Positions 1 through 64,000 of a stretch of 64,000 bases of DNA are shown here, piece after piece. The notes below the pieces were generated by a model. That model saw nothing but the letters and a program-made list of their open reading frames with translations. It had not been told where the DNA came from and made no database searches. The stretch is from Arbacia lixula (taxonomy: Eukaryota > Echinodermata > Echinoidea > Arbacioida > Arbaciidae). The stretch lies in NCBI GenBank assembly GCA_963669155.1, contig OZ022587.1, forward strand, positions 23,503,074 to 23,567,073. The letters are read 5' to 3'. How positions within the stretch are numbered: the first letter of the stretch is position 1; every line of letters begins with the position of its first letter. The position numbers and the translations under genes were made by a program.

Positions 1-850
1 AAAAAGCATACGAATGATGTGGTGGGTATAGCATTAATGTGATAATTGTATTAATGTGATAATAATGACTGTGATACATGCCATGCTGGCATCATTTTGG
101 TGATGGAATGACTCAATATGGTAAGTTGAAATGTAACAAATACACATTTCTTAAAGTTGTTAAAATAATTGTTGTTTTTAAATATATGTTATCTTGAAAT
201 GCATTTGGCAGCAATAACATATGGAGGTGGAAGCAAAACAACAAAGTAAAAAAGAAATATACATTTTTGTGTGGGTCTGACTACAATAAAGGGATATTTT
301 TTTTTGCACAACTGAATCATTTGTAATTATGACCACCTTGCATGCACCACCAAAACATTGAACACTGAGTGTTGAATCTTTCCTCCAAAATGATTTCAGC
401 TAAAATCCTGCTCGGAATGTTCATTATCACATATTTCTAATTTAAGCCTGTGCATATTTGCCATATCACAGTGGTAACGGGACAGACGAGTCCTGTTGCC
501 AACGTGCTGTGGCAAAATTAATTGTACAGGTCAAATTTTCTGAAGCGTACAAAACCTTGTAAAGTGGAAATCAATACATTCCTTTGATATTTTATTATTA
601 TTGGCTGGTTTATTTAAGAGACAAAAATGGAATTTAAGAGATTTATGCAAATGTTACAGTAAATGCAACAGAAATGTACCTATTACTGTGGACAGACCCA
701 TGTGTGTATTGACTTCTGGTTACGTGCCAGTGAGCAGCCTGGTATCTACATTTTCACTGGAAAGATGACTATTTGACATTTTAATTTTAAATATTTAGAA
801 GACAAACAGTTACCACAATGTAGATAAAAAAAAAACTCTGTTACATTACT
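1..850. other. AT-rich non-coding stretch
   Basis: I see no coding exon, RNA gene or recognisable transposon here. The stretch is AT-rich with short homopolymer runs. It lies downstream of the last visible gene A exon, so it may be intron of that gene or the 3' flank of the Myb-like relic that follows. Confidence 0.4.
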
Positions 851-891
851 GACCTCTCTTGCGTTTCCCCAACAGTCTCACACGCTCTTTT

Positions 892-1260
892 CTACATCTC
901 GGCTGCCTGGGTCTTCTTGTGCGCCTCACCTGAAGCATCCTCCACGCTGCTTTCCATGTCCACTTCCTCCTGTATCAGATCTTGGCCAATCTCCCTCATC
1001 TTTTTTTCCGTCAGCGTCTCCTCCACCAAGATACCACTCGCTCTCCTTTCCTTGTTGTTCTTTTATTTCTGCTAGTAGCTCACCCTCTCCCTCACTGCAG
1101 ATTGGTTAACCCACATCCGAGGGCAGATATTGTCTGCAATGGTGTTACATGCTCTGCCCCTCTCCCTGACTTGTAGCGAAATGCCTCTGCCATCACCACC
1201 TCTCCCATCAAGAACATGTCCTTCTCGCTGATGTCCTCTCCATGATGTCCTGATTGTTGC
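892..1260 (-). pseudogene. Decayed Myb/SANT-like DNA-binding gene, probably transposon-associated
   Basis: Read on the minus strand, three adjacent frames together give a familiar order: a helix with MFLMGEVVMAEAFRYKSG, then NTIADNI followed by AVRERV, then an acidic SGILVEE segment and a tail ending at a stop at 894. From memory this is the layout of a Myb/SANT-like protein family common in corals, sea urchins and amphioxus, where a short R-x-W-x-x-I helix precedes a V-R-x-R helix and an acidic region beginning SGI. At least two frameshifts (near 1,165 and 1,070) separate the parts, so it is not intact. A possible splice acceptor (tttctccag) precedes the first part at 1,261. The link to Harbinger-type transposons is inference. 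It could instead be a decayed host gene. Confidence 0.45.
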
Positions 1261-1383
1261 TGGAGAAAAAATTACACACAAAAAAAAATTGTGTACGTAC
1301 ACTCGATTACATAGACCAATGTACTGCACATGTACATGTATATGTACGCTCCAGCTCACATGAATTGGCATAGGGAAAGAGAA

Positions 1384-1548
1384 AGGAAAGAAATTAAGGG
1401 AAGGAGCCGCAGTTTTAAACCGCGGTATATTTTCTCCAGTTCAGCATGAAACATGATGTTTTAACCTAAAAAGCATCATGTTTCATGCTGAACTGGACAA
1501 AATATACCGGTTTAAAATTGTGGCTCCTTCCCTTTCTTCCCTTTCCCT
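1384..1548. repeat. Hairpin-forming inverted repeat, MITE-like
   Basis: Two arms of about 75 nt (1,384-1,458 and 1,473-1,548) are reverse complements with few mismatches, separated by about 14 nt. The arm core is gttcagcatgaaacatgatg. The outer parts are purine-rich on one side and pyrimidine-rich on the other. No clear target duplication was found. A single-strand transcript would fold into a long hairpin. Confidence 0.7.
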
Positions 1549-1924
1549 ATCTTAATTCCTTTGAGCTATAGTGTACATACATGCACAGGACAATCATAAA
1601 TCTCCCATTCCCCCACAAAACATCAAATTACATAACATGCTAATTCTATCACAATAACAATTTATCAAAACAGGTTCCTCAAATCATCTTATGACAACTT
1701 CTTTTTAAAACAAGCGTTTTCCATTTTCAAAAGTCATGAAACTCGAGAGGAATCAGTATTCTCGTTAGTTAGAACAATAACATGTTTGAAATGTCAGCCG
1801 GCTTCGCTAACATTTTAAGGACAGGTGAAGAACTATCCTTGCTTACTTTTAAACCGAGCACTGAGGCCGAGCACGAGTGAGCCCTGGCCCATGCAGAACC
1901 TACGGTCATGACGCTTTCATGTTT

Positions 1925-2990
1925 AACGTGCTCCGCCGCTGAGAGTTCCTCTCAATTTCCAATACTCTTTCTGACACTAGTAATAGTTACGCATGTTTTG
2001 TGACTGACACCCCATTTACATACGTTCAACATGTGAAAACACAGAAGCGAATGAATGTCACCTTGAAACCGACCCGGTTTCGGTCCACCTCTGGAGGTAG
2101 TTTGAGGCCATGCAGCCTCGAGGCGGTATGAAACTGCCTCCTCCTTAATGTAGACACAAAGCAGACTGAGCCTGAGGCAGGCTTTCAGGAGTCGCGTGAT
2201 CATTAGATTGCTCAATATGCCTAATAATTTGGATACGTCATCGATCCTGCTTTATTGACCTCAGTATCGCACGCTTTCAACTTGTATCTTTGTCAGGAAC
2301 ACTGGAAAAACAAACTTATCGTAAAAATAATAAAATTAGTTCATTTGTTTTGTGATTGATTTTGCTTCGCATCATCAAACTTCATAGCTACAGAAAAATG
2401 CGTCCAAAACAGAACAGAACTGCAGACCGATGAAAAGCGCTAAATGAATATTATATTAGTAGCGAAATCGCGTACTAATGAAAATCACCAAATTTGAGAT
2501 CGAACACAAAGTCAAAGACGGCGCAAAACATCAAACTTATGAAAGTCTTTCCGCAGACTGGCCCTGACGCCATATGTGTAAACAGGGGTTGGCAAGATAG
2601 TTCAAGGCAGCGTCAGGCTGACCTTATTTCTGCTATGTACTGTGTAAACACATTTTTTTGGAGATGGCTTGACGCCGGATAGACTGAAAAATCTGTCTCT
2701 GTAGGACGTTGGGTCCGCGTCCGCTGAGATTGCATCTGGCTCCTCTGAATGCTCCTAGTATAGGGGTATATCCGAAAATGCAATTTCGATTAAAGAATGC
2801 CCTGAATGAGACGGATTATTCCTGTCTAGATGCCGGCGTGATTGTGAGGTCAACTTGATGAAGCCTGCCCATGACTGAGTAAATGGTGTCTTAAACTCTG
2901 GTGATGCTGCAGAGTTCAAGCAGCTAAAACAAGGGTGCTGAGCAGAGAACAATAGCAACATGCACTGAACTTTCAGCGGCGGAGCACAAT
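1925..2990. repeat. Possible TIR-bounded non-autonomous element
   Basis: A segment near 1,925-1,948 (cgtgctccgccgctgagag) reappears inverted at 2,967-2,990, and weaker similarity extends outward on both sides, for example the gctgaggc and catgca words. This suggests a decayed element of about 1.1-1.3 kb. No target duplication or protein was recognised, and the outer ends are unclear. Confidence 0.35.
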
Positions 2991-3399
2991 AAAAATGACC
3001 CAGAAATCACTCTTGCTCAGGCAATCCTGCATAGCTCTGCACTCTGCAGCCTCAGCGATAGCACACCGGGCATTACGCTCGGGCTGTCTGCCCGGAGCGT
3101 CGGCATAGTTTAAGTCAGGAGGTGCAGAACAACTGGGATACGTCTCAGAGCAATTACAATTGAATCACAAGGAATACCATACAAAGTCAATATATGATAC
3201 CTACCCAAACCTTGTGGAGTGTCATTTTGATGAGTTAAAGGAAGTTAAACTCAAGATAACTTCTAAATCTATCTCCTTTCGGTTGCTTAGCCTGTGCGGA
3301 TTGTTGTCACTCCATTACGCCGCGTATATTGTATTGTTGAATGACTACGGCTGTACGTACCGCTCAGCGCGTGAAAAAAAATTCACGACGAAGTTCGCA

Positions 3400-3595
3400 A
3401 TAAATTTGCGACGATCGCGAATTTATCGTGAATTTATTGTAAATGTATTGTGAATTTATTGTGATATTGTCAATTTATGTAAAAATTGTGAATATATTGT
3501 GAATATATTGTGAATTTATGTAAAAATTGTGAATATATCATGAATATACTGTGAACTTATTGTGAACCTATTGTGAATATATCATGAAAAAAGCT
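3400..3595. repeat. AT-rich minisatellite with 11-bp unit
   Basis: The motif attgtgaattt and close variants (attgtgaatat, atcatgaatat, attgtgaacct) repeat in tandem through this stretch, interrupted by atgtaaaa segments. The array is degenerate. Open frames across it are a consequence of the repeat and are not considered genes. Confidence 0.7.
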
Positions 3596-3599
3596 CGTC

Positions 3600-4284
3600 C
3601 GGGCCACTATATACCACAGACACAGACAGAGAGACAGGAGAAAAGAATGCGCGGTGGTCGTCTATTACTTACATCTATTACTTATGAAATAAATATGACA
3701 AACATGACCCCGTTCCGGGAAAATGTAAAAAATGACGAAATAGATGGAACAATATAAAACCTTGATCTACATGTATTATCACAACACAGACATTTAACTG
3801 TGGTAGACATTCCACGATGTTAAATTGTTAATTCTATTTTGTTTATTATATTGCTATGGGAAAAGAAACGTTAACCGCTTTCTATTAGGCTTATGTTCTT
3901 CATGTAATATATATATATATATAAAGTAAATGTGCGCCTTTTACACATACACTATTGATTTGGAAAAGGCTACAAAATGTGAAACTTATGACAAGCAACA
4001 CAGAAATGGTGACATGATACATGTGAATCGTCCTACCTAACATGCCTAATGTAACCTAACAGGTAGTCTAATTACTGATGCTAAGACCCGAATGAAGCAA
4101 TACTGTTTAAATTACAAGGAGTATTATAATTCGTTTAAATAATGAAGATTAATTGTGTTCTCCTTCAAATATACTTGTATGATCGTGATGCAATTATGAA
4201 TAAAAAAAGGTTTCACAAATTTTTGAATTTCAAATGCACGTTTTCAACCGGATCAAAGTGCTATTGAATCATAAAATAAGGTAC
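3600..4284. other. Non-coding stretch left of the last visible LRR exon
   Basis: AT-rich sequence with a short (AT)n run near 3,909-3,923. On the gene A model this is intron downstream of the LRR exon that ends at 4,285. I found no further LRR exon here, so the receptor must continue past the left edge or in an exon I could not see. Confidence 0.4.
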
Positions 4285-4455
4285 CTGTGCTTCAGGAGCC
4301 ACCGACGCCAGTGCTGTGAAGCAGTCGTTATGAAAGGAACAGTTGAAGAGACCGACCTTAGTCAGACGAGGGAGTCTGCCAATGAACAGACCTAGATCAC
4401 GTGATGCAGAAGCATTCTCGTAGAGCTCTATCCACCCCAGTTGTAAGCTCTCGAT
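4285..4455 (-). CDS. Gene A, LRR exon (57 codons, phase 0-0)
   Basis: This exon encodes about two leucine-rich repeats: an IESLQLGW strand, then SRDLGLFIGRLPRLTKVGLF, then HNDCFTALASVAPEAQ. The acceptor is gattttggacag before ATC, and the donor is CAG followed by GTACCT. It aligns well with the 54-codon exon at 9,326-9,487: both carry S-R-D, a later L-x-x-V, then H-x-D-x-F-x-x-L-A and a final Gln, and both are phase 0 at each end. Such interchangeable exons are expected where LRR number changes by exon duplication. In NLRs the LRR region is the likely ligand-sensing or autoinhibitory part. Further LRR exons and the stop codon must lie beyond the left edge. Confidence 0.75.
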
Positions 4456-5599
4456 CTGTCCAAAATCATAATAAAAAAGCAATCTGAAATATGAAGATGG
4501 AAATGAAAACAAACATATTTGTGCATGAAAAGTGTAATTGTACTTGATTTCTTCTTTCATTTTCTGCATTTTCATTCAACTAATGTCATATTTATTTAAT
4601 ACCTGTTTGCAATTCAGTTTAGCGGTCCGACAACATGCAGTGCAAACCATGTGAAATGATATTAATGAGAAGCAATTTTTTTTTCATTTTGCAAACGATA
4701 CTTCAATGTCAATTATTAACACACGGACTAGGAAGCTGAACGTTTTCCCGCTAACAAACCCCAATCAACGATTATCCATCGCATGCTACTCTAACATTCC
4801 TTCAAATGCAATTTTACATTTCACTATGCACGCCCCTTTTCAGGCTATCATCAACATGAGCAACAATGACCAAGCCTGTCCTGCTAGAGCCTCTAGTATT
4901 GTCGGAATAATTACATCGGGCAGCTTGTTTGTGATGAAAAGAGATTTTACTATACTACAATATGGTTTGTGAGTACATTTACTGAGTGAAAAGAAAGGTA
5001 TAGTAAGAGAGTGACGAATACAACTAGTGCAAGGGGCGCCGGAGTGGGGGGGGGGGGGGGGGGGAGGGGGACAAGTACAAACTCAAGAATCTTCGTCATT
5101 ACTGTTATAATAAATTAGGGAAAACACGCTTCTTTGACGCCATTAACTGTTGCACATTATGACTACGATGAATTAAGACACTTTCAATTTTGTGTTAGGC
5201 ATTTCTACTATACAGTGTTAAAGACAGGGTAGAATTTTTGGCAGGTCAAAAATAATATTTTTTGTAATGAAATAAGGAATAAGAAGGAAAATGCTATGTA
5301 ACCCCACCCCCCCCCACACACACACCCAATACACAACCTCGCATACACATACACACCATACTGTAGTCTTGAATATTCATTAAAGCACAGTAGCCAATAA
5401 CAGAGGCCGTCTCATGAAAACTGCCCCGTGTACAGAGTGAATGGCAAAAAAAGTGTGTCAGAAAGAGTGTGTCAGATGAAGTGGGTCAGGAAATGGCGTA
5501 ACCCGTTATTAATCAAATAGATGTGTTTTGAGGTTCGATTTTAGGTTGTTTACGGATGGTGCTTTCCTAACTGCCTAACTTTCAGGGGTTCCAGAGCTT
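4456..5599. other. Intronic stretch with G-run and C-rich microsatellite
   Basis: No exon or transposon protein was recognised. It contains a G homopolymer run near 5,046-5,063 and a C-run/CA-rich patch near 5,302-5,330. The open frame on the plus strand near 4,706-4,972 has no recognisable motif and is not accepted as a gene. Confidence 0.4.
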
Positions 5600-6260
5600 G
5601 GGGGCTACACAAGCAAATGCTCGATCACCTAGCGTTACTTCTGTTTTGAAGGATGGAATCTGTAAAAAGCAGAGGATCAGTTGAACTGCGCAAATTGCGA
5701 CCATGATCATGATGATTACTGCTTTTATACCTCAATATTTCTGTAATGTAGCCAGGAGCTCGACCAAGAAGTGCTTTGTATACAATTAGTAAGTCTTTGA
5801 ATGATATTATCTGCCTTCTTGGTAACCTATGTGGGTTTCTTAGTATTGGTGTGATTCGTGAACCAAATATAAGCCTTGCACAGGTGCTTTGCACCCTCTG
5901 CAATTTCAATAATTGAGAGTCAGGGATCCCACACAGGAGACTACATTAATCCAATTTGCTAATGATGCATGCATGAACAATCTCTTTTGTAACATCCATA
6001 TCTAAATATTTTCAGATTCGACGAATGTTATAGACCATGTAATATGCCGATTTACAAAAATATGTTCGTCACATTCAACTCTGTATCGAACTGTACACCA
6101 AGATTCCTAGCATCAACAGATGGTTGTATCAGAGAGCCTCCAATTGAAACACCATTTAAAATAATTTTGGATGTTTGCTTAGTTGTGCCAATTATCATCA
6201 ATTCAGTTTTACTATCATTTGTCATGAGCCTATTCTCTAGCATACATCCACGTACATAGC
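5600..6260 (-). mobile_element. Fragment of a non-LTR retrotransposon, reverse transcriptase C-terminal part
   Basis: Minus-strand translation gives the typical region downstream of the RT catalytic core. First comes NDSKTELMIIG with a following NLGVQFD (about 6,190-6,070). After a broken stretch comes LQRVQSTCARLIFG, then IISFKDLLIVYKALLGRAPGY and RNLRSS (about 5,890-5,660). These are the LxxVQxxxARL and FKxLLxxYKALxGxAPxY motifs of CR1/Jockey-type elements. Stops and frame changes between the two parts show it is dead. It lies in the intron between the two visible LRR exons of gene A, in the same orientation as the gene. Confidence 0.75.
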
Positions 6261-7054
6261 CAATACATGTACATGTTTCTAGACGTGATACAGCTTGCTC
6301 TTGAGCATGCTCAGTTGGACTGAAAGATGTACTGAGCCAAAGGTATATTGGAATATAATCGTTTCTACCAAGGAGGTCATCATAGCCGGAGGTTTTAATA
6401 CATTTAGTTTGTATGGTTCTCATCTTCTCCTTTCGGTGGTAGATAATTAAGATGTACTGAGCCAAAGGTATATTGCAATATTTCATATTATTTTTACCAA
6501 GGAGGCTTTATTATAGGTATCAAGTTCACTTTATAATGTGAACGAAGCTTAGCTTCGAATAAAGAGTGAACGCAAAAATTAAGAGTTTGCACCAATCTGT
6601 GCTCTCAAAGATACACGCCAGTAAGTAGTGGTCACAATGGAATAAGCCCCAACCTACATGTAAAGGAGCATTCAATTCACTACATAACGGGATGAGTGGG
6701 AGGATTAAGGGAAGCAATAAAAGGTATTGTCGATGGAGAGAGGCAAAGTGAATACCTCTCTCAAGAAACCACATGCATATTAAGTTGGGCAAGGGAGCGC
6801 CAGTACCACTGGTAGCTATGATTGATGTTCATGAACTCCAACACTAAGATGTGCTAATGTATTTCAAAACCAATTTCACTTTGTATGTCCATGGACCCAT
6901 CATAGATGGACTGGACTCAGATCTACTTCCTTTGATCTATGATGACCACCGCCTCATAAAAATTCAAGACTTCCAGTTTTTTTTTTTAAACAATACGCTG
7001 TATTTCTAATTAGGCAGTGCCCTCTTCTGAATATCAAAATTAAATTCTGGTTTG

Positions 7055-7400
7055 AGAAATAATAATGATAATAATATTCAATTTTTAGAGACGCATAATA
7101 CCATTCAAATAGTCTATATGCGAGTGAAAGTAAAAACTGGTCATTTGAGATTTTGAAAATAACTAATAATTATCAAACAGATGCGTCTTTAGTCTTGATT
7201 TGAATTGATCCAAGTCTGTCAATGATCTGATGCCTTGGGGGAGATTATTCCATAATTTGGGTACCGTATTTGCATAAGCTCTATCACCGAATGTCTTAGA
7301 TTTTACACGAATTTCAGAGAGAAGATTTTTTTTTTATTGAGAACGAAGATTACGACTAGGCTGGTATGTCAACCGTTCAGCCTTCGCTGAAATATGATTG
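7055..7400 (-). mobile_element. 3' end of a CR1-like retrotransposon
   Basis: The minus strand reads TFGDRAYANTVPKLWNNLPQ followed by GIRSLTDLDQFKSRLKTHLF (about 7,340-7,180). This is the conserved C-terminal end of CR1-like ORF2 (F-x-x-x-A-P-x-L-W-N-x-L-P then F-K-x-x-L-K-T-x-L-F). A short (ATT)n/(ATC)n-type tail follows at about 7,080-7,062, as expected for a CR1 3' end. The rest of the element is missing (5' truncated). Confidence 0.7.
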
Positions 7401-8179
7401 CCCAATGTGCGATATGGAGGCATTTCTCTGACATGCTTTCTACAGTATTCTCGATTTATCACAAAAACGAAACAACACTATAATATGACATTCACAGTAT
7501 CATTAAAATATTAACTACTACTGCACATGCACTCCAGTACATGAAGTGGTTCTGAAATCTGCTGCGCATACAGAATATATATTCCTCAAATTGCATCCCA
7601 AATTTGTCTTGCACATTTGGCGGCGGTCGTCACTGGATCAAAGAACCAAACGCGTCAAATATTCTATGGTGCTATCAATGAACGCGACTATTGTAGGAAT
7701 AAATTACTCTTCGTGCCGACTCAAGTTCTAGCACCTTCCTGTTTGTCAGTGCAATGAGTTTTCTCACACTCAAAAGTTGGAGTTAGGGAGGTCAGTCTAA
7801 GGGTGTGTCATCCGCTTAAAACAAAGGCTTATGTTATTCGCAGAGAGCAGGAGTTTATGAAAGAGTTGTAGGTTGTTAACGTCTACTTCCCCCTTTCTCT
7901 CTATTCCTATCTCTCTCGCTCATTCTCCGTCTCTCTCCTTCTACATCACCCCTCTCCTTACATTATAGGGATTCCTAGTTTTTCAAGATGATATGCACAA
8001 TGATTTATTATTGTTCAGTATCCTGTACAATATGCACCAGCCTTCTCTTGGCAGTGGTCACTAGGGTCAATGCTCTCTCTCTCTCTCTCTCTCTTTTTCT
8101 CCACATTTTTATTTGACTAAGTTGCCTTGTAAGACCAGAACCTACAGAAGGAAAACTGGTACACACTATCGTTCTCTTT

Positions 8180-8595
8180 TATCGGCCCAACTTGCTCCCG
8201 TATGAAAATCGCTCACAATGTAACCCCAATATCTTTAAAGAACGACTTAAAACCCATCTATTCAAAGAGGCATACATGTATGTGTGATTATGAATTGTGT
8301 TAAGCTTGCAGCTGCAACTTTTCATAATCTTCTTTTTTTCTTATGTATCTTGATTAGTCAATCATTTCTGTAATCTGGAATTTAAGATGCAAATGTTAAT
8401 TAGTCTTTTATTTCTATAATTTAAGATGTACTTTGATCTCTGTTCAGTTAAATTGTATTGCATGATGTACATGGTATGTAAATAAACAATTAGATGTAAA
8501 ATATAAATTTAAGTCCCTCCATGTAAAGTGCATTGAGAATTCCATCGGTTTTGAAATGCGCTATATAAGAAACATTTATTATTATCATTATTATT
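8180..8595 (+). mobile_element. 3' end of a CR1-like retrotransposon
   Basis: The plus strand reads NIFKERLKTHLFKEAYMYV then a stop at 8,283-8,285, which matches the CR1 ORF2 terminus. The 3' UTR ends with gcgctatataagaaacattt followed by (ATT/ATC)n at 8,574-8,597. It is 5' truncated. Orientation is opposite to gene A. Confidence 0.7.
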
Positions 8596-8599
8596 ATCG

Positions 8600-9325
8600 G
8601 ATTTAATCCTCTGAACCAATACAGGGTGCAGTGAGAAGAGTTTTATATTAAGATCTCAGCCAACCATGGTGTCGTTAAGGGGACAGGAAGCGACCAAAGA
8701 AGTTGATTGGTTGAATGGTCGTGTGTATGTAACGTAGTTTGGGTGGTACATATAAACATTAATGCACTTGCAAACGAGTTGCTGAGAAGTAGAATATCTA
8801 CATGTAGGTAGTATGTCATTACTTAGAGTGAATGTGTATCAGTAAACAAATATACTTAATATACTGTATCTGCATGAGGTTTCGATCGGACGAACAATGG
8901 ATATCGATTGATAATTTTGATCTCTACTTTTATCAAAGACCCTGACAGGGATAAGTTAGTGAAACAGATCCCAAAGATATCAAATGAAATGTGGATGCTT
9001 GGATAAGCAATATAAAACAAGAATATTCAGGTGAAAACATATCATAGTGAGATTTAGAACACAATTTAGGAATAGCAGTAATCAAGTTGGCAGTTTTAGA
9101 AGTAAAAACACTTTAAATTAATTAACAATGTTGGGTTACATGAGGCTTTCATGGATCAATGACATGTGAAGATGCTTATGAAGTATTGATAAATGTATAT
9201 CAATGAACATGAATTGGTAATTTGTACTTATGTAAATAGATTATTCTATGCTCTGACTACGAGAGATTGTCCTTTTCCTTCTATTTAAAATTGCAATCTC
9301 ATGAAGAGGGTGGCTACATACATAC
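8600..9325. other. Intronic stretch, nothing recognised
   Basis: AT-rich sequence without a supported exon, repeat array or transposon protein. On the gene A model it is part of the intron between the two visible LRR exons. Confidence 0.4.
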
Positions 9326-9487
9326 CTGTGAGGACTGAGCTTGATCCGCAAGCACTGTGTAGAAGTCGTCGTGCATCTTTGCGCCTTTCCTCATCCGTAC
9401 CTCCCGAAGGGACTCTGAAGTACAAATGCAGTCAGCCACGTCACGTGACACGGTGCGCCCGCAGCGTCTCTCGAGGGTCAATGTTTT
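9326..9487 (-). CDS. Gene A, LRR exon (54 codons, phase 0-0)
   Basis: The exon starts after ttcaattcataag with AAA ACA TTG and reads KTLTLERRCG, then SRDVADCICTSESLREVRM, then KMHDDFYTVLADQAQSSQ. The donor is CAG followed by GTATGT. The reading frame has no stop, and its phases fit both the NACHT exon upstream (phase 0) and the next LRR exon. Its pattern S-R-D, L-R-E-V, H-D-D-F-Y-T-V-L-A, Q matches the exon at 4,285-4,455 position by position, which is the main evidence that it is real. The acceptor is the weakest part of the call, because the polypyrimidine tract is broken by purines. It encodes the first full LRRs after the NACHT module. Confidence 0.7.
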
Positions 9488-10099
9488 CTTATGAATTGAA
9501 CAAGACGCACAAAGTCAAGACATCTGAATGGCTACAATAATTAAGCGTATTGCGATAAACATGTCAAATGTAGTTTGAAATTCCTTTAGGAGATTCAAGT
9601 TTATCATTTGATATAAACATGTTTTTAAGTCGGGATCTCATTACTGATTACAACATATCTCCTTATCAAAGTTTGATTTAATCGTGCAACTAGTCACCAT
9701 TATCGTTTTGATACAACTCCATCGAGGACACTAAAAGTGCTTAAATTATGAAATGTATATTTGTGACCAATATAAGCATGCCTATTGACATTTTACATTA
9801 TGACGGTGACATTTATACGTCGAATTGCTTTCGTTTGCATCTTTTGGTTAGCGGTGCAATTCTGTAATTGAACCGTGGCCTGCGGTAAAAAGAAAATATA
9901 ACGCAAGAGTTAAACGTCGTTTTGTTCACCTTCTTTTTTTTTTTTTTTTTTACCAGCCAGGACTTATGAATTCAATAACATTTCGTGCACTAAGGGTTCA
10001 TGGGGTTGAGATGTGACAGGTACTTTCCTATGGGTCTGTCTAAAAAGAAATGAGCTGATGAGAAAAAGAAATAAATCACATTCCGATTGCCCATCTCAC
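9488..10099. other. Intron between NACHT and first LRR exon
   Basis: The interval has a poly(T) run near 9,931-9,951 and otherwise AT-rich sequence. It is bounded by the donor CTG/GTGAGA at 10,100 and the acceptor at 9,488. I see no other feature in it. Confidence 0.6.
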
Positions 10100-11658
10100 C
10101 AGGTTCAGGCATCCCACGATGTACAGGTAGCCGGATACCGTGTGCGCCGGCATGCCGGTGATGTTTGCATCTATCGTCAGGTCTCTGATCTTGCCTACCG
10201 TGGTGTGCTTTACAGCTGTTATTGCTTTGGGGTCGTGACACTCAAACGCTAAGTCTACGATGAACATATCTACACCCCCCTTCTTATCAACCCGAGAGAT
10301 GATGTCAAGACCAGCACCAATGTTCAACGCAGATGTAAAGTATAGAAGCAATTTATACTCAGTGTGATCAGTGAGAAGCTGCTCGATCAACCCTTCGTAT
10401 TCCGGACGGTTTGTTTGGTAGAGCGATGCTAAGTACGACCCGGCCAGGTACTCCTGGAAGAGTTTGTGAGGGAACTGCACATAGCACTGTCCATGGTTGC
10501 CTGGCTTTCTGTGTCGTCTTTCTGGAATGTGCCTTTCACGAGACAGAACTCCTGTCCTGCAACCTGCTTCCACTGAACCTGGACTCTCCCTGAATTCTTC
10601 TTCCGGGAAGACGAGCTGCGTCTCTAGCAGGCCATGGAGTGCGATCTTACCGATCGACTTGAAGAGGGCAAGAATGGCTTCACGGGTTGGTTGAAGTGTC
10701 ACATCGTCGTACGAATCGCAATGTTTCGCAATGTAGTGATCAATCAGGAAATCGATCATCTCGCGGAAAAGCTGCGAATAAGTCTTCAATTTGCGCATTG
10801 CAAGACGTCTCTCTCCGTCATAATCTCTCCACATGATGCAAAGCATAGCCGCGAAGATTGGGAAGGGAGACATGCTCTCTGCGATGACGTCATTATGTTG
10901 CATAAACTGAATGAGGTCAGTAGCTGAAGCTGTGTCATCAGCAAAGAACTTCGTGATGTAGGATGCTAGGTTCTCGGGAGTGAACCCTTCAACTGCGATG
11001 AATGCGTATGCTTTTCTTAGATCCTTGCGGTGTCGTATCTCATCTGCCCTCCAAGGGCGTGACGTCACGAGAACTGTAGTGGCCTCGAATTGGCGTCTGT
11101 GCATAATCCTAGCCATAGCTTCAGCACTCTCCAAGTCACCACCATACTCGTCTAAGCCGTCGAATACAAGAAATGCGTCGTTCTTGTGGGTCAAGATGTA
11201 CTTGTCTATTCGCCAAGCGTCTATGGGGTTGCTATCAGGAAGGTAGCTCCTAATGACGTCACCCACGGTCATATCCTTAGCATGGCGAAGTAGCACTACT
11301 AGAACCAGCTTGAACTGTTGAAAGCACCTGCCATTCAACCAGTCCCACGCTATCTTGGAGCATAGCGTGGACTTTCCAGCTCCCCCTTCTCCCTCAAGCA
11401 ATAGACGTTTGGGGTAGACGCCGTTGACCTTGGTATCCAGTAGCTTACTGTAATCTAGCGGGACTCTTTGTGTCGTGCTCCTTACTTCTTCTTCCAGTTT
11501 GAGATTGGTGAAAATGTCTTCAAACTGTACGAGGCAGTCAAATTTTAAAGGGTCCACTTGGATTTGACAAAGATGTAAGGCGTAGTACTCCTTTAAGTCT
11601 TCAGCTAACCGTTGGACATCCTCATCCGACAGAGAAGAAAATGTGCCAGTATCAAGCC
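10100..11658 (-). CDS. Gene A, NACHT NTPase exon of NLR receptor (519 codons)
   Basis: A single long exon carries the whole NACHT module, joined to the Death exon by a split Gly codon. The acceptor is ttttccgcag before GG CTT GAT, and the donor is CTG followed by GTGAGA. In model numbering, the Walker A loop GEGGAGKST is at 464-472, the Walker B-like FLVFDGLDEY at 537-546, and the sensor-type TSRPWR at 573-578. The winged-helix end carries FPHKLFQEYLAGSYLAS. All key nucleotide-binding residues are present, so the ATPase may work. NACHT domains bind ATP or dATP and drive oligomerisation of cytosolic sensors. The last 35 residues begin the first LRR (LTIDANITGM). There is no Met at the exon start, so it is an internal exon and not a separate gene. 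Confidence 0.92.
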
Positions 11659-12771
11659 CTGCGGAAAATTAATAACAAAAGGCGCATGGCTACTCGGTGG
11701 TCGTGCACCATTGCAGGGCATAAAAAACATTCTGACTGGAATATAAAAATACGTTTTAGACCAGGAGCCGTAAGGAATGGAGCCTACTCGGAAATATCAT
11801 TGACTGCATTTTTAAGAGGTGGGGTGCCTACGGAGTTCTATTTTGGAGGGCGAAGGTTTTGTCAAACTTTTGTGTGTGTATTGAATAGTTCTAAACTGGT
11901 ACACACGAGGGAAAATATTTTCAATAACAGTATTGCAAAGATATTGAATGTTCAAATTTCAACGAATCTGCGTCCTAAAAAAATGTACATTATTTTGTTA
12001 CATTTTAGCCTGATTCAACTATCAACTTCATAATCGTCAATATAAGTATCTTTTTCTTTTGGTGGTGGTGGTGTGTGTGTGTGTGTGTGTGGGGGGGGGG
12101 GGGGGGTAGAGGGGTATCTATGGGGTACCCGACCACTGAGAAATGCAGTTGGAGGTAGTCCTAGTACCTCTGGAGTATACCTACCATTTCCCACCGGGTC
12201 TGTTAGTGTTACCTATTGATGTAGATCAAACCCTGGTAGTTCTAGAACGATACAGGAGAGTGATATCCACTGTTTGCAGATCCATACAAATAAGTTTCGA
12301 TTTCGGGCAGTTGTCTATATGACTCCTCTATTCAATACCCCCATTTCCCAACAATTGTATGAATAAACTCACATCACGAATTACACGCTCTTCCTCTATG
12401 GGACACGCCACCATTCTGTCTTGAGGACTGGGAAAGGCAGCTCACTAAAACTTGGCATATATTGTCATGAATATTTATACACACACACATATGTATATAT
12501 TTATATATCTTATACATGACCATATCATATAGCGCTAGGAAAGTATTACGCTCATTACACTCACCGCGTACATTGGCGTAATCAAATCGTATAGTGTTCA
12601 TGATAGGCTTAGGTGTGTATATTTTCGTAATAAAGGGTAAAAAACAGACCATATATAAGACACCTATAATAGGAAGAAAGGGTTAATTCAAATCAATGGT
12701 AAGCTATATACTGAAAATATGAAAATATGATATTTTTGAAAATTCATAAAAAATGAAATGACTATTTGTAC
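11659..12771. other. Intron between Death and NACHT exons
   Basis: Contains a (GT)n tract followed by a G-run at about 12,065-12,108. No other exon was recognised. The open frame on the plus strand at 11,641-12,033 overlaps the NACHT exon edge and has no recognisable motif, so it is not called. Confidence 0.6.
12065..12108. repeat. (GT)n and poly(G) microsatellite
   Basis: A GGT/GT dinucleotide run passes into a run of about 17 G residues. The G run could form a quadruplex in single-stranded DNA or in transcripts of this strand. Confidence 0.85.
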
Positions 12772-13034
12772 CTGTATCCAGACTTTTTGCAAGGTTAACT
12801 AAGTTAACCCGACGTAGAGCATTGACCAGTGACGCCCGAGCAGTCTCCACCGGTACTCTCTTCAGCCAGTCAATGAGCATACGGTAGGTTGCCCATTCGA
12901 TGTTTTTGATGTCGTATTCATATCGACGAAGCTGAGCTTCCCTCACCCCCAATTCCAGGCCTACTTTCCTGTAATCGTTGGGGTCCATCAGTTCTGCGAG
13001 CTTGCATAATTCGAGGTCGGTGAGCTGGCCAGGT
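12772..13034 (-). CDS. Gene A, Death-domain exon
   Basis: The exon begins after cattataccag and completes an Arg codon carried over from the 2A exon. It reads PGQLTDLELCKLAELMDPND, then YRKVGLELGV, LRRYEYDI, WLKRVPVETARASLVNALRR and VNLVNLAKSL. This is a six-helix Death-fold pattern: the helix 2 to 3 W/L-x-x-L-G-L-E motif is replaced by YRKVGLELGV, and the terminal helix carries L-x-x-A-L-x-x-x-x-L-x-x-L-A. The donor is ACAG followed by GTACAA, leaving one base that joins GG of the NACHT exon to give Gly. Death domains recruit other Death-fold adaptors. Its position directly in front of NACHT is typical of echinoid and amphioxus NLRs. Confidence 0.88.
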
Positions 13035-13220
13035 CTGGTATAATGTATTAAACAAGATCAAATAATCAATTAAAACTATTATTTAGCGGTACAGACAACC
13101 TTTACTGTATTACACCAAGATCGTTACACATTCTTGGTTTACAGGCACTTCAATAATTTGCAACGTACGTGTGTACTCATATTTGATCTGCGAGATGGTG
13201 TGTGTATGTGTGTGTGTGTC

Positions 13221-13263
<43 letters not shown>

Positions 13264-14136
13264 CAGGCGGGGGGGGGGGGTCGGATGGGTTTGGATCTGG
13301 GTATTAGTAATTCTAGTACTACTCAAAGAGGGCTCAACCATTTGAGGGCAAGTCCACCAAGACCAACCCCCTCCCTATCCCCTGATTTTTAATATAAATT
13401 GTCACTGTAAACCAACAGCAACAACATTTTTTTTCATTGCTCTTGTACCTTCGTTTATGAGGAAGTACATTGGATCAAGTGCATTTAATAATAATGATGA
13501 TAATGATGATGGTTATGAAGATGATGATAGTGATAATGATGGTGATGGTGATGGTGTTAATTAATGTTATGGGGAAAATTATAAGGTAATTGCCTAATTA
13601 ACATTGAGTAATCTTGATAAAAACTCAATGTCAAACAGAAATTGGGAAATGTTCTTACTGCATTATGAGACAATGTGTATCATGTGTGTGTATGTGTGTG
13701 TGTGTGTGCGTGAGAGAGAGAGAGAGAGAGAGTGTGTGTGTGTGTGTGTGGAGATTGTGATTGTGTCTTTCTGTGTGCACTCACCAAACAGTTGTGTTTG
13801 GTTCATACGTCATATTCTATAGCCGTTCCGAACCAGTGTGGAAACACGACAATTACTTTCACATTTGATTGATAGTTCAAAGTAGTAGTCATTCATTTGA
13901 CTTGCCATACACTCAGAAACAGCATGATAAATATGTAATACCTTTATCCTTAAATGTATCTATAATACATACCCTTTAAGCTTAAACTGTACTCTTGTTA
14001 AGCTTTAGAATAGCGCAACGCACTGAATAGTGCAGAATGTCCCAAATAGGTTATTGATAGGATACTGACGGCATTACATATTATGTTTAATACAATTACT
14101 TCTCAAATTGTGTAATCACTGTTAACTCTATCCAAA
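13035..14136. other. Start of the 18.9-kb intron, microsatellite-rich
   Basis: Contains a (GT)n run with a G-run at 13,195-13,280, a (GAT)n-like patch near 13,490-13,557 and a compound (GT)n-(GA)n-(GT)n run at 13,683-13,750. The short open frames across these are low-complexity artefacts. No exon is supported. Confidence 0.7.
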
Positions 14137-14706
14137 TTGTATTATCTGGACACCACACACGCATGTGTACGATATGCAACACGATACGATATACGTACGA
14201 TATACAATGCCCTTATACTGCCGTATCTGGATTATTGTAGCCTGGTCTGGTCAGGCACGAGTTCAAAAAATCTAACCCGCTTATTTGTTCTCCAGAAGAA
14301 AGCCATTCGATTATGTACCAACTCAATTACTTTGCCCATTCTTCTCCACTTTTTCAAAGAAGTACATACTTTAACTATTCATGATCGTATATTGTTCAAA
14401 CTCGGAGTCTTTGTTTTCAAATTTCTAAATGGGTTATTGAAACATGTTTTGACCGATTATTTTGTACAATATTCCCAAACCCATACTTTTGATACTCGTA
14501 AAAGTGATAATTTTGTCTTGCCGTTCCGTCGTTTGCATCTAACACAATCAAATTCTATTCAGTTTAAGGGAGCTAAATTTTGGAACTCTTTCGATTCAAA
14601 TATTAAACATCTTAATTCTATCAGTAACTTCAAAAGCCAATTAAAAAACACTTCTTGTCTCTTTATTAGTAATAACTGTAATAACTTACTCATTATTCTT
14701 TTTTAG
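14137..14706 (+). mobile_element. Non-LTR retrotransposon fragment, C-terminal RT region
   Basis: A 189-residue open frame reads IRTIYNALILPYLDYCSLVW, then LFVLQKKAIRL, LFKLGVFVFKFLNG and a closing FWNSFDSNIKHL and FKSQLKN. This is the region downstream of the RT catalytic motifs in Jockey/CR1-type elements (Y-x-x-x-I-x-P-x-L-x-Y-C, L-x-x-L-Q-K-K-A-I-R). The frame ends at a natural-looking stop, but the catalytic part is missing upstream, so it is a 5'-truncated copy. It lies inside gene A's large intron, in the opposite orientation. Confidence 0.8.
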
Positions 14707-14890
14707 TGCGTGATATGGAGTGCCGAGGTGTGACGTCGTTTGAGCATAGTTGCCGGGACAACTGGTTCTAAACCATGCGGGTCGAGCAAACAGCGATTAT
14801 CACAGCGGGGGCTGTGATAGGGATTGCTCGACACTAGCCCGATAGACAATATCAGACCGCTAAGCCTCTCACTGGCGTGAGTTTGAGCCG

Positions 14891-16315
14891 ATGGTGTTGA
14901 CCGCATGCTCATGTCATACATGTGGCGACACCACTTCGGTGCTACAATGGTTGCACTCATATCTCACTGGCTGGACATCTCGTGTTAAAATATCAGAGCA
15001 AGTTTCAGCTCCTTGGACTTGCGAATACGGTGTCCCCCAAGGGTCTGTTATGGGCCCTATACTCTTCAATGTTTATATCACTCCTGTGTCAACTATAATT
15101 CGTAAGCACAATCTTTTCTATCTTATCTATGCCGATGATATTCAACTATATGATGCGTTTGATCCTCGTTCACCATCAAGTATGCAAGAAGTGTTAGAAA
15201 GAATTTCGTTATGTATTGCTGAGATAAACACGTGGATGACTTCAAATTTCCTCAAACTAAATGTTTCTAAAACTGAATTCACTATACTATGTCGGAAAAA
15301 CCAATTCAATGAAAATCTATCCAACGTAAAACTCAATGTATGTGATAATGAAATTGCACTATCCTCTTAAGTTAAGAATCTTGGCATATGTATTGACTCG
15401 TGCTTTACACTCTCATCTCATGTCAGTAATACTGTACGTACCTGTAATTTCCATCTTAAGAATCTGTGGCGCATTAGAAGATTTATCAATGAAAAAACTT
15501 GCCATCATGCAGTTAGGGCACTTGTACTTTCTCGACTTGACTATTGTAACAGTCTCTTTTCAGTTCTTTGTGTTAAAGATCAGAAAAAACTTCAGAGTGT
15601 TCAGAATCGTGCCGCACGTTTAGTGTTTTCAGTTGGTCGCAATATACATACGTCTCCTTTGATTAGGGAACTCCATTGGCTCCCTTTTTCTCAACGTGTC
15701 AAGTTCAAACTTTGTACATTTATAAATTGATTAACAGTACTGGTCCTTCATATCTTGTAAACGCAATTGCTCATTACACACCTGCTCGTAATCTACGTTC
15801 CGTAAATGATACCACCAAACTTGTTATTCCGAGAACAAACCTCTCCATAGCAGAAAAACGTTTTAGTATAGCTGGATCTAGAGTTTGGAATACACTCCCC
15901 TCTTCCATCCGAACAACACCGACCATATCATCGTTCAAACGACAACTCAAGTCATATCTTTTTCCAAATATCTAGTTTTATATTTTCATTTATTTAATGT
16001 GTATTTGTTTTGATGATTTTTGCTATCACTATTTGGTTTGACTTGGCTAACCCATCTGGGGCCTGGTGGCCTCAAGTGCTATACTAGAGCTTCTGTGAAT
16101 AATGTGCTGACCGGGCTTGTCCCTTAAATTGTTGGTGAACGAAGCAGCAAGCAAGAGGCCACCAGGCCTCATCTGGCACAGTTGAGAACTCCAATGGTTG
16201 ATGCAATTTAATGTATATATTTATATTTTATATCTGATTGTAAGCGCTGTGATACTTTTTGTGTATAGCGCAGATAAATAACCATTATTATTATCATTAT
16301 TATTATTATTATTTT
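14891..16315 (+). mobile_element. CR1-like non-LTR retrotransposon, 5' truncated and inactivated
   Basis: The reverse-transcriptase palm motifs GVPQGSVMGPILFNVYI (about 15,029-15,079) and YADDIQLY are present, then LKLNVSKTEF. An in-frame TAA at 15,367-15,369 breaks the frame, after which the same frame goes on with VKNLGICIDS, LDYCNSLFSV and LQSVQNRAARLVF. A frameshift near 15,705-15,725 separates this from YKLINSTGPSYL, NLRS, SRVWNTLPSSIR and FKRQLKSYLF, with the final stop at 15,973-15,975. The 3' UTR ends in an (ATT)n tail at 16,275-16,313. With one stop, one frameshift and no endonuclease domain it cannot move by itself. It is a different subfamily from the fragment just upstream. Confidence 0.88.
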
Positions 16316-16565
16316 CTCTCTCCTAGGTTTCGTGTTCTATGCCACATTTTGTGTTTCATTATAAAGAGCGAGTTTCTTGGTTGTGTTTTTAACACATGTA
16401 GTTGATTGTATGTATTTTTAGAGCCTCACACTTTTTCTGGTGAAAAGTCAGGAATGTGGATAGTTGTGATACTGCGATGCACCCAAGAGCAAGTAGCTTG
16501 ATCGTGCCTATATCTTTGGCAGGTTGCAAGGTAATTTTCCTCCGCAACCAAGTTATGAACTCCCT

Positions 16566-16776
16566 GTTGCACCACAAGTTGTCGTCCCTGCACAAATTGA
16601 CGCCGGCGACAATTTGTGCTGCAGGTGATGTTCCCATTTTTTACCCTCATGGGCGACAATTTGTGCCGGCAAACTGATAACTAGTTGCACAAATTGTCAC
16701 CCCTTGCACAAATTGTCACCAGTCCCTGTCTTCAAAATATTGCCATGTGTGGTTGTGCCTGTGATGTGTATGAATG

Positions 16777-16839
<63 letters not shown>

Positions 16840-19800
16840 GTGTGTTGCGCGCGTGCTGGCGTATGAGGATGTTAGTATGGATTAGGTCTGCGTGTGCGTG
16901 TGTGTGTGTTAGCGATGAGTGTTGAGCTGGTCTGTATGTGTGCGTGATGGGGGGATGTTGAGGTGGGTGTGTGCAATATATGTGTGCGTAACTGTGTAAG
17001 TACGGAGTATTATGTGTGGGTGCATGGTGATGGTGGTGGTTGTGTGATCGTGTGTGTGTGTGTGTGTGCGTTTGTGTGTGCGTGTGAGTGTGCGTGTGTG
17101 TGTGTGTGTGGGCGCGCAGATGTAGATGTGTGTAGATGTGAAGTCGTGTATTTGTGTTGAGGAATTAGCCAATGGGTTTTGCATTGCCCTCTGTTTCATT
17201 GTTCTATAAATATAATAAAAATTACACAACGACGATGGCCATCGGGCGTACTATGATATTGGTGTGATTACAAAAAAATGTCATGATGGTGAATGGAATT
17301 GTAAACAAATGTCAAAATACGATCACGCTTATGATCGTGCCAATAAGGCAAAATGAAAATAATTGACAATGCTCGAGAGTAAAGACAGCGAGTCAGTTAA
17401 AGTAAAATTTCACTATCTCAAAGGAATAATACGAAAGCAGGGGAAACAGTTTATGAATTGTTTGTTCTACTATTGCGTCACTTCTATGTGTTAGAAGTAA
17501 AAACTTGACTGTTTTGACTGTCTTTATTCTTTTAGAGCAGTATTGTGTGAACTGCACGTACACCACACACACATACACAAAAACACACACGCACACACCC
17601 CCATACAGACAGACATGCACACCCATACCCTTACCGACCCACATTAGCGGGGTGGATAAGGTGAATAATTGTGCACTTTTGTGTACAAACACCAAATTTG
17701 GCACACATGTTCAAAATCTTATTTCGGACAATATTAGATATAGAGGTATCTACAAAAGTTTTCAGGGGCACCTGGGGGCAGCCCCCAAATTGCCCCAGGG
17801 GCACTTATATCTTATTAAATTCTCTTCGAAAACGCACGGCCGGACTTGAAAAGGAACATTGATAGGAATCATCCTTAGGCAATAGGTACCTTACCTTGTT
17901 CAAATGTGTGGTCATTAATGGCAAGAGGGCGGGGGGATAGTCCTCAAACGACCCATGGGGGCATTTTTCTCTTATTTTGTGACATTTTCTCAAGAATAAA
18001 TGACTGGATTTTAACAAACTAAATAGGAATCATCCCGTGGTAATAGGAAACATTAGCTGTTAAATTTGGGGTACACAAGTGGCAAGGGGCTGGGGAAGGG
18101 GGGGGGGGGTCATCCCCCCAAACGCCCCAGAGGGAAACGTTCTTTTATTTTTCTAAGACTTTTTCTGAAGAATGAATAAGTGGAACCATCCTCATGTATT
18201 ATGGACCTTAAGTTGTTAGAATGGGGGGGGGGGGGGCACGAATGGCAAGGAACTGGGAGGGGGTAGCCTCCCCCCCCCAAAAAAAATCCCTCCAGTTCCT
18301 CTTATTTTTGACTTTTTTAGAAGAATACATAATAAACAAATAATAATAGGTACCTAAGTTAATAACATGATGCTACGCAAGTGGCAAGGGAGGGGGGGGG
18401 GGGGGATGGGCCGCTAAATGCCCCCAGGGGGCAAAGTCCATTTGTTTTGTTACTTTTTATCAAAGGTACATGACTATCTTTTAACCAAGTTGAAAGAAGT
18501 CACCTTGGAAAAGAGGACCTAATTAGGTGGTAAAAATGAGATACATATCTAAAAATTAATTTTAGATCTCCTCAAAATTCGAAAGATTCTTCTGTGGCAA
18601 TGGGAAAAATTTGTTACAAATGGGGATCCCATCTGTCATGAACTAGCCACCCCCCCTTTCTTTCTCGTCCACCACCTCAGAAATGCGCCTTGTGGTCCAA
18701 AATGTTAAGAAGAGAGGAGTGTTTTCTCAAATGTATCCAAACTGTGCAGTAACCAAAGATAATCTAACATACACATGAAGTCGCGTACTCATCTGACGAG
18801 GGGACAAGGAGGACCCCCCCCCCCACCCTCGAAATTAACATAGCGCCTTACATGACAATTATTATCTTGTTATCATGGGGGGACCTCGTTCCCTCCTTCA
18901 GTGCATGTATTAACTTTTTTCTTTCGTCTTGTTAACTTTTTTTTTCGAGAAGCACCAAATTTTGAACATATGTTTAAAATACTATCTAGAATGATATGAG
19001 ATATCGTTTTGAGGCATCTAAAAATTTTATCAAGGTTGTCGTTTTTCAGTATCATGACATAATAATACTTATAAATGTTTCAAGACTCTTTTTATAACCA
19101 TATATAACATAGTTAACAGTGAAAGAACAATCGGTAGTGCTCAGAATATGAAAGAACAGTGATGCAAATACTATTTCCATAGAAATTAACGTTAATGGAA
19201 AATATAAACAAATTGAATGTAGTCAATCAGTTTTCAAAATGGCCACCAAAATTTGAATAAACAAAACACAAATTGTCACATTACTCAATGGTGCATGATA
19301 GTTGATTGTGAAAAGGCTACATAGAATAGAAATACGTAAAAAAAAATAGTGTCAAAGGGAAGATAAAATGGATGCGCTATTTACTTAACTTAGAAAAATA
19401 ATGTTTGCTACATTAAGTGATGCAAATAAATTATGTTCATTTATCTATTTTGGATGGATTCATGGTGACATTCTTTTCACACAATGCAATGTCATGTTCC
19501 TCTCCAGGAGCTGCTCATTCCATCATCTTTATAAACTCTTGGTCCATCGCCTTTCCATGGACCATACCACGTGATAGGGTCCATGGTGTGGCGGTGGATC
19601 AAGGGTTCTGACAGACATTTCCAGCCATTATAAATATAGCCACCAGTTCTGAGGCCTCAAAAACTAAAAAGGTAAAAACATTGTTTTGGCAGCTAATTTG
19701 GACGCCTACGTGAAAATGGCGTTTCAAGGACATATGTTTAAGCGCCTCTGTATATCCAATTTTGTTTAGTTTATAATCATGAACATATGTACCAAATTTG

Positions 19801-21856
19801 ATGCTTGTAGGTAAAAGTGGAGCAGAATAAAGCTAAATACATGGCTTTGGCAGCCATTTTGGACGCCATCTTTGATCCTCCTTGTCTCTTCCTCAGATGT
19901 GTACGTTAAATTATCTTTGGTCACTGTACAGTTTGGATACATTCGAGAAAACATTCCGTTTTTCTTGAAATGTTGGACCGCAAGGCGCACTTCTGAGGTG
20001 GTGGGGGAGGGACTGTGCTGTGGCTAGTTAATGTCAGATGGGGTCCCATTCGTTACAAACCTTTCCAATTGTCTGAGAATAATCTGGCGAGCTTTGATAA
20101 AATGCAACATTCATTTTTCAGATATGTATCCTATCTTTGCAACCTTAAATCCTCTTTTTAGAGGTGATTTCTTTAGATTTTAATTAAAATCTAGTCATTT
20201 ACCTTTGAGTAAAAGGGAAAAATGAGTGGAATTTGCCCCCTGGAGGAACTTTTGGGGCTAACCTCTCCCCCCCCCCCGTCCCTTACCACTTGCATACCAC
20301 CATTTTAAGAACTCAAGGTCCCTGATACCTAAGGATGGTTCCTATCAAGTTTGGTTAAAATGTTTCTTCATTCATTCATTCTTCATTCTTCTTATTCTTC
20401 TGAAAAAGTAGAAAAATAAGAGGAAGTTGCCCCATGGGGGCATTGGTTGTTTTTTTTCTCTCCCGGCACCTTGCCATTTGTGTCCCCCCATTCTAACAAC
20501 TAAAGGTCCCTATTACCTAAGGGTGGTTCCAGTTATTTATTCTTGAGAAAAAGTATTCAACAAATTTAAAGAAAGTTTCCCTCGGCGCGTTTTGGGGTCT
20601 ACCCTCCCCCCCCCTTCCCCAGCAACTTGCCACTTGTGTACCAAGTTTAACAATTAAAGTTCCCTATTACCTAAGGATGATTCCTATCAAGTTTGGTTAA
20701 AATCAAGTTATTTATTCTTGAGAAAATGTCCTAAAATAAGAGAAAAATGCCCCCCGGGGGCTTGGGGGGCTATCCCTTGCTTTTTATGACCACACACTTT
20801 AACAAGGTAAGGTCCCTAGGATGATTCATATCAAGTTTTTTTTTTAAGTCGGGCCCTGCGTTTTCAAAAAGAAGTAAAGTATTAGTGCCCCTAGGGCACT
20901 TTGGGGGCTGCCCCCGGGCGCCCCTAAAAATGCATCTATATCTAATATTGTTCCAAATATGATTTTGAACATGTGTGCCAAATATGGTGCTTGTAGACAC
21001 AATTCACCTCATATTTGTTGCTTAACCGCCCACTATATGACTGATTCACAATTCTAGTCGACTAAATGGGGACTATTTCGGGCACAATACATACAAACCT
21101 TGATTTCAACCCGTTTACCTGGTACCGCTAACCCATAACTTTCTTTTTATGATCTTTATTCTGCTTCCATAACAATACAAATCAAATTCATATAATCAGT
21201 TTAAATATATTAACACAAATTAAACAAAACAATCATGCAATTTATATATATGTATTTATAAGTACAAATTAATTACAATAAAATAGCTGAAAATATTAAA
21301 TATAATTACTCAATTGTTATAATCATGTAACGATGTTTCATCAAATAAACTGAACGAATAGCTTCCGGAATCAAGTTTTAAATAAACAAGTCCACTAATC
21401 CCCCAACCTATGATACACCCCTAAAATTAGTCCTAACCATCCCTAACTCCCATCTGGACAGCCACCCCCCCCCCCCACCACCCCCTAACACCAACCCCAA
21501 CACCCAACCCTAACACCCCCCACCCCACCCCACACACACACACACTCACACACACGCACATACACACACACACACACGCACACACACACACACACTCACA
21601 CACACACACACTCATACACACACACACACACTGCAAACTGCAAACGTGACCTTTTATTTTGGTTTGTGTGTTGGTTTTCATGAATTGTGTTTGTCAGGAA
21701 TTATTATATTACCAAAAATGTAAGCCCCTAATGGCCTTGAGGGCTTCAACATAATATTGAATGAGTTTCGAGGGGGGCGACAATTTGTGGTATCAGCCCC
21801 CTGCACAAATTGTCGCCGGCGTCAATTTGTGCAGGGACGACAATTTGTGGTGCAAC
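16566..21856. mobile_element. 5.3-kb foldback transposon E1 (TU-like), non-autonomous
   Basis: The ends are inverted copies: GTTGCACCACAA at 16,566 and its reverse complement ending at 21,856, followed inward by cacaaattg/gacaatttgtg words in inverted order. The next layers also mirror each other. (GT)n at 16,779-17,110 faces (AC)n at 21,530-21,640. The sequence at 17,680-17,830, with a gggggcagccccc palindrome, reappears inverted at 20,880-20,990. The arms contain diverged tandem units of about 160 nt, seen as repeated aggaatcatcc words. A 7-bp direct repeat, ACTCCCT (16,559-16,565 and 21,857-21,863), abuts both ends as a target duplication. No transposase was seen. Layered arms built of subrepeats recall the sea-urchin TU family. 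Confidence 0.75.
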
Positions 21857-21863
21857 ACTCCCT

Positions 21864-23342
21864 CATACTATTGGCATGATTGAGCAAGCGGATGTTTTTC
21901 GACCTTGCTTGTGTGGCGCGTAGACACATATTTTGTTGTAATTCGAGTTGCCCTCGGGCGTGGGGAGGGGTATACATATATGGAGGTATACATAGGCGCA
22001 TTATATTTTGACATTTTGATATTACATACTTTTTTACTCTGTTGATTATTGTCTTAGCTGTTAATCTTTCGTTTGTTTTTGTTTTTGTATTAGTCTTTCT
22101 TTGCTGTATTTTTTAAAGTACGTATTTGTATGTGATTTGTGCACTCTGGTTCATCTTACTGTATGTCATTTAAGTAATGGACTTTTAATACTTATGTGTA
22201 TTGAACCACATGTTAAAGGTTATCACACCTCACAAGCCATCGGCTTTCTGGTAATGCCTCATATTCATTGTTAATGAAAGTTGTTTATTTGTGTTTGTTA
22301 AATGAATAAAGAATTGAATTGAAATGTGTAACACATCTTTCGGTCCCGTTTGGACAGAGTAATCTGGTTTTGCATGACGTATAGTGAATAGGTGTTCATT
22401 CTATATTCTAACTTCTAAGGGTTACATATTTCATAATAGGTACACACTAAATATTTGTATAAACAATTGATTTGGCATTATGGGTATGAATCGTTTTTCA
22501 CTCGTGTGTATTGTACCTCATGTAGCTTTTTTTAAAAAATATATTTCGGTTTAAAGCTCGTGTCCTGGGTTCTATGTAAGTCATTTATGTGTGTATGTCG
22601 CTTTGTGTTGAATGAAATAAAGATGAATAAATAATAAATACATGAATTCACACTTTGTGGTATTCTTCACCCAGCCACTAGGCGCAGGTAAGATGTTGCA
22701 GTCTCCTTAAGATTTACCGGCTTTCTGTAATGCATGCAAGGATCCGAATAACGTTAGTACGGATATATTAATTGAAGGATCATTAATCGATGTTAATACT
22801 TTAAACAAGACAACTTTTAGGATATGGGACATTTTTTTACCCACGCTGTATCGTGTAATATGTGTACGCCATCACCATTGTGTCGTGACTATTGAGAGCA
22901 GGCGTTCATCCATGTCACCTCTTTGCATACGGATTGGATGCAGACGCCCAACCATCGTTGATACGGTTATGCTAGTCCCAGCTAGGGTCTACCGCTGAAG
23001 TGCTTTAGCAGCACAATGCATTATGCCACGCATAGTAAATTAGTGATCATGTGACGACAGAATGCTAAAATACTGAAAAGCCTGTAAAACCGAACATAAT
23101 GAGGAGCTTTCGCAAGCGTGACGTGGCCCCTGGTTCGATAGTTTCGTGTGCAAATTGGCTTCTGCCCACGGATGCACCAGACCGAATACATCCCTGGGCC
23201 GCCATTTGTTTTGGTCTTACTTGTAAGAGCAAATACTCCATGGGTGCATGCACGTTGACTTTCCTTAGGAAATCCACGCATTATACACTGTGAACGTAGA
23301 TCATACACGATGGGTTAGCAGTCTTCAAGCACAGACACTGAT
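21864..23342. other. Intronic stretch with short retroelement-like 3' tails
   Basis: Two AATAAA-containing tails (near 22,302-22,320 and 22,612-22,640) look like the ends of short retroposed sequences, but no body could be identified. Overlapping open frames at 23,021-23,308 on both strands have no recognisable domain and are not called. Confidence 0.4.
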
Positions 23343-23545
23343 TTAACAGTTCGAAGAAAGTAGCTTGTTTACGCCTTCAAGTTAAGCAGTGTGCCATCGC
23401 GTTTTGTGTAGTTTTTTTACGTACTTTGTAGATGACCACCATGGCCTCAGCTCGGCTCACAGTCTGAATCATGAAACTACACATAATCGAATACAAAGCA
23501 CTTTTGCGGCAATGGTCAAAACGGGCAACTTTCTTCGAACTTTAA
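23343..23545. repeat. Small TIR element (MITE-like), about 200 bp
   Basis: The word gttcgaagaaagtagc (23,349-23,364) recurs inverted as gcaactttcttcgaac (about 23,525-23,540), with some similarity outside it. No target duplication was identified and no coding capacity is present. Confidence 0.45.
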
Positions 23546-23765
23546 AATGAGAGTCTGAGTTTAAAGACTACTATTATATTATTTTCGTTCACAGTGAACA
23601 TATGCGCGCTCCTTGAAACTGGCGACCAATAGTATGCAAATGAGCCGCGACCAATAAGTGGGAATTATGGTGTCCGAAGGGTCAAACAGAAAAGAAAAAA
23701 ACATTTTCACGATCTCTGTAAGGAGATAAAAGTGATTGTAAGATAATCGTATGGCATGTAAAAAG

Positions 23766-24737
23766 AATAACACTTATGCTAAATATGTTATTCATTGCGG
23801 ATAGATGGCTACTGATAATCGTTTGTCTCGCAATGTAAGGTAAACGGTATCGAAAAGATCACGACGTTTCGTGTGCCGCTGCAACACTTCGTCAGGTGTG
23901 ATACAAAATTGTAGTAAGCAGGGGTTTAAATACCCTATGGTCAGTGCAGCGCACTAACTATAAATGGTCCAATACTACTAGCCGGCGTATCCGGGTACTT
24001 GACCAACAATAGACCGTTGATGCGCCTCGCATTGACCGGCGGTAACAAGTTACCGACAAAGGACAAAAGGGACAAAGCCACAGGCCGGTAATTACGGGCG
24101 ACCAACAAGTCCAAGAGTCGCTAAAATCAGCACATTGTTGGGCAGTAACAAAGGCTGGCTATAGACTAACACCTACGTGTGTACCAGTGCCGTTCTTGGG
24201 AGGGTAGCGTTAAGGAAGCTATCAATATCCGTCTCAATCCCAACAAGTTCAATCGAGACAACGGGATCGATATCCCCGATTTTTGGATTCGTGCGATACG
24301 CCGCCATGACACTCCTCGCCATGACACTCGACCGCCTTTCGATACGACTTAACAGCCCGTTGTTAGTCTGTAGCCAGCCTTTGTTACCGCCCAACAATGT
24401 GCTGATTTTAGCGACTCTTGGACTTGTTGGTCGCCCGTAATTACCGGCCTGTGGCTTTGTCCCTTTTGTCCTTTGTCGGTAACTTGTTACCGCCGGTCAA
24501 TGCGAGGCGCATCAACGGTCTATTGTTGGTCAAGTACCCGGATACGCCGGCTAGTAGTATTGGACCATTTATAGTTAGTGCGCTGCACTGACCATAGGGT
24601 ATTTAAACCCCTGCTTACTACAATTTTGTATCACACCTGACGAAGTGTTGCAGCGGCACACGAAACGTCGTGATCTTTTCGATACCGTTTACCTTACATT
24701 GCGAGACAAACGATTATCAGTAGCCAATAACACTTAT
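23766..24737. mobile_element. Penelope-like inverted pLTR structure with 12-bp target duplication
   Basis: Two 365-bp arms (23,807-24,171 and 24,361-24,725) are almost perfect inverted copies around a 189-bp spacer. The 12-mer aataacacttat lies at 23,766-23,777 and 24,726-24,737. The right copy abuts the arm, while 29 extra nt lie between the left copy and its arm. Inverted pseudo-LTRs with a one-sided short extension and target duplications of variable length are known for Penelope-like retroelements. Each arm holds CTGACGA followed about 18 nt later by GAAAC, the conserved boxes of hammerhead ribozymes that such elements can carry. A full hammerhead fold was not confirmed. No reverse transcriptase or GIY-YIG domain remains, so it is a non-autonomous or collapsed copy. 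Confidence 0.6.
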
Positions 24738-24759
24738 ATTAGGTGAAAGCTTAGGATTT

Positions 24760-26940
24760 ACTCTTTATTTTGATGTCAATCACTTGCCAGAAAATTTTGC
24801 TAAGGTTTTACTGTTCCAAATTTGATACCTGCGTAATGGTCTATTTACGCACGGAATTCGTAGGACGTGCAAGTTCGTCAATTTGACCCACATTTTGAAA
24901 GATGTCGAGGCTGTAAAAACTCTCAAATGACACTTTAACTAATTTACAACTGATATCAAATGAAAGCAGAACATTTATCCTTTACTCTCATATAGGTGGC
25001 ATGTTGGAACTTTGTTATTGGGTCTTACTACTTCAGTTTGAACCCAGGGGTCATACCGCCATATTACGCACGGTCTTCGCAAATATAACGGGCCAATTTA
25101 CGCTCAACATTCACAGGACAATGGCAACACGTGTAATTCTTACAAAAATGTAGGGGCTTCTAAACCTCTCGCATGACAACTAACTAATAAATAGTATGAG
25201 ATCAAAGCTGGTTAGTTGCTCTTTACCCCCATATAGGTGCCATGTCGGAACTTTTTGATTTAGTCTTACTGTTGCAATTTGAATTCAGGGCACCTATATG
25301 GGGATAAAGAACAACCATTCAGTATTCACCTCATATAAATCATGAGCTAGTTAAAGTGTCATGCGATAGGTTTAAAAGCCCTGACACTTTTGGAAGAGGT
25401 ACGGCCGTTTTCGGTAAATTCTGATAATACCGTGCATAAATTCGCCGAAATGCCGGACTTCAAAGAGCCCGGACTTCAAACTGCAACAGTAGGACTGAAT
25501 CTGACATGCACCTTTATCGGGATAAAGAGCAACTATTCACCTTTGACCTCATACCATTTATTAGTTAGTTAAAGTGTCATGCGATGGGTTTAAAAGCCCC
25601 GACATTTTTGGAAGAGTTATGGCCATTTTCGGTAAATCCCATGCATGCGGTGCGTAATATGCCGGTTTGAGCCCTAAATTCAAACTGCAACAGTAAGACC
25701 CAATCAAAAAGTTCCGACATGGGACCTATATGGGGATAAAGAACAACTATTCAGCTTTTACCTCATATCAATCATGAGCTAGTTAAAGTGTCATGCGATA
25801 GGTTTAAAAGCCTCGACATTTTTGGTAGAGTTATGGCCATTTTCGGTAAATTCTGATAATGCCGTGCGTAATATGCCGGTCTGAGCCCTGAATTCAAACT
25901 GCAACAGTAAGACTGAATCAAAAAGTTCTGACATGGCACCTATATGGAGATAAAGAGCAACTATTCACCTTTGACCTCATACCATTTATTAGTTAGTTAA
26001 AGTGTCATGCGATGGGTTTAAAAGCCCCGACCTTTTTTGAAGAGTAATGGCCATTTTCGGTAAATCCTACGCATGCGGTGCATAATATGCCGGTTTGAGC
26101 TCTGAATTCAAACAGCAACAGTAAGATCCAATCAAAAAGTTCGTACATGGGACCTATATGGGGATAAAGAACAACTATTCAGTTTTTACCCCATATCAAT
26201 CAGGAGCTAGTTAAAGTGTCATGCGATATGTTTAAAAGCCTCGACATTTTTGGTAGAGTTATGGCCATTTTCGGTAAATTCTGATAATGCCGTCCGTAAT
26301 TAGCCGGTTTGAGCCCAGATTTCAAACTGCAACAGTCAGACCCAATCAAAAAGTTCCGACATGTGACCTATATAGGGATAAAGAGCAACTATTCAGCTTT
26401 GACCTCATACTATTTATGAGCTAGTTAAAGTGTCATGCGATAGGTTTAAAAGCCTCGACATTTTTCGAAGAGTTATGGTCATTTTCAGTAAATCTTGGGA
26501 ATATCGTGCGTGATATGCCTGTTTGAGCCCGGATTTCAAAGTGAAACAGTAAGATATAGACAATTTGTTTTGACATGCCACCTATTTGAGACTGTAGATC
26601 AACTAATTACCTTTCATGTGATATAAATCATAAGTTAGTTTAAGTGTCATACGATAGTTTAAAAGGTATTAACATTGTTAAAGGAATTACGACTATTTTC
26701 GGTTTATCCTGTGAATGCTGTGCATAAATTGGCCGAAACGCTGGTTTGAGCCCATATTTCAAACTGGAACAGTAAGATCCAGTCAAAGTGTTCCGTCATG
26801 CCACCTGTATGAGAGTGTAGAGCAAGTATTCAGCTTTTACCCGATATAAATTATTAGTTAGTTTAAGTGTCAAATGATAGTGGTAAAAGCCCTGTATTTT
26901 GATAAGGATTACATGCCTTTTTGTTTAGGACATGGCCGAT
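24760..26940. repeat. Satellite of about 214-bp unit with an internal orientation switch
   Basis: The phrase aagtgtcatgcgataggttt recurs near 25,352, 25,572, 25,786, 26,000, 26,214 and 26,428, a period of about 214 bp, with more diverged copies after 26,570. Each unit also has a conserved catatggggataaag-type segment and caaactgcaacagtaag. To the left of about 25,290 the same phrases occur as their reverse complement, so the array changes direction there. No coding potential is evident. Confidence 0.8.
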
Positions 26941-27149
26941 ACGCCGCTTATATCGTTTTCCGAGTTGGGTTTGTTCATCATCTCTACGGAAGAAAAAGAT
27001 TGTTTTTACGTTTTTTGTACATCAAGTAAAGACAAACATCCTTTAAAAGATCCAGCTTCGTTTTTCTTATAAGTGCCACGTAATGTATTTTTTATTCCAC
27101 TTCTTGTCTCTTTATTTTTACACTTAACGCTTTAAATTCTCATTTGTTT

Positions 27150-27830
27150 TTTGAAGACACCGTAGCACCAAATTCTATTGTTCTCACTCGTAGCAGACGA
27201 CGGAAGTCTTATGGTCGCGGACCGGAAGTCTTATTGGTCGCCAAAAGTAGCTCAATACATATGCGTACATTTCCTTTGGAAGTATTTCCTGAATACCCGT
27301 ACGAACAAAAAAAATCGCTCCCGGCCCGGCTGAAGGACGCAGCCTCTTAACCAGCCAATCAGCCAATAGCATTGAACGTACATAAGCGCTGACGTCACAC
27401 CGCTCTGCCGGTTCCTCGTTAGTCCAAATTAGGGAGCTTTCGGTATAACCCCGCGGACGGAAAAGAGAAATCTGTTCTAGCCGTCCGTCCGCGGGAGTCA
27501 CAGGCGCTTTCGCAAAATAAGACAGAGAACGCGAATGGCGGTGCGTGGGACGCACTGATAGTGTAGAGATCAGTGGTGGGACGTCATCTGACCCCCTGAC
27601 ACCCCCGACCCGGGCGCACGTGCGATTTGCAATGACATCATCTGTACGGGCGCTGATTGGCTGCTGTCCGCAACTCGTCGAGAACGAAAAATCTCAAAAT
27701 TCACGTCCGCGCTGATAGCGAGGCGGAGGGTGGCGCATGCGCAGATCGATTACCGTTCTGGAGCCCGTCCGTCCTCAAAACGAAAGCTCGCTATTATGGA
27801 CGTTTTTAGTACGTAGACCTCGCTCTGCTC
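27150..27830. promoter_or_regulatory. CpG-rich block with promoter-type motifs inside the gene A intron
   Basis: This block is clearly richer in GC and CpG than its AT-rich surroundings. It contains two CCAAT boxes (27,355-27,359 and 27,363-27,367), an inverted CCAAT (27,655-27,659), a perfect CRE TGACGTCA (27,390-27,397), a second half CRE (27,580-27,587), an E-box CACGTG (27,617-27,622) and a perfect NRF-1 palindrome GCGCATGCGC (27,733-27,742). A GC-rich hairpin lies at 27,450-27,494. These motifs are typical of animal CpG-type promoters. No initiator or TATA box was identified. It may be an internal promoter of gene A, the promoter of an unrecognised transcript, or the remains of a GC-rich transposon. 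Confidence 0.45.
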
Positions 27831-27850
27831 ACGCATCAAGGCACTAGAGT

Positions 27851-29527
27851 GGTAAATTGCCAATTCGTCTACTGTCATTTCGTCTACATTCATTTCGTCT
27901 AATGCCATTTCGTCCATCAACATTTCGTCTACCACCTATTTCGTCCAGTCATCATTTCGTCCAATAGCCATTTCGTCCAAGTACCAGTTGGTCTATAACC
28001 AATTCGTCTACAACCATTTCGTCTACAAACCATTTCGTCTAAATCCATTTCGTCTAATGCCAAATCGTCCATTTACCAGTTCGTCCAATGTTTATTTGGT
28101 CCAATAGTCATGTCGGCTAATATCAGTTGGTCCAAAATCCACATCGTCTACATATCAACTCGTCCCATTGCCATTTTGTCTAATAATCATTTCGTCAATC
28201 AACGATTAGGTCCAATGATCAGTTCGTGTAACAACCAAATCGTCTAATAACCATTTCGTCCAATTCCAAAATCGTCCAATAGCCATTTCGTCTAACAGCC
28301 ATTTCGTCTTGAATATAAGTGATGTTGATAATCACTGCGCATCGGGAGAGTAATATGTGTAGAATGAAGTCTCGAGCCCGAAAAATCATTGCATCGCGTT
28401 AAATACAGTAGGCCTACACTAGGCATTTCCATCGCATTCACCTTGTAGGCCTAGCTACGTACAGCCAACCGTACAGAACGGTGCAGCCACGTGCGAGAGA
28501 TTCCGCACGCGGCACGTTCTCGTCGGAGAGAAAATCTGCACGCTCTGCAGCATAGTAGACCTGGGGGGTGTTTCACCAAGCTGTTCGTAAGTTACGAACA
28601 ACTTTACGAACGACTGGTGGCCCCTTCTTGTGCTAAATCACATTATCAATGAACAAAGTGTGGTATCGCACAAGCGGCATTTATCACAAGTAGGGATAGT
28701 CAGTCGTTCGTAAAATACGTCGTTCGTAACTGAGGAACAGCTTGGTGAAACAACCCACAGTAGGCCTATGCTTATTAAACGAAATGGTGAGTAGCCAAAA
28801 TGGCAATTGGACCAATTGCTGATTAGACCAAATGGCAATTAGACCAAATGATTGTTAGCCATAATGGGTTTAGATCAAGTGATAATGGACAAAATGCAGT
28901 TAGACCAAATGGAACATGGACGAAATGAAAGTAGATCAAGTGGCTATTAGACCATTTGCCTTTAGACCGGTTGGCTATTAGACCAAATGGGAATAGACGT
29001 AATGATAGTGGACGAAGTGGCTATTGGACCAATTGGCACAAAAATAGCATTAGACCAAATAGCTATTAGACCGAATGATAATAGACGAAATGGCTATTAG
29101 ATCGAATGATAATAGACGAAATGGCTATTAGACGAAATGGCTATAGGACGAAATGGTAATTGGACTATGTGGCTAGTGGACCAACTTATGGTACACGAAA
29201 TGACATTAGACCAAGTGGCTAGTGGACGAAATGGCAATAAACCGTTACCTCTTCATCAGGAATTGCGATCACCCCACAAATTCACTCGCCTGAACCAAAA
29301 TGTAACATTCAGTTTGCGTTCCGTGGTTAGAGGTGGATGAGCTTTCCGCGCTGTCCCCCTACCCAACAGCCGTGAAAGTCTAAAAAACAAGCGGTAAGAT
29401 TCCACCTCATTTACGATTAAAACGGCAAAAAAGACGGTTTATTGCCATTTCGTCCACTGGACTGGACGAAATGGGTGGTAGACGAAATGTTGATGGACGA
29501 AATGGCATTAGAAACTAAAAAGACACA
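27851..29527. mobile_element. Foldback transposon E3 (TU-like) built of 16-17-nt subrepeats
   Basis: The left arm (to about 28,316) is about 27 tandem variants of ccatttcgtctaata, and the right arm (from about 28,785 to 29,240, with a further patch at 29,435-29,512) holds the reverse-complement form gacgaaatggctatta. The pair could form a long imperfect foldback. The 9-mer CACTAGAGT flanks it (27,842-27,850 and 29,528-29,536), a clear target duplication of 8-9 bp. The centre contains a nested small TIR element. Sea-urchin TU elements, as I recall them, have arms of about 15-bp tandem subrepeats and 8-bp target duplications, which fits well. There is no transposase. Confidence 0.75.
28563..28757. 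mobile_element. Nested MITE inside E3
   Basis: Terminal arms of about 52 bp (gtgtttcaccaagctgttcg at the left, its reverse complement form ending near 28,757) surround a centre of about 90 bp. Short palindromic words gttcgtaa/ttacgaac repeat inside each arm. No target duplication was resolved. It interrupts the middle of the larger foldback element. Confidence 0.7.
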
Positions 29528-29536
29528 CACTAGAGT

Positions 29537-31308
29537 AACATGAAAAGGCCAATCGCGATCGGATACCAGCCATTTCGAACTTCATGTTCAAAGAGTACAA
29601 CGGCTAGTGCCGTCAGTCAGCATTTAGATAGTCTGTAAACCAGCTGGAAAACGAATTTCAGACATATCGTCAGAAGGAATAATGCCTGTGCGTATGTATA
29701 GTGTGTTTACTACAAAGTAATGCGTGTCTTGAGAGGCAATAATGGGTAATAAATAATCTCTAGAAACATCTTAAAACTCTGTAATAATAGCTTATCACAC
29801 TATCGTATTAGTAGTATAGTACTTTGCTTGTACTCTCAAACCTGACTGATTCCACGTCGCCACGGTCTTCCCGCCATGCATGTCGTGAAACGAAAGTTTA
29901 CTATTAAATCAGGCCAGCGCACTGCCCAGGTCTACTACCGGATACACTAGCCATTTTTGTTAGCGATGCGCAACATTCTTGTTAGTTTGAAAATGGGTTA
30001 CATACTATGCCGTTTGTTTCAATTCGCAGAAGCGCAATGGCGGTATTTTACGTTCAAATGTACAGCTCAAAATATGAAAGCTCAAAGCTATGAAAGAAAA
30101 AAGATGAACACGACCGTCACTTTAAGTGGATAGACCTTTTCACTTTAACGTGAGTTTTGTCAGGTTATTAAAGATAAAGTGTGGTGTATATTACTATTCG
30201 TAACACAGATATTTCTTGTCAGATTATTGAAGATAAATGATCATGTAAACATATTTGAGATGAGGTGAATGCATGAGTCAATTTCATTCAAAACTGCGAA
30301 TGTATAAATTACATGGGTACCATAAGACGTTTTAGTAGTGCTCTTCCATTGAAAGCATACATGAACACCCCATAGAACATGTTCAATTATACATGTTATA
30401 GCCCATTATTGTGATGCCGAATTGCTGGATGATTTTTGCAACAAATGAATGTGTTCCACATATAATGCTCAGAGGTTCTCAGAATATTTACCTGAAAGAT
30501 ACATGATCAGTTATATGATGAAATACCTACAATGCCATCATGGCAGCGTCATCAAGCAATATTTCTCCATAAAATTATATTCGGTGATGCAAACGGTAAG
30601 TACACATTTTGGGAAATGTAATAAATTAACCTTTCATATATACAGCGTGTAAAACGCGAATTCTCGCTTACAAATTAGTCTTTGTCGTCTCGAACAGTAG
30701 TAATTTCTTTTCTCTTGTCCTGAAAGGAAAACATTACAAGCAAGACATGATAAAACCGCCTGGTCAACAACGACATGGGAATATATGCTTATTTTAGATT
30801 CAACTGTTGTATTGTATCACTTACGTAGGCATGTTCTCAACATGACATCCATCTGTTTAAGCAGCCTTCATTCAACCTGTACCATCTTCGTATTGATAGT
30901 ATCAGCGCAATGCATTTTGGTACGAGAATAAGATGCAAATTGAACTTATCTGCAGCACAGCCCTCACCTTGATCTTAACCAAATCATGATATAAACAGTG
31001 AACATGTTTTTATGTTTCATTATAAGTTGGGATGCCATGAATGGTACACTCCGCAGCATGAGGCTTGAGCAATTCAGCCCCCCTGCTGTGAACGAGGCAC
31101 AAGCGTTCGACATTACAGTACGCCTAGTGAAGTGGTCAATGTGTTTTGGTATTCTTTCTTTTAAAATATAGGTAATATATTCATTACTGTATATATATGC
31201 TAACCTCTGCTTCAATATCTTTAGTTTCATGTGTTATCTAGACATCACTTTTCGCACTTTTCGCCCACTCACATACACACACAATTTCACAGACATATAC
31301 ACAATACA

Positions 31309-31344
<36 letters not shown>

Positions 31345-31962
31345 CTACGAACAGATGTCCACTTGATACTGGTACCTGAATGTTTATAATGAATCTTCCT
31401 CCTGAAATGTATCAATAGCTACATGAGCTACATGAATGTTAATAGTAAGCGTACCACTATTTGATTAGTTTGCTTTGATGTGTGTAATGCAGTGTTGAGT
31501 TTCACTGTATATGCCACCACGCTCTGTTAGAATCTTCCGCGTTTCGTTACGAATTCTAATCATCTATCGGGTTAAAGAGGCACATCTGCAGTAGCATAAT
31601 ATATTAACCACTGTTGTGCCACATGAGTCCTTTGTACAAATTCCACAGAACAGAAGTGTGTCTAGCACACAAAGGGTTATTTTTTAACCGGTTGCATATT
31701 ATGATAGTGGATTCATAATATAAACAACAATTCTGAGTTCAGCTGTAAATAGAAAACCGTAACATGTTTAAGGGATTGCACCGCAGTGGATACTAAGCTT
31801 TACAATGCTTTAGGGAAGATATTAACAATTTACAGTAAAGAAACGCCATATCGTCGTCACAGCCATAAGTTGATTCACCAACTCAAATCTTTCCAAGTAA
31901 ACATAGTAGACAAGAAATGTTATCTCCACATGTAAGCCATAGTACGGGTTACTAATTCTCAC
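29537..31962. other. Rest of the large intron, next to the 2A exon
   Basis: AT-rich sequence with a (CA)n tract at 31,311-31,340. Short open frames on both strands (for example minus strand 30,964-31,230) show no recognisable domain. No exon is supported between the 2A exon and the E3 element. Confidence 0.45.
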
Positions 31963-32126
31963 CGTTGATCAGGACCATTCGGACCGGGGTTCCTTTCTAC
32001 GTCCCCAGCCTGCAGAAGAAGCTCTTCCTCGACGTGTGAGTTGTTCTCAATGATAGAAACATCATCCTTGCTCCAAGTCCGCTGTGCTTTACAGTTGGGC
32101 GATAAAGCAATGGTTGTCGGTGTAAC
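31963..32126 (-). CDS. Gene A, exon encoding a 2A-like translational recoding motif
   Basis: The exon starts after gtttcttccag with GTT ACA CCG and ends at CG followed by GTGAGAAT. It encodes 54 residues and two bases of an Arg codon. Near its end it reads EEELLLQAG then DVERNPGP, then NGPDQ. The last eight residues match the consensus D-V/I-E-x-N-P-G-P, which makes ribosomes release the chain after Gly and resume at Pro without a peptide bond. The Leu-rich run and Gly before Asp are also typical. Pro would be the first residue (281 in model numbering) of the receptor, only seven residues before the Death exon sequence. 2A-like motifs at the start of NLR proteins have been reported in the purple sea urchin. 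Phase 2 here and one leading base in the Death exon agree. Confidence 0.82.
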
Positions 32127-32628
32127 CTGGAAGAAACATGATTACATGCATATCAAGTAATTACACTTTTTGGGGGGATGCTGGGATATATGGCTGAACA
32201 ATGTATTTTTTTGTTGAAACATTGGCATCTAAGAAAACGCATACAGCAAATTGGAACTGGGATATATACAATGCAGTTTTTCAAAACATTATCATCCAAG
32301 AAAGGAGCTACAGAAAAATAGAACTAGATTATATAATATCTCTACGTTTTTAACGTGCCTTATTTCTTTATTCATCGAATTGCAGGATTTATCAGTCTAA
32401 TGAAATAAGATACCACTTCTCGACGGAGCTGCTAATGATATAGGGATATGTGGTATCACAAATATCATCATATTAACAGATCATATTCGCTATGTCAATA
32501 TTTGATATAATTTATAGAAGAAGGCATTTGATTAAAAAAAAACATTTGTAGAAGAACGTATTTGAAGAACTAGCATTTGTAGAAGAAAACATTTGAAGAA
32601 ATAGCAAATTAAATAAGTGAACTCTTAC
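32127..32628. other. Short intron between leader and 2A exons
   Basis: A 502-nt GT-AG intron (donor GTAAGAGT at 32,628, acceptor gtttcttccag at 32,127). It is AT-rich, with a short repeat of atttgtagaagaa/atttgaagaa words near 32,513-32,600. Nothing else is seen. Confidence 0.75.
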
Positions 32629-33324
32629 TAATGCCGCTTCAAGACTTCCAACCAGCTCAAGCGAAGTCGCATGCACATCAGATCCAATGGAGGTGTCCAT
32701 CCCAGCTTTGCAGTTAGGACTTTTGGTTGAAGTATCAGAACAATGCTGCTCGCTGTCGCTATCAGTACTCGATCCTGGAGTAGGTTTGTGATGGCTGTAA
32801 TCGCCGTCCGTTGCTGGCGGCATCGTGGACGATAGGCTTTCATTTATCGGATGATGTCGCGAATCACCTGATTGGTTAGACAAATTCAGTGTGGAGTTTG
32901 GAGGTGATGCAAGAGAGGTCCCTCCTCCAATACAAGGAATGTCGCCGGAGTCAGCGTCGTTCGCCTCGGGGTCACTTTTTTCCTGGTTGCATGTGTCACT
33001 TGTTTTGGATGGGTCCGTAGAAGATCGAACTGTTTTTTCTTCTGCATCCGCGTCACCATGAGAGGATTTGTCGCGGTTGGTTGACGATGCTTGGTCAGCT
33101 GTTTGACTATTTGAGCCGCGGACCCCATTCAGCGGTTCACATTCTTTATTGTTTTGTTCGTCATTGTTCTTACCAGCATCATTGCACTTTTGCTGGAACT
33201 TTTCTTCAATCAGGTCAATAAATTGTTGAAACAACCTGGTCTGCCGCTCAATCCAGACTTCCTTCCTGGTCCGCTGGAGGAAGCATCCGATGCGGGCCCG
33301 CCACTCTCCAATCGAGACCGGCAT
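32629..33324 (-). CDS. Gene A, leader exon with WRARIG motif and acidic Ser/Thr-rich tail
   Basis: The chosen start is ATG at 33,324-33,322, giving MPVSIGEWRARIGCFLQRTR. An upstream in-frame ATG (33,363) is not used, because a good acceptor, ttgctctgccacag, lies between them (exon start about 33,333). After the W-R-A-R-I-G motif there is a charged helical stretch (RLFQQFIDLIEEKFQQK). About 170 residues rich in Ser, Thr, Asp, Glu, Asn and Pro follow, with no predicted fold, membrane span or signal peptide. The exon ends at ATTA followed by GTAAGAGT, phase 0, after 232 codons. From memory, similar W-R-A-R-I-G starts precede 2A motifs in several uncharacterised sea urchin and amphioxus proteins. 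With the 2A site it would be released as a separate leader polypeptide of about 280 residues. Its function is unknown. Confidence 0.75.
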
Positions 33325-33333
33325 GATGAGTGT

Positions 33334-34625
33334 CTGTGGCAGAGCAAGATAAAGATGAAGCAAATTGTAATTTTATTAGGTTTTCTTTTCTCCCTTGAGT
33401 GAACTATGAAATTAGCATCCTCACTCTTATGCAAGAATGTTGACATTTGTGAGTTTAGTGCAAAGAGCTTGGGTATGACATGTTAGCAATGTACTTTGCA
33501 ATGTTTAGAATCCAACTTATCTTCTAGTGGGGCAACATTCCTCCGCAGTAGTTACTTCAATACGAAGGTACGTTATGTCGCTCTTTAACTCATCGAGGTT
33601 TGTTTGAATGTACACGTAAGCGTTAATGTTCGTTTAGACGCTCACATTTTGTTTGTGTATCAAATAATTGTAGATATACGTCAAGTATTTCATTATTAAA
33701 TATTTGAGTGTATTTTTATTGCATGTTTTAAATTGCACCATTCGTACGTGAGGATCCAGTTAAACGGCCGCAATTGGGTGAATCTAGTTTTACCTCAAAC
33801 GTTTAGAAAATGATAAATAAACATTAAAATGAAATAAGGGGTTCTTTATTCATAATAAAAGAGACAACAATTATAAGAATAAAATGCGTAAGGCTCAGGC
33901 AAGAGTTATCGTTAATAAAGCCTATTATGCCTTTATAGGCAATGATGAGACACGTCCCCATTTCGCCATAACAGTTTCTCTCCAGTCATGCTAGTACACT
34001 CACTTATCTATACTTCTACTTGTACACTTATTCCTCCGTTGACTTCCCAAACTAGATTGACTCTTCTGTGTACATGTTGGCGTGTACCCTTCCAAATCAT
34101 TCCCTTCTAAAAGAAAGATGAAATAAAGAAATAAGTGGAAAGATAGAAAGAGAGGAGAGAGGTGAGGAGCAGGAATCCCTCTACATACTGACCACAGTCT
34201 GTCTAATTAACCACAGCTCTCCGCAGTGGACATTATTACCTCTCCAATAAGTATCACTGTGCTTTCCTCGGGAGTGTTGTGAGTCATTGATGTTAAACAA
34301 AATACGTGCTTTATCATTCTTTCTGGCAAAAACGCCTTTGAAATTTAAGCATACTCTGTATACTCATCTATGCTACTCCCATATATTTTATACTTGTAGT
34401 ATGTAGTGAATTCCCCTGCTTATACACCTCCCCGCCAAGTTTGAGCATGACTTCCACTGTCATGGTGATTTGTCGATGACAACGCCTATTCACCAGAATC
34501 ATTGTTTTTAAATATTACATCAATCTACCAAATAAATGATCAAAATGCCTTATGATTTTTGCAACTTTCCCATTCTTCAATATAAGAAGCCATTAGTAAG
34601 CAAATAATCAGCGTTGGTGAGGGTG
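33334..34625. other. 5' side of gene A, no exon identified
   Basis: On the gene A model this is the first intron or upstream region, because an acceptor abuts the coding exon at 33,334. A TTTATT/AATAAA-bearing patch at 33,840-33,890 looks like a retroposed tail. No promoter motif could be assigned with confidence. Confidence 0.4.
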
Positions 34626-34629
34626 ATGG

Positions 34630-34710
34630 GACGAACTATCACTTCCGAGGCGATCTGAATGTAGCGTATACATTCAGGTCGCCGAGGAAGTGATAGCTCG
34701 TCTCATTGCT
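34630..34710. repeat. Near-perfect 80-bp palindrome
   Basis: Two arms of about 37 nt (gggacgaactatcacttcc ... and ... ggaagtgatagctcgtctc) meet at a 3-nt centre, gcg, flanked by tgta and tata. There are only a few mismatches. It is probably a tiny foldback element or a hairpin MITE. Confidence 0.8.
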
Positions 34711-34837
34711 TGAAACCAAAAGTTGATTATTTGCTTTATATTCCACATCTAAAACCAACTATCTATACCAAAAATGACAATTTGACGTAAAAAGGTAATG
34801 TTTACTTATCTCCATAACCCCGAACCGCTGCCATGGG

Positions 34838-34932
34838 GAACACGCGTTAGGACGCGCATTAAGACGCGCATTATGACGCGTATTAGGACGCGCATTAGGA
34901 CGCGCGTTAGGACGTGCGTTAGGACGCGCTAG
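34838..34932. repeat. 12-bp CpG-rich tandem repeat
   Basis: About eight copies of ttaggacgcgca and variants (ttaagacgcgca, ttatgacgcgta, ttaggacgtgcg). The unit is dense in CpG within an AT-rich region. It may be a transposon end or a local expansion. Confidence 0.8.
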
Positions 34933-37900
34933 ATGTCAAGTGATAGTCCGAGTGTAACGCACTTTTATTTCGCGCGTACTCAAAATATTAATCACGCATT
35001 AGGACTATGAGGAGTGAAGAGATCAGCGAAACCAAAAAGTACTATCACCTAGAGTATAACGAACTCTTCTTCTCAGGTGATCTGATAGGAGAAACTACGC
35101 CTCATCACGTGATCAACTCTTGACCAATCATATAGCAACATTCTTAGTATGTGGAATATAATATTAGTTACTAGCATACAACTATAGTGCATGGTTTGCA
35201 TGTTTAACGTATACAGCAACATAAAACTATGCACCATTGCATCCAATCGCGCCGGAACCCTTCCAGGATTGAGGGAAGGGGAGGGGGGGGGGGGACCCCT
35301 CATGACCCCCAACCCCCTGAAGTGTCAACATTTCATATGAAGGCCTACCTCGCATCAAGTGTATTATGGGATAGTCTTACGTGCGTTTACGTGTGTGTTT
35401 ATGAATGCCCCCCCCCACACCCCCTTTCTTCTAAATTCAAGAAATCATCTCGTCTTCAGATTTTATATGTCAATCTTATATTTTTTGGAAAAAAGGTACA
35501 TTAATTTCACCGAATATGTTAGCCCAACAAATACGAAGCCCCGGCCACAACGCAAGCGGATTGAGCGGTAACCTCGGCCACTGTGGAAGGTTGACATGGT
35601 TGAGGCCTGTCCAGCTGTGCTCTGTACGCCATTATTGCGGTGAGGAGAAGTTTATTGTGCGCTCCTACTCTGCAAAATGTTTACACTACCATGAAATCAC
35701 GAGGATATACACTAATTAGCAAGGGAACTTGTTTTAAAACATTCACTTCCTCATTTTCACAACGCGAGTTGAACTACATGAGCAGTGCAAACGACCTGGT
35801 ACAGGCTGGTGTACATCTCTCTCACGAGCATGGCCAGTTTGTTTCGTTCACTTATCTACAGTCAATGTCACGCTGCATGCACATCTATTGGATCATTGAG
35901 GCACGCACAATTAAAGGAAGGAAGACTATGAAAGCTTGAGTCAGATTGACATTTTAAGAACTATTTAACATGTCAATAGGTGTACTACCGACTGCATGGT
36001 ACAAACCTGCCTGTGGCTATGCAGCCACCTGGATTTAGCGGCCACCTACTATTAGCGGTCACCCCCAACTCCTCCGCAGGGAAATTCAGTGTTAAAGACC
36101 CTTAATATAGCAGCCACCTGTCTAACGCGGCCAGTGGAGAGATGTATGCAAAATATAGAGGGAGAGCACCGTTTAAAAAAAAATCATAACTTTGTTATCC
36201 TCTGACGAATTTTTGTCAGACCTTCACCATGTTCACGACGATGTTTCTTTTATGTTTCTGCTTTTATTGCTTTTATTTCTGCTTTTTATCTTCAGGTTGA
36301 ACAATCCCTTTAACCATATATTGTGGTCATTTATCAGCACAGCCGAAATTCCCTCTCAATTGTTCTTCAGTACTAAAGATATGTAAAGCGTATTCTTGGT
36401 TGTAAATCAAATACTACATACATTTAATCACACACATTGCATGGTTTGGAGAATATTAGGTAGCACGGTACGTATGTGACGTACAACGGTGGAAACGCAG
36501 AAACGATGTAACGTGACGGAAATCCCGTGCAACCAAGAAACATTGTGGCTCCTTTACTGTTTTAGATCTCACGTGTGCCTGTTGATATAAAAAAGCCAAT
36601 TGAGCAGCAGTCTATTTAGCACACAAAGGGGTGAAATCGTGTTAGCCACTTCATTGGTGCATTCCAATCCATGGAAGATACCAGGGGCGGCAATAACGGG
36701 GAAAGAGCTAAGGAGAGGTGCGTATCCACACCCACATAATTTGGGATGGGGGATAGTGTGTGCAATTCTCGCCTTTAGAAGAAAATAACGATAAAAATAG
36801 AGAAGCGAAGAGGACAAAGTTGACAGCCATTAAAAACATTGCAACCTCATAACTTTGTATATCGATTAAAACAAACGCACGAACACTAATAAACAAACAA
36901 AGACACAAACGTGTGGATACAACTTTACAGAAGGTATGGAATTAATATTAAACCTACTTCAATGTATGGCGCAAATATTTGTCCATCGTTGCTCTTTGCC
37001 TGAAATACAAGAGACAAGCAGTTATCCCATAAACATATTTTGTTTTATTGGTAATTGTTTGATTAGTGGGGGCGTTGTCAAAATTTGAAATGTGACGTCC
37101 TACCTTCCGATATATCATCATCACACAAACAACTTGTGCAATTTTAAAAGTGCTTTATTGCTTTCGGGGAGAGAAAACAAATAAAACTAGCAAATTGACT
37201 GAAGCTAAAACTCTATCATCGGTATATACAGTAAGTTTCAATTGAATCTTAGGTCTGTCTCATCACTTGACAAGAATGTTTAGAAGCCACATAATAATAC
37301 GTGTTTTTTATATATATATATATATCTTTATACAATTGTAACGAAATATTTTAGTCCAGTGACATAGCTGTATAGTTGCTCACTTTCTCTGAAAGCACAA
37401 CATTTGGCACAAATGTCGAATACAATTATTTAAGCATATTTGGAAATTGAATCCTATTGAATTTTCCCAGGGAGGCCGTATTTCAAAATGGCTGCCATCC
37501 AAAGCTTTAATTGAATATATGTTTTAAATATATAAGGTATCATATTGAAGCTGATCAAATTTACCATAGGATGGTACAGAACTCGAGAGGCGTTTGGGTA
37601 TTTTTTAAAGGAAATATTTTGCCCAAAATATACAAAATTTCTGAGGTTTTACATTTTTCTTTGATTACGTATTTGCTCGTATTGAGAAAATCTTTCACAC
37701 TATGGGAGTAGAACGTTTTTGATAATCTGCCTGTTTTTTCATTGTTTGTAAATAGTATTTATATTTAATGTCATTACATATAGTTATAGCTCTCCAAAGT
37801 GGAAAGTGCTATGTTTAACACGCAACCATCATGCCCATGTTTATCGGATGTAAAACGTCCCCATAGTCTGGCAAAATGTTCTTTAAAATCCGGAACCATT

Positions 37901-39068
37901 GTCATCGAAGACTACTGCATACACACATTCTTAATGACAATTCTACTCCTTCCCTGCTTTCTCTGGTGAACAAATAGTTTACTTGAGCTCCCCCCCCTAC
38001 TATTCAAAATACATATAGAAAATATTCCTATACAAATAATTATTTTTAAGTCAATGGGCGAAAGACCTACTTGGCCAGATAGAGGTGTTTGAATGGGGGA
38101 GGTAGATGATGAAGCAAGAGAGGGGAGAAGAAATAGTGTAAGGGGGGAGGGGGATCGAAACAGGGGGACTGCTTCTCTTATCTACAAATAAATTATTAAT
38201 CAACAAAAAAAAAATATTACTTCTGCTGTACTGCAAACATTGTATTAATTTGAGTGTTCTCTGGATGATCAAAATGCATGTCTTATGCAATATTCTCATC
38301 CAGGCTGGCATTTGTCAATGAAGAGGATTATCCTAAGTGGATGTGGCAAATGGTACAGAAAGGTGCTACAGCCAATGAATACTTATCATAGTCATTTACA
38401 AAATCCAAATAACACATATAAAGAAGATCGATATTAATCGACTCAAAGAAAAAAGTCAATATATTCGCTGTGGTAACTTTTGTTAATGTGACAATGTAAA
38501 CCAAGGCCAGAAGAACATAAAATCATAGTGCATATCACTTCAAAGCTATGTAGCGCACACTAAATAGCTGACTAGATGACATAAACACGTATGTATAGTG
38601 CACAGATTATCCTGTAAACCGAGGCATGCGCACTTTGCGCAATTTTACTCCTGATAACATGTATTATATCTTGTTTATTATCTTAACGCATATATGAGAG
38701 GCAAACAAACGACCAATTGCATGATGCGTCATTGTCAATATTTATGACAATTGAGTCACGTGATTTTGACAATGGCGGGTATGATCAAACATACAAGGTT
38801 TATACAATCGTCTGTATAATCAGACGTACAAGGTTTACTTCTTGCAGAATATCGGCAGTGTTTACTGCCCCTGCCAAGTAAAGTTGAATTAAAGTCAAGT
38901 CAGCCTAAAGTGGCTTTGAGTCAACTTCACTCGGCATGTCGGTATGATGTTGGCATAATATTTCCTAGTTAACCTGACCCCCTCTACTTTTACCTAGGGT
39001 TAGTTAACCTGACCCCCTCTACTTTCACCCCTATTAAATGGGGTGTAACTGCGAGACAGCATCTGCAG
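34933..39068. other. Intergenic stretch without a supported gene
   Basis: Contains G and C homopolymer runs (35,281-35,293 and 35,409-35,416), a short gcggccacct-type repeat at 36,000-36,130, an (AT)n run at 37,311-37,325, and a 37-bp-spaced direct duplication of a sequence containing aacctgaccccctctacttt at 38,971-39,026. Overlapping short open frames near 35,229-35,940 have no recognised domain. Confidence 0.45.
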
Positions 39069-40866
39069 TAGAAGTAGAAGTAGTAATAATAGTAGTAGAA
39101 GTGGTAGTATTAGTATTAGTGGTAGTAGTAGTAGTAGTAGTAGTAGTAGTAATATTATTAGAATTAGCAGTAGTAGTATTAGTAGCAGTAGCAGCAGCAG
39201 CAGTAGTATTAGTAGTAGTAGTAAAAGTAGTAGTAGTAGTAGTAGTAGTAGTAGCAGCAGTAGTAGTAGTAGTAGTAATAGTACTAGTAGTAGTAGAAGT
39301 CGTCATAGTAGTAATAGTAGTAACTGTAGTAAAAGTAGTAGAAGTAGAAGTAGAAGTAATAGGAGTAGAAGTGGTCGAAGTAGTATTAGCTGAAGTAGTC
39401 GTAATAGTAGTAGTAGCAGTAGCAGCAGTAGTAGTAGCAGTAGTAGTAGAAGTAGTAGTAGTATTAGTAGTAGTAGCAGCAGCAGTAGTAGTATTAGTAG
39501 TAAAAGAAGTAGTAGTAGTAATAGTACTAGAAGTAGTAGAAGTAGAAGTAGTAGTAATAGTAGTAGAAGTGGTAGTAGCAGTATTAGTATTAGTAGAAGT
39601 AGTAGTAGAAGTAGTAGTATTAGTAGTATTAGTAGTCGTAGCAGTAGTAGCAGTAGTAACAGTAGTAATAGTAGTAGCAGTAGCAGTGGTAGGAGTAGTA
39701 GTATTAGCAGTAGTAGTAGTAATGGTACCAGTAGTAGTAGTATAAATAGTAGAAGTAGAAGTAGTAATAATAGTAGTAGAAGTGGTAGTATTAATATTAT
39801 TATTATCATTATTATTATTATTATTATTAGTAGTAGTAGTAGTAGAAGTAGTAGGAGTAGTAATAATAGTAATAATAGTAATAACAGTAATAATAGTAGT
39901 AAAATTAATAGTAGTACTTGTAGTAATAGTAATAGTAGTATAAGTAGTATAAGTAGTATAAGTACAAGCAGTAGTAATAGTAGTACAAGTGGTAGTATCA
40001 GTACTAGTATTAGTAGAAGTAGTAGTAGAAGTAGTAGTAGTAGTATTAGTAGTAGTAGTAGTAGTAGTAGTAGTAGCAGTAGTAATAGTAGTAGCAGTAG
40101 CAGTAGTAGGAGTATTGGTAGTAGTAGCAGTAGTAGTAGTAATGGTACTAGTAGTAGTAGAAGTAGTAGTAGTAATAGTAGTGTAAATATTAGTGATAAT
40201 AGCAATAGTAGTAGTAGTAATAGTAGTAGCAGTAGTGTTAGTAGTAGTAGTAGTTGTAGTAGTAATAGAAGAAGTAGTAACAGTAGTAGAAGTAGTATTG
40301 TAGAAGAAGAAGTAGTAGTAGTAGTAGTAATGTTATTAACAGTAGTAGAATTAGTAGTAGTACTTGTAGTGGTAGCAATAGCAGTATAAGTAGTAGAAGT
40401 AGAAGTAGTAGTAATAGTAGTACAAGTGGTAGTAGCAGTATTAGTATTTGTATAAGTAGTAGAAGTAGTAGTATTAGTAGTTTTAGTAGTAGTAGTAGTA
40501 GCAGTAGTAATAGTAGTAGCAGTAGCAGTAGTAGGTGTAGTAGTAATAGCAGCAACAGTAGTAGTAGTAGTAATGGTACTTGTAGTAGTAGAAGTAGTAG
40601 TGGTAGTAATAGTAGTGTAAATAGTGGAAGTAGAAGTAGTAATAATAGAAGTTGAATTGGTAGTAATAATATTAGTATTAGTATTATTATTAGAAGTAGT
40701 AGTAGTAGTAGCAGTAGTAGTAGTAGTACTTGTAGTAGTAGAAGTAGTAGTAGTAGTAGAAGTAAGTGGTAATAGTAGTAGTAGTAGTGGTAGTCGTAGT
40801 AACAGAAGAAGCATTTATAGCCATGCTAGTATTGGTAGCAGTATTAACAGATCTGGTGACAATTTC
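39069..40866. repeat. 1.8-kb compound (AGT)n trinucleotide tract
   Basis: Almost the whole segment is made of AGT/TAG/GTA triplets with AGC, AAT, AGA and ATT variants kept in register. Long open frames on both strands (poly-Val/Ile on plus, poly-Leu and poly-Thr on minus) exist because the repeat is a triplet with few stops in those frames, and they are not genes. At nearly 1.8 kb it is very long for such a tract. Confidence 0.95.
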
Positions 40867-41346
40867 TACCAGTAGCAATGTTTATTCTGTTTCTTGAAAT
40901 CGATGAGGTTATGATACAAAAAGACCAATGTGTCAGTACATGGATATAATGTTTTCCTATAACATACCTTATGTAAGAAGTCTCGTGAAATGAAACGATC
41001 AATATCATGATATACGTTAGAAATAAACTTAATTCTTACACCCTCTCGTGAAGTTCTTAAACGGTATTTCGTCGGTGGGGTGTTAAACCTCGTATCTCAA
41101 AAAAAAAAAATGTTCAGGAGAGCGAAAAAACATTCTTATTTCTACAAATTATGTGCATAGGCGTTGTTATGTTAACTAAAGACTATGTTTGATTATCAAT
41201 TCAATATGGAATGGTTGAAATGCAAGAAAAATAATGTAGATGGCGGGAATTTGAGATACGAGGTTTTCTCATTTCAAATTGAGTTACGAGGTTTTCCAAC
41301 TTGATCTAAAATGAGATACGTGGTTTTCGCACGGTGTCGTACACAG

Positions 41347-42542
41347 TATCCCCCCGGGGGAGTCACTCTCCACATGGCCTGCTACCCACCCGTGTCCGAC
41401 AACCTCAGAAATGCACCCTAAATGGCGTAACTACATTACCTAAATTTGCAACCCTAAATGGCGTAACGGGGGCGTAACCCATGAGAAAAGCCACCCTAAG
41501 TGGCGTGAACAGGGAAATCCCCTAATTTGATACCCTAAATGGCGTGAACATTGAAATCGATTAATTTGATACCATACTGATGACTGATGTTAAATTGATG
41601 TTAACTCTTTGCCCGCCACGCACACTATCTCCCCTGCGCCACATTAATTTCAAGGTGCTACACTCAGAGGGGTTTTGCATGCACTGTCTTATTCCACTTC
41701 CAATAACTTTTTATTGGTTTGTCGTGATGAAAAAAAAATGTGTAGCTAAGTCTAAGAAAAACTTATACTCATGCCAATGGTATCATTTTTCATGTATAAT
41801 ATCATAGATTCTGAGAATTATAACTTTACATTCTGTCTCCAAATTATCGTTTTGGAGGCTATGTTATACCTCTTATATTCAATATTTCCTAATGAAGGTT
41901 ATTCTCTAAGTTAGTTCATAGAAAAGATGTGTTCTTTAGCTTTCATTACATACCAAACCCATGTCTTTATGGGAATAATGAGCCAAGCAATTTAGGATTT
42001 GAATGGGGCATTCAAAAAGAGTAAGCTAACAATGAACTAAACTTCTCTATTGAAATTGACCCTGGGTACTTCTCAATAGACTTCCTGTCCTGGGAGACTT
42101 CCTGCCTATTGATACTTTAATCCCCTTATTGTTATATACGATGCAATACACGCGTCGCTTTTGTATGTGTGTGCGCACAATACAATTAAATGCGTTTCGT
42201 ATGCATTGTGCGCGAAATGTGACTTGAGTCGAACTTGGCAGCCCGCTGTATGTGCCGCAAGTCGAACAAAGCGAGCTAAGAGTTAAATACAACAGGTATA
42301 AATTCCATTTTTGCACCCCTAAACGGCGTAATCTTCATAACCAAATTAGCAACCCTAAACGGCGTGAAGAGTGAGAAAAGGCTACCCTAAACGGCGATTT
42401 ACCAGCGAATGGTGCTGAAATGCAACCCTTTTTGCCAAAGACGTCGACGACGCCGGAGTGCCTGAAACGGGACCCTTTTCGACGCTTTTTCTGGATGCGG
42501 GTGCGTAGCAGGCTATGTGGAGAGTGACCCCCCCGGGAGTAT
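41347..42542. mobile_element. Nested TIR element with ccctaaa(t/c)ggcgt subrepeats
   Basis: The 38-nt ends are inverted copies: cccccgggggagtcactctc and catggcctgctac at the left (41,350-41,385), with the reverse complement at 42,504-42,542. TAT flanks both sides and may be a 3-bp target duplication. Inside each end the word ccctaaatggcgt or ccctaaacggcgt is repeated three to four times. No coding sequence was found. A 3-bp duplication would suit a Harbinger-type mobiliser, but this is inference. Confidence 0.65.
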
Positions 42543-42579
42543 CCCATGCTAATATTGTACAATATGCGCACTTACGCGC

Positions 42580-43260
42580 ACATACATTCTCAAACACACA
42601 CACACACACACGCACACATACACACACATACACGCACACACACAAACACACATATACATGCACACGCAGGCCAAAAAACGTAACAAATACATGGAAACCT
42701 GTGCATGTGACACACGCATACGTACATAAACACTATAAATGAACGTTAATCTTATGATCTATGCGCGCGCACACACACACATGCGCGCACACGTACACAC
42801 ATTATACGTCATTATGCCGGCCAAAAGACGCAAAAAAGACATACATATCTATGCATGTGACACACGTAAACGTACGCAAACACTATGTCTATACATTAAC
42901 GGTCATGTTGTGATCTATGCACACGCACACACACATGGGCGCGCACGTACATTCACACACATACCAATGCACGTAGTATACGCACACACACACACATACA
43001 CAAATTACATACATACACAAACCCGACCACCTACAAACACACGCCGGCTAAAAAGACGCAAAAAGTACATACAAACCCAGCAAAACACATTAACGTTCAA
43101 GTGATCTACGCGCGCACACAGACACACACATGCATGCTCAAATATATTCACACATATAGCCATTCACATTATATACGCGCACACACACAAACACACACAC
43201 ATACACACAAACAAACAAACATACATGTGTACACACCGGCAAAAAACACAAAAGACGCAA
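42580..43260. repeat. CA/CG-rich higher-order repeat
   Basis: Units of about 155-190 nt each contain gcatgtgacacacg, a gatctatgcgcgc-type word, long (CA)n with cgcg steps, and a gccggc(c/t)aaaa.gacgc word. Three to four copies are visible. Long alternating purine-pyrimidine stretches favour Z-DNA. Open frames here are low complexity. Confidence 0.75.
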
Positions 43261-44582
43261 ATAACACATACAGTACATGAAATACAAACCCTTGCATGTG
43301 ACACACGTTGACGCACAAAAATACTACCTCACATTAACACCCATACTTTAGTCCAACACATTGAAACATGCATCAGAATTGCGTTTTGAAACGTGCTTAC
43401 GAACGCATGAATAATCGATTCAAATTATGCAGAAAAATTATGTATAATGAATACAATAAAATATCGCAAAACGATGTTTCCCTCCAAATTCAGTATTCAT
43501 TCATTATTCCTGTAGGGGGCTGGGGGGCGGGGGGGGGCTTCGTTCTCGTGGTGTAGGGCATACGGGGATGTGCTGCTCTAATAGATAACTATTTTGACGA
43601 AAAAAATCCCTAAACAAAGAGCATGAACCTCAAAATCCTTGGACATATCCCCCACTTATGTATTTTTTTCTTTAAATACTAAATATTTGCGCCCATTTTG
43701 TCGTTCAAGCATACAAAACATCATTTTCTTGACTACCCCCCCCCCCCAATAATTGGTACCCTTTTCCGCCAAAATGATAGGTTTGGTGGTTTCAGCGGAA
43801 CACCCCCGTGTGGTCAAAATAATCCTACAGATATTGCATGCTTTAACAAGTTGTAAGTCGAACACTTCATATTTTGACGTGTTTGCCCTTAAGTTCTACT
43901 CCACATACACATACACATTGTATTTATGATGACTACATAGGCTTAGAATTAATTTTGAAAGTAAAATTTTCACAAGCATTTGGCCTTTTTAACACAGGAC
44001 AAAATAGATAGCGACTATCTAATGTTATGCATTGCAGCTAGCCTCATATCTACTGACTCGGCCTGGCCTATGCGCGTAGCTTTGGCCACATGCCACGGCT
44101 TGTAATAGCGCCTAGCCTGTTTAGTCTATCGAAGACAGTTGAGCAAAATGTTTATATCTTCATGCTGATTGATTTTCAAAATGTCATTAGAGATATTACT
44201 CACATTAACTGTGCATCTTATTTTAAACAGCAGTATTAAACCTTAATGCAGGACGAAATCCATGAATACATTAAGCGTAGGTTTAGGTAAGTGATCGATG
44301 AGCGCAGCTAGCCGTGCGGGCGCGCGCGCTGCAAATTTTGTTGCGCGCACGCTTGCGCGCTGCGGTTATGCGCGCACCATCTCTTAGCTGCGCGCATAAT
44401 TGCGCTATGTATCTTGACTTACGAGGTTTTATCATACCATTATTTGAAGAGGCAAGAGATACGAGGTTTTCAAAAAGATGAATTTTGACATTTTCTTTTC
44501 AGATTTTCAACTCCAGCGTTTTTTACAAGATGTATTACATCTTAAACTTGACATTTCTCAAAAAAAGTGAATTTCATAAAAA
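43261..44582. other. Interior of E4, non-coding
   Basis: Includes a G-rich patch at 43,517-43,538, a C-run at 43,737-43,747, and a GC-rich gcgcgc-dense palindromic patch at 44,305-44,400. No protein signature was recognised. Confidence 0.45.
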
Positions 44583-44876
44583 TTTGAGATACGAGGTTTT
44601 ATCAGCCCACCGACGATTTGCTATTTCATATATCGGTTTGATATATTTTTTACTCACATCACACGCTTCAATTGCATGTTAGTTAGAATTAATCACGGTT
44701 TCTCACCTGGTGTCAAGCCATGCCACCAGATCAGACACTAGAACTATTAAATCCCGTTGCTAGTCGCGTTGGTTTCCTACCTCGTTGTTAAGATGCGCAC
44801 ATCACAATGTTTAATTCCAAGTCCAGAAGTTTTTAATTTCAAGTTCAAAAACATTAAACTCCAAGTCCATTAATGA

Positions 44877-45068
44877 TTAACAAGGAATCGCATTATAATC
44901 CACCCAGTGTACTTTAATTATTACAAGTGCTGGAATGGCGTTGGCGGAAGCTACAAACGTTACAGTAAGGCACGAATTGGTTGCTATTTTACGCTGGAGT
45001 GGTACGACGGTGAGCACCCATTTTTTTATAGATGGGAACAGGGGCGAACTTGAAATCAATGTGCGCAT
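44877..45068 (-). pseudogene. Possible pogo/Tigger-type transposase relic
   Basis: On the minus strand, two frames give KKMGAHRRTT and then NSCLTVTFVASANAIPALVI. This resembles the DDE-core passage T-x-x-x-x-x-A-S-G-x-x-x-P-P-L-V-I-F of pogo-like and Jerky-like transposases. Only about 60 codons remain, a frame change separates the two parts, and catalytic acidic residues are not seen. The assignment is tentative. Confidence 0.3.
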
Positions 45069-46839
45069 CTAGATCAAAGAACGACTCGGTGCCAGTCAAT
45101 CAGCTTAGTGCTTACCACTGAATAAACTTGATGACATCGCATTTACGCCACGCCCCCTTTAATCAACCAGCCACATATCTGGGTGACTTGGGCCACATCA
45201 TTAGCATGTTGCGTCCGTCAAATTTATTTTATGTATAAAACTTCTACAATTCAAATGTAAGTTAAGAGAAAAACAAGACTCCTTATTTCATCATCATGTT
45301 TACGGTTCTTGATACAGTATGTAACTTATTGGAATAAATCAATGCTGTAATATTTCAATCGAAATTAGAGCCGTATGATTTATATAGATTTTCTTTTGGC
45401 GAGAAAGTAGAGGTATATACGTCTGGTATAAGGAAAACATTATTAAGATGTGCTGGCTAATGTTGCCATGAGATCCGATATGATGGATGTTTTGTTCATA
45501 GGGAAATATACTAGACATCTGTTCCTTGTGTCCGCGCGCGTACGTGTACGCACCGCCATAACACGGGATTTTCAGAGTGAAAAGTGCACACTTTTTTCAA
45601 AACCATCCATTTAACCATAAAGCACGCACAACATCGATTCCAGGCGCTCCGAAAAAAACTAAGATTTAAACTATGAAGTAGACTTCCTATTTTTTAAATA
45701 TCTTTTGCAATCTTGTCGCTTTAAAAAAATAAGTAAATTCAGGCTTACGCCTTGCTTTGGAGAGCCTTGCCTATGGGAGAAGGCCCTAAAATGACCTACA
45801 CACTGCTACATGCGCACGTTCAACTGCCCATATCTCGAGAACGAAAAATTTTCCCGCCTTGAGGCGAGCATTTTCTGAGACAGAGACTCGTATCTTCACA
45901 TTGATATAAGAGTTGTTTCTATTGGTTAAGTAACTTTGTCGCCTTTTTGGAAGAAAGGTTAAGGTCAAATTGCAAAAAGTTTACTTCTCAGTCCAGTTAA
46001 CAATTACGTCATCCTCGTCGTCTCTCGCCATATCCATTCATGAAGTGGGGGTTTCGAGTCCACGCAGGCACAATACACCGCGGTATATGTGACGGCGTGA
46101 CTGCGCGTGCATAGTGATTGTAAATTTGTACTTCAAGAGATTTCAGGTTATGTTTATTGCGTAAACATGTGTATGTAAATAAGTGTGTATGAGAGGTATA
46201 AGTAATCCCTCCACGCACGATGCTTCCTCCCCTATTTGGCACAATGCATCACGCCAAATAATGGTCTGGTGTAAAGCTCCCCAGGGGTCCCGTGGTCGCT
46301 CAACCGTGTTTATGTAAACAAAGTGCGTGCATGCGGTGATGTCTGTGCAGGACGTTTTTTTTCCGATTTGGGGAAATACTTTTCATTATGAATACAGGTG
46401 ATGATGTGTCCTTGACATGGAATAATGACACGTGTCCTACTTTACACAAATTCCAGTTTCATGGCGCAAGAACTAAACCTTTTACACCTCAATTGCGGGC
46501 GAACAACAATGTATTTGTATATAATTGCCGGTCGGGAGAGTATTGACCTAAATGAGGAACAAATCCATCAAGGCTAATGGACCATAAGTACCATAATCGA
46601 ACCATAATTGATCTCTTAATATAGCATCATCAACACAATACCCATAACAACACGCTAGTTGAGGAAAGAAATTTAATGGAATTTAGTACAAAGTTTATTG
46701 GTTTAGAGATACCTGGTATATATGGTCTAATTCACGATGAGCCACGAAAATCACATTAAGTGACCAAATACACGTATTTCAACAATACAACTCTGTTTTT
46801 ATTAATCTTTGTCTTTGTTGCAATGAAAAGGCTATAAAA
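45069..46839. other. Intergenic stretch, nothing recognised
   Basis: No exon, RNA gene or clear repeat could be supported. Short open frames have no recognisable domains. Confidence 0.4.
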
Positions 46840-48931
46840 AAGCTTAATCCGATTTAAAGCAAAATATATGATATGTACAGCTCGAATGTGCCGGATCTTC
46901 AATAACCAAACTTTTCAGTTCGATAAGAACAAAGTGATTACACATCACATTTGTTTTTGTACATGTTAAATCCTGTGAAAAGTGTGACCCATCAGCGCAG
47001 CGCAGTATAACAAATATGAAACGTACAGCAAAAATCACTTATTACGTCACAACTCTACACAGCGTAGAAATGTGCATGCCCCATGGGCCCTATGATATTG
47101 TGTAAGATGCATCGTATTGGCTACACTAAAGGACTGGAGAAATTTGCAGTCTCTTAAAAAGTGATAAATTTCTCCAGATTGCGGTAAATTTTATGTTAAC
47201 AAGTCGCGATATACACACTAGAATACATGGTGTAGTGGACTCAATCTTTTATAAGAAGTATTATTATAGACTCGTTCTGTCCAAAAGGAACTCAATTCAT
47301 TAGTATTAGGACATGGACAGTCATCATGAATTGCTATTATGAAGGTAAGGGTGTAAACCTTCACAGCCGGAAATGTGGCTACACGCAACAAAGAACATGA
47401 ATGTCAATGTAACATACGTGTTGGATATATTACAACACCGATATATTGAATCAACAAATGGTGTCCAAATACATAATCAAGACAAGTAACAAGACGACAG
47501 ATTATCACTGTGCATTTATATAAACTGCTACCAGAGTCATGATTTTATGCACATTTTTCTCAATAGTCAAATAGTCAAATTTACTGCTCATTTAATGTAG
47601 ATTAATTTGTAACTGAACAATTTTTTTTTGCGCATTGATAAATAAAAAAAAATCAACTTGAAAAAAAACTTGTTCAGTTAAAGGTTTGTAATACGTGTTG
47701 CAGGCCTACCACCTTTGAATTACTACACTATATAATGGAAAACCCTTATATGGTGGTATCAATTCAAATGTAACTTTAAGTGGTTGTACATGAACTTCAA
47801 TGAAATGTGTGAATTTAAATCAAGGCATGCTAGTATCAATCCAATTGTAACTTTAAATAGTTGTAGATGAACTTCAATGAAATGTGTGAATTTAAATCAC
47901 GGCATTTTTTTAAAAGCCCACGGAAAGAAACTTATAGTTGGAATTTTCACAGCTTTTTTCTTTACATCTACATGTACACATTTTATTATATGGCAATTGT
48001 ACAAGACAAATACTCCGTAACAAGAGAGAAGAGTGACCAATACCGATTAATCAATAAACCATTGCCAATTAGAACGACATCTATGACGAGGATCGGTCAG
48101 TGAGAAAGCGCGTAAAGGAATGAATCATCAGAACATGGTTTCTCATGAACAAATCCAAACAATACGTAATCATACTGCTTGCCATGAGCCCACGGTATGT
48201 AACATAAACAGGGTTAGAATACTTATATTGATCGATCATATCACAAACATCGTTGATCCTTTACGCATGAGCTGTATATTCTCAACGGAAACACATAAAC
48301 CTTGGTAATAAAGCCTTATGTTAGTACTCTAACGAATGTTGTGTGATATAAGTCCTTTTATCACTCCCACGCCCAAATAATGTTTCCACATTTATGACCA
48401 CTTTCCAGAAGCCGAATTACCCTCAAGGTTATAGCTGACCCTTGAGTTTATGGGGCTAGCCTGAATAACATTTACTGGAATTTAGCATGACGTAGGTAAG
48501 GTCCAGTCTCTGTGAGATCATCATGCATCCAAGAAACTGACCTTCTGTATGAATTTCACTGTAATTGTTTAATTCAAACTTGAGACAGAAAGTGTATGTA
48601 TTTAGAGAGCTCAGAGAGCTTGAAGCAGAATTGTTTCCTGACTTATTCTAGTTCCAGAGTTATTTCAGCAGACTTGATTTAGGAGATCCATCAGATGTAT
48701 TCATCAGAGAGTTATTTATCGGAGTTGTTTGAGTATTAAATGTACTACAACATAATGTACCTCGAGTCCTCCTTCAAGTTCAACTCAGAATTAAGCAAAC
48801 TATAGACTTTATCATAGTTGATCCCACAACACCAATCCAGTACACAACACGAGTTCTCGTGCTTTATTAGCTCTTTACGTCGTCAATCGTATTTACACAA
48901 TTGTTCTTGGTAGACCTGCTTTTCACAAGTA
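46840..48931. repeat. Duplicated segment, copy A
   Basis: First of three diverged direct copies. Shared landmarks are gtgacccatcagcgcagc with ctacacagcgta (about 46,983-47,066), gtcagtgagaaagcgcgtaaagg then catggtttctcatgaacaaa (about 48,096-48,151), and tggtagacctgcttttcaca just before the 27-bp array. Only short open frames exist. A local duplication within copy A (about 47,751-47,820 and 47,821-47,905) repeats acttcaatgaaatgtgtgaa. Confidence 0.65.
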
Positions 48932-50840
48932 ATTGTACAGGGACATGACTACATGCCTATTGTACAGGGACATGACTACATGTCTATTGTACAGGAACAT
49001 GACTACATGCCTATTGTACAGCGACATGACTACATGCCTATTGTACAGGGACATGACTACATGCCTATTGTACAGGGACATGACTACATGCCTATTGTAC
49101 AGGGACATGACTGCATGCCTATTGTACAGGGACATGACTACATGCCTATTGTACAAGGACATGACTACATGCCTATTTTACAGGGACATGACTACATGCC
49201 TATTGTACAGGGACATGACTACATGCCTATTGTACAGGGACATGACTACATGCCTATTGTACAGGGACATGACTACATGCCTATTTGACAGGGACATGAC
49301 TACATGCCTATTGTACAGGGACATGACTACATGCCTATTGTACAGGGACATGACTACATGCCTATTGTACAGGGACATATCTACATGTCTATTGTACAGG
49401 GACATATCTACATGCCTATTGTACAGGGACATGACTACATGCCTATTGTACATGGACATGACTACATGCCTATTGTACAGGGACATGACTACATGCCTAT
49501 TTTACAGGGACATGACTACATGCCTATTGTACAGGGACATATCTACATGCCTATTGCACAGGGACATGACTACATGCCTATTGTACAGGGACATGAATAC
49601 ATGCCTATTTTACAGGGACATGACTACAAGCCTATTGCACAGGGACATGACTACATGCCTATTGTACAGGGACATGACTACATGCCTATTTTACAGGGAC
49701 ATGACTACATGCCTATTGCACAGGGACATGACTACATGCCTATTGTACATGGACATGACTACATGCCTATTGTACAGGGACATGACTACATGCCTATTGT
49801 ACAGGGACATGACTACATGCCTATTGTACAGGGACATGACTACATGCCTATTGTACAGGGACATGACGACATGCCTATTGTACAGGGACATGACTACATG
49901 CCTATTGTACAGGGACATGACTACATGCCTATTGTACAGGGACATGACTACATGCCTATTGTACAGGGACATGACTACATGCCTATTTTACAGGGACATG
50001 ACTACATGCCTATTGCACAGGGACATGACTACATGCCTATTGCACAGGGACATGACTACATGCCTATTGTACATGGACATGACTACATGCCTATTGTACA
50101 GGGACATGACTACATGCCTATTGTACAGGGACATGACTACATGCCTATTGTACAGGGACATGACTACATGCCTATTGTACAGGGACATGACTACATGCCT
50201 ATTGTACAGGGACATGACTACATGTATATTTTACAGGGACATGACTACATGCCTATTGTACAGGGACATGACTACATGCCTATTTTACAGGGACATGACT
50301 ACATGCCTATTGTACAGGGACATGACTACATGCCTATTGCACAGGGACATGACTACATGCCTATTGTACATGGACATGACTACATGCCTATTGTACAGGG
50401 ACATGACTACATGCCTATTGTACAGGGACATGACGACATGCCCATTGTACAGGGACATGACTACATGCCTATTGTACAGGGACATGACTACATGCCTATT
50501 GTACAGGGACATAACGACATGCCTATTGTACAGGGACATGACTACATGCCTATTGTACAGGGACATGACTACATGCCTATTGTACAGGGACATGACTACA
50601 TGCCTATTGTACAGGGACATGACTACATGCCTATTGTACAGGGACATGACTACATGCCTATTGTACAGGGACATGACTACATGCCTATTGTACAGGGACA
50701 TGACTACATGCCTATTGTACAGGGACATGACTACATGCCTATTTTACAGGGACATGTCTACATGACTATTGGACAGGGACATGTCTACATGCCTATTGTA
50801 CAGGGACATGACTACATGACTATTGTACACGGACATGTCT
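48932..50840. repeat. 27-bp minisatellite, about 70 copies
   Basis: The unit is acagggacatgactacatgcctattgt with a few recurring variants (ttttacagg, ttgcacagg, ttgtacatgg, acgacatg, atatctac). Because 27 is a multiple of three and the unit lacks stops in several frames, open frames of up to 610 codons run through it on the plus strand, with a nine-residue period (YRDMTTCLL in one frame, HDYMPIVQG in another), and shorter ones on the minus strand. No start context, splice structure or domain suggests translation. Variant units recur at spacings of about 297 bp (11 units), showing higher-order duplication. Confidence 0.97.
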
Positions 50841-51033
50841 ATGATGTACACGGACAACACAACCCACATACATACAGTCATTCAACTCGATTGATGTACA
50901 AAAAATATTCGATCCTTTAATTTGTAAAACAAAACGCTACGATGAAGTAGTTTCGATGTATCAAATAGTATTGATTTAAACATGAACTTAGACTTATAGG
51001 CATATTCATGAGGACATTTACACATCTGCCAAC
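50841..51033. other. Flank between the minisatellite and copy B
   Basis: This flank (ctcgattgatgta, acgatgaagt words) is similar to the sequence following the tiny 27-bp remnant in copy B at about 52,920-53,040, so it belongs to the duplicated unit. Confidence 0.5.
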
Positions 51034-52910
51034 CAGTGTTTTAACTCAGAATGGTCTTCATCAATAAGATACACTTGGCGATATAGTAATTAATGAAAGT
51101 ACTGCCTTTTAGTAGCAAAGAAAAGCCATTGGATTTGAAACATCTTGTTTACATTATCTAGTTCAGCAATAGAGACATGACAATCGAATTTTATGATTAA
51201 TACATGACCATTACAACACATTCTTGTTCTTATAATCTCATCTTCACAAAGATTTAACAGCTTAATCTGAATGAAATTGAAAAATTTGGTTAACACAGCT
51301 TGAGCCTCCCTGGTCTCCAATGATTGGGTAACGTATAAAATACAATTGCATAGACTCTAACGAAATATAACACATTTGTTTTATCATATGATACATATTA
51401 TGCACGGCGATAGACAGACAAAGAACAGTAATTACAAATCTTCTCTGTTTAGTAATGCGTTCAGAGTGTGGCCCATTAGCCCAGCTCTGTATTAAACAAA
51501 TTAAATATGTGCATCAAAATGAACACGTTACGTTTATAGCGTAAAGATATGCATTGAGTATATAAATGATGAACTGGCGTATAATAATCGTATATGATCC
51601 ATTGATTTGGCTACAAAGTCAGAAATATATTATCGGTTTGCAAGATATTCAAATGTATGTGGATCACAGAACCAGAAAACGTATAGATATGTGTTATGTC
51701 TCATAGAGCCAACATCAAATCAAGTGGTTTAATGCATGAAAACAGGTAAAGGTAAATTGGTAATATATGAAGGGGGAAGGGTTGAGAATCATATAATCGG
51801 GGAAATTTTGCAATTCACTTGACTTTGAAAATACAAGAAACAACAGAACTTCATTTGAATATTACAAATGTGATGGATATCTAAATATATAATTTTACAG
51901 CATAACGTCGTGAGCATAATGAATCAACTCGTTTTGAAAGAAGATCCTCTAAAACATTTAAAAAACAAGTAATAGGTTGATGGGCCATCTTCTGTATTCA
52001 TATCGACTTCTACCATGGTCATGATTTCAAGATAATGTGTGCAGTCATAATTTTACTGTAAGAGGAATGTAACGAGCCAGACTTCGATCGATACCAAATG
52101 TACGGCTCATATTTATATGCATTTGTAACTGAGCAAGATGTCCACACGCATAAACAAATCTTGAAACAACTTGTTTAGTTACTGAAAGGTTTTGATATCA
52201 CTTTGTAGTCCTCACACTTTTCCTTTATCTGGACATGATGGAAGTAGCAACTAAAAGGTAACTTTAAATGAGTGTCCGTGGACTTCAATTAAATTTAGAT
52301 CCAAGCACATTTAACAAAATCTCACGAAAAGACACTTTTAACTAGCTGTTAAAAGAAAACCCAGTGTCAATTAAAACGACAGCTTTGACCAGGATCAGTC
52401 AGTGAGTAAGCGCGTAGAGGAGTGAATTATCACAACATGGTTTCTCATGAACAAATTCAAATAATACGTAATCATACATATAACATAAAAAGTGTTAGAA
52501 TACATTATATTGATCGATCATACCACAAAAATCGTTGATCCTTCACGTAATATACACACGAACTGTATATTCTCAACAGAAATAAACATTATAATTGACC
52601 ATAGTAATAAAGCATTCTGTTAGTACCCAGCTACAAGTCTAAACGTTTACTATGCACAGTTACGTAGCTATCTTTGCGTTATAATGTTACAATGTTATAA
52701 TGTCTACAAGTTACAATAAACCCACATAACATGCTAGTATACTAGGTGCTTGCGCTGTGATGATGCCAATTGTTTGACTGTCGCACTATCTCTTTACGTC
52801 CACAATCGTGTTCATACAATTATTCTTGGTAGACCTGCTTTTTACAAGTAATTGTACAGGGACATGACTATATGACTTCTGTACAGGGACATGACTACAA
52901 TGTACACGAA
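51034..52910. repeat. Duplicated segment, copy B, with two 27-bp units
   Basis: Direct, diverged copy of segments A and C. It starts with gcgatatagtaattaatgaa and aagtactgccttttag, carries the agcaaagaaaagcc and cattatcta landmarks, and later gtcagtgagtaagcgcgtagagg and catggtttctcatgaacaaa. At its end, acaagtaattgtacagggac begins only about two units of the 27-bp repeat that forms the 1.9-kb array after copy A. Confidence 0.65.
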
Positions 52911-53988
52911 CAACGTAGATCACAGACATACCTACTCGACTCGATTGATGAAGGAAATGTACACAAAGTGATCAATCCTTTTACATTTGTTTAACAAAAA
53001 TTTACGATGAAGTCGTATAGATGTATCAAATTTTGACTTAAGGAGGCTAGATATGTGATTTATAAATTTGCAGTTAATCCCCTAAATCATCTCTTTAAGT
53101 GATTTATACAAATTTTTTGACTATATCATTGGATAGGATATAAAATTTACAACATGAAATCTGACACCATTCGCATCTCATTTGCATAGCAACAGATTCA
53201 AGGTCACCACACTAGATTAAGGCTCCTATGAATTCCTTTCAATCAATTTAATTCTTAGTTGCTCACAAGATACTTTGATATACTGTCCTTACTTTGAAGA
53301 CATGATTTTACCTAAATGTAATCATCTGATTTTTAATGAATTTTTAATTGAATTGATTCAATGCGATTTAATGAAAAATCACCTAATTATATATTCATTC
53401 ATTAATTATTCAAAAACTAGGAAGAATATTCCAAAATCCCTCAATATTAAGCTTCATCTACATAATAACAATCACTCCTCCAATTTTGAACTCAATCACT
53501 TAATGCATTGGGGCATGGCATTAATTACAAATTAACATACTTCTCACAAAATTCCACTTTTGAGAAAACAAAGAAAAACATAGGAAATACATAGTTAAAT
53601 TGAAAGTTCCTACTCAATGTGACTCAGCTGAAACTGCAAGGGTATTCCCCTTGTCTTAGATCCACCAGTACATGGCAGCAACATTGAGTGCTTTGGAGAG
53701 AGCACTCTCTGCTCTTCAAGTTGATACGTTATTTATCAAAATTGAGTAATAATTATGTTGTTTATAAGAATTCAGAAATTTATGAGTGTTAATGTTTTCT
53801 ATTGTTCTTCAAGGTCATTAAAACATACGTGTCGCCGGTTGATTAAAAATTAATTGAAAATACTTTTAGGTAACAGAATGAGTTGAAATTTTAGGATTAT
53901 ATATATAGAATAAACATTGGAGAAAAAGATGACATAAAAATTAGAAAAATATTTTTTTTGATCAAATTTGGATGAACATTCATGTATA
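52911..53988. other. Non-coding stretch left of foldback element E2
   Basis: AT-rich. The first 130 nt are the flank of the duplicated unit. The rest shows no recognisable feature, and the open frame near 53,275-53,535 has no known domain. Confidence 0.4.
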
Positions 53989-56814
53989 TGGCCTTGTTAC
54001 ACCCACAAATGTAATAACGCCCACAAATGTAATAACGCCCACAAATGTAATAACACTTTACCCACAAATGTAATAACGCCCACAAATGTAATAACACTTT
54101 ACCCACAAATGTAATAATTTCACCCACAAATGTAATAATGCACTTTACCCACAAATGTAATAATTTTGAACCACCCACAAATGTAATAATCACTTTACCC
54201 ACAAATGTAATAATTTTTTGGGGATATTTTGTCGAGTTTCTTCAAAAGTGAAACCCTGTACTGATGCATCGGTATAGCGCGCAGTCTTTATTCCAGACCC
54301 AATTATAGGCCCGATCACCTTCTCTCTGTGGAAAAACGCGAGAATGGAGCCTAGTCTTTCCTCCAGACCCGAAAATTTCAAAAATTAAGAACTTAGTCTT
54401 TTTTTCAGACCCAATTTTTTCATTTTTGGAATCTTCAAAACCAAGGCCCAATCGTCTTATTTTTGTGGAATAACATGAGAATCGAGCCTAGTCTCTCCTC
54501 CAGACCCCATATTTTAAAAAAAAGAGCGTAGTCTTTTTCCAGACCCAATTTTTTCATTTTTTGAATCTTCAAATCCAAGGCCCGATCATCTTATTACTGA
54601 GGGACAACCTGATAATCGAGTCTAGTCTTTCCTCTAAACCCGATTATTTAAGAAATGAGAGCGTAGGCTTTTCTCCAGACCCGTTTCATTCATTTTTTAA
54701 ATCTTCAAAACCAAGGCCCCATCATCTCACTCCTGTAGAATAACATGAAAATTGAGTCTTGTCTTTCCTCCAGACCTGGTTATTTCAAAAGTAAGAGTGT
54801 AGTTTTTCTCCAGACCCAATTATTTCATTTTTTCAATTCTTCAAAATCAAGACCCCGTCATCTTTATCTTATGAAATAACGTGAGAATCAAGCCTAGTCC
54901 TTCCTCCAGACCCGATTATTTCAAATTATTGAGCGTAGTCTTTTCTCCAGACGCAATCATTTCATTTTTTTCAAATGTTCAAAACCAGGTCCCCATTATA
55001 TTTTTCTTGAGGAATAACATGGTAATAGAGCCTAGTATTTCCTCCAGACCCGAGTAGTTCAAAAATAAGAGCGTAGTCTTTTTCCAGACCCAATTACTTC
55101 GGGTTTTTTTTAAATCTGCAAAACCAAGGCCCTATCATCTTATTCTTGTGGAATAACATGAGAATCAAGCCTAGTCTTTCATCCAGACCCGGTTATTTCA
55201 AAAGTAAGAGCATAGTCTTTTCTGCAGACCCAATTAATTAACTTTCTAAATGCATGGCATCGCTTAACAATGTTAAGCGATGCCATGCATCGCCAAGAAA
55301 TGATGATGGCACTGATGAGTACTTAGAATGCACTAAATCCACCTTTTGTAGATGCTCAAAGTACTTAATTGAAAAGAAAAAAGAAAAAACAGGAATGAGA
55401 TAATAGCCTAGCTAACAAAAAAGAAACGTGCATATATGCATACATACTCACACATGCATTCATATACGCACACATACCCTAATCCTATACTTACCTATCC
55501 TAATCATTCTTACCCTATCCTTCTCCTATCGTATTTTAACACCCTCACTAGTACTACGGCAATATGCTCTACAAAATATTGCACTCAATTAGGTGGCATT
55601 TATTTTTTTAATGTCTAAATTTCAAAACGTTTATTGGAATGTATGCTTAAATATTCCTTCTTTCTAGTTATATGCCGGTTTTCTATTCAAATGTTCAAAA
55701 ATATGACACAAGTCAATACGCCTAATGCATGCATGTATAGTCAAAAACAGCAGCGTACTGATACTACTTTTGAAATAACTGGGTCTGGAGGAAAGACTAG
55801 GCTCTATTACCATGTTATTCCACAAGAGAAATATAATGGGGCCTTGGTTTTAAACATTTGAAAAAATGAAATAATTGCGTCTGGAGAAAAGACTACCCTC
55901 TTAATTTTGAAATAATCGGGTCTGGAGGAAGGACTAGGCTTGATTCTCATGTTATTTCATAAGAATAAGATGACGGGGTCTTGATTTTTTTAAGAATTGA
56001 AAAAATGAAATAATTGGGTCTGGAGAAAAGACTACACTCTTACTTTTGAAATAACCAGGTCTGGAGGAAAGACTAGACTCAATTTTTATGTTGTTCTACA
56101 GGAGTGAGATGATGGGGCCTTGGTTTTGAAGATTTAAAAAAAATGAATGAAATGGGTCTGGAGAAAAGCCTACGCTCTCATTTTTTAAATAATTGGGTTT
56201 AGAGGAAAGACTAGACTCGATTATCAGGTTATCCCTCAGGAATCAGATGATCGGGCCTTGGATTTGAAGATTCAAAGAATGAAAAAATTGGGTCTGGAAA
56301 AAGACTATGCTCTCTTTTTTTTAATTATCGGGTCTGGAGGAGAGACTAGGCTCGATTCTCATGTTATTCCACAAAAATAAGACGATCGGGCCTTGGTTTT
56401 GAAGATTCCAAAAATGAAATAATTGGGTCTGGAAAAAAAGACTAAGTTTTTATTTTTGAAATTTTCAGGTCTGGAGGAAAGACTAGGCTCCATTCTCGCG
56501 TTATTCCACAAAGAGAAGGTGATCGGGCCTATAATTGGGTCTGGAATAAAGACTGCGCGCTATACCGATGCATCAGTACAGGGTTTCACTTTTGAAGAAA
56601 CTCGACAAAATATCCCCTAAAAATTATTACATTTGTGGGTAAAGTGATTATTACATTTGTGGGTGGTTCAAAATTATTACATTTGTGGGTAAAGTGCATT
56701 ATTACATTTGTGGGTGAAATTATTACATTTGTGGGTAAAGTGTTATTACATTTGTGGGCGTTATTACATTTGTGGGCGATTATTACATTTGTGGGTGTAA
56801 CAGGCCTCCTTAAA
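53989..56814. mobile_element. 2.8-kb foldback transposon E2 (TU-like)
   Basis: Arms of about 1.05 kb (53,989-55,066 and 55,768-56,814) are inverted copies. The outer part of each is a cluster of cacccacaaatgtaataa words, 8-9 copies per side. The inner part is a tandem array of diverged units of about 110-120 nt with the words ctcctccagaccc, gagcgtagtctt and ttcaaaaccaagg. The 8-mer CATGTATA sits at 53,981-53,988 and 56,815-56,822 as a target duplication. The centre (55,067-55,767) holds further units, a 41-nt palindrome and unique DNA. No transposase was recognised. The open frames in the arms are repeat artefacts. It was inserted between duplicated segments B and C. Confidence 0.8.
55250..55290. 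repeat. Perfect 41-nt palindrome in the centre of E2
   Basis: 19-nt arms (atgcatggcatcgcttaac and its exact reverse complement) surround a 3-nt aat loop. It lies near the symmetry axis of the element. Confidence 0.9.
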
Positions 56815-56825
56815 CATGTATAAAG

Positions 56826-58500
56826 ACGGCCTTTTAACACTTGACGATATGTTAATTAATAAAAGTACTGCCTTTTAGAAGCAAAGAAAGGTCTTTGGAT
56901 TTGAGACATCTTGTATACATTATCTACTTCAGTATCAAAGGCATGAAAGTCACATGTTATGATAAATACATGACTATGATTATTTTTTCACAAAGACCTG
57001 ACAGTTTAATCCCATTAAAAGCGAAATGTTGGTATACACAGCTTCAGTGCCCCTGGTCTGCAAGGATGGAGTGACATATAAAATACAATTACATACAATC
57101 TTACGACATATAAAAACATTTGTTTCATCATATGATGCATATTATCTATGGTGATATTCAGATCGATACGCACAGAGTGATTACAAATCACCTCTGTTCT
57201 GAAATCCGGTCAAAATGTGACCCATCGGTTCCGCCCTGTATTAAAGATATGAAACCTCTGCAGCAAAATGAACACGTCACGTAACAACCCTACACAGCGT
57301 AAAGGTAAACATGGACTATATACAGGTTGATGATACATGTAGGAGATCCACTGTTCAGGCTACAAAAAAGATTGGATGAATTCATCAATCATGCAAGAGA
57401 CTTCAAATCCATATGGATTACAGATAAATGTAATATCATTAACAAGGCACGATATACATATTGGTTGATACATGTAGAGAGTGACGAGAGTCTCTTTTTG
57501 TTCTGTCCAAAGAAATAATCAATCTATTAATATTAGAGCGCAATACGATAAGCACAATCCATTGTTGATATGAAGGGTAAGGGGTGTGTGTTTGGGGGGG
57601 GGGGGGATCTTTACGACTATAATCACGTACTTTAGTTTGAACAGAGTACATGAACATGTAACAGAGTACATGAATATCAATATGTGACATCTGTTGGATA
57701 TACACAACATCGATATATTGCCATATTTTCTTGTGCGAATGGTGAATCAGCACATTTCGGAAAAAAAGATATAAAATACAATTTCTAAACAAGTTACAGG
57801 ATAGCTGATTATTTATATCTACTTCTATCATTGTCATAATTATTGAAGCACATGGTGTTGTTCAATAAATCTGCTGTAAGAAGAACGCCGTTGATCTCAA
57901 AACATAACATATACTTTCATATATACTTTCTTATAACATATTAATTTCTGTTATCACGAATGTTGTTGATCTTAGGCCTATACACAATATATACACGGAT
58001 TCTACATTATCAACGAATACATACAAGTATAAATGGGCTTAATAATGAAGCATTCGTTAGTGTCCTAGCGAGTTAATGTGTGTACTATGTACAGTTCCGT
58101 ATTGTGTACGTGAGACCTTAAAACAGCTTAAAACATAACAGATGATGAAAATATACTGATATTGACGCTGATATCACGAACGGTGTTGATCTCAGGCCTA
58201 TATACAAATTATACATGAACTTTACATTATCAACGAATACATACAAGTACAAATGGCCTTAGTAATGAAACATGTTAGTGTCCTAGCGAGTTAATTTGTG
58301 TGTTATGTACAGTTTCGTGTTATGTACGTTAGACTGTTCGTTGATTACAAGTTACAATGAACTCATACTCATAGCAATTATGTTAGTATGCCGGGTTCTG
58401 GCGCTGTGATGATGCCAATGTTTTAAGTCGCCCATCATATCTTTGGTAGATCTTGTAGACCCGCTTTTTACAAATAATTGCGCGTGACTACAGTTTATAT
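56826..58500. repeat. Duplicated segment, copy C
   Basis: Third direct copy. It has cgatatgttaattaat, aagtactgccttttagaagc, gtgacccatcggttccg with ctacacagcgtaaagg, and a final gtagacccgctttttacaaa with only a vestige of the 27-bp repeat. Within it, a stretch containing gttgatctcaggcctatata repeats the segment about 230 nt upstream, an inner duplication. A G-run lies at 57,593-57,606. No gene is supported. Confidence 0.6.
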
Positions 58501-60287
58501 GCAGAAAAGAAATCACTACTTCGAACGGTTTAAACACTCGAGACACGAGTCAACGCCCTTGTTCTGAATCCTAGTTAATCCTTTCAATTCACAATAAAAC
58601 CATGTAAGATAAAAAAAAAAAAACACCACCTTATTGTTCGTAGGACTGAACATTAAACATCGTTTTAATATAATTACTTTAATCTCATCTTACTTCTAGG
58701 CGATGGGACTTAAGGGTAATGCTGAACGGTGAACAAGATAAATGTTTGTGTGTTTTTATAGACATACAGACACTCGTTTGATGAACATAATCTACACAAA
58801 CCGATCAGTCATTTTACTCACTTACTCGTCTGTCAATAATCTATTCATTATTTGTACAAGACAATTAAACGATAACGGAAGAATTAATATGTCATATGAA
58901 CAATACTTAGTATTGCATATTGTTTACCAATAACATCCACTTATTTAAATCATATCACATGCACATACTCTACACATTATAACGAAATTACACGGAGCTC
59001 TTTGGCACGATATACATATTCATTCAAGAATAAAGCAGTTCATCATCTTGCCTCACTCATTTGAATTGAAACTATTGTGATATGAAGTCGTAAAGGCCAC
59101 TCGTCCCGTTTTAATACACGGGCATGTCTTATCAACATGTAAGTACTAATTGCATTTCAATTACAAGCATGCCCAATAGAACACCATCCGCTGATGGTTT
59201 TATTCACAATGGTATGATCAAGTTATTGTCCTACAGAAAAGACTCCACTCCCATATAGACATGATAAAAGTGCGCTGTGGGTAATCTCCTCAACATATTT
59301 GCACTGACATGACTGATAAACTTCAGATGAAGATTGTGGGAAGCCACAGGGTTACAAACTACGGAACAGTATATTTAACACATGGCAATCGTCCACACAT
59401 TTACATAATGTTAGCAAAAAACATCCGGCGGTCTCGGGAAGATGAGAACAGTACTCTGATCCGTAACCATCACACATTACCATTGATATGGCCAAAACTG
59501 CGTTCCATGTCGGCTTTTTCTCAAACTTCCTTATACATGTTTCTGTTCAGTACATCTTTTCAAATCAACCTAAATCAAAGGTGATATTCTCCTTTAAGAT
59601 GCTCAGGAAGCAAAATGGGAGATTGTCTTCTTCCAAAGCACCTGTGATAACTCTTATATAACTAATTTCCAAGTATGTCGAAAAAGGGTAAATGATTGCA
59701 TTCAATTTCATAACAACGGGAAACTTTAAAATAATGCATTATGATACGCCAGTTTTGTGTCCGTTGAATACAAGTGGTTTTGCAGATCAGTGTGGTGAGA
59801 AAAATTGTCGACATGTCCTCAGAAGAGTAAATAGAGTAATTTGTGATCAATTCTGATAGTTTCACTAAATAATATCCACGCATTTTCATTTTATTACGTA
59901 TCAGATTCAGTCATACTTGGTCAATCTAGATGCCACAATACTAAGTATATGCCTTAGATGACGGTTGTAGAGAAAGGTTGTGTTAGATATGCAATAATGC
60001 TGACAGAATCGATCTAATTCAAATAAATTGTGCTATAATCAAGCGAACAGGTAACATTTTTTGTTGGGTCGTCATAACATTTAAATATTTCACATTAAAC
60101 ACAAGTCTTGTTTTTGTACTAATTTGGAGTGTATCTACATGTGTATTTTTCTTCGCTCTCTCTCTCTCTCATCCAAGGAGGCAAGATAAACCCTAGTATT
60201 AAGAGTCATACCACGAGCTTAGGCACATACAGACGCCTGGAAAAATATATATATACATTTTAATCAGAATGAATGCTATTATGTGCC
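58501..60287. other. Intergenic stretch downstream of gene B
   Basis: AT-rich sequence with a (CT)n run at 60,156-60,171 and an (AT)n run near 60,246-60,257. No exon was recognised. Confidence 0.45.
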
Positions 60288-60293
60288 TTTATT
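60288..60293 (-). terminator. Poly(A) signal AATAAA of gene B
   Basis: On the minus strand AATAAA lies about 93 nt downstream of the gene B stop codon, a normal distance for a short 3' UTR. The plus strand reads TTTATT here. Confidence 0.6.
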
Positions 60294-60385
60294 ATTATTC
60301 TGGAGGTTATAGAGGTGATTATTCTCTTGTAAAAGACATTTTACATGACGTTGACGTTGATGAAAGTGGTGAAAGAAGCAATTCT

Positions 60386-60565
60386 TCAGACGATGACGCA
60401 TTTTCTCCTTCTTCGTCCGATGCTCTGTGATTGGGTGGTTAATGGTACCCCAGCAGTAGGGTCATCTTGGTCGAGATGAGTGGCTCCTGGTACCCCAGGA
60501 GGAGGGTCATCTTGGTCGAAGTCTCCATTGTCACTCTCTTCACTACAGATGTCTTTCCATGTATG
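60386..60565 (-). CDS. Gene B, terminal exon with polybasic CaaX-like C terminus
   Basis: The exon starts after ctctcttttcatgcag with CAT ACA TGG (HTWKDICSEE) and ends at TGA (60,388-60,386), for 59 codons. The middle is a two-copy repeat, FDQDDPPPGVP and LDQDDPTAGVP. The end reads SIGRRRRKCVIV-stop. A cysteine followed by two aliphatic residues and one terminal residue is a CaaX box, a substrate for farnesyl- or geranylgeranyl-transferase, and the five basic residues just before it resemble the membrane-binding second signal of Ras and Rac proteins. Val as the last residue is acceptable but not the best. If used, it would tether the protein to the inner face of a membrane. Confidence 0.75.
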   Translation of the reverse strand, partial: HTWKDICSEESDNGDFDQDDPPPGVPGATHLDQDDPTAGVPLTTQSQSIGRRRRKCVIV

Positions 60566-60785
60566 CTGCATGAAAAGAGAGACGCTATTTACCTATTGCC
60601 ATCTGAATTGACGTATGAGTCATGAATCTTGTACTAAGGGGATTCAAACCATTCCGCCCTAATCTATTTCGAATAGATAACACAACATGCGACGATTGGT
60701 CATTGTCATAGGGGGTTGTACATGCACTTTGGAAATGATGTTTTTGTTGCTGATAGGGATTGAGTATGGGGTGGAGTGGTGTTCT

Positions 60786-60852
60786 TTGATGTTGTTGTTG
60801 TTGTTGCTGTTGTGTGTGTGTGTGTGTGTGTGTGTGTGGGGGGGGGGGGGGG
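60786..60852. repeat. Compound (GTT)n, (GT)n and poly(G) microsatellite
   Basis: A short GTT run leads into a GT run of about 28 nt and then a run of about 14 G. It lies in the last intron of gene B. Confidence 0.85.
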
Positions 60853-61555
60853 TCTGAACGCCCCTATCCATATCGGCAAACCTAGCACATGAAGAAGGCG
60901 AAATAAATCAGACGTAACTATCAGCTAGATAATGCTCGAATTATGCAATGTATACATTAACCTTCATGACATAGTGAGTACGTGATACGAAGAAATTAAT
61001 CCAATAAAAACTTTGTGAGTACATTATTCGCTCAAGACTTATTTTTACAGTCCTGGGTAGTACTAATAAACTTAGTTCATCCGATAATGAGGGGAGTAAT
61101 GATAAAATTTGATGAAATATTTACCGCGAGTAGAGACAATTCAGCGCCTTACGGATAATCTATAAATGGCTTGTAAGGACAACTGTAACAATTTTTTTAA
61201 CTACACAAGTTGCTCACAATTTAGTATAAGCATTATGTTTTTACCGAACTGACTCATTGCATGTGCCCTTGATCTGCTTACTGCAATCCATCAGGTGATT
61301 TAAATCACAGGTATACACACTCCACCTCCTACGTAACCTTCACACGATACATTTTGTATTATTCTTTGAAAGAAAGGTTCATAATTTCCCGTGTTTTTAT
61401 AAAAAAATCCTTGTAGTCCAATATTTTGCGTTCTCTTTTAAACACCGTGGTTCATATTGTAGTTTCGTTCAACCCTTGTGACTCCATGCAGAGTCTAGAT
61501 TGAAGAATACTATGACAATAAGATTGAATAGAAATGTTCAAGTCACTTGACGTAC
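60853..61555. other. Last intron of gene B
   Basis: AT-rich, with no exon or transposon recognised between the donor at 61,555 and the microsatellite. Confidence 0.55.
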
Positions 61556-61658
61556 CAATCGTGGCTGACCGTGATCTACCGTTACGTCCATCCTTCCTGT
61601 CTGGTTCATTTCCTCGGCAGCAGAATCCAGGTGCGCATCTTCTCCACATCTTCTGATC
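61556..61658 (-). CDS. Gene B, charged linker exon (34 codons)
   Basis: The exon begins after caattttctcacag with G completing an Arg codon, then reads IRRCGEDAHLDSAAEEMNQT and GRMDVTVDHGQPRL. The donor is TTG followed by GTACGTCA. Entry phase (one leading base) fits the LRR exon, and exit phase 0 fits the terminal exon. No domain was recognised. It is acidic, probably disordered, and links the LRR-like part to the C-terminal tail. Confidence 0.65.
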
Positions 61659-62912
61659 CTGTGAGAAAATTGAATAATTTGAACATCAACAATAAAAGAG
61701 AAGTGAATCATTATAGTAGCATTGGGGTACACTACATAATATTTTGAATCTTGTTTTTGATACTGAGAATGAATTGCATAATATGCCTGTATAATTGGAA
61801 AGAAATTTTGCTCAAAAACAGGATAAAGATATCTACCATTTATTATTTTTTATTTATTGATTATTTATTTATTTATCTATCTGTTAATTATTTATTGAAG
61901 TCTTCTTTAAAAATACAGGGTATGCAACCTCAGTTAAAAAAAAAAAAAAAAACTGCTTTACAGGTGCGCCCTGTATATACAAACAAAACATTTACAGATG
62001 GTGATACAACACATTTACAGGTGGTATACAAAATATTTACAGGTGGTAAACCATAGAAATAAAAACGCTACATTTCCACTATGTTTGCTCGATAAAACAT
62101 ACATTATGGTCCAAAAAAGTTAGTGTAGTTGCCGTGAGGTAGACATAATTGGATGGGGGACGCGATGATAATTGTTTCATAAATAATCAATCTAATGGGG
62201 ATTAATACACTATGAATGACTGTGCGCGATATCTTTTGATTTGTAAACCTGTCCAATACCCGACAAAAGGTATAGCGCCATCTCTTGACACAATATGCTC
62301 ACTGTGACTGACTTTATCCTTACTGTGCCAGACGTGTAGTAATGCACACACACCCAATAGAACATTAGTTTATCTGGCATAAAAAGGGTTAATAATCAAG
62401 AGGATTCTGAGGACGAGAAACCAATCAACGACATTCGACCATAATGAGAAGAAACGAGCATTACATGCCCTGCACAATGTGAGATCCAAAGAAGAAGCAT
62501 ACTCTACATTTTTACCAGACTCTTTATAGTCATATTCTATATTTTAGTAAAATACATTCAAAATTAGGCTAATTACTTTGATAAGTACTGGGATCACACG
62601 TTTCTAATTTTGTTTCCTCTCTGGGGGATGGAGGAATTTTTGAGGATTTTTAGGGGGGGGGGGGAGTAGTTTCTGAAATAAAGAATAGATAATTACTGCT
62701 TGTAATCATGACGGTATGACTTGTGCACATGTGTATTGTACACAATTTAACAATCGTAACCATCTCCAATAGTCCTGTAACCACTAGTGTGATTTGATTA
62801 TCGTGTCCTCATGCAATGGCCATCAACATAACGACATAACGTAACACAACAAAACAACGTGTGAGTGTATCATATCGCAGGTAATGTCGCCCACACTGAA
62901 ACTCTGCTTTAC
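61659..62912. other. Intron of gene B
   Basis: Contains a poly(A) run near 61,936-61,951, degenerate acatttacaggtggt repeats at 61,986-62,047, and a G-run at 62,653-62,664. No exon was recognised. Confidence 0.6.
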
Positions 62913-63274
62913 CTGACAAGCCTGAGTGACGGATGACTGGAGATGGAACTCAGCAGGGATCGCGCATCATTACTTCTCCACGTGAAGTCACTGAATGTCA
63001 GCTTGATGGGATAAGGGAAGACCCTGGCTAACTTCCGCAGGGGGGCGGTTGATGCATCTCGAACCCTAAACTCACCAGCTACAACGTAGAGTACTCTGAC
63101 GCTCGGTAGCTGGAGCTGGGCTGGGAGAGGATACCCCAGATTAACCACCAGGGTGACTCTCTGCAGGGAGGGAAACACTGCCCTCATGTTGTCATACGTC
63201 CACCTAGACAATGTCAGGTCATCTACCACCAGCCTGGTCAATGGACGAGGAGGGATGTTGTCTCCACCAGCAGC
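62913..63274 (-). CDS. Gene B, LRR-like exon (120 codons and 2 nt)
   Basis: The exon starts after ttttttatgatcgcag with GCT GCT GGT and ends GTC AG before GTAAAGCAG. Translation has repeating hydrophobic strands: LTRLVVDDLTLS, FPSLQRVTLVVNLG, LPSVRVLYVVAGEF, LRKLARVFPYPIKLTFSDF and HPSLRLV. The L-x-x-L-x-L spacing and the (F/L/H)PS(L/V)-x-x-(V/L) phrase recurring every 25-35 residues are typical of irregular leucine-rich repeats. It has no close similarity to the gene A LRR exons. An in-frame TTG is the first codon of the long open frame, but the exon is internal and needs no start. LRRs here would be the C-terminal recognition part of a larger protein. Confidence 0.75.
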
Positions 63275-64000
63275 CTGCGATCATAAAAAACAAGACCCAC
63301 AGTGTTTCAATTAAGACCAGTTTAATTATACACCCAAAGTTACAAATGGTTTAGGTGAACACGGAGGAAACGATCATATCCCTTGTTAGGTTTGATATAT
63401 GTATCGATCATTTCGAGCGCTCACCTGCTCACTGTTCATCCTATTATTATTTACATTTTTTATTGTACTGTGTTTGCGATGTGGCGGTGGGGTGGATGGA
63501 AATAGGAGTCTACGGGTTTTATCATGTGCGTGTATGATTGTGTATATGAATATATAATGTAAATGCAAACATGTACGTGTGTGTGTGTGTGTGTGTGTTC
63601 TCGCGCATGTGCACATTTAACATGCCTAACTCCCTCTATTTTCTCTCTCTTTTCTAATCAAAGGTCAAAGGCAATGTTGTAGAAACCTATTGTGCACGAG
63701 CAATCAACATAACGTGACTGAGCAATCAACAAGACTGAGCAATCAACAAGCAAAAGTAACGGTATGTGAACGTGGTTAACACCTCGCCCAGCATTCAACT
63801 CTTTGAAATCATAAAATATTCTATGGCGTACAACACTATGGTTTTCACAAGAATTATCTTCGACGTTCGATCAAGGAGCTTTCAATGGTACCTAGCTAGT
63901 TATGTATAATATGAAATAAACATATGTAAGGAGTATATAAGGCACAATAGACGATTGAGTAGCAAGTATCTTCAAACATGGAGCGAGAAATATCACAGAC
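63275..64000. other. Upstream intron of gene B, window end
   Basis: Contains a (GT)n run at 63,580-63,599 and a short caatcaac(a/g)-type repeat at about 63,697-63,750. No exon was found, so the preceding gene B exon lies beyond the window. Confidence 0.5.

Follow-up and report, generated by a model that had tools for sequence, protein, structure and literature searches.

A putative StopGo (2A) exon between a hydrophilic leader and a Death-NACHT receptor in the sea urchin Arbacia lixula

Introduction

The window analyzed here, a 64,000-nucleotide stretch of the Arbacia lixula genome (C12:23503074-23567073), carries on its minus strand a short exon whose peptide ends in a 2A-like sequence, and which stands between an open reading frame for a leader and exons for Death and NACHT domains. 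This locus raises the question of whether the exon belongs to a host immune gene and, if so, what a 2A sequence would do between a leader and a receptor. On the basis of the observed anatomy, splice phases, repeated genomic linkage, and some sequence selection, we propose that this exon provides a host immune gene with a functional 2A (StopGo) element, so that each message would give a separate leader and a separate receptor; judged from sequence, we place the probability of this reading at about 0.82.

Results

Anatomy of the locus

The leader exon (33333-32629, minus strand) comprises 9 nt of 5' UTR, an ATG at 33324, and 232 codons, and it exits in phase 0 at the donor GTAAGAGT; an acceptor-like CAG is present 9 nt 5' of the ATG. 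The N terminus of the leader reads MPVSIGEWRARIGCFLQRTRKEVWIERQTRLFQQFIDLIEEKF, and its tail is rich in Ser, Asp, Thr, Gly, and Asn. The 2A exon (164 nt; 32126-31963, minus strand) is entered in phase 0 and left in phase 2, and is flanked by TTCTTCCAG on its 5' side and by GTGAGA on its 3' side. Both of its splice sites, namely the acceptor CATGTTTCTTCCAG|GTTACA and the donor CAACG|GTGAGA, were graded good. Its frame 0 encodes VTPTTIALSPNCKAQRTWSKDDVSIIENNSHVEEELLLQAGDVERNPGPNGPDQ with two bases over, and the peptide closes with ...EEELLLQAG-DVERNPGP, which confirms the in-phase exon described in the initial annotation.

The core octapeptide DVERNPGP (32003-31980, minus strand) holds the single NPGP of the window in all six frames. 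In the available part of PMC12846837, the StopGo core is given as (D/G/C/N)(V/I)ExNPGP, Gly is strongly preferred before the Asp of the core, and Leu-rich upstream motifs ending in (A/S/C)G are described among StopGo elements. The window peptide agrees with this description in that (i) DVERNPGP falls within the core definition and (ii) the preceding LLLQAG places a Gly before the core Asp and forms, as judged by eye, a suitable Leu-rich hexapeptide. At the core's variable position the window has Arg, which does not appear in the list of residues that viruses prefer there. The predicted break falls between Gly280 and Pro281; the leader and the 2A exon up to NPG amount to 280 residues, a count that bears out the receptor N terminus proposed earlier, Pro281.

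Past NPGP, the unspliced frame of the window meets a stop at the splice donor, with no endonuclease or reverse transcriptase in frame. Judged by splice phase alone, in the window and in five compact copies, the 2A reading frame continues downstream. The Death-domain exon of the window (13034-12772, minus strand; Pfam Death, 38.6 bits; cut-off, 22.6) is preceded by the acceptor TATACCAG and ends at the donor ACAG|GTACAA; its join to the 2A exon reads CG|A, the two leading bases coming from the 2A exon. The phases of the Death donor and the NACHT acceptor (TTCCGCAG) agree, and the NACHT exon (11658-10076, minus strand; Pfam NACHT, 74.2 bits; cut-off, 26.7) ends either at a candidate donor after 10100 (CTG|GTGAGA) or at a stop ending at 10076. 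The 18.9-kb intron between the 2A and Death exons (31962-13035, minus strand) holds a reverse-transcriptase fragment on the opposite strand (14864-15370, plus strand; Pfam RVT_1, 58.7 bits), with a second piece (14116-14706, plus strand) that gave no Pfam match.

Three repeats were seen elsewhere in the window: a minisatellite at 48932-50841 (27-bp unit, 70.7 copies, 95% match), in which long open reading frames run on both strands; an inverted repeat at 54061-56776, with outer arms of 462 nt that are 96% complementary and 136/137-bp tandem units on both arms; and an AGT array (3-bp unit) at 39067-40801 (578 copies, 73% match), open in several frames.

Exon joining in related copies

Six loci were checked for a 2A donor together with a Death acceptor; five hold both, and the sixth (L027) is without a Death exon. 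In these five compact copies on C17 (L022, L028, L031, L036, and L079), the exons lie ~0.4-0.5 kb apart and the phase is identical in all five: the 2A exon ends with DVETNPGPNE and two bases, followed by GTGAGT, and the Death exon, preceded by a pyrimidine stretch and CAG, opens one base ahead of its frame. The phase match between the 2A and Death exons that had been noted for the window is therefore found in these copies alike. Among eight close copies, seven share the Death acceptor TACCAG|ACC, the eighth having been missed by the recognition pattern.

At least six copies of the 23-residue 2A core, including that of the window, are identical in the genome, and at least two more show 89% identity over 19 residues. 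A wider comparison covered 38 2A exons from four groups, which represent 22 distinct 48-nt sequences. Gly precedes the core in all of them, and the upstream sequence is Leu-rich in three groups, this context being preserved across subfamilies A to C despite synonymous change. That the core residues D, E, N, P, G, and P do not vary is partly by construction, because this pattern served to gather the copies.

Three near-identical leader-2A-Death copies (L029, L032, and L033; C17, 18.54-18.55 Mb) lie 6 kb apart; their NACHT match is fragmented with a TAG, and their leader and 2A are open. They form a recent tandem array of receptors that are probably broken. The NACHT match in both C22 copies of the window family contains one TAG each, so these copies may also be broken.

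Genome-wide linkage of leader, 2A, Death, and NACHT

The genome searched was the window's own (607 Mb, 590 contigs). Its mitochondrial contig carries LSU rRNA, COX1, a tRNA, ND4L, and COX2 in this order (ND4L and COX2 labelled by eye), an arrangement typical of sea urchins and sea cucumbers; the mitochondrial frames are open with genetic codes 9, 5, 13, and 24 and broken with code 2, and the code by itself is not decisive. As a DNA pattern, D(V/I)ExNPGP gave 74 matches, as against 0 for the backwards control and ~0.4 expected by chance (independent bases, window GC). Because the similarity searches score the best candidates only, counts for large families are lower bounds: the leader query gave at least 34 matches, the Death exon at least 51, and the NACHT exon at least 91 rows, which merge into at least 74 genes. 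Within 30 kb on the same strand, and going by the leader and Death matches listed, the 74 2A sites divide into 34 with both leader and Death, 6 with Death only, 1 with the leader only, and 33 with neither. The last group is in part made up of mobile elements or other receptor groups.

Viewed from the neighbouring exons, 40 of the 51 Death matches listed (40 of the best 43) are preceded by a 2A at up to 22 kb on their own strand, and 33 of the 34 leader matches listed have a 2A within 5 kb. Death lies downstream of a 2A on the opposite strand at 0/74 sites, and upstream of a 2A on the same strand at 3/74, as tandem clusters would give. Recurrent linkage together with matching phases indicates that leader-2A-Death-NACHT is a real gene family. 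Since the copies are gene-family duplicates, they do not represent independent events; the linkage counts nevertheless show that the arrangement was retained. The single gene proposed earlier is thus upheld from the leader through NACHT, by the 34 sites with leader and Death and the 6 more with Death, whereas its LRR portion was not confirmed, the best LRR-like piece in the window (~4.3-4.5 kb) having no Pfam match.

Among the 74 merged NACHT genes, 46 have a 2A within 40 kb upstream, where random gene placement would give a probability of ~0.0024, and none has one on the opposite strand. All 46 are at least 36% identical to the window NACHT: a 2A is present in 41/45 genes at ≥46% identity, in 5/5 at 36-45%, and in 0/24 below 36%. 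This split indicates that the 2A marks one receptor clade. Four NACHT matches at ≥36% identity have no 2A, and three of them are apparently intact, so the 2A is dispensable in receptors of this kind. Three Death-NACHT genes of 53-56% identity show no exact 2A within 30-40 kb and no leader match; the 5.7-7 kb upstream of three 2A-free Death-NACHT genes contained no leader and no accepted 2A, and one such locus (L080) has an isolated NPGP without the D(V/I)E part.

The leader provides a further linkage marker. Exact WRARIGxF occurs at 25 genome sites, with 1 in the backwards control and ~0.65 expected. Measured against the 43 of the 74 2A sites that were taken for receptor type, all 25 precede such a 2A on its own strand, at no more than 3 kb in 24 cases and at 21 kb in the other. 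The sites belong to the window family, to the C17 family, and to a further group on C12, which lies at 1.05-1.75 and 8.76-8.89 Mb; among the four 2A sites that this group has at 1.06-1.75 Mb, one is without a nearby exact WRARIGxF. At two loci (L057 and L058), a pair of WRARIG sites precedes one 2A exon each (C12:8762418 and 8764128, minus strand; C12:8887705 and 8889738, minus strand), with spacings of 1.7 and 2.0 kb; these pairs are perhaps alternative or duplicated leader exons.

Other 2A groups and the question of a mobile-element origin

As stated in the initial annotation, 2A in non-LTR retrotransposons is in print, reportedly through Odon et al. in 2013, and it also occurs in the window's genome. 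Our sorting of 2A sites into receptor and mobile-element types covers the first 30 listed of the 74, together with separately examined loci. At 11 of these 30 sites, a PHD-like finger or endonuclease region follows the 2A (the labels being our own reading), and in all 11 the 1.5 kb upstream is free of WRARIG-like sites.

Two further sets, with one or two members inspected in each, have a Death-like exon after the 2A. The C12 group at 9.51-9.83 Mb gave 22.8 bits for Pfam Death (cut-off 22.6), with no WRARIG-like site seen within 1.5 kb, and the copy at 8.76 Mb gave 16.6 bits, below that cut-off. At L085 (C12:1057050-1064500), a Death-like piece follows the 2A, as judged by eye, with no NACHT match near; this is possibly a receptor that has lost its NACHT.

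The five other closest copies of the window locus have 14-22 kb between motif and Death, the two C22 copies have 2.5 and 7.3 kb, and 21 of the 29 C17 sites have 0.5-0.8 kb. These distances bear on the alternative that the leader and 2A exon lie upstream of the receptor by chance, as an independent gene or as what is left of a mobile element. A 19-kb intron with a reverse-transcriptase fragment between 2A and Death in the window copy would suit this explanation, as would the 2A sequences that apparent non-LTR elements of the same genome carry. We nevertheless consider it very improbable, because (i) 34 to 40 copies repeat the order on a single strand, (ii) 2A and Death are so close at those 21 C17 sites, with phase agreement in the five copies tested, (iii) the 11 element-type 2As are without a WRARIG-like site in the 1.5 kb upstream, and (iv) the exact leader motif was found exclusively upstream of receptor-type 2As. 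A retrotransposon origin of the 2A exon was rejected by linkage and phase.

The leader protein

Full-length leaders of the window family number at least eight, that of the window included, with 77-100% identity and no stops. An acceptor-like AG lies 9 nt 5' of the ATG in 8/8 of these copies, and of 22 other copies tried, the pattern recognised the ATG in 18, of which 17 show the same AG. The first 45 residues are conserved between the window family and the C17 family, and the W, I, and F of the leader are invariant in ten chosen sequences from three subfamilies.

Searches with the leader matched no known family. The whole exon gave no Pfam family at E 0.01, and ten N-terminal pieces gave one match, to DUF5601 (E 0.035); NCBIfam gave none, and the best PDB match had an E of 1.7. 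Among viral contigs, the leader pattern picked out 25 stretches, none of which was confirmed. In the open-licence literature, 'WRARIG' returned one match, a calcium channel judging from the title.

Known sea urchin 2As suggest another role for such a sequence. The available part of Roulston et al. 2016 (PMC4981915) gives a 2A for 85 of 241 S. purpuratus NLRs, which puts in print the N-terminal 2A-like motifs of sea urchin NLRs that the initial annotation mentioned; 14 listed entries have 26-residue N-terminal sequences, with 12 predicted signal sequences. Dual targeting is described for the S. purpuratus NLR 2As; by analogy, the sequence before the window 2A might act as a signal, the unskipped receptor being secreted. 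This type is apparently present in the same genome, since at L083 (C22:4208000-4212000) the hydrophobic, signal-like MDTRPPEPRGGAGALALLLVLLLLLLLRCGDVETNPGP stands directly before a 2A that is followed by a Death exon, in a Death-NACHT gene (C22, 4.21 Mb) with 46% identity to the window NACHT. The window leader, however, is hydrophilic: its top 19-residue Kyte-Doolittle mean is 1.34, at residue 222 of 280, as compared with 2.56 for the C22 sequence. We therefore regard dual targeting of this kind as highly unlikely for the window gene. A signal sequence in the window leader was rejected, no hydrophobic stretch of that strength being present.

Selection on the leader, 2A, and Death exons

Pooled Nei-Gojobori dN/dS across the eight close copies was 0.35 for the 2A exon, 0.52 for Death (seven of the eight copies, one acceptor being unrecognised), and 0.69 for the leader (0.58 in the first 50 codons and 0.72 in the rest). 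For the six closest copies, the ratios were 0.155, 0.65, and 0.79, respectively, with 0.78 in the first 50 leader codons, and one copy pair gave ~1.0 in that segment. These ratios indicate that the window-family 2A exon is clearly constrained and the leader weakly so; with such weak constraint, the leader might be a spacer. In the C17/C8 set, with identical leaders and 2A exons counted once and leaders lacking a recognised donor trimmed to at most 215 codons, 21 distinct leaders gave 0.42 in the first 50 codons and 0.71 in the rest. The 17 distinct 2A exons of that set gave 0.63 overall and are not strongly constrained, in a data set where the L022 donor is probably misplaced and 2 of the 17 2A windows include a few intron bases.

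The pattern of constraint also bears on whether skipping takes place, as the motif could be translated without it, leaving leader and receptor in one polypeptide. The context dependence of 2A activity favours this possibility to some degree, but subfamilies A to C retain the core and its Leu-rich context, in contrast to the drifting leader tail, and we consider a single fused product improbable.

Discussion

Proposed mechanism

In our preferred reading, a working 2A in a host immune gene, splicing would join the leader (232 aa), the 2A exon, Death, and NACHT in one frame, in the window copy across 19 kb. The nascent LLLQAGDVERNPG would then block formation of the Gly-Pro bond, the 280-residue leader would be released ending in NPG, and translation would resume at Pro281, giving a receptor that starts ~14 residues before the Death fold. 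Each message would thus be expected to yield two proteins, leader and receptor, at ~1:1, possibly with some fused product, and the free leader may be a partner or regulator of the co-made receptor. An NPG-ended leader and a Pro281 receptor are expected from the fit of the motif to the StopGo rules and from the ~80% recoding reported in the available part of PMC4981915 for one S. purpuratus NLR 2A assayed in vitro, a qualitative estimate. Since a large, flexible leader in direct fusion with the Death domain would be likely to hinder Death-Death assembly, the 2A may mainly serve to keep leader and Death apart.

Skipping might instead be partial, as the initial annotation proposed, giving a tuned mixture of free and leader-fused receptor whose ratio would act as a control layer, perhaps shifted by translational stress. 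That ~80% value is a precedent for partial skipping, and a stress link through eEF2 is proposed for the S. purpuratus NLR 2A in the same portion of that paper. On the other hand, four assayed upstream motifs, one of them Leu-rich, gave ~92.7% to almost 100% in the available part of PMC12846837, which suggests high efficiency and leads us to favour near-complete separation over a tuned mixture. Moreover, the Gly before the core is constant in 38/38 exons, and graded core variants were not seen, though the search pattern would miss them. Control through the ratio is possible in our analysis, but it is less likely than near-complete separation, and we hold the tuned mixture as a tentative and somewhat unlikely alternative.

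Near-complete separation could be taken further, to an operon-like family in which each message would give a receptor and a dedicated WRARIG partner in equal amounts, with the 2A as a sensor of translational attack. We regard this extension as rather doubtful. Under it, a pathogen that disturbed elongation or release would alter the form of the receptor, because separation would depend on normal translation. If it were true, the WRARIG partner may guard, chaperone, or restrain its receptor.

The significance of the locus lies in a 2A that sharply marks one NLR clade and is accompanied by a leader that matched no known family and was found only with this 2A. This gives a testable claim, namely that receptors are co-made with a partner protein, which would go beyond a signal-type 2A curiosity. 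For the role of 2A, one genome further offers a natural series of leader-type, apparently signal-type, and 2A-free Death-NACHT genes.

Comparison with known systems

StopGo in cellular coding sequences is described as very rare in the available part of PMC12846837. For StopGo in cellular genes outside mobile elements, our literature searches, as far as the texts were available, gave the S. purpuratus NLRs, and the open-licence literature, to the same extent, did not describe any leader made as a protein of its own ahead of a 2A.

With viral StopGo/2A sequences, as presented in the available part of PMC12846837, the window shares the D(V/I)ExNPGP core, the Gly before Asp, and a Leu-rich hexapeptide; it differs from them in belonging to a host gene, in having its own exon, and in the Arg at the variable position. 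The 2As of non-LTR retrotransposons, including those in elements of the window's genome, have the same core motif, but there a PHD-like finger and endonuclease share one frame with it, the upstream sequence is another, and no WRARIG-like site lies within 1.5 kb.

Like Death-NACHT-LRR (NLR) receptors, the window gene has Death and NACHT domains above the Pfam cut-offs; unlike the usual ones, it encodes an extra leader product in front. The one LRR-like piece of the window is without a Pfam match. Its closest parallel is the S. purpuratus NLR 2As (PMC4981915, available part), which likewise place a 2A core ahead of a Death-NACHT receptor in an echinoderm. The characterised S. purpuratus 2As are sequences of ~26 residues at the extreme N terminus, mostly predicted as a signal, whereas 280 hydrophilic residues from a separately spliced leader precede the break here; those S. 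purpuratus 2As that lie inside the N-terminal region may include leader-type copies. As far as the available parts of these sources go, a 2A in echinoderm Death-NACHT-LRR genes is thus known, and what is new is the ~280-residue hydrophilic leader, without a recognised domain, that precedes it.
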